Part shown: one piece after another, positions 1 through 54,457 of the stretch
Layout: each line of letters starts with the position of its first letter
Position numbering within the stretch: the first letter of the stretch is position 1
From: Ochromonas danica
Lineage: Eukaryota; Sar; Chrysophyceae; Chromulinales; Chromulinaceae
DNA length: 54,457 nt
Reading direction: 5' to 3'
Assembly (NCBI GenBank): GCA_015146655.1
Contig: VKHL01000177.1
Span: 1 to 54,457, forward strand
Position numbers and translations under genes: made by a program
The notes under the pieces: generated by a model
What the model was told of the DNA's origin: nothing
Databases searched by the model: none
Seen by the model: the letters and a program-made list of their open reading frames with translations, nothing else

Positions 1-2470
1 GACCACTGGGCTGGCTACTCGGCTGACTCGAAGGTTGAACCGAAGGCTGCGAAGAAGGCTGAGAGGTAGGACGTCCGCTTGGCTGGGAACTCGGTTGGCT
101 ACTTGGTTGCCGTGTGGGTTGTCCACTCGGCTGACAAGACGGCTGACTGCTTGGTTGACCACTGGGCTGGCTACTTGGCTGGCTCGAAGGTTGGCTGGTA
201 GGATTTACCGTTGATGATGTAGTTGGGGACGTTGTTGGATAAGGTGTCATAATCGGTTGATTGGAAGGTGCAAGGGTCGGACTTGCGGTGACAGGCATTA
301 TTGTTGGCGCATGAGACCAGGAGCCAATTTGTGATTTGCGTAGTCGGGTGGAACCCATTTCATCGAGGTATTCCGCATAATATAGTGCTCCACCATACAC
401 GAGACACGTTGGAGAATATCCCATGGGTGCAAGAGAGCTTTCGACATCCTCGCCTCCGATTCCAGCTACGCCATTTCCGATATTTGTAAATATTGTCCGA
501 TCAGAAGCTCTAACTGCTCGAATAGCGGGAGTTTTTAATAGAGTAACGTAGAGAGTTCCGCTAGTGTCTCCACATATTCCTCTATTGTATGTTAAGTTAG
601 CCAGTGTGGCTGCAAGATAGTCACCATTAGAACCTCCACTTGACGTGCCAACATAGGTGATAAGGCTTGTAGTATTGGTACGCCGAATGCGATTATTATT
701 GGGGTCGGAAATATAGAGAGATGACGATTGAGGATTGTACCATAAGCCATACACAATACCAAAAGAGGCCAAGCTGGGAGCAACATTATCAACAAAGCTA
801 CAAGAACCTGTGCCTGCAAAGGTAGAAATAGTGGCAGAGCTGATTAGAAGCTTTCGGATAACACAGCTATCATCAGCAATATAAAGAACATTTGCTGAAG
901 AATCGTAGGCTAACGCACGAGGATTGCACAAGCTACACAAAGATGCCGCATTCCCGCTATATGTCGAAGAAGCGCAACACGAAGGACCGTTACCAGCAGC
1001 TGTCACTGCGGAACCTGTCGCAGCGATTTTGCGGACACGATTTCCTTTATTCTCGCTGACGAAAATATTTCCATTCGTATCCCCCACAACGGAGATGGGA
1101 TCATTTAAAGCAGATAATGATGCTGGAACATTTTCAGCGTAATAGCCTCCAACACCAATCCCAGAAAAAACAGAGACATTGTGTGGGCTGGCAGCAGTAA
1201 TCTTGTGCACATAATGCCTGTCAGGTTCAGTCAGATAAAATGCACCAGTAGAATCCACATATATTGAAGTAATCGACTGGAAGAAGGCAGAGGAAGCAGG
1301 GATACTCACTCCTCCAATATAACCTTGCACAGTATAAAGGATGCCATTATTGATATTGGGCGCAGTTAACCGCCACAACATATTGTAGTAGAAGTCTGTC
1401 AGATAGAGTGTACCTCCATAGACTTTGCAACCGCGAGATAAACCCACACGAGAATTAGTTCCTTGCCCTCCATTTCTTAATCCGTACTGATATGTAGAAT
1501 TGAAGCTTATAATTAAAAATACGCCGGTGTTCGCTTGGTCTAACCGTCGATAGTAATTGATAGTGTAATCACCAAAGTACGTATTGCCATTGGTATCACC
1601 ACAAACACTGACAGGATGATCAATGCCTGCGCTAGTAGCACTACCACTGCTTCCCGAAGGAATGCATGTGCCCGTACCAGCATAAGTGGACAATTGCTGC
1701 GCAGCTCCAGGCCACGCTCCATTTGACATTGTCACTTTTCGAATCACACAATTGTCCCGATCTGCAATATACATGATATAAACTGTTGAACGCATATCCA
1801 TGTACATATCCATGGGATGGTTTAACTGTCCGTTGGTGGCGGAATCGGCATTGAGAAAGCCAGCAGTGGCAGACCCAGCAACAGTGTAAATGGCCCCAGT
1901 GGTGTCAACATAGCGGATACGATTATTGCTACTATCTGCTATTATCACAACATCCTTGCTCGCATAATAGAAGATACCTGCAGGGTTGTTCAACGTGGCA
2001 GTGGTGGCTTGCCCGTTGTCCCCGGAATAGGAGCAAACACCATATTGACCAGCTAAGGTGGTCACCACGAGAGAAGTGGAGATGGTGCGAATACGACATC
2101 CATAATATTCCGAGTAATAGAATATTCCTGCGGTGTTGGCAGCGATTCCCCAGGTGTAGTTGAGGAAAGCTGCTGTGGCAGCGATGGACTCACTCGTTGA
2201 TCCCCCCGAGCTCCCCACACCTGCCAGCGTCGTGATAATCCCATTGGTACTAATTTTTCGAATATAGTAATGCTCTGCCAGGTAGATATTTCCATTGGAG
2301 TCAATGAAGAGACCCGCAGGTTCATTCACTTTGGCTGCCAAGGCATTTCCTCCATCACCACGTAGAGAATAGGTTGCATTCGTATATCCAGCGAAAGTTT
2401 CAACAAGTTCAGAATAAGAGGTATAGAAGAGATATAAAAATATCAAAAGCAAAGAAACTTTCAATTTCAT
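1..2470 (-). CDS. Secreted NHL-repeat propeller protein with Q-P-S repeat tail (3' end cut by window edge)
   Basis: Read from the ATG at 2470, the frame stays open for 823 codons to the window edge, so the C-terminus is missing and no intron is needed. Residues 1-20 (MKLKVSLLLIFLYLFYTSYS) form a signal peptide. Then come about twelve NHL-like repeats of 45-55 residues, each with a [T/V]-x-A-G start, an N-x-P or similar turn, and a final D-x-x-N-N-R-I-R-like strand; twelve would suit two six-bladed beta-propellers. From about residue 735 the sequence becomes Pro/Thr/Ser-rich, and from about 755 it runs in 4-residue Q-P-S-x units with occasional C, R or V at the variable place. Such tails are known from stramenopile surface proteins and are thought to be extended, glycosylated stalks. 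Role in adhesion or the extracellular matrix is inference. It is divergent to the lectin-like gene at 2757. Confidence 0.85.
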   Translation of the reverse strand, partial: MKLKVSLLLIFLYLFYTSYSELVETFAGYTNATYSLRGDGGNALAAKVNEPAGLFIDSNGNIYLAEHYYIRKISTNGIITTLAGVGSSGGSTSESIAATAAFLNYTWGIAANTAGIFYYSEYYGCRIRTISTSLVVTTLAGQYGVCSYSGDNGQATTATLNNPAGIFYYASKDVVIIADSSNNRIRYVDTTGAIYTVAGSATAGFLNADSATNGQLNHPMDMYMDMRSTVYIMYIADRDNCVIRKVTMSNGAWPGAAQQLSTYAGTGTCIPSGSSGSATSAGIDHPVSVCGDTNGNTYFGDYTINYYRRLDQANTGVFLIISFNSTYQYGLRNGGQGTNSRVGLSRGCKVYGGTLYLTDFYYNMLWRLTAPNINNGILYTVQGYIGGVSIPASSAFFQSITSIYVDSTGAFYLTEPDRHYVHKITAASPHNVSVFSGIGVGGYYAENVPASLSALNDPISVVGDTNGNIFVSENKGNRVRKIAATGSAVTAAGNGPSCCASSTYSGNAASLCSLCNPRALAYDSSANVLYIADDSCVIRKLLISSATISTFAGTGSCSFVDNVAPSLASFGIVYGLWYNPQSSSLYISDPNNNRIRRTNTTSLITYVGTSSGGSNGDYLAATLANLTYNRGICGDTSGTLYVTLLKTPAIRAVRASDRTIFTNIGNGVAGIGGEDVESSLAPMGYSPTCLVYGGALYYAEYLDEMGSTRLRKSQIGSWSHAPTIMPVTASPTLAPSNQPIMTPYPTTSPTTSSTVNPTSQPSSQPSSQPSGQPSSQPSCQPSGQPTRQPSSQPSSQPSGRPTSQPSSQPSVQPSSQPSSQPSG

Positions 2471-2756
2471 TATCTTTTTTGCATAGTCATGAATAATCGC
2501 TGTCGGAAATGCATTGTTGACAATCCTCTTCTCTCTTTCCAGACCCTTTCTTGTTAACTTAATAGATCCAAAAGTGGTGGGTGTGTTGCACACCACTTCT
2601 GCAAGTGCACACAGCCAAGACCAGACAGCCAGTCTGCCAGACTAAAACTTAACAGTTTCGTTTGTCTTTTCTTGTGTTGCTTTCATCATTAGAAAGACTA
2701 CCCTTGTTAGAAGATTGAGGAAGCCATACAGCTGTGTGAATTGATATTCTTTAAGG
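2471..2756. promoter_or_regulatory. Divergent promoter between two secreted-protein genes
   Basis: This 286-base gap separates the start codons of the NHL/QPS gene and the LecA-like gene, so it should hold both promoters. It contains a dyad at 2572-2598: arms AAGTGGTG and CACCACTT around an 11-base centre. No TATA box stands out. Shared control of the two genes is inference. Confidence 0.4.
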
Positions 2757-3908
2757 ATGCGAGGACAGTTATGTTTTAATGGCGGTTCTTTCTTCTTTTT
2801 ATTGCTTGTATTATTGTTGATGTCGAACATTTCGGTGCTTGGCGACACATTGTATGAAGAAGGATTTTATGACTTCGCCACTCAACCAGGAGGAATTGAC
2901 GACACAACGAACAATCCTAACACGCCTTTTTCAACAAACACTGCGCGTGCCACAGACGGTGTGACATCCACGTCAGCATTTACGACTTCATCACCTCGAT
3001 TCCCATATTACTCTGGTTCTGAAGGCAACACCACAGACCGTTATCTGCATCACCAAAGATACAGAGAAAGCGCAGCTGAACAAGGTATAGCATTAATTGG
3101 TGCTGGTGATGAGGAAAAGGAAGCTGCTCGTCTCAAAATAACCTCCAAAGCTAACTATCGCGATCTGCCCGCCCCTAACAAGACCTTCACTGTCCATGCT
3201 GCCATCCGCTGGAATCCTTCAGATTATGCCATACAAGAAGGCGAATACTATAATATCACTGTGTATGGGAGTCAAAGTGGCTACTCGGACCAGTTCTGGA
3301 ATGATGGCGGTATTCGTGTCAATGCCGAAGGCTATGAGTCCTATTTTGATGCAACTTCAAACTGCTATGTCGCGCTAGGAAGATGCCGAAATTATTTAAA
3401 GAAGCGTAAGAGAGTAGAATCTGCAAATTGGATGACTCTCTCTTGTGCGATTGGCTCGTTTGTTCGCCCTTTGACTCTGATCAAAGATGGTGAAGAACAA
3501 GACTACAAGTGGATGCCTCTGGATGAAGCAGAATTGGCGTATACGAGCTTTGCTGTTGGTCGTACCATCGAATTTCGTGCGGTGTATTCTGGGTCATTGA
3601 TTTGTTTTGCAAATGATGCCTATAACTTATACTGGAACAACTATGGCTCGCTGCAAGTCACTGTGCGGAGAGTCAGCTGGCCGCCTTCGAACGCCACGGT
3701 TTACGAGGAGATGCTCTTACCTGCTTGTGATTCTGCCCAAGTGGTGTATGCTAATTATGGTACTGCATCAACCGAAAAGGTGAAATGCAATCCTAATGGT
3801 GGCGGATCTGGCTGGACTATGGAGGACATTCTCAAAACAAGTGGGGAATACGGATCTGGCGCGCCTTCGTATATATTTGATGATCTTCCTGCCGGTGCTT
3901 TGAGTTAA
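2757..3908 (+). CDS. Secreted protein with LecA (PA-IL)-like lectin domain
   Basis: Single-exon gene of 383 residues ending in TAA. Residues 1-29 are a signal peptide (FFFLLLVLLL core). A low-complexity Thr/Ser/Asn-rich stretch follows to about residue 140. Residues about 140-325 resemble the galactose-binding LecA/PA-IL family: the strand IRWNPSDYAIQEGEYYNITV matches the early LecA strand, and the segment CFANDAYNLYWNNYGSLQV matches the LecA calcium loop and following strand. In LecA the calcium and sugar are held by D100, T104, N107 and N108; here D287, N294 and N295 keep that exact spacing, while the T104 place is Leu. The domain carries a long insert with Cys and Lys/Arg. There are several N-glycosylation sequons. 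Family assignment is by motif from memory, so the sugar specificity is unknown. It is divergent to the NHL/QPS gene. Confidence 0.7.
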   Translation: MRGQLCFNGGSFFFLLLVLLLMSNISVLGDTLYEEGFYDFATQPGGIDDTTNNPNTPFSTNTARATDGVTSTSAFTTSSPRFPYYSGSEGNTTDRYLHHQRYRESAAEQGIALIGAGDEEKEAARLKITSKANYRDLPAPNKTFTVHAAIRWNPSDYAIQEGEYYNITVYGSQSGYSDQFWNDGGIRVNAEGYESYFDATSNCYVALGRCRNYLKKRKRVESANWMTLSCAIGSFVRPLTLIKDGEEQDYKWMPLDEAELAYTSFAVGRTIEFRAVYSGSLICFANDAYNLYWNNYGSLQVTVRRVSWPPSNATVYEEMLLPACDSAQVVYANYGTASTEKVKCNPNGGGSGWTMEDILKTSGEYGSGAPSYIFDDLPAGALS

Positions 3909-4706
3909 ATACAATTGTGGCAATATCCTAGCCTCTGCTGCCATGATTGTTGATGGTTTCAAGATGACTCAATTTGTTTTACTAAGTATTTCTCTTGTAT
4001 AAGCTGTATGGTAAAAGAACGAATAGTCTAGATTCCTTTCTCCTTCTTCTCTTGAAGTGCAAGATCCTAGATCGCCTCAACTTCTTCATTGTACCTCCTC
4101 TGTACAGGAGTGAGCATCCCATGGCACTCAATAAACTACCTCCTGGTGGCTGGGGAAGGAGGTGGGGAACGACCCCCTCGCACAGGGCCGAGGAGCAGCC
4201 GGTGAAAGTTCAAGGCCAGCGCAGGGGGCCGAGGAGCAGCGCACCCGTCGCTTCTCTTTCGCCCCAAGTCAACGAAGGCTTTGCCCCGCTTCTCATTGAG
4301 ACCATCTCACACTTGGATCTCTCTCGTTCACTCCTCCAATTCACATCCGGTCTTCCTCAGTTGTGTGTGGCTTTTATGGCAGGTTGAGCTGTGACGTAAA
4401 TCATAGTTATATAGAAAGAAAGAATCTTTGATTAGGAACAATTTTACTCCGGATAAAACAAACCGTGTCTCACTTCCTTCATTGTCAGTTGTTCTGTTCT
4501 GCTCTACGCTACCTGTTTAACTTCTTCGACAAAATCTTGACATAAGCACTCGATTTCGTGGCTTGATGAGTCTGTTCTGAAAACATTTTTACTGTTGGAC
4601 ACACTATATTCGGTACGAGGGAGAACAAGCGATCGGAAGATCCATTGTGAAGAGGGTTGGATTTGATTGAAAGATATCCGGTGATTATTTATTGCACAGT
4701 TTCCAG
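3909..4706. other. Intergenic region with a GC-rich block
   Basis: No gene was recognised in this 800-base stretch. Positions about 4140-4260 are clearly more GC-rich than their surroundings and hold a 15-base direct repeat (GGGCCGAGGAGCAGC at 4185-4199 and 4226-4240). An open frame crosses the block but starts without a convincing ATG context and matches nothing I know, so it was not called. Confidence 0.5.
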
Positions 4707-5046
4707 ATGAAAGATTTCCAGGTACAATTTTCTAATCCCAAAAGTAAGTTCGTTGAAAAGTATTTTCTCTTATTATAAATTCAATTCTAACATACCCGTG
4801 TGAATATTGTTAGTTCCGTCTTATTTGGGAAAGAGAGCTCGTCAAGAACAGCTCGTCAGCCAAGATTACTCTTCGTGCTATGATTTATCCAGTCTATGCT
4901 CGAAGCATGTCAAAGACCATATCGTTCATTCTCAATTTTGTGACATGCCTATGCAGACATCTCAAACAGCAATCGCCGCTTCTGTTCTACCCAATGGACA
5001 GAGTTTAATGAAAGAATGCTGGGGATGGTTTGTTGATGGGGAATAA
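4707..5046 (+). CDS. Small two-exon hypothetical protein (89 aa)
   Basis: Model: exon 1 4707-4743, intron 4744-4813 (GTAAGT donor, GTTAG acceptor), exon 2 4814-5046, stop TAA. The join keeps frame and gives a protein starting MKDFQVQFSNPKI and continuing PSYLGKRARQEQLVSQDYSS, with several Cys and a Trp-rich end (CWGWFVDGE). The KRAR patch could be a nuclear targeting signal. No family is recognised. Support comes from clean splice signals and a frame that opens only after splicing. Short length and lack of homology keep the confidence low. Confidence 0.4.
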
Positions 5047-5648
5047 TGAAGACAACTATTCAGCCTGTATCAAGCCAGTATTTTCTATATCCAAGACTAT
5101 AAACTTCAGTTTGATTTTTGTACTATATGTTACCTGCCTTGTTCGTGTTGTTGGTACAGAATGTGATGCTTTCTTATCAGTGCCAATACTACGTACCCGT
5201 AACCTTCTCTGAAACACTTCGCTTAGCACGTAGAGATTCCGCAGCCCTTCTTTCTACCACAGACTGTCTTTTCCTCGCGTCCATCTACACTGTCCAACTA
5301 GCGGATCTTCAACTCCTAGATTTTACAGTGTCTCATTCATTCTTCCTACGACTACTGCATACTGTGTGGCTGCACCACTTTTTCCTTCTGCTGGTCTCTG
5401 TCATTGCTTTGCTCTCTTCGGTCATCTCGTGCGTTGAAATACTGTCATCGTGCGGAGATGCTACAATCTCGCCATTTCTTTAAACCATCTATCTTTCTGG
5501 TCCGACGGCATGGGCAAAGACTGTGATCATCCGTTCACAGTTTGCCTGGGCCTAAACTATGTGAGTATAGGGGATAAACTTGTGTGAACTTATCTTTTTA
5601 AATAAGAAAAAGCTATAATTGATTTCTATCTCATAACTTTTTACACGC
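5047..5648. other. Intergenic region, no gene supported
   Basis: Between the small gene and the 3' end of the PCH2 gene. An open frame of 118 codons from an ATG at 5127 is mostly hydrophobic and unlike any family known to me. Base composition resembles the surrounding non-coding DNA, so it is left uncalled. Nothing else was seen. Confidence 0.4.
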
Positions 5649-7280
5649 CTACATTGAGTCTGTCTGTTCTACGGGAATGATATCCACCGCATCCAACATA
5701 GCCTGAATAAAGTCGGTTGTACTAATCTGAACAGAACATCAAAAGTAAGAAAACCCAAGGCAAACATTATTATTATTCCTATCATGCAGTCTAGCGTTCT
5801 TACCTGAGGACGGTGAATTAACATGGCATGAGCCTGTAAGGGCAATTTACGCAGCGCTCTTCCACTCATATTCTGGAAAACGCAAATAATAGCAAACGTA
5901 AGGCCTTGGTTAATGGATAGGCGCACATTTCATTCATTCACCTCAGTCTTCTCAGCCAACAGATGAAGCAGTGACTGCCCAGCATCTACTCCAGCATCCG
6001 CCTCACTAGCACTGAGTGCTAAGGAGCTTTCAACCGAAATATGATTTAAAGTAGCAAAGGACTGAGCAGCTGATTGATTTTCACGATTGATTAAGATGCC
6101 TTTCGCTTCCAACTCATCAAGACAAGACCGCAGAATTTGTAACCTTTGCACCATCCAACACATATTAACTCATCCATTTCACCAAACAAACGGTGCATAT
6201 GCTCACCTAGCTTCCTTCCCAGGATTGCCAAGATGGATTTTGAGGTCTAGACGATCTAAAAAGGCCTAATAAGTCCTCAAAAGGTATGGGGTCAAGCAAG
6301 CAAATAACACGCCATACAGGAATAAACATGAACACTCACCTCGTCCAAAGAGTGCACCATGTTCGATGTGCAAAGAACCAAAACATTAGGCTTTCGTTTC
6401 AGTGAATCTAATGATGTAAGGACAGCATTCACTACTCTAACAGCATCTCCTGGTTCGCCTGATTTACTTGCAGCAGATCGTGCGTTAGCTATTGACTCCA
6501 CTTCGTCTATCAAGAGTACCACCAGACTATTTTGATCTTCCGCTATCTCTGATATGTGATTAAATAACTTCATAACAAGCTTCCCAGATTCTGAGAACCA
6601 TTTAGAAAAGAGAGAGTGAGCATTTACTTCAAAGAGCAATCCCGTCTGATACCGATGGGAGTTGCGAATGTAGACCTTCTGGGCCAATGCCTTACAAAGA
6701 GAAGTCTTGCCTGTGCCTAAACACACCTCATACAAGAGTAACATATCATCTGGAGCATGCTGTGTTAGACATAGGCTATCTGCTACCTACCTGGCGGTCC
6801 ATAGAGCAATATCATCTTGTTCCATGAGATGATATTAGCATCCACTTGAGCATCAGCAAATAGAATAGAGGAGCAGCAGTAATTGATCAACTTCTTCTTA
6901 ATCTTCTCATCCACTACGATAGCTTCCCAGAGGCCACGTAGATAGAGACTGGGCAGCTCCCACTGCTCTGCCGCGGGGATGTCCTCCTCGCCCTCCAGAT
7001 AGTCGCAGTCAGGTGGCTGCTCACTGAGACGAAACAGATGAATCCACAAATCAGCCTGCCAGAAAGATACGGTTTCATCTTTGTCCAAGTCACAGACGCG
7101 GAGGCATTGGATGGAGTCGGTCAGCGTTCTAGGCACTGCCAGGAGACCATTGCGGAAGACTGGCTGATGTTGAGACAAGGAAGATGTCAACTGATCTTCT
7201 AATTCTCTCAGCGAATTGATTGCTGGATGAGGCAGAATACTGGCCTCAATGTGGACAGTCACCTTCGCTAACCTGCTCAT
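5649..7280 (-). CDS. TRIP13: PCH2/TRIP13 AAA+ ATPase (HORMA-domain remodeller)
   Basis: Six exons on the minus strand: 7280-6791, 6716-6340, 6265-6207, 6143-5942, 5872-5804, 5726-5649; total 1275 bases, 424 residues, against about 430 in the animal protein. All introns are GT-AG and the joins reproduce the family alignment without gaps. The first intron splits the Walker A motif GPPGTGKT (residues 161-168), followed by SLCKALAQK. Also present are the family signature HSLFSKWFSESGKLV, Walker B LLIDEVES (D233, E234), the sensor segment with CTSN, and the C-terminal LSGRxLRKLP-type motif (MSGRALRKLP). TRIP13 uses ATP to unfold HORMA proteins in meiosis and the spindle checkpoint; it acts in nucleus and cytoplasm. 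Start chosen at 7280 because no upstream ATG lies in frame. Its presence fits a sexual or checkpoint-competent cell, but does not prove it. Confidence 0.95.
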
Positions 7281-7539
7281 AACAATCAAATGGTTGTCTA
7301 AATCTCCTCAATATTCGCCACTCCTAGTACTATTTGCGTGTGAAAGCCATAAAATTAGCAGAGTGGCTGGCTATACCACGATGTAGCAATGCAGCTACTA
7401 TATAACATTCTGTATCACGTGTTTACAAGATCATTAGAGTATCTTTCATTAAAGTTGGCGGTGCCAATGAGTGTAATAAAAAGTGCGAAACGATATTGTT
7501 ATTATTATAATTTGATTATAGAATTTGTGCTCTTCAATC

Positions 7540-8445
7540 TCACGATATCTGATTCTCTTCGGGAGTCTGTGCCACTATCGAAAGGGCATGAACTCCGTCA
7601 TTGAGTTCTTGAGCGAGCAAGGTATAGATCATCTTGTGTCGTTGCACCAGGCTGAGGCCTTCGAAGCACTCCGCCACAATATTAACAGCAAAATGGGTCT
7701 CTCCGCTCTGTGACACATCCGAATTCATATGACCAGCATGTTGGTGAGACTGATCTTCAATATCCAGCTTAACAGGCTTCAACAGAGTAAGCTTCTTGAC
7801 CATGCGATGGTATATCGGGCGTTGATCTGTGGAGCCAGGCGCCAAAGCGTTATTCTCACCCCCAACACCCTTCTCCTTCAACTCTTCAGCCTTGACCTTC
7901 ATCAAGTTTAGCATATTAAGGAAACCATTGTTCCGCCCAGGCGTTAAGCTCTTGGCAATGCCAGCATATTGAACAAACTCCGGCTTGACCTTCAGGATGT
8001 CTTCAGCACTATTTCCTGACAGACCGTTCACTAGCAAAGTAACCAAACCTTTGGTTAATTGAGAATCAGAGTCTCCCTGGTAATAAACCAGTCCGTCATC
8101 TCCCAAGTGGGCATGCACATAGACAGTTGAGAGACAGCCTCGCACTTTATTGTTGTCCACTTTTAGAGAGGCATCCATGGGCTTGGCCTTGGCTGCAAGA
8201 AAGAGAAGCTGCTGGTAGCGTAGCTTGTCGTCCACAACGGAGTGGAAGGAAGCTGCATAGGAGGCCAGCACTGGAGTGAGGCAATAGTCTGTCTCTACTG
8301 ATTGAGCACTTTCTTGCAATGCCAGTCCAAAGGGTGATTCTTTTGGGACAATCCGTCGATGAAAAAGAGATTTAGAAGAGAAAAGATATGCTTCTCCATG
8401 GCAGAAGAGCGCCAATGCAAGCAATCCAATCACCTGACAGAACAT
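7540..8445 (-). CDS. SUFE1: Plastid SufE-BolA fusion (cysteine desulfurase activator)
   Basis: Single exon, 301 residues, stop TGA. The N-terminus MFCQVIGLLALALFCHGEA is a signal peptide with a predicted cut before Y20, followed by a basic Ser-rich stretch; this resembles a heterokont bipartite plastid presequence with an aromatic +1 residue. Residues about 55-190 are SufE: the loop KVRGCLSTVYV holds the sulfur-accepting C104, then QGDSDSQLTKGLV and LTPGRNNGF match SufE. Residues about 205-298 are BolA: IEDQSHQHAGH, GETHFAVNIV, RHKMIYTLLAQEL and VHALSI. The SufE-BolA fusion is known from plant chloroplasts, where it activates the SufS/NifS desulfurase and may bind glutaredoxin through BolA. 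The ATG at 8445 is the first in frame. It lies divergent to the SRD5A3 gene with 135 bases between start codons. Confidence 0.93.
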   Translation of the reverse strand: MFCQVIGLLALALFCHGEAYLFSSKSLFHRRIVPKESPFGLALQESAQSVETDYCLTPVLASYAASFHSVVDDKLRYQQLLFLAAKAKPMDASLKVDNNKVRGCLSTVYVHAHLGDDGLVYYQGDSDSQLTKGLVTLLVNGLSGNSAEDILKVKPEFVQYAGIAKSLTPGRNNGFLNMLNLMKVKAEELKEKGVGGENNALAPGSTDQRPIYHRMVKKLTLLKPVKLDIEDQSHQHAGHMNSDVSQSGETHFAVNIVAECFEGLSLVQRHKMIYTLLAQELNDGVHALSIVAQTPEENQIS

Positions 8446-8580
8446 TTTCTGGTCTGATGCGTGCCAATTCTGCACCCTGTTGGTCAGAAATCGTATTTAT
8501 AGCATTATTAGTCTTACTTTCTTGATAACAAACTCAAACTCTCCCACTATGGGCTTCTTTTCCACAATGAATCTGGGGCG

Positions 8581-9546
8581 ATGGAATGGCTTGAAAGCGC
8601 CTCCGCCTTTGAAGGCGAGGAAGACAGTGAAGAGATTGAAGACTATATCATCCGATTTCTCAGCAACTGGTCCACTTCCGTGGATCTGCTATGGGTCTTG
8701 ATGATTTTGGGCGCATTGCTGGCTGGCCTGCCTCAGCTGTCCTTTGTTGGCACACATGGCAAGCGAGCAAGTAGTTCAGCTAGACAAGATTTCTACTCTA
8801 TATGGTCCATGCCTGTTAATTGGCAGAGTTTTGTGGATATGACCGTACCCAAGAAAACCTTCCGTCATTTCTATGTATTGGGCTCATCGGCTTCCGCCGT
8901 TTTACTCTTGTGGATGTATCTTCGCCCTTATCCCGTCAAAACACTCGCTGCTGTTTTGTTCTTTCTGCATTGTTTGAGAAGACTTTGGGAGTGTTACTAC
9001 CTGACCGAGTTTGGAGATTCGTCCATGCATGTCAGTGGCTACCTCGTGGGCATGGTGCATTATCTTCTTGTTCCTGTCACCCTTCTCATTGCTGCGTGTG
9101 AGGAGAAGGTTTCTAGGACACGACACTATCTGGTTCTGGGTTTGAGAAAGAAAGATGAGAAGAGAGCCACTGTGGTTATCGCACTCTATTTGCTGGCCAC
9201 TCTTCTGCAGTTCTTCTCACACAGAACATTGTATTACCTGAAGAAAAGAAAGATAAAGGAGGAGAAGGAGGGTTCGTCTGGGCAACAAGGATCGCAACAG
9301 CTCTATATATTGCCTAGTGGAGGAGGATTTGACTATTGCAGCTGTCCGCACTATTTGGCTGAAATTGGCATTTATTTGTCTTTGACCATTGCGACGTACA
9401 AGTGCAAGACTTCGTATTACCTCTTTCTATGGGTACTCGCGAATCTATCTGTGGTCGCTTACAAGCAGTATTCATGGTACTTGGAGAAATTCCCCGATGA
9501 AGTGCTTGAGAAGAATTGGTATATTCTCTTCCCTTTTGTCTGGTAG
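8581..9546 (+). CDS. SRD5A3: Polyprenol reductase, steroid 5-alpha-reductase family (SRD5A3-like)
   Basis: Single exon, 321 residues, about six to seven hydrophobic segments. The C-terminal half holds the family pattern: SGGGFDYCSCPHYLAEIGIYLSL, matching the SRD5A3 segment with G-x-x-F-x-Y-x-S-x-P-x-Y-L-x-E, and near the end the Y-K-Q-Y-x-W-Y-L-E-K-F-P-type motif followed by the short hydrophobic tail ending ILFPFVW. The mid-protein H-C-L-R-R-L-W-E-C motif is also typical. SRD5A3 reduces the alpha-isoprene unit of polyprenol to make dolichol in the ER, needed for N-glycosylation. The first 35 residues are acidic and divergent. An AATAAA polyadenylation-like signal lies at 9638-9643, about 90 bases after the stop. 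Confidence 0.88.
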   Translation: MEWLESASAFEGEEDSEEIEDYIIRFLSNWSTSVDLLWVLMILGALLAGLPQLSFVGTHGKRASSSARQDFYSIWSMPVNWQSFVDMTVPKKTFRHFYVLGSSASAVLLLWMYLRPYPVKTLAAVLFFLHCLRRLWECYYLTEFGDSSMHVSGYLVGMVHYLLVPVTLLIAACEEKVSRTRHYLVLGLRKKDEKRATVVIALYLLATLLQFFSHRTLYYLKKRKIKEEKEGSSGQQGSQQLYILPSGGGFDYCSCPHYLAEIGIYLSLTIATYKCKTSYYLFLWVLANLSVVAYKQYSWYLEKFPDEVLEKNWYILFPFVW

Positions 9547-9765
9547 TCTAGTAGAATGATGACTCGATGATGCTGTTGATGATGTAAATTTGATAAGAAA
9601 ATGTACAGTACAGGTAAATATTCTTATTTTATGCTTTAATAAAGTCGTTAAGCACAGCAAAACTGTTCCTCTGGCGATAAGGAGCGCAGAAAATGGTACA
9701 CTACTTCACAATTACTGAACAAAAGTTGCTTCGTTACACCCGAAGGTTGAAAAGGAAAGAGGCTT

Positions 9766-10317
9766 TTAATCACTTGCAGTGGCAACTGTGGAGGGAATGG
9801 ATGAAGAGGGGCGGGGCTTGATGAACAGTGCTGTAGCATCGGCCGCAAGAACACCATTGACTTCCCAGGTAGCTTTGCAATGCGTCTTTCTGCCTTCATG
9901 CGAATCAATCATGACTTTCATCACTCCAGTGGAGTTGGCCTCGATCGGTCGGCGGAAGTTCACAGAGAGATTGGCAGTAAAGCCGGCATTTTCATCGCAA
10001 GCGAAGAAGATCCATCCAAAACTATTGTCAAATAGCGAGCTTATGACTCCTCCATGAACAATACCTGGATGTCCACAGAGCTTCTCACCAATCCGAACAA
10101 TGCAGGCCAACTCCGGTTCGTCGCCTTTTTGGTAGATATGATATCGTTCAATTCCTTTGGGAAACGTCATTGCACCATGAACGGCATTATGATCAGCAAG
10201 ATGTCCGAATTTCTTCAACATCTCAATATCAATGCGCCTGTAAGTGTTATCTTTCAACAGTTCTTGCACATCGTCATACTCGACTGTTTGACTTGGATCT
10301 AAGTCAATATCAGACAT
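9766..10317 (-). CDS. Hotdog-fold (4HBT/PaaI-type) thioesterase
   Basis: Single exon of 183 residues. The core LCGHPGIVHGGVISSLFDNSFGWIFF carries the hotdog motif H-G-G-x(4-6)-D with a PaaI/THEM4-like shape (catalytic Asp in the long helix), followed by strands FTANLSVNFRRPI and CKATWEVNGVLAADATALFIKP, the usual end of a 4HBT domain. The N-terminal 50 residues are acidic and carry no clear targeting signal. Substrate is probably an acyl-CoA, but the specificity cannot be told. It runs convergent to SRD5A3, with only about 220 bases between stops. Confidence 0.85.
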   Translation of the reverse strand: MSDIDLDPSQTVEYDDVQELLKDNTYRRIDIEMLKKFGHLADHNAVHGAMTFPKGIERYHIYQKGDEPELACIVRIGEKLCGHPGIVHGGVISSLFDNSFGWIFFACDENAGFTANLSVNFRRPIEANSTGVMKVMIDSHEGRKTHCKATWEVNGVLAADATALFIKPRPSSSIPSTVATASD

Positions 10318-11441
10318 CTTAACAGTAGGGAATGACTAACTTGAAAGTGAAGGAGAAGATCAGCAGCTATGAGCTGAGGTTAGTTTGTGAAGGTCTGGAA
10401 CAATCGCCTCATCACTGCTGCATCACCGTCATCTCAGCACCCCCTGCTTTGCCCACCTCGCTGCTCGAAATCTTGTTAGACTTTAAACTCGTAAAAGAAG
10501 AGATTCATGCCGACACTTCCTCCCCCAACTCCGGTTAGGAGGCGCTGGTGCTGGTGGATTAAATTGCTTTTCCCAGACCAATCCATGGGAAAGATGATGC
10601 TTGCAGAACACTGGAGACGACGTCGATAAAGTAAAGCAATAAGCGTCAATAATGTGATTTCAAGATCGAGTTTGTCAGCTTTCTATGAGAATATACTGCC
10701 AGAATACACTGAGAATATGAAAATAACATAGTTCTGATCTATCAAGAGAGATATTGTGATCCACAGCCATTTAAAGCCTTCAATAGATTGCCATCAGCAG
10801 ACTTTCTGTGCTTAGTTCAGTAATGGCTCTACCGTAGTGAATGAACATGCTGCGATTATTAGAACAAAGGGCTCGTGATCTCATCTCAATAATATCCAGT
10901 TTCTTCATCTTCGCCATTGCAGTCTACTTCATTGAATCGTTGGCTTGCAGTGCCACAAGTCACTAGCAAGCTTATTATCGACACCATGAAGCATCCCTCC
11001 CTCGTGATGTCTCTATTCTATCTATCTCTGTTTCTACAACTTTTTCGTTGAATTGGCGCGTTATATAGCGCCGACCATTCCACGACTTCTTTAAATCCTT
11101 CTAAAAGCTTCGAGTTGCGATCTGGAGATCTTTCTGCAAGACAATGGAAGGGGATTGTGTTTTCTTCGACCTGTTGTACAATAACTTGCTTCGCCGCAAA
11201 TTAGTATTCTGGATACCCTTTGTGCATACACACAATCTTCTAAATTAAAATGGGATTTCGACGTGACATACACTCAAGACGACATACGACAAATCATTCA
11301 TTTGTCCGAAAGGCATTTAAACCGTCACATTGACTGAAACGACTTTTGGGTTACAAAAACAGTTTATGAGGCGTTTCGCTCAACGGAAGATGAACAAGGG
11401 CAGGAAGAAGTCGTGAAGAAGAAGACGCGATTTTGTTTGAT
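10318..11441. other. Long intergenic region, no gene supported
   Basis: About 1.1 kb, AT-rich, between the start of the thioesterase gene and the start of the coiled-coil gene; it must hold both divergent promoters. Short open frames occur on both strands, but none shows a splice-linked extension or known motif. No tRNA-like or repeat structure was seen. Confidence 0.5.
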
Positions 11442-12697
11442 ATGGAATCTCTTTCCTTGACTGTGGATGACGATGAGTTAGATGCAACTGTTCTATTTAA
11501 ACAAGAAGCCAGTGAGTTGACTTCTGTCAAAGATCTCGCTGGCGCTTTGAGTAAATTCGGCTTTTCTCCGGATGACAAGATCAGTCGACGAGAGCTGGTC
11601 ACCATCTATAATCAGATTCGAAATGCCATGGAGCCTGAGATCTTTCGACTTGCTAACTCTGGGTGCTATAGTGAGGCGAAGGAAATGCGTGCTCGACTGA
11701 CCAATCTACGAGCTGAGTTTGACAATCTGCAATTATCAGGCGCGGCTAACATTCGCAATGACCAGCAAACACTTTTCATGCGCGCTTCACAAGAGGTCTT
11801 GAAGAACACTTCTCGAAAACATAGTGAGGAGTTGGGTCAGCAAGAGCAAGTGTTTCGACAACTTAACGACCGCCACGAGCTGTTCCACGAGATCGAGCGC
11901 ACTCACCTGGACGAGCAGATCTCACTCATCCCCACACCCAACATGCGATACTCGAAGAGACTGATCGAGCTATTCAAATCAGAATACAGCTTAAATAAGC
12001 TAAAGCAGTATGACGAGGCGATTAAAGTGCGCCGCATGATCGACAAGCTGCTCCCCCTGGAGGAGAAGAAGTTCTACGGCAAGTTCAATCAATCCATCGA
12101 GAAGATGAGAACACGACTGAATAACAACCAGAAAGAGGATGATCGAAGGTTTGAAGAGAAGATCAAGTCTGTTGAGTGGACCAACTATCGTCGAAGAGAG
12201 CAAGAGATGAAAATGTGAGTCTCTTCTCCATTGCCAGCACTCTTCCATGTCTTACCGCCTTGAATGTGAACCTGCTAGTTCGGAGCAACGGGTTACCAAC
12301 CATGCGAAGGATATGAATCACAGTCATTGCATGGAGAGCAAGCTGCATGCCGAGATGACTGTCAAGCCCTCAGCTCTCTGGCAGCGTAGAACAGGCTATG
12401 AGTTTACATCTGCCGCCTTGCGTGGCCAGCAGCTGCTTGATAATACCCGTGGGAAGAAGACAGACAAGAAAGTCTTCGCAGGTGAGACAGTCTTTGCTAT
12501 GACGACTAAACTTGTGGGGTGCCTTCTAATGTGTGCGTGTGTTTGTGTGTGTGCGTCTGTGTGCGTCTGTGTTGGAATTTATCGCAGAGTCGCTGGTGGT
12601 TAGACATGACTATGATAATGTGCCGTATGGAACGGTGATACTGGGCGGTGAATCCACTTCCTTGTCACCTCTGCCTGACTCTCCGTACAGCCCCTAG
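11442..12697 (+). CDS. Coiled-coil protein of unknown function (three exons)
   Basis: Exons 11442-12214, 12279-12481 and 12588-12697 (total 1086 bases, 361 residues, stop TAG); introns start GTGAGT and GTGAGA and end in AG. The start is the ATG at 11442; the upstream in-frame codon is TTG. The protein is highly charged and largely helical: residues about 50-255 are rich in Glu, Lys, Arg and Gln with coiled-coil character, for example AKEMRARLTNLRAEF and EAIKVRRMIDKLLPLEEKKF. Residues near 38-50 (GFSPDDKISRREL) look like a lone EF-hand-type loop. The C-terminus holds YGTVILGGES followed by a Ser/Pro-rich end. It recalls cilium- or cytoskeleton-associated coiled-coil proteins, but I cannot name a family. 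Intron 2 contains a TG-rich microsatellite at about 12531-12572. Confidence 0.75.
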
Positions 12698-13116
12698 CCA
12701 CCGCTACTGTTAGTTGGTCGTCTTTCTGTTGCTAGAAACGACTCGTGTATTTAGAATTTGAAATGTATATTTATAGTTAAACGAATTATGAGAGACAGGG
12801 TTAGTCAGGTGGTTTCGAGCGCAGTTGCAGTTGATCCGCACTGAAGCGCCGCGTAGATCATCATTTAATTAGCCTTCGTTACCAGGGATTTACTTTATCC
12901 ACTTTCTAATGATCTTTTAATGCTATCTGGTTGTTGTAGAGTTTAGACTCTATAAAGCCAGATTTAGGATTTTGAAACTGGCCTTTTGGGGAATTAGCTT
13001 TGGGCAAGTGAAGGGCTGCTGTTTCTGTGGTGAGGGCTGGCTATGGACCGAAAGTCCGAAAACGCCATTCCCTGCGGCCACAAAAGTTTATCGGCACAGA
13101 GAACCACTGCGAAATC
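12698..13116. other. Intergenic region upstream of uS11
   Basis: Non-coding 419 bases holding the 3' flank of the coiled-coil gene and the promoter and 5' leader of the ribosomal gene. Short open frames here have no coding signature. No TATA-like box is convincing. Confidence 0.45.
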
Positions 13117-13818
13117 ATGGTAGGTCTTCCTCCTTCTTGGCGTCTTCTCCACGCTTTTCTTCTATGCCATGTGCTTTCTGTTTTAATGCTGGGTGGATTT
13201 GATATTTTTTTCTAGGCTGAGGCACCCAAGAAGGAAAAGGCTGTTGAAGAGGTCACCACCCTCGAGCGCAAGGTGGCTGAGGGCGAGGAGTACTTCGCCG
13301 TCGCTCACATCTTTGCTTCTTTTAACGACACTTTCGTGGTAAGTATTGTGTTTTTATTCGTGGAATGTTTTTTGGGCTGGGCCTGTGGCGCGTTTCCTTC
13401 AGACGTCTCCCTTAGGAGGACCCCTCCATGTGTCTTCTGTGTCAGTCCTGCGAGATTCTTACCTTCTCCATGTATGTTATCCTGATAGCACGTTACTGAT
13501 CTCTCTGGCAGAGAAACCCTGTGCAGAGTGACTGGTGGTATGAAGGTGAAGGCTGACAGAGATGAGGCCTCCCCTTACGCTGCCATGCTTGCCGCTATGG
13601 ACGTCGCTGCCAAGGTCAAGGAGTTAGGCGTCACTGCTGTCCACATTAAGATGAGAGCTACTGGAGGTAACCGCACCAAGACTCCTGGTCCTGGTGCCCA
13701 ATCCGCCCTCCGTGCCCTGGCCCGTTCTGGTCTCAAGATCGGCCGCATTGAAGATGTTACCCCCATCCCCACTGACTCCACCAGAAGGAAGGGCTCTCGT
13801 CGCGGTAGACGTCTGTAA
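13117..13818 (+). CDS. RPS14: Cytosolic 40S ribosomal protein uS11 (RPS14)
   Basis: Exons 13117-13119, 13216-13338 and 13489-13818. The first coding exon is just the ATG, followed directly by a GTAGGT donor; exon 2 begins [13 protein letters not shown]. Exon 2 ends at FNDTFV and exon 3 resumes [20 protein letters not shown], exactly as in other eukaryotes. Total 151 residues, the same as human RPS14. The end, [14 protein letters not shown], is the conserved basic tail that reaches toward the 3' end of 18S rRNA. The protein sits on the 40S platform and takes part in late 18S maturation. Codons are strongly biased to C/G endings, unlike most neighbours, as expected for a highly expressed gene. 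Confidence 0.97.
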
Positions 13819-14405
13819 ATTCATTGCACAGACCAGCGCGCGGTATACTTCTCGTATATACCACCTCTTATCGCAGTGCTGACAACATTCTGTAAAGATA
13901 ACCAGCCTTTACTAACAACTGCTACTTCACTCTCATTACATAGTAAATTTCCACATGCTGCATACTGTAGGTCATGTTGCTTGCGTCAGTGGTTCGCGAT
14001 ATAGTGAACGAGAAATGAAAGTATGAGATGTACAATGTATAGGCGTTGAGACTAGTGGTCGGCTTTTGTTGTTTACGGCTGCTTTTTCAGTTAAGCGGTG
14101 ATACTAAGATAGTAAGCAGTGCAAGTACGATTTTATTGGTGTACTGTCAAGAAGTGGCACTGTATAAACTAATCAATGAAGCTAACTGATTGGTAGCCAT
14201 TCTGGAATTCTGGAAGGCTGGAGGCAAATCACACATCACCCTTCATTTCTTAAAACTCAACTTCTCCGAAATGCGAGTTTTGTTAGAGCGAGAGGAGGGG
14301 TCTTGTTGTTCATGCCATCCCTCGGTCGCTCTGGTCGCCTTCCATCGACGACCCCACCTCACCTAGTAAGGTCTTCGTGTCAAAGCGTTATTCTTCTCTT
14401 TCCGA
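13819..14405. other. Intergenic region, no gene supported
   Basis: 587 bases between uS11 and the duplicated-domain gene. AT-rich, with a small GC-richer patch near 14280-14350 just upstream of the next start codon. No RNA gene, repeat or splice-linked exon was recognised. Confidence 0.5.
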
Positions 14406-15500
14406 ATGAATATTTACAAGCAAGTTGCCGGTGCGGTCTCGATTGACATCCGTGGAGCGACAGGCCCCAATGCCATCACGATCAATGGCACCTATGACCC
14501 AATCGACGAGACATGTAACGATGCACCAGTATATCAAAAGCGTGGTGATCCTAACAAATGGATGGAGTTCTTCAATCAGTCGAAGAAATGGTACATTAAA
14601 GCTACGACGGATCGAGGCAAGGCGAGGGGCTGGCTGCGCCTGGCCTGTGACCCCATGGTCACCCCGGAGCACTGCAAGTCAACCTGTGAGGTCTGGGATG
14701 GCAGTAAGTGGGTCTCTCAGACGTCAGTAAACATTGTCACAGCGAAGCAGAGGCATGAAGAGGATATGAAAAGTGGGGCCATGCGTCGAATGCGTGCCAC
14801 ACCAGTCAAGATCTCCGGGGCCACGGGTCCTTCCGGTCCTTCCATCAATGGCATCTATGAACCAACCGATGAGATATGTGGTGGATGGCCAGTCTATCGT
14901 AAGAAAGATGATAGTGAGAAATGGTTAGAGTATATCGTAGCCTCCAATGAATGGTATGTCAAACCTTCAGCAGATAAAGGCAAGCCAGAAGGATGGATGT
15001 GTATCACCTCAGATCCTCCCACACGTCCTGAGCTAACGAAAGGGATGTGTGACGTATGGGATGGTGAACGTTGGACGTCTCAGAACACAGTGAAGATCTC
15101 AGCCGTGCCGGGACACTTCCGGTCCATGACAGAAGTGCAAATCTTCTGTAACGAAGAAATCAAAAAATCACATGAGAAGTTCACAGCAGCTCTAAATCGT
15201 ACAATAAAGTTACTACATACATCAATACCTGGAGAGAAGATAGCAGAAGGAAATGCTCAGTTGCTCTCTATAAACAATGAGATAGATAATAAATTGACGG
15301 AATTGCGAACTCAACGTGAAAGAGAACGAGAGAAAGAGCGCAAAGAGCAAGAGTATCTGTCCAGAGATGGTGAGAGTTATGAAGAAGATGACGAGGAGGA
15401 TGAAGATGAAGAAGACGAGGAGGATCTCTCAGATGATGATGACGATCTGGAAGAGGACGAAGAAGAAGAAGACTATGACGATGAGCATAGTTTGCACTGA
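14406..15500 (+). CDS. Protein with two copies of an unnamed protist domain and an acidic tail
   Basis: Single exon, 364 residues. Two tandem copies of a roughly 100-residue domain occupy residues about 10-112 and 131-235. Shared features in order: I-x-[I/G]-x-GATGP, INGxY(D/E)P(I/T)DE, PVYxKxxDxxKW(M/L)E, a W-Y-(I/V)-K strand, G-W, P-x-x-(P)E, C-(E/D)-VWDGxxW(V/T)SQ and V-(N)-I. Similar sequences occur, from memory, in algal and other protist proteins, without a firmly named Pfam family. Residues about 245-315 are helical and charged, and residues about 318-361 are almost only Glu and Asp with a few Ser and Tyr. There is no signal peptide, so it is probably cytosolic or nuclear. The acidic tail could bind basic proteins (inference). 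Convergent with EFL1. Confidence 0.85.
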   Translation: MNIYKQVAGAVSIDIRGATGPNAITINGTYDPIDETCNDAPVYQKRGDPNKWMEFFNQSKKWYIKATTDRGKARGWLRLACDPMVTPEHCKSTCEVWDGSKWVSQTSVNIVTAKQRHEEDMKSGAMRRMRATPVKISGATGPSGPSINGIYEPTDEICGGWPVYRKKDDSEKWLEYIVASNEWYVKPSADKGKPEGWMCITSDPPTRPELTKGMCDVWDGERWTSQNTVKISAVPGHFRSMTEVQIFCNEEIKKSHEKFTAALNRTIKLLHTSIPGEKIAEGNAQLLSINNEIDNKLTELRTQREREREKERKEQEYLSRDGESYEEDDEEDEDEEDEEDLSDDDDDLEEDEEEEDYDDEHSLH

Positions 15501-15691
15501 TCTTATCCTCTTCTCACTTCATAGAATACTCTTACCACATCTGATCGAATAGCTCACTTTGTAGGTTAAGAAAAGAAAGAAAACTACCAAACAAAGATAC
15601 ATTCTTCTTTACAATAGGTCATAACCAGGCAGGACTATGTCATGTCTCTCACACACACAGCCACGTGTTTGGTGGTGAAGGAGAGAACTAT

Positions 15692-18600
15692 TTACTTCTT
15701 TTTGTTCAATGTTCTTTGCTTCTCAGCGAAAACTACAACTTGCTCATCTACTGCTAGTCCTTTACGCTTTCTAACTTTGTTAATCCACGAGCGAGCGAGA
15801 TTGTGTTCGTCCAGGAATTGCTCACCAAATTCTTCCAATTCGTCTTCAGTACGCGGTCGCCAGAAAGGGTCTTGACCCATGACCTGCCAGTGTGAGAAAC
15901 TAAGTTGTGGTGCAGTGCCATTACCACTCGTACGCTTGAGTAACTCTTGCGCGAAATGGAATGATTGAACAACTGGCAAATAGGCAGAAAGCAGGAAGAG
16001 GGTAGTGCCTTCGATGATGTCCTCTTTGAACACTATTCCTCGCCTTTTACTTAACACGGCATAGAGATTGCCTAGTTGTGATTGATCACATTGAAGATCG
16101 CATTGATAAATAGGCTCGACAAGACGAACTGGACAGGAAAGAATACAGAGGCGGAGATGATCCTTCACCTCGGAGATCACCTGCCCGCTTGAAATATTCC
16201 CAAGCCTATTTGACGATTGAGATACACCACTCTCATCACTGCTATTGCTCTGGTCGTAGATGCTCTTCCTTTCATCCGTAGAGAGTACTTGATCAGCCAG
16301 GATGGAAGACATTTCGACTTTCTCTATGAGGAAGGCTAGACTATAAAGAGGTTCTTGCATGAGCGGTCCTGCCAGGCTTGTCTCCTGGAAGCCTGCAACA
16401 AATGCACTATGAATGCGCTGCCACAACTTATTACAAAGCTCCGCATTGTTCTCTCTTTGTAATTTAGCGAGGCTTGCTCCACTCTTATGAATAGCATCAC
16501 CATGTACATTTTCTTCAGCATTTATGAATCCATCGAATATCTCAAAGATTGTCTCGTTATTAAAGAGGAGGAAGTTAGTGGGGCTGTTTCGTGGACCAAT
16601 GGAGACAATGTCTTTCACTAAATGCTCAAGATGACCCAATCCGCCCAGTAATTGGATGACACTGTGGATTCGTTGAATTTCCACGTTGTTCAAACTGGCT
16701 TCCACTTCTTCAATCTCTTGACGCATTTTCTCCACGAAAGTCTTCCAAACTTGCTCGATATTCTTATTTCTATCCAAAAACTCTGAAATACCTTTGCTGA
16801 CATCCGTTGTTGATCCTGTTGACTCAGCTCCAGCAAATTGCTGCCAATGAGTGTAATAGTCGGTAAGGAAGTCATCCAGCTTGCTCACTTCAGCTGCATG
16901 TTGTTCCAAAAGAGTCATCACCTTGGTCGGTAAGGGAAAGCAACGCACGGTAAAAGCCACATTGGCATTGTTTGGGTCGGCAAGAAATCGGATTCTTCCA
17001 CCTTTTGCCTTTGACAGGTCGGGCAGGTCACACCATGGAGGAGGTAGCTGGGGAATATACGCTGAAGATGGACTGTCAAATGGGAGGATTGCTTCTCGGA
17101 AAGAAACAAGAGGCTCAGAGACTTTCACCTCGGATGTTTTCATGAACTTCTCGGACAAGGCTTTGACACACTGGTCCAAATGAAGCTCTCCCAAGCAAGT
17201 CATTGTCCACTGCCCATTGTCTTCCAGATGAATTTCGACAACGGGATCGAATTGATAAAGAGCCTGGAGTCCCTGTTCCAGTGCTCGCAGGTGGCGGTGT
17301 GATGGTGGGTCGACTGCTACTTTAAGCATTGGCTTCGCTTGGAAAGTGATAGCCTTGAGAGGAAAGGCCGTTGTCGTGGAAGACAAGGTGGCTGTCTTGA
17401 GGATATACTCTTCGAGACCCACGATACCTACAATGTTACCAGCAGGCACAGACTCTGCAGGGTAAACAGACGGTCCGAGCATAACATAGCACCCCAAGTG
17501 CTCTGCATTATCCCCTGCAGTAACATGCACCGCAGACTGAGCGATAGGTTTGCTTCCATCCGCTGAGGCCAAAGCTGCTGTAGGGTCATACTTATTGCCC
17601 AAAACAAAGAGGTCGCTAGATCGGCGCAATTCTCCAGAGAAAACTCTACCCACAGCCAGAAAGACTTCGTCTTCAGGTTTCAAGGGCGGAAGAGCTCCTC
17701 CTTCCCCATCCTCTGATGCACTACTCTCTCCAATGCTACGCAAAGCACGCTTAGCATTTAGCATCGCTATATCAGCCTTTGATAGCTCACTGACTCTAAC
17801 AGGAACCATTTTTGAAACGAAGACAACAAGCGGAGCATCTGAAGAAGCATCACAAGTTTGGATTGCCTTAAACCAAGTTTGAAGCTCCTGAATCGCCTTT
17901 CCCTTCTTCTCGTCTTGCGGTGCTTGAAGGAGCTGAAATGCTTCTGGACTCACCAAAGTCTCGGCACGCTTTGCTTGTGCTTCTCGCGGAGAGGGCATGG
18001 TGCGGACCACCATTCGTAGGAGAGAGTCAGCAAGTGGCTGCCAGCGCCTCATAATGACCTGTAAAGTGGAGCGTAGGTCACGAGGATTGGCTTCACGAGG
18101 AGCTAAAGTAATTTCTAATTCATCTTGGGCGAATTTAACCAATGCTTGCAGGTCAGGCTCCAGCAAAGCGAGCGAGTAGACCTGCCACAGTGGCTCCAGC
18201 ACAAGGGCAGCAAACATGGGCACTGCCTTCACTCCACCTTCACCATAATCAACCTTTCCAATCTTTTTCGTCTCAATATTAAGGTAGTATTCCTCGAACA
18301 GATATTGGCGGAGAATAGGTTTCTTCAATCCTATTTTCTTGGCGTAGAGGTTAACAAAGCGCATCAGTCCAAAGCCCCAGCCATCGAGAGCACTTGCAAA
18401 CTGTACATTTCCCTTATCTGGAGCAAATGTCCAGTCTAAAACAAGAGGATGGTTGTCATCCAAGATGAAGTCTGTGAAGTGAGGGTCCTCCATGGCTTCT
18501 TTCATCAGCTCGGACTTGACCAAAGTGAAGGCCAAGGCATTGACATTCTCAATCAAGCGACGAAGATGGTGGTATGCCTCAGTAGTAGAAAGACGCGATT

Positions 18601-19096
18601 CAACAATGAGGCGATCAATTTTATTCAAGACCAAACAAGGCTTCATGCGCTCACGAAGTGCCTTGTAAATGACCGCGTGGGTTTGAGTGCAGACGCCTTC
18701 TAAGACATCAACCACAACAAGTGCGCCATCGCAAAGACGCGCAGCTGTGGAGACATCAGAGGAAAAGTCAATATGACCGGGCGAGTCCACGAGGTTGATG
18801 AGATAGTCTTCTCTTCCGCCGGACGAGTTGCTTGCCGCCTCTCCCTTTTCTTCCAGCTGATAAAGCAAGGCTATCGCGGAAGAATGCATTGTAATACCTC
18901 TCTTCTGCTCTTCTTCCGTGGAATCTAAGAACCTCAGCTTGCCAGCAAGCCTCTGCGAAATGATGCCATTGGAGCTGACCAAGCTGTCTGACAATGTCGT
19001 CTTGCCATGATCAACATGAGCTAAGATACAAAAGTTTCGAATATGTTCGACATCGTGTTGTAAAGCAAGTAATTGAGATGGTTCGACTCTTGACAT
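15692..19096 (-). CDS. EFL1: Elongation factor-like GTPase EFL1 (60S maturation)
   Basis: Single exon, 1134 residues, stop TAA. The N-terminus has an EF-2-like G domain: G1 AHVDHGKTT at residues 26-34, switch segment RGITMHSSAI, G3 DSPGHIDFSSDV and G4 NKIDR. The middle and C-terminus follow EF-2 organisation, including GELHLDQCVKALSEKF. Large inserts in the domain II region, and the ending RKGLAVDEQVVVFAEKQRTLNKKK, distinguish EFL1 (yeast Ria1) from EF-2. With SBDS, EFL1 drives eIF6 release from pre-60S subunits in the cytoplasm. EF-2's diphthamide region is not kept. The start at 19096 places MSRVEPSQLLALQ just before the G domain, as in homologues. The absence of any intron over 3.4 kb contrasts with the multi-exon neighbours. 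Confidence 0.95.
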   Translation of the reverse strand: MSRVEPSQLLALQHDVEHIRNFCILAHVDHGKTTLSDSLVSSNGIISQRLAGKLRFLDSTEEEQKRGITMHSSAIALLYQLEEKGEAASNSSGGREDYLINLVDSPGHIDFSSDVSTAARLCDGALVVVDVLEGVCTQTHAVIYKALRERMKPCLVLNKIDRLIVESRLSTTEAYHHLRRLIENVNALAFTLVKSELMKEAMEDPHFTDFILDDNHPLVLDWTFAPDKGNVQFASALDGWGFGLMRFVNLYAKKIGLKKPILRQYLFEEYYLNIETKKIGKVDYGEGGVKAVPMFAALVLEPLWQVYSLALLEPDLQALVKFAQDELEITLAPREANPRDLRSTLQVIMRRWQPLADSLLRMVVRTMPSPREAQAKRAETLVSPEAFQLLQAPQDEKKGKAIQELQTWFKAIQTCDASSDAPLVVFVSKMVPVRVSELSKADIAMLNAKRALRSIGESSASEDGEGGALPPLKPEDEVFLAVGRVFSGELRRSSDLFVLGNKYDPTAALASADGSKPIAQSAVHVTAGDNAEHLGCYVMLGPSVYPAESVPAGNIVGIVGLEEYILKTATLSSTTTAFPLKAITFQAKPMLKVAVDPPSHRHLRALEQGLQALYQFDPVVEIHLEDNGQWTMTCLGELHLDQCVKALSEKFMKTSEVKVSEPLVSFREAILPFDSPSSAYIPQLPPPWCDLPDLSKAKGGRIRFLADPNNANVAFTVRCFPLPTKVMTLLEQHAAEVSKLDDFLTDYYTHWQQFAGAESTGSTTDVSKGISEFLDRNKNIEQVWKTFVEKMRQEIEEVEASLNNVEIQRIHSVIQLLGGLGHLEHLVKDIVSIGPRNSPTNFLLFNNETIFEIFDGFINAEENVHGDAIHKSGASLAKLQRENNAELCNKLWQRIHSAFVAGFQETSLAGPLMQEPLYSLAFLIEKVEMSSILADQVLSTDERKSIYDQSNSSDESGVSQSSNRLGNISSGQVISEVKDHLRLCILSCPVRLVEPIYQCDLQCDQSQLGNLYAVLSKRRGIVFKEDIIEGTTLFLLSAYLPVVQSFHFAQELLKRTSGNGTAPQLSFSHWQVMGQDPFWRPRTEDELEEFGEQFLDEHNLARSWINKVRKRKGLAVDEQVVVFAEKQRTLNKKK

Positions 19097-19309
19097 GGTG
19101 AAGAGAAAGGTCTACAGAGATCAGAGACCATAGAACGAACTCAATGGCAAGCAATTGACGAGAGCCATCGAGAAGCGCGGCGGAAAGCTGGGAGCCAACC
19201 ACAACAATCGCGTTTTTCTTGAGTCCTTCCCGCGCAAATAGCACTACAGCAGTGTTGCCATTCCACAATTCAATTCGCGTGTCTTCTTCCTTTATGCTCG
19301 CTATTGACC
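19097..19309. promoter_or_regulatory. Divergent promoter of EFL1 and the subtilisin gene
   Basis: Only 213 bases lie between the two start codons, so both promoters must sit here or overlap the genes. No known element was recognised. Confidence 0.35.
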
Positions 19310-22300
19310 ATGATGGGTAACGTTATCTTACTGCTCCTGTCAATTGCGATATGTTTGAAGTCTTCTTCGGCGGTGGATTGGCGGAAGTTGATTGCTGGAA
19401 AAGTCTTACAAGCGGTGAGTCTTACAAGCTCAATAGTGGTACCCTCTGCTAATCTCATGTTCCACTGTCCTGCAGCATCGATATGATGATGAGTTGCAAG
19501 GTGAATTGGACTGGTCGATGGAAGGAGAGATGCACCGTCCTCATATAGTGTGCTACAGCGAGGATTTCCCGGGAGGTAGAACACGTCCATTTTTCTCGAC
19601 TGACTGGGTGACTGACTAACTGACTGACTGTCTTCGGTGGCTTGTTTACTGCTGTTTTAGATCAAGTTGATCCCTCAAAAGTGGTTTTTGTCGACAAATT
19701 TTCTCGGGAGATTTGTTACTTGGAGCTACACTACAACACATCCTTGCCTTCCGAAGGTGTCCTTTCCTCCGCCCCCCTGCCCGCTGCATTCAAGATCGAT
19801 CCTTCCGTTGTATCTTATTTGAACGAAGAAGATGACTGGAGGACCAAAGTTTCTCCCACCACAACAAGTGATATAGTCGCGAATAATGCAGACAGTGCGC
19901 CGTTCTCCCTTTCCGTGCAATTCCATCCCTATTCGTCAGCACAAGCTTTGTTGGACAAGATTCACGATCGCCTGCGCTCTATCTTATCCCAGGTACCCGA
20001 GAAAGATATTGAAACAGGCTTGAAAGAAGTGAAGAGAGGGTTTCATTTTGTCGCGCGCCATCTCCGCGCAAACTATCCCTCTCTTGTCCACGGAGCTTAT
20101 GAGCTCTTCCACAAAGCGGAATGCAATCTTGCCAATATCTTGGCCAGTCTCCATGTAATGCCACAAGGATTCGAAGTTGCACAAGCACATTTGCTATCTC
20201 GATCTTGCCTCACCAGTTTGACAATGCTCTATGCGGCCAGCGGTGATGTCTTGTCTGTTTCTATCGAACCAGCTGCTCAGCTGATGAATTTTGAAGGTCG
20301 GGGCCATATTATGACTGGAGAAGGAGGGGTTGAGCCCTATCGTGATTCCGGACTCACGGGTAAGGGACAAATCTGTGGCATAGCGGACTCGGGATTGGAT
20401 GATACTTCGTGCTTCTTCATTGACAATTCTGATGCCTATCCCACCCTCGCTACAGATCGAAAAGGTGTACTGGAGCCATTTCGTCGCAAAGTCATTCAGT
20501 ATATCCCCTTCGCCGACGCCATGGACGAAGAAGGTGGGCATGGAACCCATGTTAGTGGCTCTGTGGCTGGCAGTTCATTGTCAGATTTCTCCGATATGGA
20601 CGGAGTAGCTCCGGAGGCCAAAATCACTTTCTTTGATCTGGGAGTGACTGACAAAGCCTTCTTGAAAGTCCCTCCTTTGGCTGGCCTATTCCTAGAGGCG
20701 TATCGCTCTGGCGCACGTATTCACACTAACAGTTGGGGAAACCTCGGGGGACTCTATGGTTTTATGTCTCGTGATGTGGATAAATTTACATTCGATCATC
20801 CAGATATCCTCATTCTGTTTGCTGGGGGTAATTCAGGAGCTTTTGGAAGAAGAACGATTATCTCTCCAGGCAATGCAAAAAACGCCCTCACTGTTGGCGC
20901 TGGACAGATCCGTTCTGTCTTCCATGATAACCCTCTCGACGAAGAAGACTATTCAGTTGCTTTGTTCAGCTCAATTGGACCCACATGGGACGGTAGGTTG
21001 AAGCCAGATGTCATCGCACCAGGAGACTTCATCATGTCTGCCTATGCTGCTTCACCTGAAAATCAAACGGCAGCTTTTGATTCTTCCTGGAAGGGGCACG
21101 AGCATTGTGCGGTGCATCAGATGAGTGGTACCTCTATGGCCACGCCCCTGACTGCTGGTGCGGCTTTGTTGGTGAGGCAGTACTTCATGGATAGACATCA
21201 TTGGGCGACGATTTGCCAACTCAACTACTCTACTTGTACGAATGGTCCTTTTACTCCGTCTGGTTACCTACTCAAGACTGTCTTTCTCCATGCGGGTAGC
21301 CCTGTTCATCGATACTCTGATCCAGATTACGATATTGATGGGTCTGTGCTTCGCTCATTTCCTCTCAGCTCTCCACCCGATCCCTTCCAAGGATATGGGC
21401 AGGTGGTTCTAAGGAACGTCTTGCCTCTCAACAGACCTGGTGGTCTACATGAGTCACTCAGTCTCTATCTTTGGGATAGCCAGCAACTCACTCGTAATGA
21501 TGCGATAGAGGTTCTAGTTCGTATCGATTCTAAATTTTGCTCTGCTGGCAGTGAGAATGAAGATAATCTAGTTTGCAGCTCTCCATTGAAAGTGACGCTA
21601 GCCTGGTATGATCCTCCCCACGTCTTGGGATTTTCCAGTAAATTGTTACTGCAAGATCTGGATCTCATCGTTGAAAGCCCGTCGGAGATGTTTTACTTGG
21701 GCAACAAGAGAGATGCTGTCTTTTCAAAAAGTGATTTTGAAGCCAAACCACAAGTGGTCTATCCTGATGACCACAACCCCAACGAACAAATCTACATCCC
21801 TAGACCTACCTGTCGACGTAATGAAGAATGTGTCTATCGTGTTGTTATTCAATCTTATCAATTGCCTGTCAACCAATACCAGAAGTTTGCTCTTGTTATC
21901 ACAGTGAACGGTAAGGAGGTGTTTTGTTTTTGTGTTATCACTTATGCTGATCTGTTTGTTGTAAATAGGGACTGCTACGGAGCCAACGAGAACTACCAGT
22001 CGCATTTCTTTTGGCAACCATCCTATTGCACCCACTTCATCCCCGATTTCGGCACCGATTTCAGCTCCTGCTCCTCGTTTCATCAAAGGACACTCAAAGA
22101 GCATTCATCTGAACGCAGATTTGCCTGGTGGGCAATCCACTAATTCTTCGATCTTTGTGGATCACTGCGCACTCTTGGAAACCGTGGAGGTGAAGTTGAA
22201 CTTTATTGGCGATGCAGCATCGGACAGCTGGCCCTACAACCTTGAGCTCACATTGGTGGACCCTATGCAGCACGGCTTAGCTGTGGGTGGCATTGACGTC

Positions 22301-23407
22301 TCTGTCGGCAAAGCCTCTGTCGTTACAGAATGGCCTGGCGATTGGATGCACCATCGCAATGGTTCTTATCACACCGAGATCGATGTCAAAGAGGCAGGAT
22401 TGGTTGGAGTGGGAATATGGACGATCTATTTGATGAATTCATGGTCATCAGCGGGTAATGCAAAATATGATATCACAGTCATCTTGCATTATGATACCAA
22501 AGCTTGGAAAAATGAAACTGTTTGTGATTTATGGCCTGTACCATCACCAAGACCAACATTTTCCTCACTTGAGGTCACGGATTATATTGATACTGATTCT
22601 TTGCAAAAGTTAACCTCCAAGAAACTCCCCTTTTCTCAAGTGATGCTCGGTGTAAATGCGAGCCCCTCAGGAATTCTTCATGATCGTATAGTCATAGGTG
22701 TCTTCGAGCAGAAAGGATGGTTGGATTCAATTATGCTGGATCTTAATGCCTTCGAAGGAAATACTTCTGTCAGAGGGAGCAACGCTTGGTTGCTAGATGT
22801 GATCGTCACCGCTCCCAATGGCTTAGTTGCGCAAGTAGGCGGTCTGGATTGGTTAAGCACCGATGATCGATTCTATGTGCGCAGATGGCCGGATCCTTGG
22901 ATTGGACGCTATTCTTCGCAAAATTGGGTTAGCAAGAGAGATGTTCATGCCGCAGGATTAATGAGTATTCCTTTACTGCTTCCTCTCCCTCCTATCTCTT
23001 CCTCAACTGCTTTTAAAGATCGAAAGGCATCCAAACAACCTACGACCTGGAAAGTGGAGTTGGCAGTGGGATTTCCTTTTGGATCGCGTCAAGCAATATC
23101 TTATTCAGGATCGACCACATTGTTTTTCCGTCCTTTGCTTGTGACTCCTCCCATTTCCGCTGATGCGGAGTATGACGCAAGTAAAATGTTCGCAGAATGG
23201 AAAGGAGAGCTTTTCTCTCATTCTTTTGCCTTGCTCCTCACCGTTGTGGTGATTTTGTTGGTGTACTTTACGTTGCGTAAGGTCCAGAAGCTGATGGAAG
23301 GAGAAGAGCGAGTCGTGGAGATGAGCTCTTGGGCTTTAGCAGAAGATCGGGAAGATCCTGACGAAGAAAGAGCTGCTTTAGGCCAATACGGCAGTCTTTC
23401 GCGGTAG
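19310..23407 (+). CDS. Membrane-anchored subtilisin-like (S8) serine protease
   Basis: Exons 19310-19414, 19476-19575, 19661-21910 and 21969-23407 (3894 bases, 1297 residues). All joins keep frame; intron 2 has a stop in frame and GACT-rich repeats. The signal peptide is NVILLLLSIAICLKSSSA; a pro-region runs to about residue 280. The triad is visible: ADSGLD (D311), GGHGTHVSG (H362), the oxyanion AGGNSG (N459), and SGTSMATP (S560). After the catalytic domain come two beta-rich regions resembling the P-domain of proprotein convertases (for example DSWPYNLELTLVD), then a single transmembrane helix near residues 1235-1255 (FALLLTVVVILLVYF) and a short acidic cytoplasmic tail. This suggests a type I membrane protease of the secretory route or cell surface. 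Substrates are unknown. The first of two adjacent Met codons is taken as start. Confidence 0.9.
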
Positions 23408-23624
23408 AAAATCTTGCTACCTGTAGCTAAGAAGTCTGTTGCTTTGATTGTTGAGGATATCTAGTGGTTGACTGCGATCAATACCACAATATCATGACAA
23501 TTCATCAGCCTAAATGTTATATCTAAAGAAACTAAAACCGAACAAACAAACGAGCTCTTCTTTTGATAGTCTCTTACTGGGTGACTAGTACTATCTTAGC
23601 CCAAGCAAACAAACTATCTATCTG

Positions 23625-24839
23625 TTATCCTCTATTCTCGTCCCTTACTGGGTAACGCATGAGAAGGTTCAGTCCAAAGCGCGGCGTGATATTACCTTTC
23701 AGAATCTGAGCCACGCCAGCGATAATGGGGAACTTGAAATCAACCACTTCGGCACGTACCTTGCTCTTGATCATTTTCTCCAAAGCCAAGGCAGTGAAAA
23801 CGCCCTCGGAAACACCATCCAAGCTATTAAGAATATCTTCCAACTTCTCGCCCTTTGCCAGTCGATAACCCACTCTGCGATTGCGAGACAAGGGACCCAA
23901 GCAAGTGCCAAAAGTATCACCCACACCTGCTAGTCCATTGAACGTCTCTTGGTCAGCTCCAAAGAGCTTACCCATATTAGCCATTTCCATACACCCTCGA
24001 GTGACCAAAGAAGACATAGCGTTCATACCAAGATCCAGTCCTTCACACATTCCTGCCGCCAGGGCAATCACATTCTTGATTGCGCCACCCAGCTCCACCC
24101 CTTTTACATCACGACTAGTATGGCATCGAAATTCGATGGAAGAGAGAATATTAGCCAAATCTTTAGCTAAGGAAGTGTCAGCCGAGGCGATGACAACAGC
24201 CGTGGCCTCGCTATTCATAATCTCTTGAGCAAAGGATGGTCCACTGAGATACGCAGCGCGCTGTTCAGGTCCTAACGTCTCCATTATGATATCATTCATC
24301 AAGCAGAAGGTTCCCTGTTCGACTCCTTTCGAAACAGAGAGTAAAGGTGTCTTGTTTGGAATCAGATGTTTGACTGAGGAGAGGAACTGTCGCGATTGCT
24401 GGGTGGGTACTGCATGAATGATGTAATCTACATCTTTCAAAGCAGCCACGGCATCAGATGTCGCCCATAATCGCTGTGGTAGCTCGTTGGTTGGCAGATA
24501 CTTGGGATGAAATCTGTGCTCATTGATGTGGTCTGCAACGCTTTGGTTCCGAACTAGCAAGTGAGTGGTGATGTTCTTGTAGCTGAGGACCTTCGAAAGA
24601 GCCAAGCTAAATGCCCCACCTCCCATGATAGCAAACTTCAGATCCTGATATAATTCAGTGGTTGGATCGACCTTCAACTGAGCAGCAAGAGGAAGAAGAT
24701 AGCCATAATATTGATGACCAACTTTGCTGGAGGATGCTGAAATCCAAGGAGCTGGAGAATGCTTTAAAAATGCATCAACATCATCTATTCCTAACTGCAA
24801 GAAGAACGCTGTCAAGAAGAGGAAGCACAGCAAGTTCAT
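23625..24839 (-). CDS. gpsA: NAD-dependent glycerol-3-phosphate dehydrogenase (GpsA type) with plastid-like presequence
   Basis: Single exon, 404 residues from the chosen ATG at 24839; the frame is open further upstream but only this Met places a signal peptide (MNLLCFLFLTAFFLQLGIDDVDA) at the N-terminus. The predicted cut is between A23 and F24, an ASAFAP-like site. The enzyme core begins near residue 68: FAIMGGGAFSLALSKVL (nucleotide-binding loop), then HAVPTQQSRQFL, SVSKGVEQGT, YLSGPSFAQEI, the catalytic-Lys segment ELGGAIKNVIALAAG, and RNRRVGYRLAKG. It reduces dihydroxyacetone phosphate to glycerol-3-phosphate for glycerolipid synthesis. The binding loop reads GGGAFSLA where bacterial enzymes have GAGSWGTA; the change is conservative in spacing. 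Plastid location is inferred from the presequence. Confidence 0.9.
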   Translation of the reverse strand: MNLLCFLFLTAFFLQLGIDDVDAFLKHSPAPWISASSSKVGHQYYGYLLPLAAQLKVDPTTELYQDLKFAIMGGGAFSLALSKVLSYKNITTHLLVRNQSVADHINEHRFHPKYLPTNELPQRLWATSDAVAALKDVDYIIHAVPTQQSRQFLSSVKHLIPNKTPLLSVSKGVEQGTFCLMNDIIMETLGPEQRAAYLSGPSFAQEIMNSEATAVVIASADTSLAKDLANILSSIEFRCHTSRDVKGVELGGAIKNVIALAAGMCEGLDLGMNAMSSLVTRGCMEMANMGKLFGADQETFNGLAGVGDTFGTCLGPLSRNRRVGYRLAKGEKLEDILNSLDGVSEGVFTALALEKMIKSKVRAEVVDFKFPIIAGVAQILKGNITPRFGLNLLMRYPVRDENRG

Positions 24840-25240
24840 CCTTTGAACTGCTCCAAAGCTTGATGGACAAAAGGCTGAATCGTGCCCATCATCCATCAAC
24901 ACCAACCCTCTCACCCAATATAGACTTTTCTCTACGCTAAAGGAGAGATTTAAATGTGATTTTCTTGGTTTACCAGCCTTCTCAGTCCACCGGACACCGC
25001 AGCGGACCACGTCTGTGTCGCGTTTCTCTGCCAGTCTCGTCTGTCTCGCTCTGCTGTGTCTGCCCCCCCCAACCTTGTGATCCATTCCTCTGTTATCCTC
25101 ACTTAGACCAGCGAAGAGAAAACCTTCTCGAGGCGAAATCAAGTGTTGGTATCTGGAAAAACTATGTATTAGTTGTGTAGTGTGAGTGGAAAGAAAGCAG
25201 AGTTTCTTTTTTATTTCTGTGCAAAGCAATTGTCTTGAGA
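24840..25240. promoter_or_regulatory. Divergent intergenic region of the gpsA-like and RING-H2 genes
   Basis: 401 bases between two start codons. It is pyrimidine-rich near 24960-25090, including a run of C at about 25060-25069 on the plus strand. No specific element was recognised. The gpsA-side frame stays open here, but its translation has no family signature. Confidence 0.35.
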
Positions 25241-26215
25241 ATGGGTTCCGGAGTTAGTCTTGGCCGAAATAAAATTAACCCATCCGAAGGAAACAACGCC
25301 AGACCTGGTTGTAAGACAATCGTAGAAGCGAGTGCGATTACGGTGGCGAGCAATCTGCAGGGTGCTGCCGAAGTCCAGGACAGTCCGCGATCTCTGATCA
25401 GTGATATCCATGAAGTCTTGAGCAACACAAGTCCTCAGCAGCTTCCTTATAGTGTGCCGAGAAGGTTCAGTCATAACAGTACAGGGTCTCAGTTACGTTC
25501 GATTGAGTCGTCGCCCGCCCGCGAATCACAGGCTCAGTCCACCCCAAGCAGACTTTCTGTAGCCAGCCGTGGCGTACTTTCAAGCCCCTCAGATCCTGAT
25601 CAACAAGGTGTAGCTGATCTCTTTGCACAGACAGCCATGTCTCTGGGCATGGACAATGATGACCTGCTCTTCAATATGATGTACTTTGATGATGGTTCGG
25701 GAGGTACCTTCGGACACATGATGAACACTGTGCAACAAGAGACGCTAGCGCTTCATTCTGAGAGTAATACCCCCTATAAGTTGAACCCTGCCAGCGAAGA
25801 AGCTGTTACAGGTTTGATCAAGGAAACCTATGTTCCCTCTCTTTCCTCCAAAATGGAAGGATCGCAGAAGTCCAGTAAGCGTTGCAAAGAGGGCGAAGAA
25901 GATTGTTGCGATCAAAAAGAATGTGCTGTATGTCGCGATTATTTTGAGAAAGGTTGTGCTATCTTGCGAGTGCCAGCCTGTAAACACTTCTTTCACGAGG
26001 ACTGCCTCTTAAAGTGGAGCTCCTTGGTAAGTGCTTCTGTCCGACTTCCGCAAAATTTCACTCACTGTTGGAAACTTTGTATTTTGAAACAGCAAGCATG
26101 GTGTCCCATCTGTCGCAGCCCATTAGGTGTTGTACATGAGATTCATCCACAGAGCCAAGCTGATATTAGAGCATTAACGACTGTACCTGAAGCAGCGGAG
26201 GTCATTGCTGAGTGA
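25241..26215 (+). CDS. RING-H2 protein with N-myristoylation signal
   Basis: Exons 25241-26026 and 26093-26215 (909 bases, 302 residues). The protein starts MGSGVSLG, fitting the N-myristoylation rule (Gly2, Ser6). Residues 10-220 are Ser/Pro-rich and without a known domain. The C-terminal RING-H2 reads CAVC, then PACKHFFHEDC (C-x-H-x2-H-x2-C), then CPIC. Splicing out 26027-26092 gives ten residues between Cys6 and Cys7, the usual spacing; retention would add 22 codons. Such proteins act as E3 ubiquitin ligases; membrane attachment through myristate is inference. The start is the ATG at 25241; the upstream in-frame codon is TTG. Confidence 0.88.
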   Translation: MGSGVSLGRNKINPSEGNNARPGCKTIVEASAITVASNLQGAAEVQDSPRSLISDIHEVLSNTSPQQLPYSVPRRFSHNSTGSQLRSIESSPARESQAQSTPSRLSVASRGVLSSPSDPDQQGVADLFAQTAMSLGMDNDDLLFNMMYFDDGSGGTFGHMMNTVQQETLALHSESNTPYKLNPASEEAVTGLIKETYVPSLSSKMEGSQKSSKRCKEGEEDCCDQKECAVCRDYFEKGCAILRVPACKHFFHEDCLLKWSSLVSASVRLPQNFTHCWKLCILKQQAWCPICRSPLGVVHEIHPQSQADIRALTTVPEAAEVIAE

Positions 26216-26577
26216 ATCAGGAGTATCGGCGACTGTTGTATATTCTTTTTGTGATGTATTATTATATGTTGTTTCCCCGAGTTTCTACTACCCATACTCT
26301 CTGTGCTGTACTGTCATCATCCTGTCATGCACTGTTCAATCCGATTCAAGAACAGTTGTGCTTAATTCTCGTGCTGCACATGCTTGAGCCACCTATGTGT
26401 TTGTGTTTTCCCTCTGTCGTGTAGAGAGATGTTTTGCTTTTATTCCTAATACACCATGCCTATTAACTACTTGCAGCATCTTCAATGAACTTCCACACTC
26501 CCCCGAAGTCCAAATCTCGCATAATGAGACTTAAAAGTCACCTTCTGCCCCAGGTTCATCTCAGCACAGCATCGGAA
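26216..26577. other. Intergenic or 5' leader of the PPP phosphatase
   Basis: Non-coding 3' flank of the RING gene, then the leader of the phosphatase. An in-frame ATG at 26485 would add 31 residues before the hydrophobic presequence. No RNA gene or repeat was seen. Confidence 0.4.
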
Positions 26578-28036
26578 ATGGTCTGGCCATCAAACCTTCT
26601 CCTTCGTCTCTGTTTACTCGTCATGAGCTTACTCACCACTACTGCTTTGGCCTGGAAGAGGTCATTCAATGGTCTTCGATCGAGTGGGATACATCGAATG
26701 CGCGAGTCTTGCTCCACGACGAGACTCTTTGCCACTTCTGTACAGACTCGTGATCAAGTGGAATACCTCGTCAAACTGTTAAATGACCCCACGCTGACAG
26801 AGAACTATGCGAAAGATCAACATGCCCCCACTCCGGATGCCTTCTTATTGCCTCGCTTCCTCTTGAACTACCTGAAACCCATGAACCTCGTGCCCAAAGA
26901 GTTTGTCATGGGATTGCTGGACCTTTCTATCGCTCATCACAGTAAGATGCCGAATATAATCAAGGTCAATCATAGTTCTCAGGAAGATAGCGCCTTCACT
27001 GTGTGTGGAGATACACATGGACAATACCACGACTTCTGCCGCATTTTCCATCCCTCCCTTGCAGGTCAGACCAGACCAGACCGCTCCCACTTATTGATGC
27101 TGTCGGTTAACTGTCGTGTTTGTTGCATGCAATAGGCTTTCCCTCTGATGACAATCGCTTCCTATTTAACGGAGACATGACAGACAGAGGTGCCATGGGT
27201 CTTGAGATTTTGCTCTTCCTGCTGTCTGCCCAGCAATGCCAGCCACAGACGATCCATCTTTTGAGAGGCAACCATGAGACATTCGAGATGAACAAAGGAT
27301 TTGGATTCTTGCAAGAGGTCTTGATCAAGTATGACAAAGAGGTGGGGTGTACAGTATGATAGCTTGCTAATTGATTCACACTTACCGATGACGATATGAC
27401 CTATCCACAGGTCTTTGCAAAGTTCCAAGAGTTGTTCATGAATTTACCTTTAGGTGCTGTTTTGAACGATAAAGTCTTCGTTGCCCACGGAGGGTTGGGC
27501 AAGCGGACCGTTACGATGACTATTGATGATATCAACCAGAAAGTTGAGCGAAAAGCATTTGATACATACGATTATGACTCAGCATTCACTGAGCTGTTGT
27601 GGTCAGGTTAGTGGTAGTTGGCTTTATTAAGGGCGCAGAGTGAGTTCACTAATTGTGTTGTTCTCGCCTAGACCCTCGGGAGCGTATTGTTGGCCTCAAG
27701 AGCTCGAGCAGAGGCGCCGGCTATCAGTTCGGTGCTGATATCACAACCTCTTTCTTAGATCACAACGGCCTTGAGTTGATGATTCGATCGCATGAGTGTG
27801 AAGACGCTGGCTATCGTGTGTTTCATGGGGGCAAGCTGCTCACTGTGTTCAGCGCTCCAAACTACTGTGGATCGGTAAAGAACAAGGGTGCAGTGGTGCG
27901 CTTTGCTAAAGCAAAAGGCAAATTATTAGACTATGAGATTCGACAGTTCACGGAGGAGAAAGTGGGACCCCACACCTTCCACTCAGCTCAGGTCCGACTA
28001 GAGAAATTGGCAAGGCAACGCTTCCCACAGCAGTAG
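26578..28036 (+). CDS. PPP-family Ser/Thr phosphatase with signal or plastid presequence
   Basis: Exons 26578-27064, 27136-27341, 27411-27606 and 27672-28036 (1254 bases, 417 residues). If translation starts at the ATG at 26485 the protein has 448. The start at 26578 gives MVWPSNLLLRLCLLVMSLLT, a signal peptide with a possible cut between A25 and W26. The PPP metal-binding motifs are complete: GDTHG (residues 144-148), NGDMTDRG, LRGNHET, AHGGL, RSHE and the SAPNYC segment; the order and spacing are closest to PP5. No TPR repeats precede the catalytic domain. The metal and catalytic residues (D, H, D, N, H, H) are present, so it should be active on phospho-Ser/Thr. A PPP enzyme with a secretory or plastid-type presequence is unusual. 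Compartment is inferred. Confidence 0.88.
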
Positions 28037-28472
28037 AAGAAGCGTTTGAGGTTTGACTTCCTTACTGTAGGAAATGAGCATCACAGCATATTACTACGTG
28101 CGATTAGAATCGACGAGTTGGAGAGGAAGATGTTCCACTTTAGTTGTGATGGTTTGACTATATCTCAGACGAATAATAAAAAGCTTACGTTACCCAGAGA
28201 GTGTTACCTTGAATCCTCGTGTATGATAATCTTTTGTGGCGTTAGTTCTTGTGATCATCTTTTCTTTATTAATCATAGAGATAATACTAACTCTCACGCT
28301 GTAGCCAGAGGTAGCATTAACTTAATAAGGGTTGGTGGAGGGTGTGGGGGGAAGTTAACGGGGCAGGCAGCTGCTGTTTGCTGGGTGGCGCCTTGCGCTT
28401 TCGCCGCAGAGCAGTCAACAAGAAGACGAAGAGCATTCCTCTCCTCTGCTCCTTGCCAAGCCCTGAGAAAAG
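28037..28472. other. Intergenic region, no gene supported
   Basis: 436 bases between the phosphatase stop and the bL21m start. An open frame runs through it, but its translation has no known motif. Close to the next start the sequence is GC-richer. Confidence 0.45.
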
Positions 28473-29411
28473 ATGCTAGGGTCCTCTAGCGTGATAAGGA
28501 ATCTGTGGCGTTCCTCTGCTGTCGTCCGTGGAGGAGTGTCTCCCATGATGTTAAGGGCGATGTCTTCGGTCGCCCCCTCTGTCGCCTCCTCTGTTGTCGT
28601 CCCGCCTGTCAATGCTGGCAGCGAAAAAGTCGAAACGGTAGCTACCTTTTTTCTCTTCTCTCCTTTCTTTTGAATCTGATGGAAGGTGTTAATCTGTATC
28701 TGTAGGCTGAATCTCACAGTGTAGTCTCTATAGTGAAGCACCCCTATGCTCTGCAACCCGGAGAGAACTCCGCCCCTCCCAGTAAGACGAATGATGTTTT
28801 CGCAGTCATCACGCTTCAAGGAAAGCAATACAAGATTACCCAGGTGGGTTCTTTTGCTGTCCAACCCATAGTTCGCGGTGACTCACTCTCTGACTTGGCT
28901 GGCATTCCTTCGTGTCTATTTGTTTGTTATTTGTCTATTTGTTTGTTGTTTGTTGTTTGTTGGCTGTCTTTAGGACGATGTGATTGTTTCGGACAAAATA
29001 GATGGAATGGATATCGGAGATATCGTCACAGCCCCCAGTGTATGTATTGCCCTTCAGTCTTTTACTTGCTGGCGACCTTTAAACTGTGTTTCTGTTGTCT
29101 GTTGCTCAGGTGCTATTGCTTGGCAGCCGTAACACCACCATCATCGGTCGACCATCGATTGCTGGAGCTAGGGTACGGTTGACCTTCCTGATTCTGATAT
29201 GATGGACTCTCTTGATTCATGTTGTTGGCGCATGTCTTTGCAGGTGACACTGGAGGTGGAGGAAGTGACGAAGGACAAGAAGGTCATCGCCTTCAAGTTC
29301 CGCAGGAGGAAGAGCTCGCGCCGCTTGCGTGGATTCCGTCGTCAGATCACAATATTGCGTGTGAAGGAGATTGATGTGGGCGGATCTTACAAGGATGACT
29401 TTGTCGTCTAG
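28473..29411 (+). CDS. MRPL21: Mitochondrial large-subunit ribosomal protein bL21m
   Basis: Five exons: 28473-28637, 28706-28843, 28974-29039, 29110-29172 and 29244-29411 (600 bases, 199 residues). All introns are in phase 0, GT-AG. Residues 1-55 are rich in Arg, Ser, Val and Ala with almost no acidic residues until the end, a mitochondrial presequence. The bL21 fold follows: FAVITLQGKQYKI, then GDIVTAPSVLLLGSRNTTIIGRPSIAGARVTLEVEE in the bL21 order, and FKFRRRKSSRRLRGFRRQITILRV, the conserved basic segment that binds 23S-type rRNA. Absence of a signal peptide argues for mitochondrion rather than plastid. Intron 2 holds TTTG-rich repeats at about 28919-28966. Confidence 0.92.
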
Positions 29412-29609
29412 ATGAGAGAAAGAAGCAGGTTCTGTGGCTAGGCAGACGAGCAGTTAACAAGGCAGCAAGTTAAGTTTGTTTGCTGATCCATAAACCTCAA
29501 CATTCTGCAACCAGCTTGGCTTCTGAAACACACACCACCCTTACATACAGCGCACACAACTATCCCTACTCACTATTGCTCTAATTGATCTCTGTAGAGA
29601 AGTACTCAC

Positions 29610-29885
29610 TCAATCAGACAGCTTGCGGCCTTTCGATGCTTTCTTATTCCCTTTCTTAGCCACAACCGCCTTGCCACTCTGAGCCTGTCGCAGGCCCTCC
29701 TCGTTGCTGGGGTCAATCAAGCTCAGCCAGAAAGCTTTGATCATACCAAAGAAGGAGGGTTTCTTGGCTCCACCGCGAATTAGGAAGGAAGACGGCAGTC
29801 CCCCACGAGGATGCACTTGCATAGAAGATGCATTGGCAGCACCTATGAGCAAGCAAGCAACCAGAAGTGCTGATAGAAGTCTCAT
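29610..29885 (-). CDS. Small signal-peptide protein (91 aa), unknown function
   Basis: Single exon, 91 residues. The frame is open farther upstream, but the ATG at 29885 starts a clear signal peptide (MRLLSALLVACLLIGAANA). The mature part is small and basic: a RGG pair, the segment PSFFGMIKAFWLSLIDPSNEEG, which could be an amphipathic helix, and a Lys-rich tail with KKGNKKASKGRK. No family is recognised. It is convergent to bL21m and divergent to ELP1. Secretion or organelle entry is inferred from the presequence only. Confidence 0.6.
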   Translation of the reverse strand: MRLLSALLVACLLIGAANASSMQVHPRGGLPSSFLIRGGAKKPSFFGMIKAFWLSLIDPSNEEGLRQAQSGKAVVAKKGNKKASKGRKLSD

Positions 29886-30099
29886 GACAAAGTTTATTAT
29901 TCGGATGGCGCTTAGGATCGAGACGCGTGACTTCGTTTTGGTTTCGCCACCTGGACAGACAGATGATGATGAGGCATCTTTAGTACTCTTTGCGCGGGGA
30001 CGGTTGGTGGTGGCAAAAGTGTCAAAAGTCGAATAATCCCATGACAAAAGTGTCAAAAGTGCTCCTGGCTGCTTCTGCCAGCCATGAGATGAATGGAAA
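29886..30099. promoter_or_regulatory. Divergent promoter with a 16-bp direct repeat
   Basis: The 214 bases between the small secreted protein and ELP1 hold two exact copies of CAAAAGTGTCAAAAGT, at 30014-30029 and 30045-30060; each copy is itself a doublet of CAAAAGT. The spacing of 31 bases is about three helical turns. A factor-binding role is inference. Confidence 0.5.
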
Positions 30100-33000
30100 A
30101 TGAGGAACCCTGTCGTTCTTTCTGAGAACCTGACCGTCGTGGACGGAGGGAGCCAATCACCTTTGAATATTATATCCGTGGCATGCAATCATCAGCTAGG
30201 TAGAATCTATTTGCTGTCTGAGGATGGAGAACTTCTTTACTTCGTCTACCACGATGATGTGCTCAAGCTCTACCGCCGACAGAAGCTCATTTTCGAAGAA
30301 GTGCAGGAGAGATGGATGCTAGTGGACTATGTAGCAGCGATCGCCTCCATCGTCTGTGTCTCCTACGACGGCAGCATCGTCACAGTGGGCGAAGTGGAAG
30401 AGCCCGAGCAATGCACTGCCCCCGACCAGATCGGAGTCATCGACAATGGCCTCTCAGCAGCTGCGTGGGCACCTGACTATAGCTGTCTCTTGCTAGCTAC
30501 CAATAACAACTCTCTCTTGTGCATGTCCGTGGAGTGGGAAGTGTTGGCTGAGATCCCCTTACCCGACACCACGCTGCCCAGTCCCTCTGGTGGCCGTCCT
30601 GCCGCTGTGCTGTCATGGAAAGACGATGGTGAGCTCTTCTGCATGTTATCCATTAATAACGAAGACAGTAGCCAGTCCACTCTTCGGATTTTCAATCGCC
30701 TGTTGGAAGTGGTGGCGGTGGGCAGAAATGTGATGGATGGACCTGCCAGTCAATTGCAAGGACTACAACAGGCTATGACCTTCGCTCCCAATGGAACTGC
30801 TGTTGCGTTTCATCTTGAGCGTATTCCAGGTCATCCCCAGGTTGCCTTTATCGAGAAGAATGGCTTGAGACATGGAGAGTTTGATTTGCTGCCGCCGCCC
30901 CAACGCGATGCGATGTGGCAGGTTGTGAGTCTACAATACGACCCAACTACTACTCTTCTTGCTGTAGAATGGTCTAATAAGGAGGAAGGATGTCTGCAAT
31001 TATATCATCGAAGTAACTACTGCTGGAAGCTAAAGCAACAAGTGGTTGGGAAGGCGTTGAGGTTTTTGGGTTGGGACCGAGAAGGCGCTTTTCGGCTCTA
31101 TCTCAGTGAGACTGTCACTACCACTGGTGGGATATATCAAACAGCGTTGCGCACGATGGAACTAGTGTGGTCTACCTCGTCTTTGGCTGAGACTGTGGAC
31201 CATCCAGTGGTGGTTGTGGATGGGCCGCGCTTGGGCTTCACTCCTTTTGGTCATGCCATTGTCCCTCCTCCCATGTCGCTGCATACTGTATCTCTTGCTG
31301 CGGGAATGGTTCCTCGTCATGAGACTTTCCTTTCACTGCCTTTGGACGCTGGCCAGGAAGCTGCTTGGCTGGAGATCGTGTTGTCCGACACGTCGTCTGG
31401 GTCGCTCTTCTTCCTCACTGGAGGTCTAGCCGATGAGACCAGTCGCTCTCGACCTGCCCCCGTACTTCGTAATGTGTTAGCATTGTCTGATATTACTGGC
31501 CACCGAGTGAAAGGGACTGTTTGTCTGAGGGAAGTGTCTGCGAGTATCGAAGGATCAGATGACTTGGTAGTCGCTCTCCTAGGCTGCACTACTGATGGAG
31601 ACATTCTGGTAGTTGCCAGACTATCTTTGCTGAGCGTTTTAGGTGGAGGAAATGGAGTTAACAAGGTCTCTGTCGCTGTGGTCGTCAACGACTTCCCAGG
31701 CCCAGTCTCTCATTTGCATTGTCTGCATTCCTCAAGCCATCGCTATTTGGCAGGAATGGCCAATGCTCTCAGCTCAGACTTTGAGATAGTTAGCTTGCAA
31801 TTAGGAGAGGTATTATCTCTCAGTGAAGGGGGCGAGGAGTCGGTGAGTTTCCAGGACATGTTGGCCACGGGAATGGCGGAGATGATCCAAACAGTTCCTG
31901 AGCGATGCCCTCACTTTACCTACACGCTCAACACCCTCAACATAGAGGAAGAAGGCAACGACAGTGACTGCCAGCCTGTGTTATTGGCATTATCTAATAA
32001 GCATCGTCTGTATCTGAACGATATTTGCGTGCACACTGCGGTGTCGTCCTATCTGTACAATCCCATTTATCGCATCGCCCTGTTCGTTACACTGGCAGCC
32101 CGTCCGGCATTGTTCTATATCTATCTCCCTCAAGCAGCTAAGCTTCTTTCCAATCCTTTGCTGTCTTCGGAAGATCTCTCTTCACTATTGCATCAGCCAC
32201 AGTTTGCAAATAGTCTTCTACACACTGCAGACAGCCGCCCCATCGAACGAGGTGGTCGTCTACTGGCTAATGTTCATAACGCCACGAAGGTTGTCTTACA
32301 ACTACCTCGAGGAAACTTGGAAGTCTTTGAATTGCGAGTGTTGGTCTACTTGCAACTCTATCAACACGTGCTGGAGAAAGCAGATCTACACGAAGCGTTC
32401 CTCTTGGCACGCAGACAAAAGATTCCTGCGCAGGTCTTCCTCGCTCCTGCATTATTGAAAGCTTTCCTTGATGGTCTACCAGCTTGTATTTCTAGTCTTC
32501 AAAATTACAAGCAGATCGACTATCTCTGTCAATTCATTTCCAATCTGCAGAGTGTACCTGAGAGAGCCAATGCCACCACTGTGGCTTATATGGCGATTGT
32601 GAAGGACCTCTATCCTGATGCCATCGAGCAGAACAAGGCCTTCCTGCTAGATCAGGGTATTGATGACGAGAAGAAGAAAGTGGCTTTGGTTTGTCGCAAC
32701 ATACGATTAGTTCTGTTGGGCGTGTTAGAGAAAATGTTTTCAGAGGGCCACGCTGACAATCACGCGGTGACTTCTATTCTCCATGCGGCGCTCTGCACTT
32801 ACGCGAAGGAAGATCGTCTTCTTGAAGCTTGTTCATTGATCAAGTTGTTGTGTCGAGATGCAGCAGCGCATGCTGTTGATTCTGAGGATTCGCCCAACTC
32901 GCTGACCTCCGTGTTGACTGATCTTCAGACACTTCTCCCTCACTGCATTGTGCCTTCATCTAGTCAAGAGCATATCACCAATGATGATGAACACAAAGTT

Positions 33001-35178
33001 TTGGATCGATTGCGTGTTCAACTGAAGCAGTCGTTGGCATTGGCCGGGAGCACAGCGAAGTCTCCCCTCCACCTCTCGCTGAGCGCTGCTGTGCGCTATC
33101 TCTCTTTCCTTCTCGACTCTTCTGTTTTGTTCCAGTCTGTCTTTTCCACTTGTGACTTCAATCTCGCGAGACTGGTGGTGTATAACAATCAAATGGATCC
33201 CAAAATATTTCTGCCACAATTGCAACAATTCGAAACTTTGGGCAGCGCACATGCTGTCGATAGTTCCACTCAGCCAATCGATCTGATCTACATGCATTAT
33301 CGTGTCAATAAGCATCTGAACAATCATAGCAAGCGCGTCGATTGGTTGATTGCTTTGTTGCAGCAACTTTATGTTGAAGAAGAACAGCACGGAAAAGACA
33401 TTTTAGCAGTTTATGGCAATGACATCTTGCAAGGCTTGAGAACTGACCTAGTGAGTGCAGTAGATATCATTCGAGATGACAAGACTTTCCATGTCTACCA
33501 ACCAATGATCAGGTCTCTGGAGGATGGTATACTAAGTCAATACGACGTGTCGACTGCTTACGATCAGCACGTGGCGATCACACTCGTGGTGGACCTTTGC
33601 AATCTCTTCAATGCTGCCTGTGCAGAGTTTTACATTTCTAAGCAAGCTCATCACGAGGCAGTCTACTTCTATCTCTTGATGCGTCCAGTGCATTTGCAAG
33701 CAGCCGTGGAGACCACGTTGAGCCAGGCAGATTACGCGTCGGCTGTCCACCTCGCCACCACTTACCTCCCCTCACTACAATTACTGCCATCAATTGCACA
33801 AGATCGAAAGGAGAAGGTTAGAGCAGCCATTGGCCGTGTGTTGAAGTTGGAGGAATGGCGTAAACAGCCTCTTGAAGATCTCACGCCGCTGTCCTTGGCT
33901 CGCAGAGTGATGCAGACCTACCAAGAGCAGCAGCAGACCTTGGTAGACCTTTCTAGTGAGTTTATCACCGCTTTGGCATCATCTGCTGATCAAGAAAGCT
34001 CTTCTGCGCAGCAGGATGAGGAAGAAAAGGTCAGCTTTGTGGCTAGCTTGGCCGTGACTTATCTGCAAGACTGCGAAGGCGCAGTCTCCATCCTCTGCCA
34101 GGGACGGAAGTTCATTAAAGCAGTGGAAGTTGCTGTACAAGCTGGCCGAAAGGATCTGTTGGATGAAGTGCATTCTGCTTGCAGACACTGTGCTGAGGAA
34201 GCTGTGGACTATATCGACGAGGTGCAGCGCCTCTACCAGAGGCACACCCAGCACCTCACGGACCTCTGGAAGACTCCTTCTGAACGTCTTGATGCCATGG
34301 CTGCTGTCGACACCACATTGTCTGCTGCGTTGAAAGCCGAGGCGGGGGAAGAGGAGGAGGAAGCGGGAGGAATTATGGGATTAGCCCGCGGCCTCGTGGA
34401 TGACAGCCTCTCCGAGTACAGCGCTGCCACGGCCTATTCGCAAGCGAGCGTTAGATCTGCAGTATCTGCTATGAGCAGCTCTACTGTCTCTATTCTCTCA
34501 GCTGTCAGTGACAACAAGCGCTCCATTGCCGAAGAGAAGGATGCGTCGACTTCTTTCTCCATCGAAGGTCTGGACCATTCCCTCCTTTCGCGAGGCAAAC
34601 TCTCATCCTATGAAGAAAACTCTCAAGCCTATGGCAATAAGAAGGTTCATAAACGAGACCAATCAGAGCGTCGTAAGAAGCGAATTGAGAGGTCAAAGAC
34701 CAAAGGATACATGAAAGATGTCTTTGGCGTGAAGCAAGAATTGGAAGCCTGTGAGGAGCTTTGGAAGATCGCGACCAATCTGCCTGCATTGACTTCGTTA
34801 CTCACTGAGCTCTGCACAGTCTTGTTGTCCACTCAGACTTGGAAAGATCGCCGACAAGCTCAGAGGCTCCAGGAGAAAATGGAAGCCTTGATCAAGACGA
34901 TGCAGACTGTTGCCCCGCCCTATGCCCCCGCCTATCCATTCGCTTGGCTGCAACAGAGACAGATGGCGCGTGTGCGCTCCTTTCAACAACCCGAGGCCTT
35001 GTTGACCGCTGTGTTAGCTCGCAAGTCAACACTGACAGTGACCGCAGAGGAGCTTCAGGAAGCCGCGGAAGTGGCGGCGAAGAGTTGGTATCGCCTGCTG
35101 GCCCAGCAGATCCAGCATTGGTTCCAAAAGAAGATTCTTGCTCTCCAAACCACTTCTCTTGGGTCAAGCATGAGCTAA
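30100..35178 (+). CDS. ELP1: Elongator complex scaffold subunit ELP1 (IKAP)
   Basis: Single exon of 1692 residues, stop TAA; human ELP1 has 1332. The N-terminus MRNPVVL and the WD40 propellers match ELP1: WAPDYSCLLLATNNNSLL, FIEKNGLRHGEFDL and VVPPPMSLH. The segment TKVVLQLPRGNLEVFELRVLVYLQLYQHVL is the conserved junction to the alpha-helical TPR-like half. Near residue 1515 a basic region (RDQSERRKKRIERSKTKG) corresponds to the tRNA-binding part of ELP1. Elongator adds the carboxymethyl group to uridine 34 of tRNAs, in the cytoplasm. Extra length comes from longer loops in the helical half. No intron over 5 kb. Promoter shared with the small secreted gene. Confidence 0.95.
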   Translation: MRNPVVLSENLTVVDGGSQSPLNIISVACNHQLGRIYLLSEDGELLYFVYHDDVLKLYRRQKLIFEEVQERWMLVDYVAAIASIVCVSYDGSIVTVGEVEEPEQCTAPDQIGVIDNGLSAAAWAPDYSCLLLATNNNSLLCMSVEWEVLAEIPLPDTTLPSPSGGRPAAVLSWKDDGELFCMLSINNEDSSQSTLRIFNRLLEVVAVGRNVMDGPASQLQGLQQAMTFAPNGTAVAFHLERIPGHPQVAFIEKNGLRHGEFDLLPPPQRDAMWQVVSLQYDPTTTLLAVEWSNKEEGCLQLYHRSNYCWKLKQQVVGKALRFLGWDREGAFRLYLSETVTTTGGIYQTALRTMELVWSTSSLAETVDHPVVVVDGPRLGFTPFGHAIVPPPMSLHTVSLAAGMVPRHETFLSLPLDAGQEAAWLEIVLSDTSSGSLFFLTGGLADETSRSRPAPVLRNVLALSDITGHRVKGTVCLREVSASIEGSDDLVVALLGCTTDGDILVVARLSLLSVLGGGNGVNKVSVAVVVNDFPGPVSHLHCLHSSSHRYLAGMANALSSDFEIVSLQLGEVLSLSEGGEESVSFQDMLATGMAEMIQTVPERCPHFTYTLNTLNIEEEGNDSDCQPVLLALSNKHRLYLNDICVHTAVSSYLYNPIYRIALFVTLAARPALFYIYLPQAAKLLSNPLLSSEDLSSLLHQPQFANSLLHTADSRPIERGGRLLANVHNATKVVLQLPRGNLEVFELRVLVYLQLYQHVLEKADLHEAFLLARRQKIPAQVFLAPALLKAFLDGLPACISSLQNYKQIDYLCQFISNLQSVPERANATTVAYMAIVKDLYPDAIEQNKAFLLDQGIDDEKKKVALVCRNIRLVLLGVLEKMFSEGHADNHAVTSILHAALCTYAKEDRLLEACSLIKLLCRDAAAHAVDSEDSPNSLTSVLTDLQTLLPHCIVPSSSQEHITNDDEHKVLDRLRVQLKQSLALAGSTAKSPLHLSLSAAVRYLSFLLDSSVLFQSVFSTCDFNLARLVVYNNQMDPKIFLPQLQQFETLGSAHAVDSSTQPIDLIYMHYRVNKHLNNHSKRVDWLIALLQQLYVEEEQHGKDILAVYGNDILQGLRTDLVSAVDIIRDDKTFHVYQPMIRSLEDGILSQYDVSTAYDQHVAITLVVDLCNLFNAACAEFYISKQAHHEAVYFYLLMRPVHLQAAVETTLSQADYASAVHLATTYLPSLQLLPSIAQDRKEKVRAAIGRVLKLEEWRKQPLEDLTPLSLARRVMQTYQEQQQTLVDLSSEFITALASSADQESSSAQQDEEEKVSFVASLAVTYLQDCEGAVSILCQGRKFIKAVEVAVQAGRKDLLDEVHSACRHCAEEAVDYIDEVQRLYQRHTQHLTDLWKTPSERLDAMAAVDTTLSAALKAEAGEEEEEAGGIMGLARGLVDDSLSEYSAATAYSQASVRSAVSAMSSSTVSILSAVSDNKRSIAEEKDASTSFSIEGLDHSLLSRGKLSSYEENSQAYGNKKVHKRDQSERRKKRIERSKTKGYMKDVFGVKQELEACEELWKIATNLPALTSLLTELCTVLLSTQTWKDRRQAQRLQEKMEALIKTMQTVAPPYAPAYPFAWLQQRQMARVRSFQQPEALLTAVLARKSTLTVTAEELQEAAEVAAKSWYRLLAQQIQHWFQKKILALQTTSLGSSMS

Positions 35179-35339
35179 GCATGTGTGTGGTTGATGGATG
35201 TATTGTGATTTCCCTCATCAGCTTAAACAAAAAGACAAAAGCAGACTATTACAAAGAGTTTCTTTTCTTTTCTTTAGCAGCAGAGATTAACAATTGCACG
35301 AAAACGACAATATCAACAATGAAGTCAACGTCATCACAG

Positions 35340-38300
35340 TCAACTCTCCGATGACCTTGTCTGACTCCGAAAGTGTTCTTTCCAGGAGCTCATTTGCCGC
35401 TTGACCATGATCTCCTGATCGATAGTCTGCAACGATACGAATCGCCAAATGTGCACGACTTGTTGTTGACCTGGTCGAAGGACTCGACCGATCGCCTGCG
35501 CCTCCCACGCCGCGGCCTGCGCTGCGCTCAACGAGAAGAAAGGATGCACGAACATCACATGCTGAGCGACCTGCAAGTTCAAACCTGCAGCTTTCGCTTC
35601 CAACGAACAAAGCAAGATGTTCAATCTCTTGGGACCTCCTCCTCCTCCTCCTTCTTCTTCTTCAGAGTCATGAGTCTGTCGTCCATTGAATCGACGAAGC
35701 ACTTCCTTTATGACTTCAGAATGACCTTCCAGAGTCGCGAAAGAGAGTTGTGCTGCTTCCATCACTTCTCGTACTTTCATTTTCAAAGTATTCCATTGAC
35801 AATAGACGAGAATCCGTGCAGATGGATCAGTCAGGAGAATGGCTTTAATCTGACTGATGAGGTAGGCCATCTTGGAGCCCATGTGTCGGTATGCTTCGTC
35901 TGCAGTGTCCACCGCTCTGACCAATCCCGCCCCGCCTCTTTCTCCTTCCAACTCATAATTTCCTTCTTGTCGACGGATCAACTCAGCCGTCGCTGTGGCA
36001 GCCTCAGGATCGTCCAAATCCATCTCTTGCAGCACTTTCCATCCACGCACCTCAATAGGCTGGCGGCAAGTCGCGCAGATCTTCATCTCTGTGGCTAACT
36101 GGACAGCGCAGGGAATGCATTGCACGTGACCACAAGGCAACATGCAGCACGACCCAAAGACCATCTTCTCGAGACAAATGGGGCAGTCTGACAGCATCTG
36201 CCCCGTGCGCAACGACTGCAAGGTCTGCTCGAAATACTCCAAAGAAGACTGCAAGCCGTGCAGCTCGAGGTTGGTCGCGTTGAGATTGTCTTGCAACTCT
36301 TCTTTCCTGCCGACAATCTCAGCGGTACGACTTCTTCGCGCACTTTCTTGCAGTTGTGAGTCTTCACTCAATACTCGCAATTGACTGTTGCAATAGTCCA
36401 CGCGATTGACAAGATCTGCTTTCTTGGCTTTCAACGCCTCGATCTTCTCGATCTTCTGCTTGCGGATGGCCTCTAGTTGATTGTCAGCATTCTCTTGCAG
36501 GGACAGTTGCTGTTGCTGCTGTTGTTGTTGTTGACGTGATGATCGCGTGCGAAGTGAGAAGTGCGAGGCCTGGAGCATCAACGCCTCGTTCAGCGGTCCT
36601 TGAGGAGTTAGCGCATGTTGTAAATCATACTTGAGCTGCTTGTAAATAGCGAGTTCTTCACTGGTGAGAGGCACGAAGACGAAGCGCTCGACAGGCGCAG
36701 GGAAGGACTGCTCCAGACGGTGTGAGGAGGAGAAGCATTGCGTGACGAAGTGCTGGGCACAACTAACGTCCACTGCACCTGAAAACACATCCAACAACAA
36801 CAGCAATAACAACAACAACAATAAGGTTATCATCATTATTGCAAAGTGATGTCACTAACCCACGTTGACGTGAAGCAGATTTGAGAGAGAGTTGACCGTT
36901 TTGAGAGAGTCCACTGGCGGTGTGCCTGTCAATCCCCAGCGATAATGAGCAGAAAGACATTGAACTGCTTGTGTCACGAGGCTTTCTTTGGCTGTGGAGG
37001 AAGTGGTGGAGGCGAGCAGATCGCTGCTTGACGCCACCAACTCGTGCGCTTCGTCCACCACCAGGCGCTGCCAGAAATAGCACTCCAACGGCCACACGGC
37101 TCTCGTAGTAGACTTACCAGCGATCATTGCAAATGCCGAGGAGGTTCGCTTTCGTCCATCTTTCTTCTCGATGGGCTCGTACAAAGTGTTGAGCAGCTCG
37201 TCTGTGGCGGGCGAGACTTGCGCTGCGATTTGATTGACTTTTGCTGCCACTGCATCGCGATAGGCAGACTTGATCATGTACTCTCTATCGACCTCTACAG
37301 CAGGAGCCACTGAGGAGGAGGAGGAGGGGGTCGTCTTGGCTCGTTTGCTTCTGCCTGCACTATTGCCACTGCCAATGACAGACTTTTGTTCTGCTTTGCT
37401 CGTCTTCAACAGCGAAATGCTCTTCTTGACACGATTGAGATGGAAGTTAAGATGATGTTGCTGGTAGTTCTCCGAGTCGAAGAGACTGTTGGAGGCGATG
37501 ATGACGTCCGCCACGACCATCTCGTGCATTGGCAGCAGATCGCTCACTCGGCTCAGCACGAAGACTTTCACCTTCTGCTGCTCTTCCACCGCCTTGGCTC
37601 CGAAGAACTTGACGGCTTCTTCATACCATTGGTGCACTAGATGAGGCGGCACGACGACCAAAGTGGCTCGACTGGGTATGAGGCCAGCGTGAGGTCGTCT
37701 TCGCATCATTTCCTCCCAACAGACAAGCGACTGACTGCTTATCAGACCCAAGACACAAGCAGTCTTCCCAAAGCCTATGCGATCAGCCAAGACACCTCCT
37801 CGTAGTTGGTAGAGCAGTTGTAATTGGAATCGCCAGCGCAGGTCGTGGAAAGGCGGCACTGCGATGGACGCGCTGTGCTCGACTTTGCCCAGACAAGTCG
37901 ACACGCTGTCCTCTCGAGACTTCATCCAGGCGATAGAGCGCAGCTGCTCGGGGTACAAGGGGAGCACAAGTCGTCTAGGCTGAGTGATGGGCGGGTAGGT
38001 CTCGTTAGTGGACAAGACGAATCCTCCCGAAGGAATCAACGCGTCCACATCCTCCACGCCTTCCTTGCTCATCTCCTCCACACGAAAGAGAAAGACACAG
38101 TCAAGAGGTTGAATAGCCAGCTGACGATAGCAGTGAAGGAAAGCTTTCCGCCAGGAGACTTGGAAGGTGGAGAGCACGGCGTCAGTCTCCAGCAGTGGGA
38201 TGCCTCCAGTCTGGCAGGAGAGATGATAGCGAGTGAGCAGCGCCGTGAAGACGTCTTCAGTCTGAACTTTGCATGCATTGAAAGCACGACCTGATGCTTC

Positions 38301-39311
38301 ATTAGGAACATGTGACACGAAGCAGACGCCGTCGATGAAGTCGAAGCCCAGCAGTTCTTGGCGAAGTTGCGCACTGCCCGTGCTGTTGGCTTCGTCTCGA
38401 TCGATGGCAGCGAACATGAGGCGTGGATACTGACCTGCCCATTGGTGGAAGGCCTTTGGAAGCCAGAAGGACTGGTTCTGCTTGGAGCAGACCACCATGA
38501 GCATGCGCTGCAATGCTCTGGCCTGGTCCACTTTGACCAGCAGCTCCTCCAGGCTGTGCACCTCACACCAATGGGGATAGTTGCTGACAGGTAGTTGGAA
38601 AGACGCTCTCTTAATGGGGTTGATGGTCTGCATGAGTCGCACGCTGTCGTCTGCTGCTGCCTCTGATTCCCTCGACTTGTTGGCTTGACTGACCAACACG
38701 GGATAACCCCCTGCCACCGTCAGAGACTTTCCTGGAGGCAAGACCACACGCTTCCATGACCGAAGACCGTCTAGTAGAGAGAAGGCAGAGGGAGGTAGCT
38801 CGAAAGGAGGTGTCGAGGAGGTGTCCCCGGGGTGCCAGACTTTGTGTGCAGGCAGGCAGGCGGTGACGGGGCGAAGGCCTTCCTCGCTGCAGTCGTGGAC
38901 CAGGCCAGGCAAGCCATGGACTGCCTGGTGATAGTCGGAGAGATCCAGTAAGTGGTAGTCATCGGCATGGATCTGCCACACTGACTGCTGCTGTTGTTGT
39001 TGTTGTTGCTCATGGTGGTCATGGTGGTCGGAGGCAGTGATGGGGTCGAGGGGCTCGGCGATGGCCATAGAGCCGTCATGGTGGTTAGAGGAGGAGGGTA
39101 TGTCAAGGGGATCAATCACGACCACCTCGTCAGTGGCAGCAGTCTGTGTGGCTGCTACTGCCGCTGGCCTGGCTGGCAGTGGCGGAGGAGGGCAGGAGCA
39201 GGAGTCGTCCAGTGTGAGGTCAACCACCTCCTCCACCACCCTCGCTGTGCTCTCAGAGGAGGCCAGAGAGCTACTGGACCTCTGAGACTTCACGCGAGAC
39301 CACAATGACAT
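35340..39311 (-). CDS. SNF2-family helicase with embedded RING finger (RAD5/RAD16/SHPRH-like)
   Basis: Two exons, 39311-36860 and 36778-35340, joined through one phase-1 intron (1296 residues). The N-terminal 450 residues are not recognised and contain His/Gln runs. Helicase motif I GFGKT is at residues 513-517, preceded by LRGGVLADRI; motif II DEAH at 753-756; motif III WGLTGTP follows. A large insert separates motifs I and II. A C3HC4 RING (CPICLEKMVFG ... LPCGHVQCIPC ... CATCRQPI) begins at C1016, between the two helicase lobes. The second lobe has ILVYCQWNTL, LLCSLEAKAAGLNLQVA and IGRVLRPGQQQVVHIWRFV. Such proteins couple DNA translocation to ubiquitin ligation in replication-stress tolerance. 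Whether it is the SHPRH or RAD5 orthologue is not clear, since no PHD, linker-histone or HIRAN domain was seen. Confidence 0.9.
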
Positions 39312-39940
39312 GCCTCACTTGAAAATCGAAATTCCCTCACCCACCGCCTCGACTTCTCTCACGCACCACAATAATAGTTAATGGCTGGCCAGCACTCTTA
39401 GGGTGGGCGATTGTTACACATAGACTATACTTGTATGGGTTGCCAGTATATATCTTCAAGTATACAGTCAGTCAGTCTGCTATATCATTCCCTAACAGAA
39501 CGTCATCATCATCTTCTCTTCCATACAATTGGCTCTAACAGCAAGTCAGTCATCTTCTATTGTAACATTAGACGTATTATAGATTATACTACGTAGTATG
39601 TTCTATAGCAGCACAAGCACCACCATTGCTGCCACTACACTATAACCACCACAACTACTATCTACATTACTGCCTCCTCAATGCCACCATTCAGCATAGC
39701 AAGAAGACAGGCACTACAGCTCCTCTAGCAGAGCTCTTTAATATGCCAAGCCCGCCAAGATATCTCTTAGCTATGAGATCTAATATGTGTGTGCGTGTCT
39801 TCTTCGTTGCCATCTAAGTAAGACAGAATCAAGGCGAGTTGCTAAATGGAAGTTATTGTTGTGTTTGGTTAGGATTAAACCAGCTCATTCACTAACTGCT
39901 CTGCTCTCATGACTGTGAGGGAGAAAGAGGGGAGGAGCGC
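39312..39940. other. Intergenic region, no gene supported
   Basis: 629 bases, AT-rich, between the helicase start and the uS10 stop. Contains imperfect ACC/CAC-rich stretches near 39615-39690 but no clear tandem repeat. No RNA gene seen. Confidence 0.5.
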
Positions 39941-40428
39941 TTAGGCATCAGCAATGACGACCTCAACATCGACTCCAGGCTCGATGGAGATGTTGGTCAG
40001 CTGGCGCACCACCTCGGAGGGGCTGTGCAAGTCCAGGATACGCTTGTGGATGCGCATCTGCCAGCGGTCGAAGGTGTTGGTACCCTCACCGCAAGGAGAC
40101 TTGCGGACCATAAGGCGGAGGACCTTGGTGGGCATGCGGACGGGGCCGGTGACGCGGAGCTGCTTCTCGAGGGCCTTGTTCTTGAGCTCGGCGCAAACCT
40201 TCTCGAGGGCCTTCACCTTGGTGGAGGTGAGGGTGATGCGGATGCGGTGGATGGGCGCGGACTCCACCTCAGTGGTCTCAGCCTATCAGAAACAACACCA
40301 ACAAGGCCGCTATTAGTCCAGAGCCATGGGGAGGAAGGCGAGGGGAAGGCACAGAGGGAAGGACGCAGAGAGATGGAGAGGAAATGTCTCAGAGCACTTA
40401 CAGTAGCCTTGATAGGAGGAACAGACAT
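39941..40428 (-). CDS. RPS20: Cytosolic 40S ribosomal protein uS10 (RPS20)
   Basis: Exons 40428-40402 and 40282-39941, intron with GTAAGT donor; 122 residues. Exon 1 encodes MSVPPIKAT, exon 2 resumes [20 protein letters not shown]. The body is textbook uS10: [47 protein letters not shown] and [25 protein letters not shown]. The protein lies in the 40S head. Its frame is strongly GC-ending in codon third positions. An upstream GTG in the same frame is not the start; the short first exon supplies it. Confidence 0.97.
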
Positions 40429-40900
40429 TTTCAATGAGTGAAAGACAGTGAGTAAGCAGGACGAGGCGCTGGGGGACAGACGGTAACCTGATCCTGGACG
40501 CGGCTGGCTTGACGAGTGAGTGGCGCCCAGCCAGACCCACAGCCTCCTTTTCGAACTTTCGCGTAATCGTAAGCGAAAATATGAAAATTCGAAAATGACG
40601 ATCATTTTAAGTTAACAGGTATTGGATATTTGGGAATCTGGAAGAATGTAGAGCAGTGTGTTGCTAATGTAATGTTGTTGTTCAAGTACAGTTGATAAGA
40701 GCTAGAAGAACATTGCTAATTGTATTAAGCATAGCTCTACACACTCTAGGGATATACTACATATCCTAGTCAGTCTAATCTAGCTAGCCTGGTGTACACT
40801 TGTCACTGAGCTGGCTGAGGTCATGCGCTGATCATCGAGTGACTGTTGCCAGTGACTGTAGCAACAATAAACATCTCCTACCTATTGTAAACAACTGCTT
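40429..40900. other. Intergenic region upstream of uS10
   Basis: 472 bases between the uS10 start and the cytosine deaminase stop. GC-rich just 5' of uS10, then AT-rich with several near-palindromic short words around 40740-40800. No gene or RNA seen. Confidence 0.45.
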
Positions 40901-41386
40901 TTAAGCCTCAGTGGAGGGCTCGCCGATGTCCTCGTTCCAAAGGTGAGGCTGGCTGGTTGTGAAGGACTTCATCATCTCGATGGTCGCCTCCTCTTGCAGC
41001 AGGCAGAGTTCTACCCCGCGACAGGCGAGAAGGCCCTCCTCTCCTTGGAAGTTGACGTTCTCTCCGATGACCACGCGGGGGATCTTGTAGAGCAGGATGG
41101 TACCGGAGCACATCGCACAGGGAGACAAGGTGGTGTAGAGGGTGCAGCGGCGATAGGTGGAGGCGGGGAGGCGGCCAGTGTTCTCCAAACAATCTGTCTC
41201 GCCATGGCGAATGACACTCCCTTGTTGAACACGTCGATTGTGGCCTCGTCCGATCACTTTGCCGTCACAGACCAGCACAGCGCCAATGGGGATGCCGCCT
41301 GTGGCCAAGCCTTCTTGCGCCTCGCGTAGAGCTTCCTCATAGAACTGGCGATCTTCTTCAGTTGGGGTAGAGTAGGTCACTGTCAT
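40901..41386 (-). CDS. FCY1: Yeast FCY1-type cytosine deaminase
   Basis: Single exon of 161 residues; yeast FCY1 has 158. The start is the ATG at 41386, since the longer frame begins with GTG. Zinc ligands and catalytic acid are present: H61-G-E63 and the PCAMC box with C90 and C93. Segments GGIPIGAVLV, GRGHNRR, LENTGRLP, TLYTTLSPCAMC, PRVVIGENVNF and the C-terminal W-N-E-D-I-G-E match yeast cytosine deaminase, including the Trp and Asp that contact the pyrimidine. The enzyme turns cytosine into uracil in pyrimidine salvage. The close match favours free-base cytosine deaminase over guanine deaminase or tRNA deaminase. It has no targeting signal. This type is mainly fungal and bacterial, so transfer is possible, but base and codon use do not stand out from the ribosomal neighbours. 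Confidence 0.9.
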   Translation of the reverse strand: MTVTYSTPTEEDRQFYEEALREAQEGLATGGIPIGAVLVCDGKVIGRGHNRRVQQGSVIRHGETDCLENTGRLPASTYRRCTLYTTLSPCAMCSGTILLYKIPRVVIGENVNFQGEEGLLACRGVELCLLQEEATIEMMKSFTTSQPHLWNEDIGEPSTEA

Positions 41387-41680
41387 TCTGAGAGAGCTGT
41401 GAGAGGGTCTGTTGCTGGCTGTCAAAGCGGAAGATCTCCAACAAGCGCTCACAGACAGACGGCTGCTTCAAACTGCAACTTTCCGACTTAAAAGTCGACA
41501 TCGTGATTGATGGTGTTGACTACGCTAAATATAAAAAAATAGAAAATGTGTTTTGTGTTCACTGAATCGTGAATATTACTCATTCATCAAGACTACATTG
41601 AGGTCGGCACATCGCACCGTAGGACTGCCACGTATTAGCCCTCTCCTCAACCTGAAATAGTCTTCCCTAAGGCAGGACGC

Positions 41681-42554
41681 TTAATAGCGAGCGGTAGCGG
41701 CTCTCTTGGCGAGGAAGTCAGAGTACTCCTGCTGAGGGGTAGGAGTGAAGTGGGTTGGGGTCCAGAGGTCAGGGGTGAGGAAGGAGTAGGTCTTGGACAA
41801 GGCGTGGTAGACAGCCATGGCCAAGTTACCTCTGGTACGAGAGTGACCAGTGGTGGAGGAGTAGACGTCCTCAATACCAGCCATGTTCAACAACTTCTTG
41901 GGGATGAGAGAGGCCACAATGCCGGAACCACGAGGGGCAGGGATGAGGCGGGTGCGGACGGAACCGCACTTGCCAGAGACCTTGCAAGGCACGGTGTGGG
42001 GCTGGCCAGCGTTGAGACCCCAGTAACCTCTGCGGACAGGGATCAGGTTCATCTTGGCATTGATGATGCCACCGCGGATGGCAGTGGCGACTTCCTTGGC
42101 AGCCTTCACACCGAGACCGATGTGTCCGTTGCCATCACCCACAGCGACGTAGCACTTGAAGCGAGTGCGCTGACCAGCAGTGGTCTGCTTCTGCACAGGC
42201 ATGATCTTCATGACCTCGTCTCTCAAGGCAGGGCCGAGGAGGTGGTCAACGATCTGGTACTCCTTGATAGGGATGGAGAAGAGGAAGATCTCCTCCACAG
42301 AGCGGATCTTGCCCTCCTTCACGAGGCGGCCCAGCTTGGTCACAGGAACCCACTCCTCCTTCTCGCCCTTGTCACGGCGACCACCGCGGCCACCACGGCC
42401 ACCCTCACCGCGTCTAATAGACAGACACCACAGAGAGAAGACGATCAGAACATGTCGTGACAGGAATCAACGAAACTAGCGCTTTCTAAACTTACCCACG
42501 GCCGCGACCGCGTCCAAAACCACCTCTTCCTTCTCCTTCAGCACGTTCAGCCAT
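41681..42554 (-). CDS. RPS2: Cytosolic 40S ribosomal protein uS5 (RPS2)
   Basis: Exons 42554-42496 and 42413-41681, 792 bases, 263 residues, stop TAA. The intron splits a Gly codon inside an RG-rich N-terminal tail ([12 protein letters not shown] then [12 protein letters not shown]), a known arginine-methylation target in RPS2. The S5 domains follow: [72 protein letters not shown] and the C-terminal [11 protein letters not shown]. The protein sits at the mRNA entry side of the 40S subunit. Human RPS2 is about 30 residues longer, in the tail. Confidence 0.97.
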
Positions 42555-42881
42555 TGTTGATTGATGAGTAATTCACGTGGCAACAACAAATTGTGCTTCG
42601 AGCAGTCCAGCCCACCCCAGCCATCCCTTCAGAGGTTAAGTTCACATAGACTCCGAAAATACGAGAAAGCGAAAACATCCCCCAGCTCCAAAGCTGGAGC
42701 TCCAGATTTCCATTGTGCCAGATTTGGCACAATGGGGGTGTTACACAAGTTGAGCGATTACTGTAAATGTATCAATCACAGTCTACATCACACAATAGAT
42801 CAGTGGCAAGTAAGCATGCTGATATTTAGTCGAGGACAGCACAAGTAAAGGAAGTTAGTAAAACAGAGAAATGAGAAGTTA
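42555..42881. other. Intergenic region between USP 3' end and uS5 start, with paired hairpins
   Basis: 327 bases that include the uS5 promoter. The only clear structure is the pair of perfect inverted repeats at 42684-42735, described separately. No coding sequence was seen. Confidence 0.5.
42684..42735. repeat. Two adjacent perfect inverted repeats (hairpins)
   Basis: First: arms AGCTCCA (42684-42690) and TGGAGCT (42695-42701) around AAGC. Second: arms CCATTGTGCCA (42710-42720) and TGGCACAATGG (42725-42735) around GATT. They are eight bases apart. They could fold in DNA or RNA, at the uS5 5' side or the USP 3' side. Confidence 0.8.
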
Positions 42882-43988
42882 TCATATAACTCGGTCGTAT
42901 ATAACAATCATAGCTGAGCGGGGAGCATCCAGCGCATCGTCTGCCCCTAACCCCTCGCTATTGGAAGACGAGTAGGAGTCATCGTCATTATATGAGTCGT
43001 AATCACTGCCATCACCACTGTCGTAACTATTTACATGGTCGCTGCCAAAGGCTTCCTCAGCCAGCTGGTCGACATCGAAGCTTTGCTGGCAATCGTCATC
43101 GAAGACATGCCAGTGCTCTTCTTCCCTACTCTCTCCACTCTGTTGGCCATCTTGACTGCGATCGCGAATCAAGGCATAGTAGTGTCCACTGTGAGCAGTT
43201 CTTCCGCGGTGAATGGTCACACCTGACAGACGGTAGTGGTACTCTTCTGCGCCACTGCCACCTTCTCCTCCTCCTCCATCTTCTTCTTCCCTGCGTAGGA
43301 AGGGGGACATATCCAGTCTGTGGGGAAAGCTGAATCGGTTGTGAAGTTTGATTTTCCGGTGGTGTGCTCGGTCATAGCGGAAGCGATTGAAGAGGAAGAC
43401 GAGGTGTCGCGGCAGCTGCTTCAACACAATCTTCTTCTGAGTGGGCAGCAAAGCAGGAGGAGAGGGTGTGCTAGCAGCCTTCCCAGTGCGCCATCGAAAG
43501 TCCACAGTGTCTGTTTGCAAGAAGAGGCGCAGCGACTCGTCGAGAGAAGTCAGACCATCGACAGTCAAGGGCAGGAAATAGAAGCTTTCTTCGATATCCA
43601 TGCGCAGCTCTCCATCCTTGGCGCGGAGCTGATTCACCATGAGACCTCTTAGGAAGAGGTTGGCGAAATGTTGCTGTGGAGGGACTTCTCGCAGGGCGGA
43701 GAGCAGGTCTCCCAGGAACTCGCTGGCGTCCTTCTGCAGGGTGGCGTCCACAGCCTCGCCTATCGCATGTTGGATAGTGGCGTACAGGTCCAACACCACG
43801 TCTTCACCCACTGGTTTGCTAGAAACTTCTCCCATGGATAGGAAGACATCGCGTAGTTTCACCGCAGCTTTGCTGGACGAATCTGCTGTCCAGTGCTGCA
43901 CGCAGTCCTGTACGGCGGGCATGGCATAGAGCTGATAGAGAGTGGACAAGAGATAACAGAGAGATCCAGGATTCTCAAGAGTTCTCAT
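42882..43988 (-). CDS. Ubiquitin-specific protease (USP/UCH family C19), short form
   Basis: Single exon of 368 residues. The Cys box is at the very start: LENPGSLCYLLSTLYQLY, with catalytic C11. The middle has KDASEFLGDLLSAL, corresponding to the Q-x-D-A-x-E-F motif, and IEESFYFLPLTVDG plus LPRHLVFLFNRFRYD, as in USP9X/USP24/USP34-type enzymes. The His box is HRGRTAHSGHYYALIRD and the third residue lies in HWHVFDDDCQQSFD. An acidic Asp/Ser-rich stretch precedes the end (MIVIYDRVI). The usual zinc-ribbon Cys pairs are absent, as in USP34-like enzymes. It removes ubiquitin from substrates. The start may be incomplete if an unseen upstream exon exists, but the space to the divergent gene at 44155 is only 166 bases. 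Confidence 0.88.
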   Translation of the reverse strand: MRTLENPGSLCYLLSTLYQLYAMPAVQDCVQHWTADSSSKAAVKLRDVFLSMGEVSSKPVGEDVVLDLYATIQHAIGEAVDATLQKDASEFLGDLLSALREVPPQQHFANLFLRGLMVNQLRAKDGELRMDIEESFYFLPLTVDGLTSLDESLRLFLQTDTVDFRWRTGKAASTPSPPALLPTQKKIVLKQLPRHLVFLFNRFRYDRAHHRKIKLHNRFSFPHRLDMSPFLRREEEDGGGGEGGSGAEEYHYRLSGVTIHRGRTAHSGHYYALIRDRSQDGQQSGESREEEHWHVFDDDCQQSFDVDQLAEEAFGSDHVNSYDSGDGSDYDSYNDDDSYSSSNSEGLGADDALDAPRSAMIVIYDRVI

Positions 43989-44154
43989 CTTCTTCCTATC
44001 CTGGTCGTCAGTTGTTAGCAGTTAGTTGTTAGTTATTGTTGTGTTGCGGTGGATCTGATACAGTTTAGCCAAACAATCCATTCCAGAGAGATTCCAGAGA
44101 GTGAAATTTTGATTCTAACGTTAGAACAACTTCTTCTTGTATTTGGGCGGTGTC

Positions 44155-45852
44155 ATGGTTTCATTGCAAGCTCTGGTTTCTTCCTTTGTTATATTTGTCT
44201 TTCTTGGATGGCTCTGGCTGGCTCTGAGGTCCACCACTTCCAACTCCTCGGACAGCTGCGAGGACCCTCTTTGGTGTGATATCGACATGCCCTCACAGAG
44301 CGCCTTTGGATTCTCCGCGCCGAGCGACAAAGTGTTGTGGAGAAAGGCTCAACGCTATGCTGCTGAGGGTGTGCCAGTCCTTCTCGAGCACATCATGAAG
44401 GTGGCGAGGCACGAGGCGAACTTCGTGGACGGCAGTTTGTTCTTCCGAGACTATCACACCATCTCTGACTACTTCCTCGATGACCGTCGAGATTGGAGGG
44501 GTCTGTCGAAGACTGACAAGCACCTCAACTCTCTTCGAAGAGATGTGAATGCTCCGAGGAATCAATACCCCTGGAGGGCCAAGGTGAACAACTCCGTGCT
44601 GCCTCCACTCTACGAACTGAGGAATATCCTACGACGACCTATCGTGAAGATCGGCTACGCTGCCTTCGCGAAGGAAGGACTGCCTACGATCTCCAGCCCA
44701 TTCTTCATGGGAGACTTCGTGGGAGAGGTTGTGGTCAGCTTGCAGAAGTTCTTGACCGTGTGGACCGCACAGAAAGACCTCATCGACCTGCCCTTCATCG
44801 CAATGCATATAGCTCATGAGCATTGGGGCCTTCTTTCTACCTCCTTTGCCAATCGCACGATTGATTGGGGTGTTTGCTGTGAAGGAAGAGTGAAGGCCAT
44901 GCTGGACGACTTCCTCAACCACAACAAGACTGTGATGCTCCTCGTCAACCAGCACAGCAATATCAGCCACCCGAAGATTGTCCATCTTCCCTCAGGACTA
45001 CCTTTGCACTACACTAACTACAGGAAGATTCTGTGGGATAGCATGCTCACTCGAAACAAGAATCATATTCCACACGATAAATTCATGTTGACCTCCGTCC
45101 CTCGAAACTATCAGAAAACACACATGGGCTTGATGAGCTGTCTCGAGAGGCAGTTTTCTCCTGGACCCTTTTATGTCCTAGCTGACCCCAAAGTCAAGTT
45201 CCGCGATAGTTTCCATATGTTTAACTATTTCAATCGACTAGGAGGAGCGAGAATTAGTATCGTTCTGCCTGGCCCGTCTTATGACAGTCACAGGTAAAGA
45301 TACCTCCGATTATTGTCATTGTAACTCCATGTCTAAACTCTCTTATATAAATGGTTGATCTAGAATATGGGAATCCTTGACAATTGGTTGTATGATTGTG
45401 ATGGAGAAAGGCGTTGGACTTGATAAGCTGGTAAGTACTAGCACAGAGACTAAACTAGGTTTTGTTAATATTAGTCAACTAATACCAATGATGCCATGTC
45501 TTCACAGCTGTGGAAGCTGCCTGCCTTGCTGGTAGAAGACTTCTCGATGCTCACTCCCCAGCTCTTGCGCACTGCTTATATTGAAGCAATCTATCGAGTG
45601 TTGCGAGGCGATTTCGAACTGCAACGATTGACTCAATCCTTCTGGTGGTCATTCATCTTCAACGTGTCATCAGCCAGCAATCCATCTGCAGTGATCGAGG
45701 ATCATTTTCCATCAAAAGCAGAAGATGCAGGTTTCACTCGTCCTGCTCAGCCCTTCAACTGTGAAGTGGAGGTGGATGCAGGAGGAGGAAGGAAGAAGAA
45801 GCAATGGGCATGTGGTCGAGGCACGAAGCGCACTCCCAGAAGCTCTTGTTAG
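44155..45852 (+). CDS. Exostosin-like glycosyltransferase, copy A (type II membrane protein)
   Basis: Exons 44155-45293, 45364-45430 and 45508-45852 (1551 bases, 516 residues). A short cytoplasmic end and one transmembrane helix (FVIFVFLGWLWLAL) are followed by a luminal domain. Shared with copy B: WC-x-IDMP, LWR-x-AQ, a YF-[LM]-DDR block, HWGLLSTSFANRT or its equivalent, WG-x-CC and HPKIVHLPSGLPL. Exon 2 gives RIWESLTIGCMIVMEKGVGLDKL, and exon 3 LWKLPALLVEDFSMLTPQLL. This order (R-x-W-E, then G, then a hydrophobic strand, then L-P-x-L-x-V-x-D) is that of the C-terminal lobe of exostosin-like GT47-type enzymes. Sugar and acceptor are unknown. Golgi location is inferred. The protein ends in a basic tail with KKKQW and TKRTPRSSC. 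Exon 3 is identical to that of copy B. Confidence 0.82.
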
Positions 45853-46109
45853 GTTAGATGGAAAGGTCTATGGACAGATATGATAGTATGTGAGAAGATG
45901 GTGGATGGGAGGATCTGAGGCGAGGTAAGGTTGGTGTACATAGTGAAGTGGAGGTAGTGTTCCTATCTTTGCTTGATTTGATTTGAACGTAAGTTATTAT
46001 TATCCGAGGAGGTCTCTGATGTGGAAAAGCTAAGGGAGGAGTGCTTGAGGTGGAAGCTGTTATTGTGCCAAGGTTTGTATTTCTCAATGAGATATGGTAC
46101 TTTTACATC
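45480..46109 (+). repeat. 630-bp repeat, left copy (last exon and 3' flank of glycosyltransferase A)
   Basis: The 630 bases from 45480 to 46109 match 47776-48405 base for base as far as I can read. The block covers the last 28 bases of intron 2, all of exon 3 and 257 bases after the stop. Sequence outside it is unrelated or strongly diverged. Confidence 0.93.
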
Positions 46110-46499
46110 TTGCGCAGTAATATTAGTTTTTGATGTTATTAATATTTAATTATGTTACATGGGGAGAGATAACCGTTATTTATTAGTATGGTGTGTGAGA
46201 GAAAGATGTAGAAACACTGTTGCTGTTTTATCTTTAGCCCTACTAATGCGGGAAGTTACATAGTCCCTCTTTTCAAGGTATCTTTCGCTTTTATGGAGTT
46301 GGAGATAGACGAAACCCCGAAAGCTCTAAACTCCGAAAATGCTTACTCACGCCCGTAATCAAATCAGACACCCTCCAAAGATGACTTATAACTAACAATG
46401 TTTGAGATTGGCGGTGGGGAGGAGAGACTGTTATGAATTGAATTCCTGGATATCAAAACATTTGAAGGCGTTGAAGAATTGATAAAGTCAGTTCATGCC
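46110..46499. other. Spacer between the two glycosyltransferase genes
   Basis: 390 AT-rich bases after the left repeat copy and before the start codon of copy B. It must hold the promoter of copy B. No counterpart of this spacer occurs after the right repeat copy. Confidence 0.45.
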
Positions 46500-48148
46500 A
46501 TGAAAGCCTCAAAGATCGAGAGACTTCTGTATGCCTTGGCTTTGCTACTGTTTTGTGGCGCTCTTCTGATGATCTTTCATGTCGAGGATAAGCCCACTCT
46601 CCCTCCTGCAGAACTGCCACCTTGTGATGATGACAAATGGTGTTCGATTGATATGCCCACCGAGAGCCTTTTTCGATTCGATCCTCCTAACAATGCTACC
46701 CTTTGGCGCGTGGCTCAATTGAAGGCCCTTACTGGAGAGCCAATCCTGCTGGAGAAAGTGCTTGAGGTGTTGACCCATCCCATGGACTTCCTGGTCGGAG
46801 ACATTAACTTCAGGGAATATTTTGGCAAGGCAGACTATTTCATGGATGATCGACACGACTTCTCGTTCGTATTTTCAAACAATTCTAGAGTATTGGCAGT
46901 GCCTCACAAGGCTGACTTGCCGCCTTTCTTCTCTCCTCAAGGAAGAACACCCATCATCAGCACAGACTACCCACTCATCGAAAAGAGAAGCGGTCTAGGT
47001 AGTAGTCCGTACTTCAACGGGAAGATCAATCAGTTGGTGATGAACCATATGTTCAAGTTGCTCCCTCAATGGCAACAACAGCACAAGCAGATTGTCAAGC
47101 CATTCATCCTACTCTCTTCCTCCAACGAGAACTGGGGTATTCTCTCCACTTACTTCCCTAATCGAACGGCCAATTGGGGGCTTTGCTGCTCTGAAAACAT
47201 TCGACAGACGCTTATGCAAATGCTGGACCATGAAAAGACAGTCCTCTTCCTGACTAACCAGCACCACAACTTCACTCACCCTAAGCTCCTCTCCCTCCCT
47301 CGAGGACTCAATGTGCACAGAGAAAACCAAAGGAAATTCTTCTGGGATACTATGCTTCGTGGGAGAAATGCGAGAAAAGACCTGATGATATTCACTGCTT
47401 CTTCTTCTTGGGGTCCTCGTCCTCTTCTGCGAAAATGTATTTTGGAGAGAATAGCTTCACCTGATGTCCTTATGGAGCAGTATGGAGGGCAGACAAAACG
47501 AGTAGGAGAATTGGAGTATTTCATCAAGATGCTTCGAACACGAATGTCCATAGCATTGCCGGGACTTGGATATGACACATTCAGGTAGGCTGATTCCCTC
47601 ATTGAACATGATCTGCTGAAACTGACTCAAATTACTTGCAAATTTCTTTGCACTCCCTGCTAGACTTTGGGAGTCGATGACTTTAGGTGTTGTACCTGTG
47701 TTAGAGAAAGGAGTGGGCTTTGACAAACCCGTAAGTTCCCCCAGCTCTCTGATAGTCTCCGTGTTTTAACACAATTAATACCAATGATGCCATGTCTTCA
47801 CAGCTGTGGAAGCTGCCTGCCTTGCTGGTAGAAGACTTCTCGATGCTCACTCCCCAGCTCTTGCGCACTGCTTATATTGAAGCAATCTATCGAGTGTTGC
47901 GAGGCGATTTCGAACTGCAACGATTGACTCAATCCTTCTGGTGGTCATTCATCTTCAACGTGTCATCAGCCAGCAATCCATCTGCAGTGATCGAGGATCA
48001 TTTTCCATCAAAAGCAGAAGATGCAGGTTTCACTCGTCCTGCTCAGCCCTTCAACTGTGAAGTGGAGGTGGATGCAGGAGGAGGAAGGAAGAAGAAGCAA
48101 TGGGCATGTGGTCGAGGCACGAAGCGCACTCCCAGAAGCTCTTGTTAG
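46500..48148 (+). CDS. Exostosin-like glycosyltransferase, copy B (type II membrane protein)
   Basis: Exons 46500-47584, 47664-47730 and 47804-48148 (1497 bases, 498 residues), with the same intron phases (2, then 0) as copy A. Residues about 10-27 (LYALALLLFCGALLMIF) are the membrane anchor. The luminal part aligns with copy A at perhaps 40 percent identity: WCSIDMPTESLFRF, YFMDDRHDF, NWGILSTYFPNRTANWGLCC and HPKLLSLPRGL. Exon 2 (LWESMTLGVVPVLEKGVGFDKP) is closer to the exostosin consensus than copy A's because it keeps the hydrophobic PV strand after Gly. Exon 3 is identical to copy A's. Together they look like an old tandem duplication with a very recent homogenisation of the 3' end. Function beyond glycosyl transfer is unknown. 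Confidence 0.82.
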
Positions 48149-48405
48149 GTTAGATGGAAAGGTCTATGGACAGATATGATAGTATGTGAGAAGATGGTGG
48201 ATGGGAGGATCTGAGGCGAGGTAAGGTTGGTGTACATAGTGAAGTGGAGGTAGTGTTCCTATCTTTGCTTGATTTGATTTGAACGTAAGTTATTATTATC
48301 CGAGGAGGTCTCTGATGTGGAAAAGCTAAGGGAGGAGTGCTTGAGGTGGAAGCTGTTATTGTGCCAAGGTTTGTATTTCTCAATGAGATATGGTACTTTT
48401 ACATC
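47776..48405 (+). repeat. 630-bp repeat, right copy (last exon and 3' flank of glycosyltransferase B)
   Basis: Matches 45480-46109 exactly at an offset of 2296 bases. At its right end the flanks part at once: copy A continues TTGCGCAG, copy B ATTATGTA. At its left end there is one mismatch next to the boundary, then no similarity. Confidence 0.93.
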
Positions 48406-48614
48406 ATTATGTAGTGGGAGAATGGTGATGTACTGGGATGATGTCCATCCCGTGGATCATGAATTTCTGCTTGTTCCTAGCTAGTATATTATGTTTGCTT
48501 TCATGTAATAGTAGTAGGTGGAGGTTTTGCACCTCTTGAGCTGCTGAATAAGTTTGATTTGTTCGACGATGTCATTCAGATGGAAATGCTGAAAATGACT
48601 TATCTGATCAGTCT

Positions 48615-49372
48615 TTATATGATAGCATAGTTGGTGCTTTGCAAGGGCATGATGGAGGCTTCGTCGATATAGACAGTGTAGTCCTTGATGGTCTCAGTTC
48701 GACGACTCTTTATCCAGCAAGTCCATCCCAGAGCAGTCACCAGAACTGAGAAAAGTAGCAGTGCAGAGAGAAAGCACATGACGCTTAGAACAGCATTGAT
48801 AATTAGCAGCTGGGGGTTTCGAGAAAATACGTTGTTGCAATCGGCATTGATGCCTAAATAGAAAACCAGGTTGTCATATTCTTCTTTGGTTGCCGCACAT
48901 TTGCAGCCTATGTTATTGGCTGTTATTTTAAGGTTGGTTATCAACTTTTTTATGCATAAAGGCTAGCTGGAGAGGCTAACCTGGGAAGTTGCATTTATGA
49001 ATCACAGTATTAAAGTATCGAGCCAGCATGCTGTCCACTATCGAGGCATAAGCTGTAGCAAGGAGGGCTACAAATCCAAACAAGACATTCATGGATAACA
49101 AGAACCTTCACCACTAACAGTTAATTGTAGTCAATGAACGCTGTTGTCTGTCGACTTACCCAGTGAAGGAACAAATGCCAGTGACGGATGCGATCAGGAG
49201 AATGACTCCAGCCCACCACCCTCCAGCTAGAGCATTGATAAAGTAATCTGCCACTAAGCTGCCCAACACAATCTAACAAACGAATGGCCAGTAAGCAATG
49301 TAGGTCAGACACCCTATTACCAGGAGCATGAAAGGTTCTGACCTTGAGACACGATGCCAAGAAAGAGATCAT
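48615..49372 (-). CDS. Small multi-pass membrane protein (four exons)
   Basis: Exons 49372-49343, 49272-49160, 49105-48981 and 48919-48615 (573 bases, 190 residues); introns of 54-70 bases, all GT-AG, and every join keeps frame while the unspliced frames stop. Four hydrophobic segments can be seen: MISFLASCLKIVLGSLVADYF, GGWWAGVILLIASVTGICSF, LLSMNVLFGFVALLATAY and LLIINAVLSVMCFLSALLLF. Between segments 3 and 4 is a Cys-rich loop (KCNFPANNIGCKCAATKEEY, then DCNNVF). The tail ends TNYAII. The topology recalls MARVEL, MS4A or tetraspanin-like proteins; the loop lacks a CCG motif, so it is not a classical tetraspanin. Function is unknown. Confidence 0.65.
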
Positions 49373-49589
49373 TGATTTTCCTAAGACATATGACGCTTGG
49401 ATACTATTTCATTTCACACCGAATGAAACATCGTTGGCCAAGGGATCGACAAAGATGTGTCCTGTAAAAACTCTTGTGGACCAGAACAAACGCGTTTCTC
49501 TTTTAACTGGCGGGAATGAGAAGAATCGGTGGAGACAAGGACATACCGTCCTCGCAGTATCAAGATAGTCGTAGTAGTTGCACAAAGGG

Positions 49590-50793
49590 ATGGATTTTGT
49601 GAAAGAAGTTCAACGACGACCACGGGTGATGAAGGCAGGAGATCTGGTGGTGATTTATGAGCGCCACGATTCTCTGGATCACCTCTACCTCAAGCACGGC
49701 ATGATCTTCCAGAATAAATTTGGTGCCTTCCACCACAATGACATGATTGGCAAGCCATTTGGGAGTAAGATAGCAAGTCGGAGCTCTCCTGGCTGGATCT
49801 ATGTGCTTACCCCCACCCCAGAGCTGTGGAGCATTGCTGTGCATGTGAGCAGAGTTGACTGACCCCACTCCAACCTCCTGCCCCATCCCGCCCTCTCTTA
49901 CCCTCCTGCATGACTTACTATAGACACGCACTCAGATCGTTAATGAGCTGGACTCCAGTGTCGTCACTCTGCTGCTAGACATTCACCCAGGCTGCAAGGT
50001 GGTCGAGAGTGGCACGGTAAGCGCCACCCCTTGAGCATTCTGTCTCTGTCTCTGGAGTAATCTTTGTTATGCCTTGTAGGGTTCAGGGTGTATGACTCTC
50101 TCTTTAGCTCGTGCGGTAGCTCCGAATGGCCATGTCTACACATTCGAGTACAATGCAGTACGTGCCGCCAAAGCTGTGGACGAGTTTCGTCGTCTCCAGG
50201 TGAACCATCTCGTTACCGTTCAAAGGCGTGATGTCTGCGGCAAGGTTGACACTGAAGATGGTGGCTTCGGCAATCTGGTTGGGGAAGGAGAGGCTGACGC
50301 GATCTTCTTGGACCTGCCCGAGCCTTGGCTTGCTTTGGACGAGGCCAAGCGTCTACTCAAGCCTGGCCGAAGTATCTGCTGCTACTCGCCATGTATTGAC
50401 CAGGTAACCAAGGGATGTGACAAGCTCCGAGCATTGGGATTTCACTCTATTCGCATGCTGGAGGTGCGGCAACGCCCCTATGACGGCCGAGTGATTGAGA
50501 TGGAGACCTTGGGCATGGGATTGAGCGAAGAAGAAGAACGCCGCGCAGCCACTAGTCAAGGTGATCCGGATTGTATTAACCAAAAGTGGGAGGTAGAGGA
50601 TCCCCAGGCTAAGCGCGCTCGTGTCTCTGAGGAGGTTCTCACAAAGCGCGAGCGCAATCGCCCCAAGTCATCAGTCTGCGGGTCGTATACCTCTTGTATG
50701 GCTAGGCCCATCTTCACTATGAAGGGACACACAGCTTTTCTAACATTTGCTGTGCGCCCTTACGACCCTGCCCCTGCTCCTGCTTCTTTGTAA
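49590..50793 (+). CDS. TRM61: tRNA (adenine-58-N1) methyltransferase catalytic subunit TRM61
   Basis: Exons 49590-49844, 49924-50016 and 50080-50793 (1062 bases, 353 residues). The N-terminal beta domain has KAGDLVVIYERHD and HHNDMIGKPFGSKI; then GWIYVLTPTPELWSIAVHTRTQIVNELD matches the TRM61 P-T-P-E-L-W and H-R-T-Q-I motifs. The SAM-binding motif I VVESGTGSGCMTLSLARAV is split by intron 2. DAIFLDLPEPW is motif IV (D-L-P-x-P-W), and the end holds MKGHTAFLTFA. With TRM6 it makes m1A58 in initiator and other tRNAs, in the nucleus. The stop codon overlaps an AATAAA at 50793-50798. Start chosen as the ATG at 49590. Confidence 0.94.
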
Positions 50794-50837
50794 ATAAACA
50801 TCGCTTCTATTACCAAAGATTAAGTTACAAGAACTTA

Positions 50838-51928
50838 TTAGAGGTTGGGCTTGACGGCTTTGTCGCCCTCCCAGATATAGAAGCCCTTGCCAGTCTTTCT
50901 GCCAAGCTCGCCCTTAGCGACTTTCTCCTTGAGGCATTCAGGGACGATGAAGGAGGGCTCGTTGGGGAAGTTTGTCTTCCAACCAGACAGGATGTTGAGG
51001 GAAGTGTCCAGACCAACATAGTCAGCCAAGGTCAAGGGGCCCATGGGGTGACCAGCACCGAGCTGCATGGACACATCGATATCAGGGATAGTAGCATCCT
51101 GTCTGTCTACCATGGCCATGCCTTGGGCGAGGTAAGGCACCAACAGGCGGTTCACGATGAAGCCTGGAGTGTCCTTGCACTTGACAGGAGTCTTGCCGAA
51201 CTCCTTGCCGAGCTCTAGCATGCGCTCGAACACCTTAGGATCAGTATGTTCAGTACGAATCACCTCCACCAGCTTCATGATCTGGACAGGGTTGAAGAAA
51301 TGCAAGCCCACGAACTGGTTGGCGCGGCCAGAAGCCAAGGCCATGTTAGTGATGGGCAGCGAGGAAGTGTTGGAAGCGAAGATAGTGTCCTTCTTGGCAA
51401 GAGGAGCTAAGGTCTTGTAGAAGTCGATCTTCACCTGCTCGATCTCGACGATCGCTTCAATGATGACGTCGCAATCGCCCGCATCGGCCAGCTTGATGGT
51501 AGGGTGGATGCGAGAGATGACCTCATTGAACTTCTTCTTTCCTTCCTCTTCAGAAGCGATCTTGCCGTTCTTCACATCCTTGGCAATCACTTTGCTCAAA
51601 GAGTTGTGGATTCTGTTCCGATGGTATGGGGAGGTTGAAGAAGGAGAAGAAGTGGGACTGAAAAGATACCAGCTCACCTCTTAATGCCAGTGTCCAGAGC
51701 TTCTTGCTTGGACTCCACGGCAACGACTTGGAAGCCAGCTTGGGCAGCGACCTGGGCCACACCGTGACCCATCAGACCCTACAAGACAAGGTACATTCAT
51801 GAGGCACGGCGATCACCTTGTCAGCGACTGCTTACCAAACCAACTACACCAACTTTAGTGAAGCCTGAGGCAGCACGAGTAAGGCGCAAAGGGGCCAAGG
51901 AGGCCTTTCTAGAGAACGAGTGGAACAT
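50838..51928 (-). CDS. Mitochondrial short-chain 3-hydroxyacyl-CoA dehydrogenase
   Basis: Exons 51928-51836, 51778-51678 and 51612-50838 (969 bases, 322 residues). The N-terminus MFHSFSRKASLAPLRLTRAAS is rich in Arg and Ser, without acid residues: a mitochondrial presequence. The NAD-binding fold starts KVGVVGLGLMGHGVAQVAAQAGF, with intron 1 inside the Gly-rich loop. Catalytic signatures follow: ASNTSSLPITNMA, GLHFFNPVQIMKLVEVI (catalytic His) and KDTPGFIVNRLLVPYLA; the C-terminal domain has GAGHPMGPLTLADYVGLD and RKTGKGFYIW. It oxidises 3-hydroxyacyl-CoA in beta-oxidation, or works as 3-hydroxybutyryl-CoA dehydrogenase. The 3' end lies within about 45 bases of the TRM61 stop (convergent). 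Confidence 0.93.
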
Positions 51929-52214
51929 CGTTGAGGTGGAATTGATTGAAATGTGACACGAGTTCCAAGTTGTTGTTCTGTTGCTGCGCTGCAGTGGTGG
52001 GGCACCGCCGCTGTGGGATCCCAGCAGGCCTTGGGAGCGGAAGGGGTGTGGCGCGTTCAAAGCAGAAAAACGCGTTGGACCAGAGTAGTGCGTCGACCAA
52101 GAGGTGAGTGTTGAGGAATTACACTAACACTGGGAGGATTTTCATACTCGACCCTCCGGCTGAGAGGTGAGCAGTAGTAAGTGAGATAGTGTTACTCAGA
52201 TAATTATTCATCTT

Positions 52215-52876
52215 TTAGAAGTAGAACTTTTTATCGCTCTTTTCTGAGGTCGTGGGTTCAGTCGCGGGGGTGGCGGACGCCGCAGAGCTGTCCACAGAGG
52301 AGGCCCCCTTCTTGATCACTCCTGTAATATGTGCCGCCTTATGGAAGGAGAAGCAACGAGGACCTACTTGAATATCCTTGGGACCAACTCCCCAGGGATC
52401 CTAATGCAAGCACCAGTGTGAGAGGAGGGAGGGTGAGACGATGATTGTGTAGTCAGACTCACCCTAATAAAGACCGTGTCGCCCACAGCAACAGGAGCGA
52501 TGAGTTCGATAGGGTTCAGCACTCCATTCTCAGATTCCAGGCCATAGTTGGGCACGGAGAGCACGACACCCAGGTGCTTCTGGTCGCGACCTTCAGTCTT
52601 GGGCAAGAAGAGGCCCCCGGTGGTCTTCTCCGGCTCGTGCAGGCGCTCCACGAGGATCATATCATAGATTGCTTGAAGATTGGCCACCTCTTCGGGGATA
52701 TCCTGGCCCACCACGAAGGTGCTTTGCTCCTCAGCGGGCAGGGCGATGTTGACATCGGAACGCGACCTGGCCATAGAGAGGAATTTGCTGCCCGCTCCAC
52801 CCTGCCACCTTGTTTGAAAAGCAGAGGATATAAATAAAATAGCTGTTACGACCAAAAAGAATAAGAACGACTTCAT
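52215..52876 (-). CDS. CPN10: Plastid GroES/Cpn10 co-chaperonin
   Basis: Exons 52876-52463 and 52400-52215 (600 bases, 199 residues). The frame reads on past exon 1 but the family alignment requires splicing: exon 1 ends GDTVFIR and exon 2 resumes DPWGVGPKDIQV. The start MKSFLFFLVVTAILFISSA is a signal peptide with a cut before F20 (SSA-FQTR), a good ASAFAP-like site; a plastid transit stretch follows. The GroES domain begins near residue 68: AIYDMILVERLHEPEKTTGGLFLPKTE, including the mobile-loop region, then HLGVVLSVPNYG and PVAVGDTVFIR. One GroES domain only, not the double Cpn20 of plants. It caps the Cpn60 chamber. The C-terminus has an Ala/Ser/Thr-rich extension. A hAT remnant begins about 125 bases upstream of the start codon. 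Confidence 0.9.
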
Positions 52877-53001
52877 GCTGTGAGAACTTGTGCAAGTGTC
52901 TGGTGATTGCTTTCTTTCTTCTTGGTCTTCGTCTTCTTCGTCGTCCTTCCACGCAGACGTTCCAGATCTGGCTATTTGGAAATCTAGTATGTCAAGCCAG
53001 A

Positions 53002-54207
53002 GTTTGGTGATATCGGTGTCGTATCGTATGTATCGTATCGTTTTTGATCCGATACGATTCCGATATTGGTATCGATCGGCAGCCCCCAAAACCGATACGA
53101 TACGGAAAGATGCCCTCGAGAGTATCAGTCATGAAGTCTTTAGTCGCGAAGAGCTTGACTTTGTATCCAAATAAAGATACCTAATTAAAGTAATGTCAGT
53201 CTGGAGCCGGTATTCCACCACTAGTTAGGGGTGTGCCTATTGCAACAAAGAAGAGTGCAAGAAGGTGAGCTTTAAAGTCACACGAACAAATTGAAACACG
53301 ATGGGGCTCGCGAAGCACCTGAGAAGTCACCATCCCGCTGACTATGATCTAATATTAAAGAGATTATTCACTATGATTGGGATTTCTCATTTGCCTGACA
53401 ACATTTGGCTGGCTTATGTGTTGGATCCGTACTACAAAGGCCACATGATGGGGGACGAGGTGAAGGGCAGCATTGTTGAGAAGCTAAGGGCTATGGTAGC
53501 TGCCGTCAAGTAGCCTGTGCCCACAGCTACTACTACCAGCACACCTACTACTACTAACCCTACTCCTGCTGTGACTAAATCAAAAAAGCGTTCGGCGTTG
53601 TTTCGCGATATGTTTGTATCTCTGCAAGAGGCAGACTCTTCTGTAGACGAATTGTATCGCTATTTGTCTATTCCTAAGCTAGCTGCTACGGAGTTGCATG
53701 AGCGGGAACCACTATTGTGGTGAGGAGAGAATGCTTACAAATACCCGTGTCTGAGTATGATTGCTCGCAAAGTATTGTGCATTCCTGCAACTGCTGCTTC
53801 ATCGGAGAGATTATTTTCCTTGGCTGGACGAACAATTACTGGCGAAAGGAGCACTCTTGGTAGTAGCTTGGCAAGAAATTTGATCTATCTCCGTGTTAAT
53901 TGGGTGTCAACCGATGTTCGCTATCCCCTGCATTCTAGTTCTTTGGAAAGACCTCGAGTGGAGGAAGAAGAAAATAATGACTCAACTATTGTTGAGATTG
54001 ATTAAATACGTATTTATGCTTGAAATTTTGATAGATTACATCTAACTTTGTATACGTTAATTTAAGAGGTCAAGTATCGTATCGTATCGGGGGTATCGGC
54101 GTCTTCGGCCCAGGTATCGACCGACCCCAAAAAACCAACCGATACCTGCCCCTACTTTCAACAATTCAGGGTTTGGTTTCGGTATCGTATCGTATCGTTT
54201 TTGACCC
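53002..54207 (+). mobile_element. Decayed, internally deleted hAT DNA transposon with TATCG-rich flanks
   Basis: The element is recognised by a degenerate hAT transposase (53232-54005) and by repeats on both sides. Left flank 53002-53106 and right flank 54071-54207 are built of TATCG/CGATA units. The flanks also share direct similarity: GTTTGGT then TCGTATCG then TTTTTGA(T/C)CC at 53002-53050 and 54171-54207, and a GGTATCGA...CCCCAAAA...CCGATAC block. Exact ends and target-site duplication could not be fixed; TAGGGGC near 54148-54154 (minus strand) looks like a hAT terminus. The bounds given are those of the repeats. Confidence 0.7.
53232..54005 (+). pseudogene. Broken hAT transposase: BED finger joined to C-terminal dimerisation domain
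   Basis: A single frame of 258 codons runs from 53232 to the stop at 54003-54005, interrupted by in-frame stops at 53292-53294 (TGA), 53511-53513 (TAG) and 53721-53723 (TGA). The start shows a BED-type zinc finger pattern (CAYC, then LAKHLRSHHP). Next come AYVLDPYYKGHMM and VDELYRYLSIP, then the hAT dimerisation domain: CLSMIARKVLCIPATAASSERLFSLAGRTI and LARNLIYLRVNW. Intact hAT transposases have roughly 600-700 residues; the central catalytic part is missing, so the copy was internally deleted before or along with the stops. The few interruptions and readable protein suggest a rather recent decay. Confidence 0.85.
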
Positions 54208-54456
54208 AATAGACGTGCTAACTTCTCTTGATAGACGTGCTAACTTCTCTTCGTGAACTTCCTTTTGATGGAATAAATGACCCATTTGCGACTCGAACGA
54301 CGAATATGAATCCAGATTTACCATGTTGGTCGAGAGAAGGATAGCATTCCTTTCTCTGTCATAGGTAGTAGAGCGCAAAGACAGGAACCCATCAACAGAA
54401 GGCAATCCTTGTCCATTATTGTTGATCAGCGTGGCTTCCAGACTGATTTCGCACAG
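54166..54456 (-). CDS. Partial open frame entering from the right edge, ending in transposon-derived sequence
   Basis: On the minus strand a frame is open from the window edge to a stop at 54166-54168, about 97 codons without start. The visible protein has ordinary composition (LPSVDGFLSLRSTTYDRERN, then FESQMGHLFHQKEVHEEKLA) and might be the end of a host gene. Its last 17 codons or so, reading SKTIRYDTE, come from the TATCG repeats. No family is recognised. It may instead be chance; the edge prevents a decision. Confidence 0.3.
   Translation of the reverse strand: MCEISLEATLINNNGQGLPSVDGFLSLRSTTYDRERNAILLSTNMVNLDSYSSFESQMGHLFHQKEVHEEKLARLSREVSTSIGSKTIRYDTETKP
54209..54252. repeat. Tandem duplication of a 22-bp unit
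   Basis: Two adjacent copies, 54209-54230 and 54231-54252, start ATAGACGTGCTAACTTC and differ only in the last base. They lie directly beside the right TATCG flank of the hAT element and inside the reading frame described next; 22 is not a multiple of three, so one copy would shift that frame. Confidence 0.9.
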
Positions 54457-54457
54457 A

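Follow-up and report, generated by a model that had tools for sequence, protein, structure and literature searches.

Base-identical terminal exons in two diverged tandem GT47-like genes of Ochromonas danica, probably the result of recent ectopic gene conversion

Introduction

Gene conversion between tandem paralogues is described for the C. elegans pairs col-12/col-13 and act-1/act-3 (PMC3966223). The genes col-12 and col-13 lie in tandem at a distance of 1.8 kb, and their flanks have very little in common; in both pairs the near-identical coding region includes intron sequence, and conversion of paralogues with introns in the tract and diverged flanks is already well described. The same review cites Walsh's model, in which 'terminator mutations', for example the insertion of a mobile element, stop homogenisation. 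Chimeric and partial gene duplicates are also well described (PMC3449122), and ectopic conversion in Aspergillus is the subject of PMC12844118.

Here we describe two tandem genes, G1 and G2, in a stretch of 54,457 nucleotides of Ochromonas danica DNA (contig VKHL01000177.1, positions 1 to 54,457; hereafter the window). As in the C. elegans pairs, intron sequence is part of the identity; the tract in G1 differs from theirs in comprising only a terminal exon, some of the preceding intron and 3' flank, and exon 1 of G1 and G2 is at silent-site saturation. Like the chimeric duplicates, G1 is a gene of two sources joined within an intron. Unlike them, it aligns with its family over exons 1 and 2 and has intron 2 at the same position as a further member, G4, so that it had probably been a complete paralogue beforehand; a conversion would, moreover, add no extra gene. 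The parallel to Walsh's 'terminator' is a dispersed repeat that adjoins the edge of the homogenised tract in G1; here such a role would be drawn from a single locus, where the edge of the repeat is extrapolated.

Materials and Methods

Gene models of G1 and G2 (Table 1) are predictions built from reading frame and splice sites. The genome searched comprises 31.19 Mb in 337 contigs, and counts of matches are lower bounds. The profile of the dispersed repeat was made from ten rows, representing nine distinct copies.

Table 1 Features of the G1/G2 locus. Positions are those of the window; G3 lies on contig C56. Exons are predicted; donor, recipient and native are probable assignments.
Feature	Position	Strand	Basis or remark
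G1 exon 1 (native, old paralogue)	44155..45293	+	spliced frame intact, GT-AG; 37% amino acid identity with G2, pS 0.751
G1 exon 2 (native)	45364..45430	+	splice and frame model; 61% amino acid identity with G2, 23 codons
G1 intron 2 (hybrid)	45431..45507	+	45431-45479 (49 nt) native; 45480-45507 (28 nt) equal to end of G2 intron 2
Recipient copy of 630-bp block (intron 2 end, exon 3, 257 nt past stop)	45480..46109	+	base-by-base extension
G1 exon 3	45508..45852, stop included	+	equal to G2 exon 3; in frame with G1 exon 2
Degenerate copy of dispersed repeat (about 155 bp)	envelope 46111..46236, aligned 46125-46217	+	nhmmer E 7.3e-12
G2 5' flank homologous to G3 5' flank	46370..46427	+	91% over 58, gaps counted
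G2 stretch identical to G3, both introns within	46496..48379	+	alignment to C56; 1,884 bp
G2 exon 1	46500..47584	+	splice and frame model
G2 exon 2	47664..47730	+	splice and frame model
Donor copy of 630-bp block	47776..48405	+	base-by-base extension
G2 exon 3	47804..48148, stop included	+	splice and frame model
G2 3' flank homologous to G3 3' flank, diverged	48380..48600	+	85% over 203 columns, gaps omitted

Results

Gene family and predicted proteins

Four family genes were found in the genome: G1 and G2 in the window, plus G3 (contig C56) and G4 (contig C31). All matches of G2 exon 1 (at least five), exon 3 (at least four) and G1 exon 1 (at least five) fall within these four. The models of G1 and G2 both have GT-AG introns and splice in frame; G4 has intron 2 at the same position and lacks intron 1. 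Between G2 and G4, amino acid identity is 60% in exon 3 and 37% in exon 1; exon 3 of this pair is 57% identical in nucleotides, with a longest common word of 8 bp and a saturated pS of 0.89.

The original prediction called G1 and G2 glycosyltransferases, which holds as a likeness and falls short of a formal assignment. With G2 alone as query, similarity to AO75L (GT47/exostosin; PDB 8avq, 8asa, 8q8i) was found at E 3.9e-9; a profile of G1, G2 and G4 matched AO75L at E 6e-13 with its C-terminal part (profile positions 273-458), N- and C-terminal parts being specific to the G1-G4 family. The score of G2 against Pfam Exostosin (PF03016) is 12.1 bits, the gathering cut-off being 33.4, and G1 and G4 gave no match to this model; the proteins are therefore termed GT47/exostosin-like rather than members. 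The match to AO75L in G2 ends at residue 436 and exon 3 begins at residue 385, so the copied exon would encode the end of the domain and a tail. This tail ends in CGRGTKRTPR.SC, a motif common to all four genes. A search of viral_contigs for viral relatives of the protein gave 401 pattern matches, 0 of them confirmed.

Separately from this family, 47 genome matches were obtained for chlorophyll-binding proteins, some of them gene parts; one such protein has fucoxanthin chlorophyll a/c proteins as its best matches (E 1.1e-69), which points to a probable fucoxanthin-type alga, and the best matches of a second protein of another kind are mixed. In the window, no RNA family reached its gathering score.

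The identical block

The 630-base identity claimed for 45480-46109 and 47776-48405 is exact to the base: the two copies are exactly 630 bp long, with 0 differences, and comprise the final 28 nt of intron 2, the complete exon 3 and, after its stop codon, 257 nt of flank. An alignment started at 45476 spans 634 bp with one mismatch. About 365 near-neutral sites lie within the block, all unchanged. Even when 3 mismatches are permitted, the 28-mer that ends intron 2 has just two occurrences in the window. To the left of the block, G1 and G2 share exact words of up to 9 bp in register, and of up to 12 bp when any register is allowed. Shuffling the columns of the G1-G2 alignment 1,000 times never gave a run above 60, which excludes chance as the source of the 630-bp block.

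The genes were also said to be only distantly alike in exons 1 and 2, and this is borne out. Exon 1 has 37% protein identity over 350 aligned codons with a saturated NG86 pS of 0.751, and exon 2 has 61% over 23 codons with a pS of 0.75; exon 3 has 100% over 114 codons with a pS of 0.0. These values mark G1 and G2 as tandem paralogues that separated long ago. Within intron 2, the parts left of the joint have no similarity, and the joints stand at near-equal offsets of 49 nt in G1 and 45 nt in G2. The hybrid intron 2 of G1 retains both GT-AG and reading frame. To the right of the block, the flank of G1 has no similarity to the flank of G2. The tract in G1 and G2 has homologous exons 1 and 2 on its left, with an adjoining intron part that is not homologous, and no similarity on its right, where the repeat is located.

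The repeat at the right edge

Extrapolated to model position 1, the degenerate repeat copy in the 3' flank of G1 would start at about 46111-46112, some 2-3 bp past the end of the block; the first 13 positions of the model are unaligned in this copy, so its left edge is extrapolated, and its closeness to the tract end was spotted after the fact at one locus. In the genome, 25 matches to the repeat were found, the window copy included and several of them partial. The 11 rows printed represent 10 distinct copies (L051 and L056 being the same place); 8 of these 10 have the left end TGTGCTATGAAG, which is absent from L062 and L063. The ends TGTGCTATGAAG... and ...CTTCATGCTAC seem to form an imperfect inversion, as judged by eye. 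Flanks differ among most copies, tandem copies excepted, and the window copy has no recognisable end; the repeat may be a MITE-like element. Near G3 (30 kb covered) and G4 (10 kb) the repeat was not found, all hits there having E 7 or worse. Over about 100 bases, identity between the window copy and other copies is about 75%, compared with 0 differences in the block; the repeat is therefore probably older than the copying event, provided that it is not a member of a diverged subfamily.

Identity of G2 with a third gene

A third copy of the block is located on contig C56, in G3, where positions 1-618 of the 630-base query were matched and the first 604 form one uninterrupted identity (window 47776-48379). 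It is part of a longer tract: the alignment of G2 and G3 has 39 mismatches in 2,178 columns and 0 of them within the 1,884-bp run, whereas 2,000 shuffles of this alignment never produced a run above 558. On both sides of the tract the sequence is homologous and diverged, as expected for ectopic gene conversion. The homologous piece of 5' flank is 95% identical over 56 columns when gaps are omitted, with 68 poorly alignable G2 bases between it and the tract. Identity of 1,884 bp between homologous and diverged flanks is most straightforwardly read as a duplication of greater age, after which a recent conversion took place. Matches of C56:140001-170000 to the window at E 1e-5 are confined to this gene and its flanks; the G2 and G3 regions are thus not two alleles.

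Discussion

A recent ectopic gene conversion, in which the 3' end of G2 was copied over that of G1, is our preferred reading, with a probability of roughly 0.7. Gene conversion confined to the 3' end, or replacement of the terminal exon, was among the explanations first proposed, and it is the best supported, the more so as conversion between G2 and G3 has evidence of its own. The block has the hallmark of ectopic conversion, namely identity that includes silent and intron sites inside diverged paralogues, and 0 differences over 630 bp stand against saturated silent sites in exon 1, a marked contrast in age within one gene.

In such an event, unspliced G2 DNA (the 28 nt of intron 2, exon 3 and the 257 nt of flank) would have overwritten the matching part of G1. 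The left joint would lie inside intron 2; the right limit would perhaps be the repeat, interrupting the homology as a 'terminator'. The resulting chimera would keep its own 5' region, exons 1 and 2 and the 5' splice site of intron 2, and would owe to G2 the 3' splice site of intron 2, the C-terminal segment and the 3' end. A second conversion would have taken place between G2 and the dispersed copy G3. Copying by way of spliced mRNA was rejected, as intron sequence lies inside both tracts. Insertion of a copy that displaced an older exon 3 was likewise rejected, no relic being found in the window; when the third exons of G2 and G4 served as tblastn queries, the best match there beyond the two known copies had E 0.28. 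In the genome, no further exon 3 was found besides the four places.

G2 is probably the donor and G1 the recipient. Beyond 48379, the alignment of G2 with G3 continues, and G2 passes into a flank that it has in common with G3; G1 past 46109 matches neither the G2 nor the G3 flank above shuffled sequence (the score was reached by 227 of 300 and 46 of 300 shuffles, respectively), which points to G2 as the source. In 48380-48405, G1 equals G2, whereas G3 differs. With no change at about 365 near-neutral sites, each lineage has accumulated at most 0.0041 substitutions per site (95% upper limit). At the mutation rate of Phaeodactylum, 4.77e-10 (PMC6604790), this would place the G1/G2 event within about 8.6 million generations, and for G2/G3 (719 sites) the limit would be 4.4 million generations; as the rate is borrowed, both values give a scale only.

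Several points weigh against conversion. Weakest is the right joint, which has no visible bracketing homology, contrary to the ideal case; in intron 2 the sequence left of the joint is dissimilar as well. The old exon 3 of G1 is likely to have been a poor substrate if it was as unlike that of G2 as that of G4 is. In that case, recurrent earlier conversion or homology-poor repair must be assumed. The extrapolated edge of the repeat also counts against its proposed role at the tract end.

It was originally held that a simple recent duplication cannot account for the block. This is right for a duplication alone; it is less secure if G2 was first duplicated in tandem, as a unit with its end at 48405 and its junction beside the repeat at about 46110, and then underwent a deletion that fused intron 2 of G1 with that of the first G2 copy and took out exon 3 of G1 and exons 1 and 2 of that copy, a history we consider unlikely and still worth weighing. 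Both block edges pass abruptly from identity to no similarity, as rearrangement joints do; the right joint adjoins the edge of a dispersed repeat, which may be a plausible break site; and other exact tandem duplicates, such as a 2,407-bp light-harvesting unit, exist in the genome. Such a history requires two events, however, and no other trace of an extra G2 copy was found on this contig. The near-equal offsets of the intron joints also fit an alignment-guided exchange better, although they could be due to chance.

An assembly artefact, in which the true last exon of G1 was swapped for that of G2, had been raised as a concern and now appears improbable. The genome is in 337 contigs and most of the block occurs three times, as would favour such an error; yet the window has no N, frame and splice sites are intact across the joint, and no orphan exon 3 was found elsewhere in the assembly. 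Four tandem copies of the 2,407-bp unit were moreover kept separate, one of them differing by a few bases, which suggests, and does not prove, that repeats longer than 630 bp are resolved by the assembly. Allelic duplicate contigs were rejected, since 40001-44000 has no near-identical second copy, its matches elsewhere in the genome being partial and of 83-97% on C143 and C24.

Purifying selection on the C-terminal lobe, or shared 3' regulation, preserving the block since the old duplication is scarcely credible: exon 3 is indeed one of the better conserved parts of the family (G2-G4, 60% against 37% of amino acids in exon 1), but the saturated silent sites of exon 3 in that pair show that silent sites are not frozen in the family, and in the block the silent sites, the 28 intron bases and the 257 flank bases are all identical, for which selection is insufficient.

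Read as a conversion, the G1/G2 locus would be an unusually clean new instance of a known process, the passage from saturated silent sites to zero differences taking place inside one gene, with one joint in an intron and a possible terminator at the opposite end. The locus would be suited to the study of the direction, limits and timing of conversion. Trees of the G1-G4 family made from whole genes would mislead. Tentatively, the old repeat in the 3' flank of G1 might be a natural 'terminator' of concerted evolution, to the left of which the terminal exon of the two paralogues would be repeatedly overwritten; the C-terminal segment would then be a module that three genes share and can swap, and the N-terminal part of G1 would be free to evolve.

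Tail motif and neighbouring genes

The motif CGRGTKRTPR.SC is placed past the GT47-aligning portion of the protein in the tandem paralogues G1 and G2 and in their relatives G3 and G4 on other contigs. Just two distinct sequences of it are present, differing at one position; one exon 3 is common to G1–G3 and the other is found in G4. Frames neighbouring G1 and G2 (window 15692-44021) have matches to the Pfam families and domains listed in the table.

Features in the window and elsewhere in the O. danica genome (C, contig; L, place or copy)
Feature	Position	Remarks
Tail motif CGRGTKRTPR.SC	window 45811-45849; 48107-48145	also in G3 and G4
EF2-type GTPase	within window 15692-44021	Pfam; EFL1 model below its cut-off
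Subtilase	within window 15692-44021	Pfam
ELP1	within window 15692-44021	Pfam
SNF2 and helicase-C domains	within window 15692-44021	Pfam; RING below its cut-off
Glycerol-3-phosphate dehydrogenase	within window 15692-44021	Pfam
Ribosomal protein S5	within window 15692-44021	Pfam
Ubiquitin hydrolase	within window 15692-44021	Pfam
Dispersed repeat, ~155 bp	window 46111-46236	more copies in L044-L064 and L066-L068
2,407-bp unit with light-harvesting gene	C224:8673-16382	four tandem copies (L028-L031)
Inverted light-harvesting gene pair	C166:19037-20349	opposite orientations
Two light-harvesting genes	C23:39951-40439 (L027); 101867-102355 (L026)

Dispersed repeat

The search of the organism's own genome gave 25 matches to the ~155-bp repeat, part of them partial. 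Its period is 1,023 bp on C270 and 1,022 bp on C132; at three places (L038, L042, L043), copies are adjoined by arrays of a 72-bp tandem unit.

Light-harvesting genes

In the C224 array, copies L028 and L031 are the same over 3,489 bp with no difference, and L029 and L030 show few-base or gap differences in their aligned parts. The two C166 matches have equal scores and lie ~0.5 kb apart. The C23 genes have ~666 bp in common (96%), with no further similarity at E 1e-5 between the fetched C23 stretches; they are possibly another homogenised pair.
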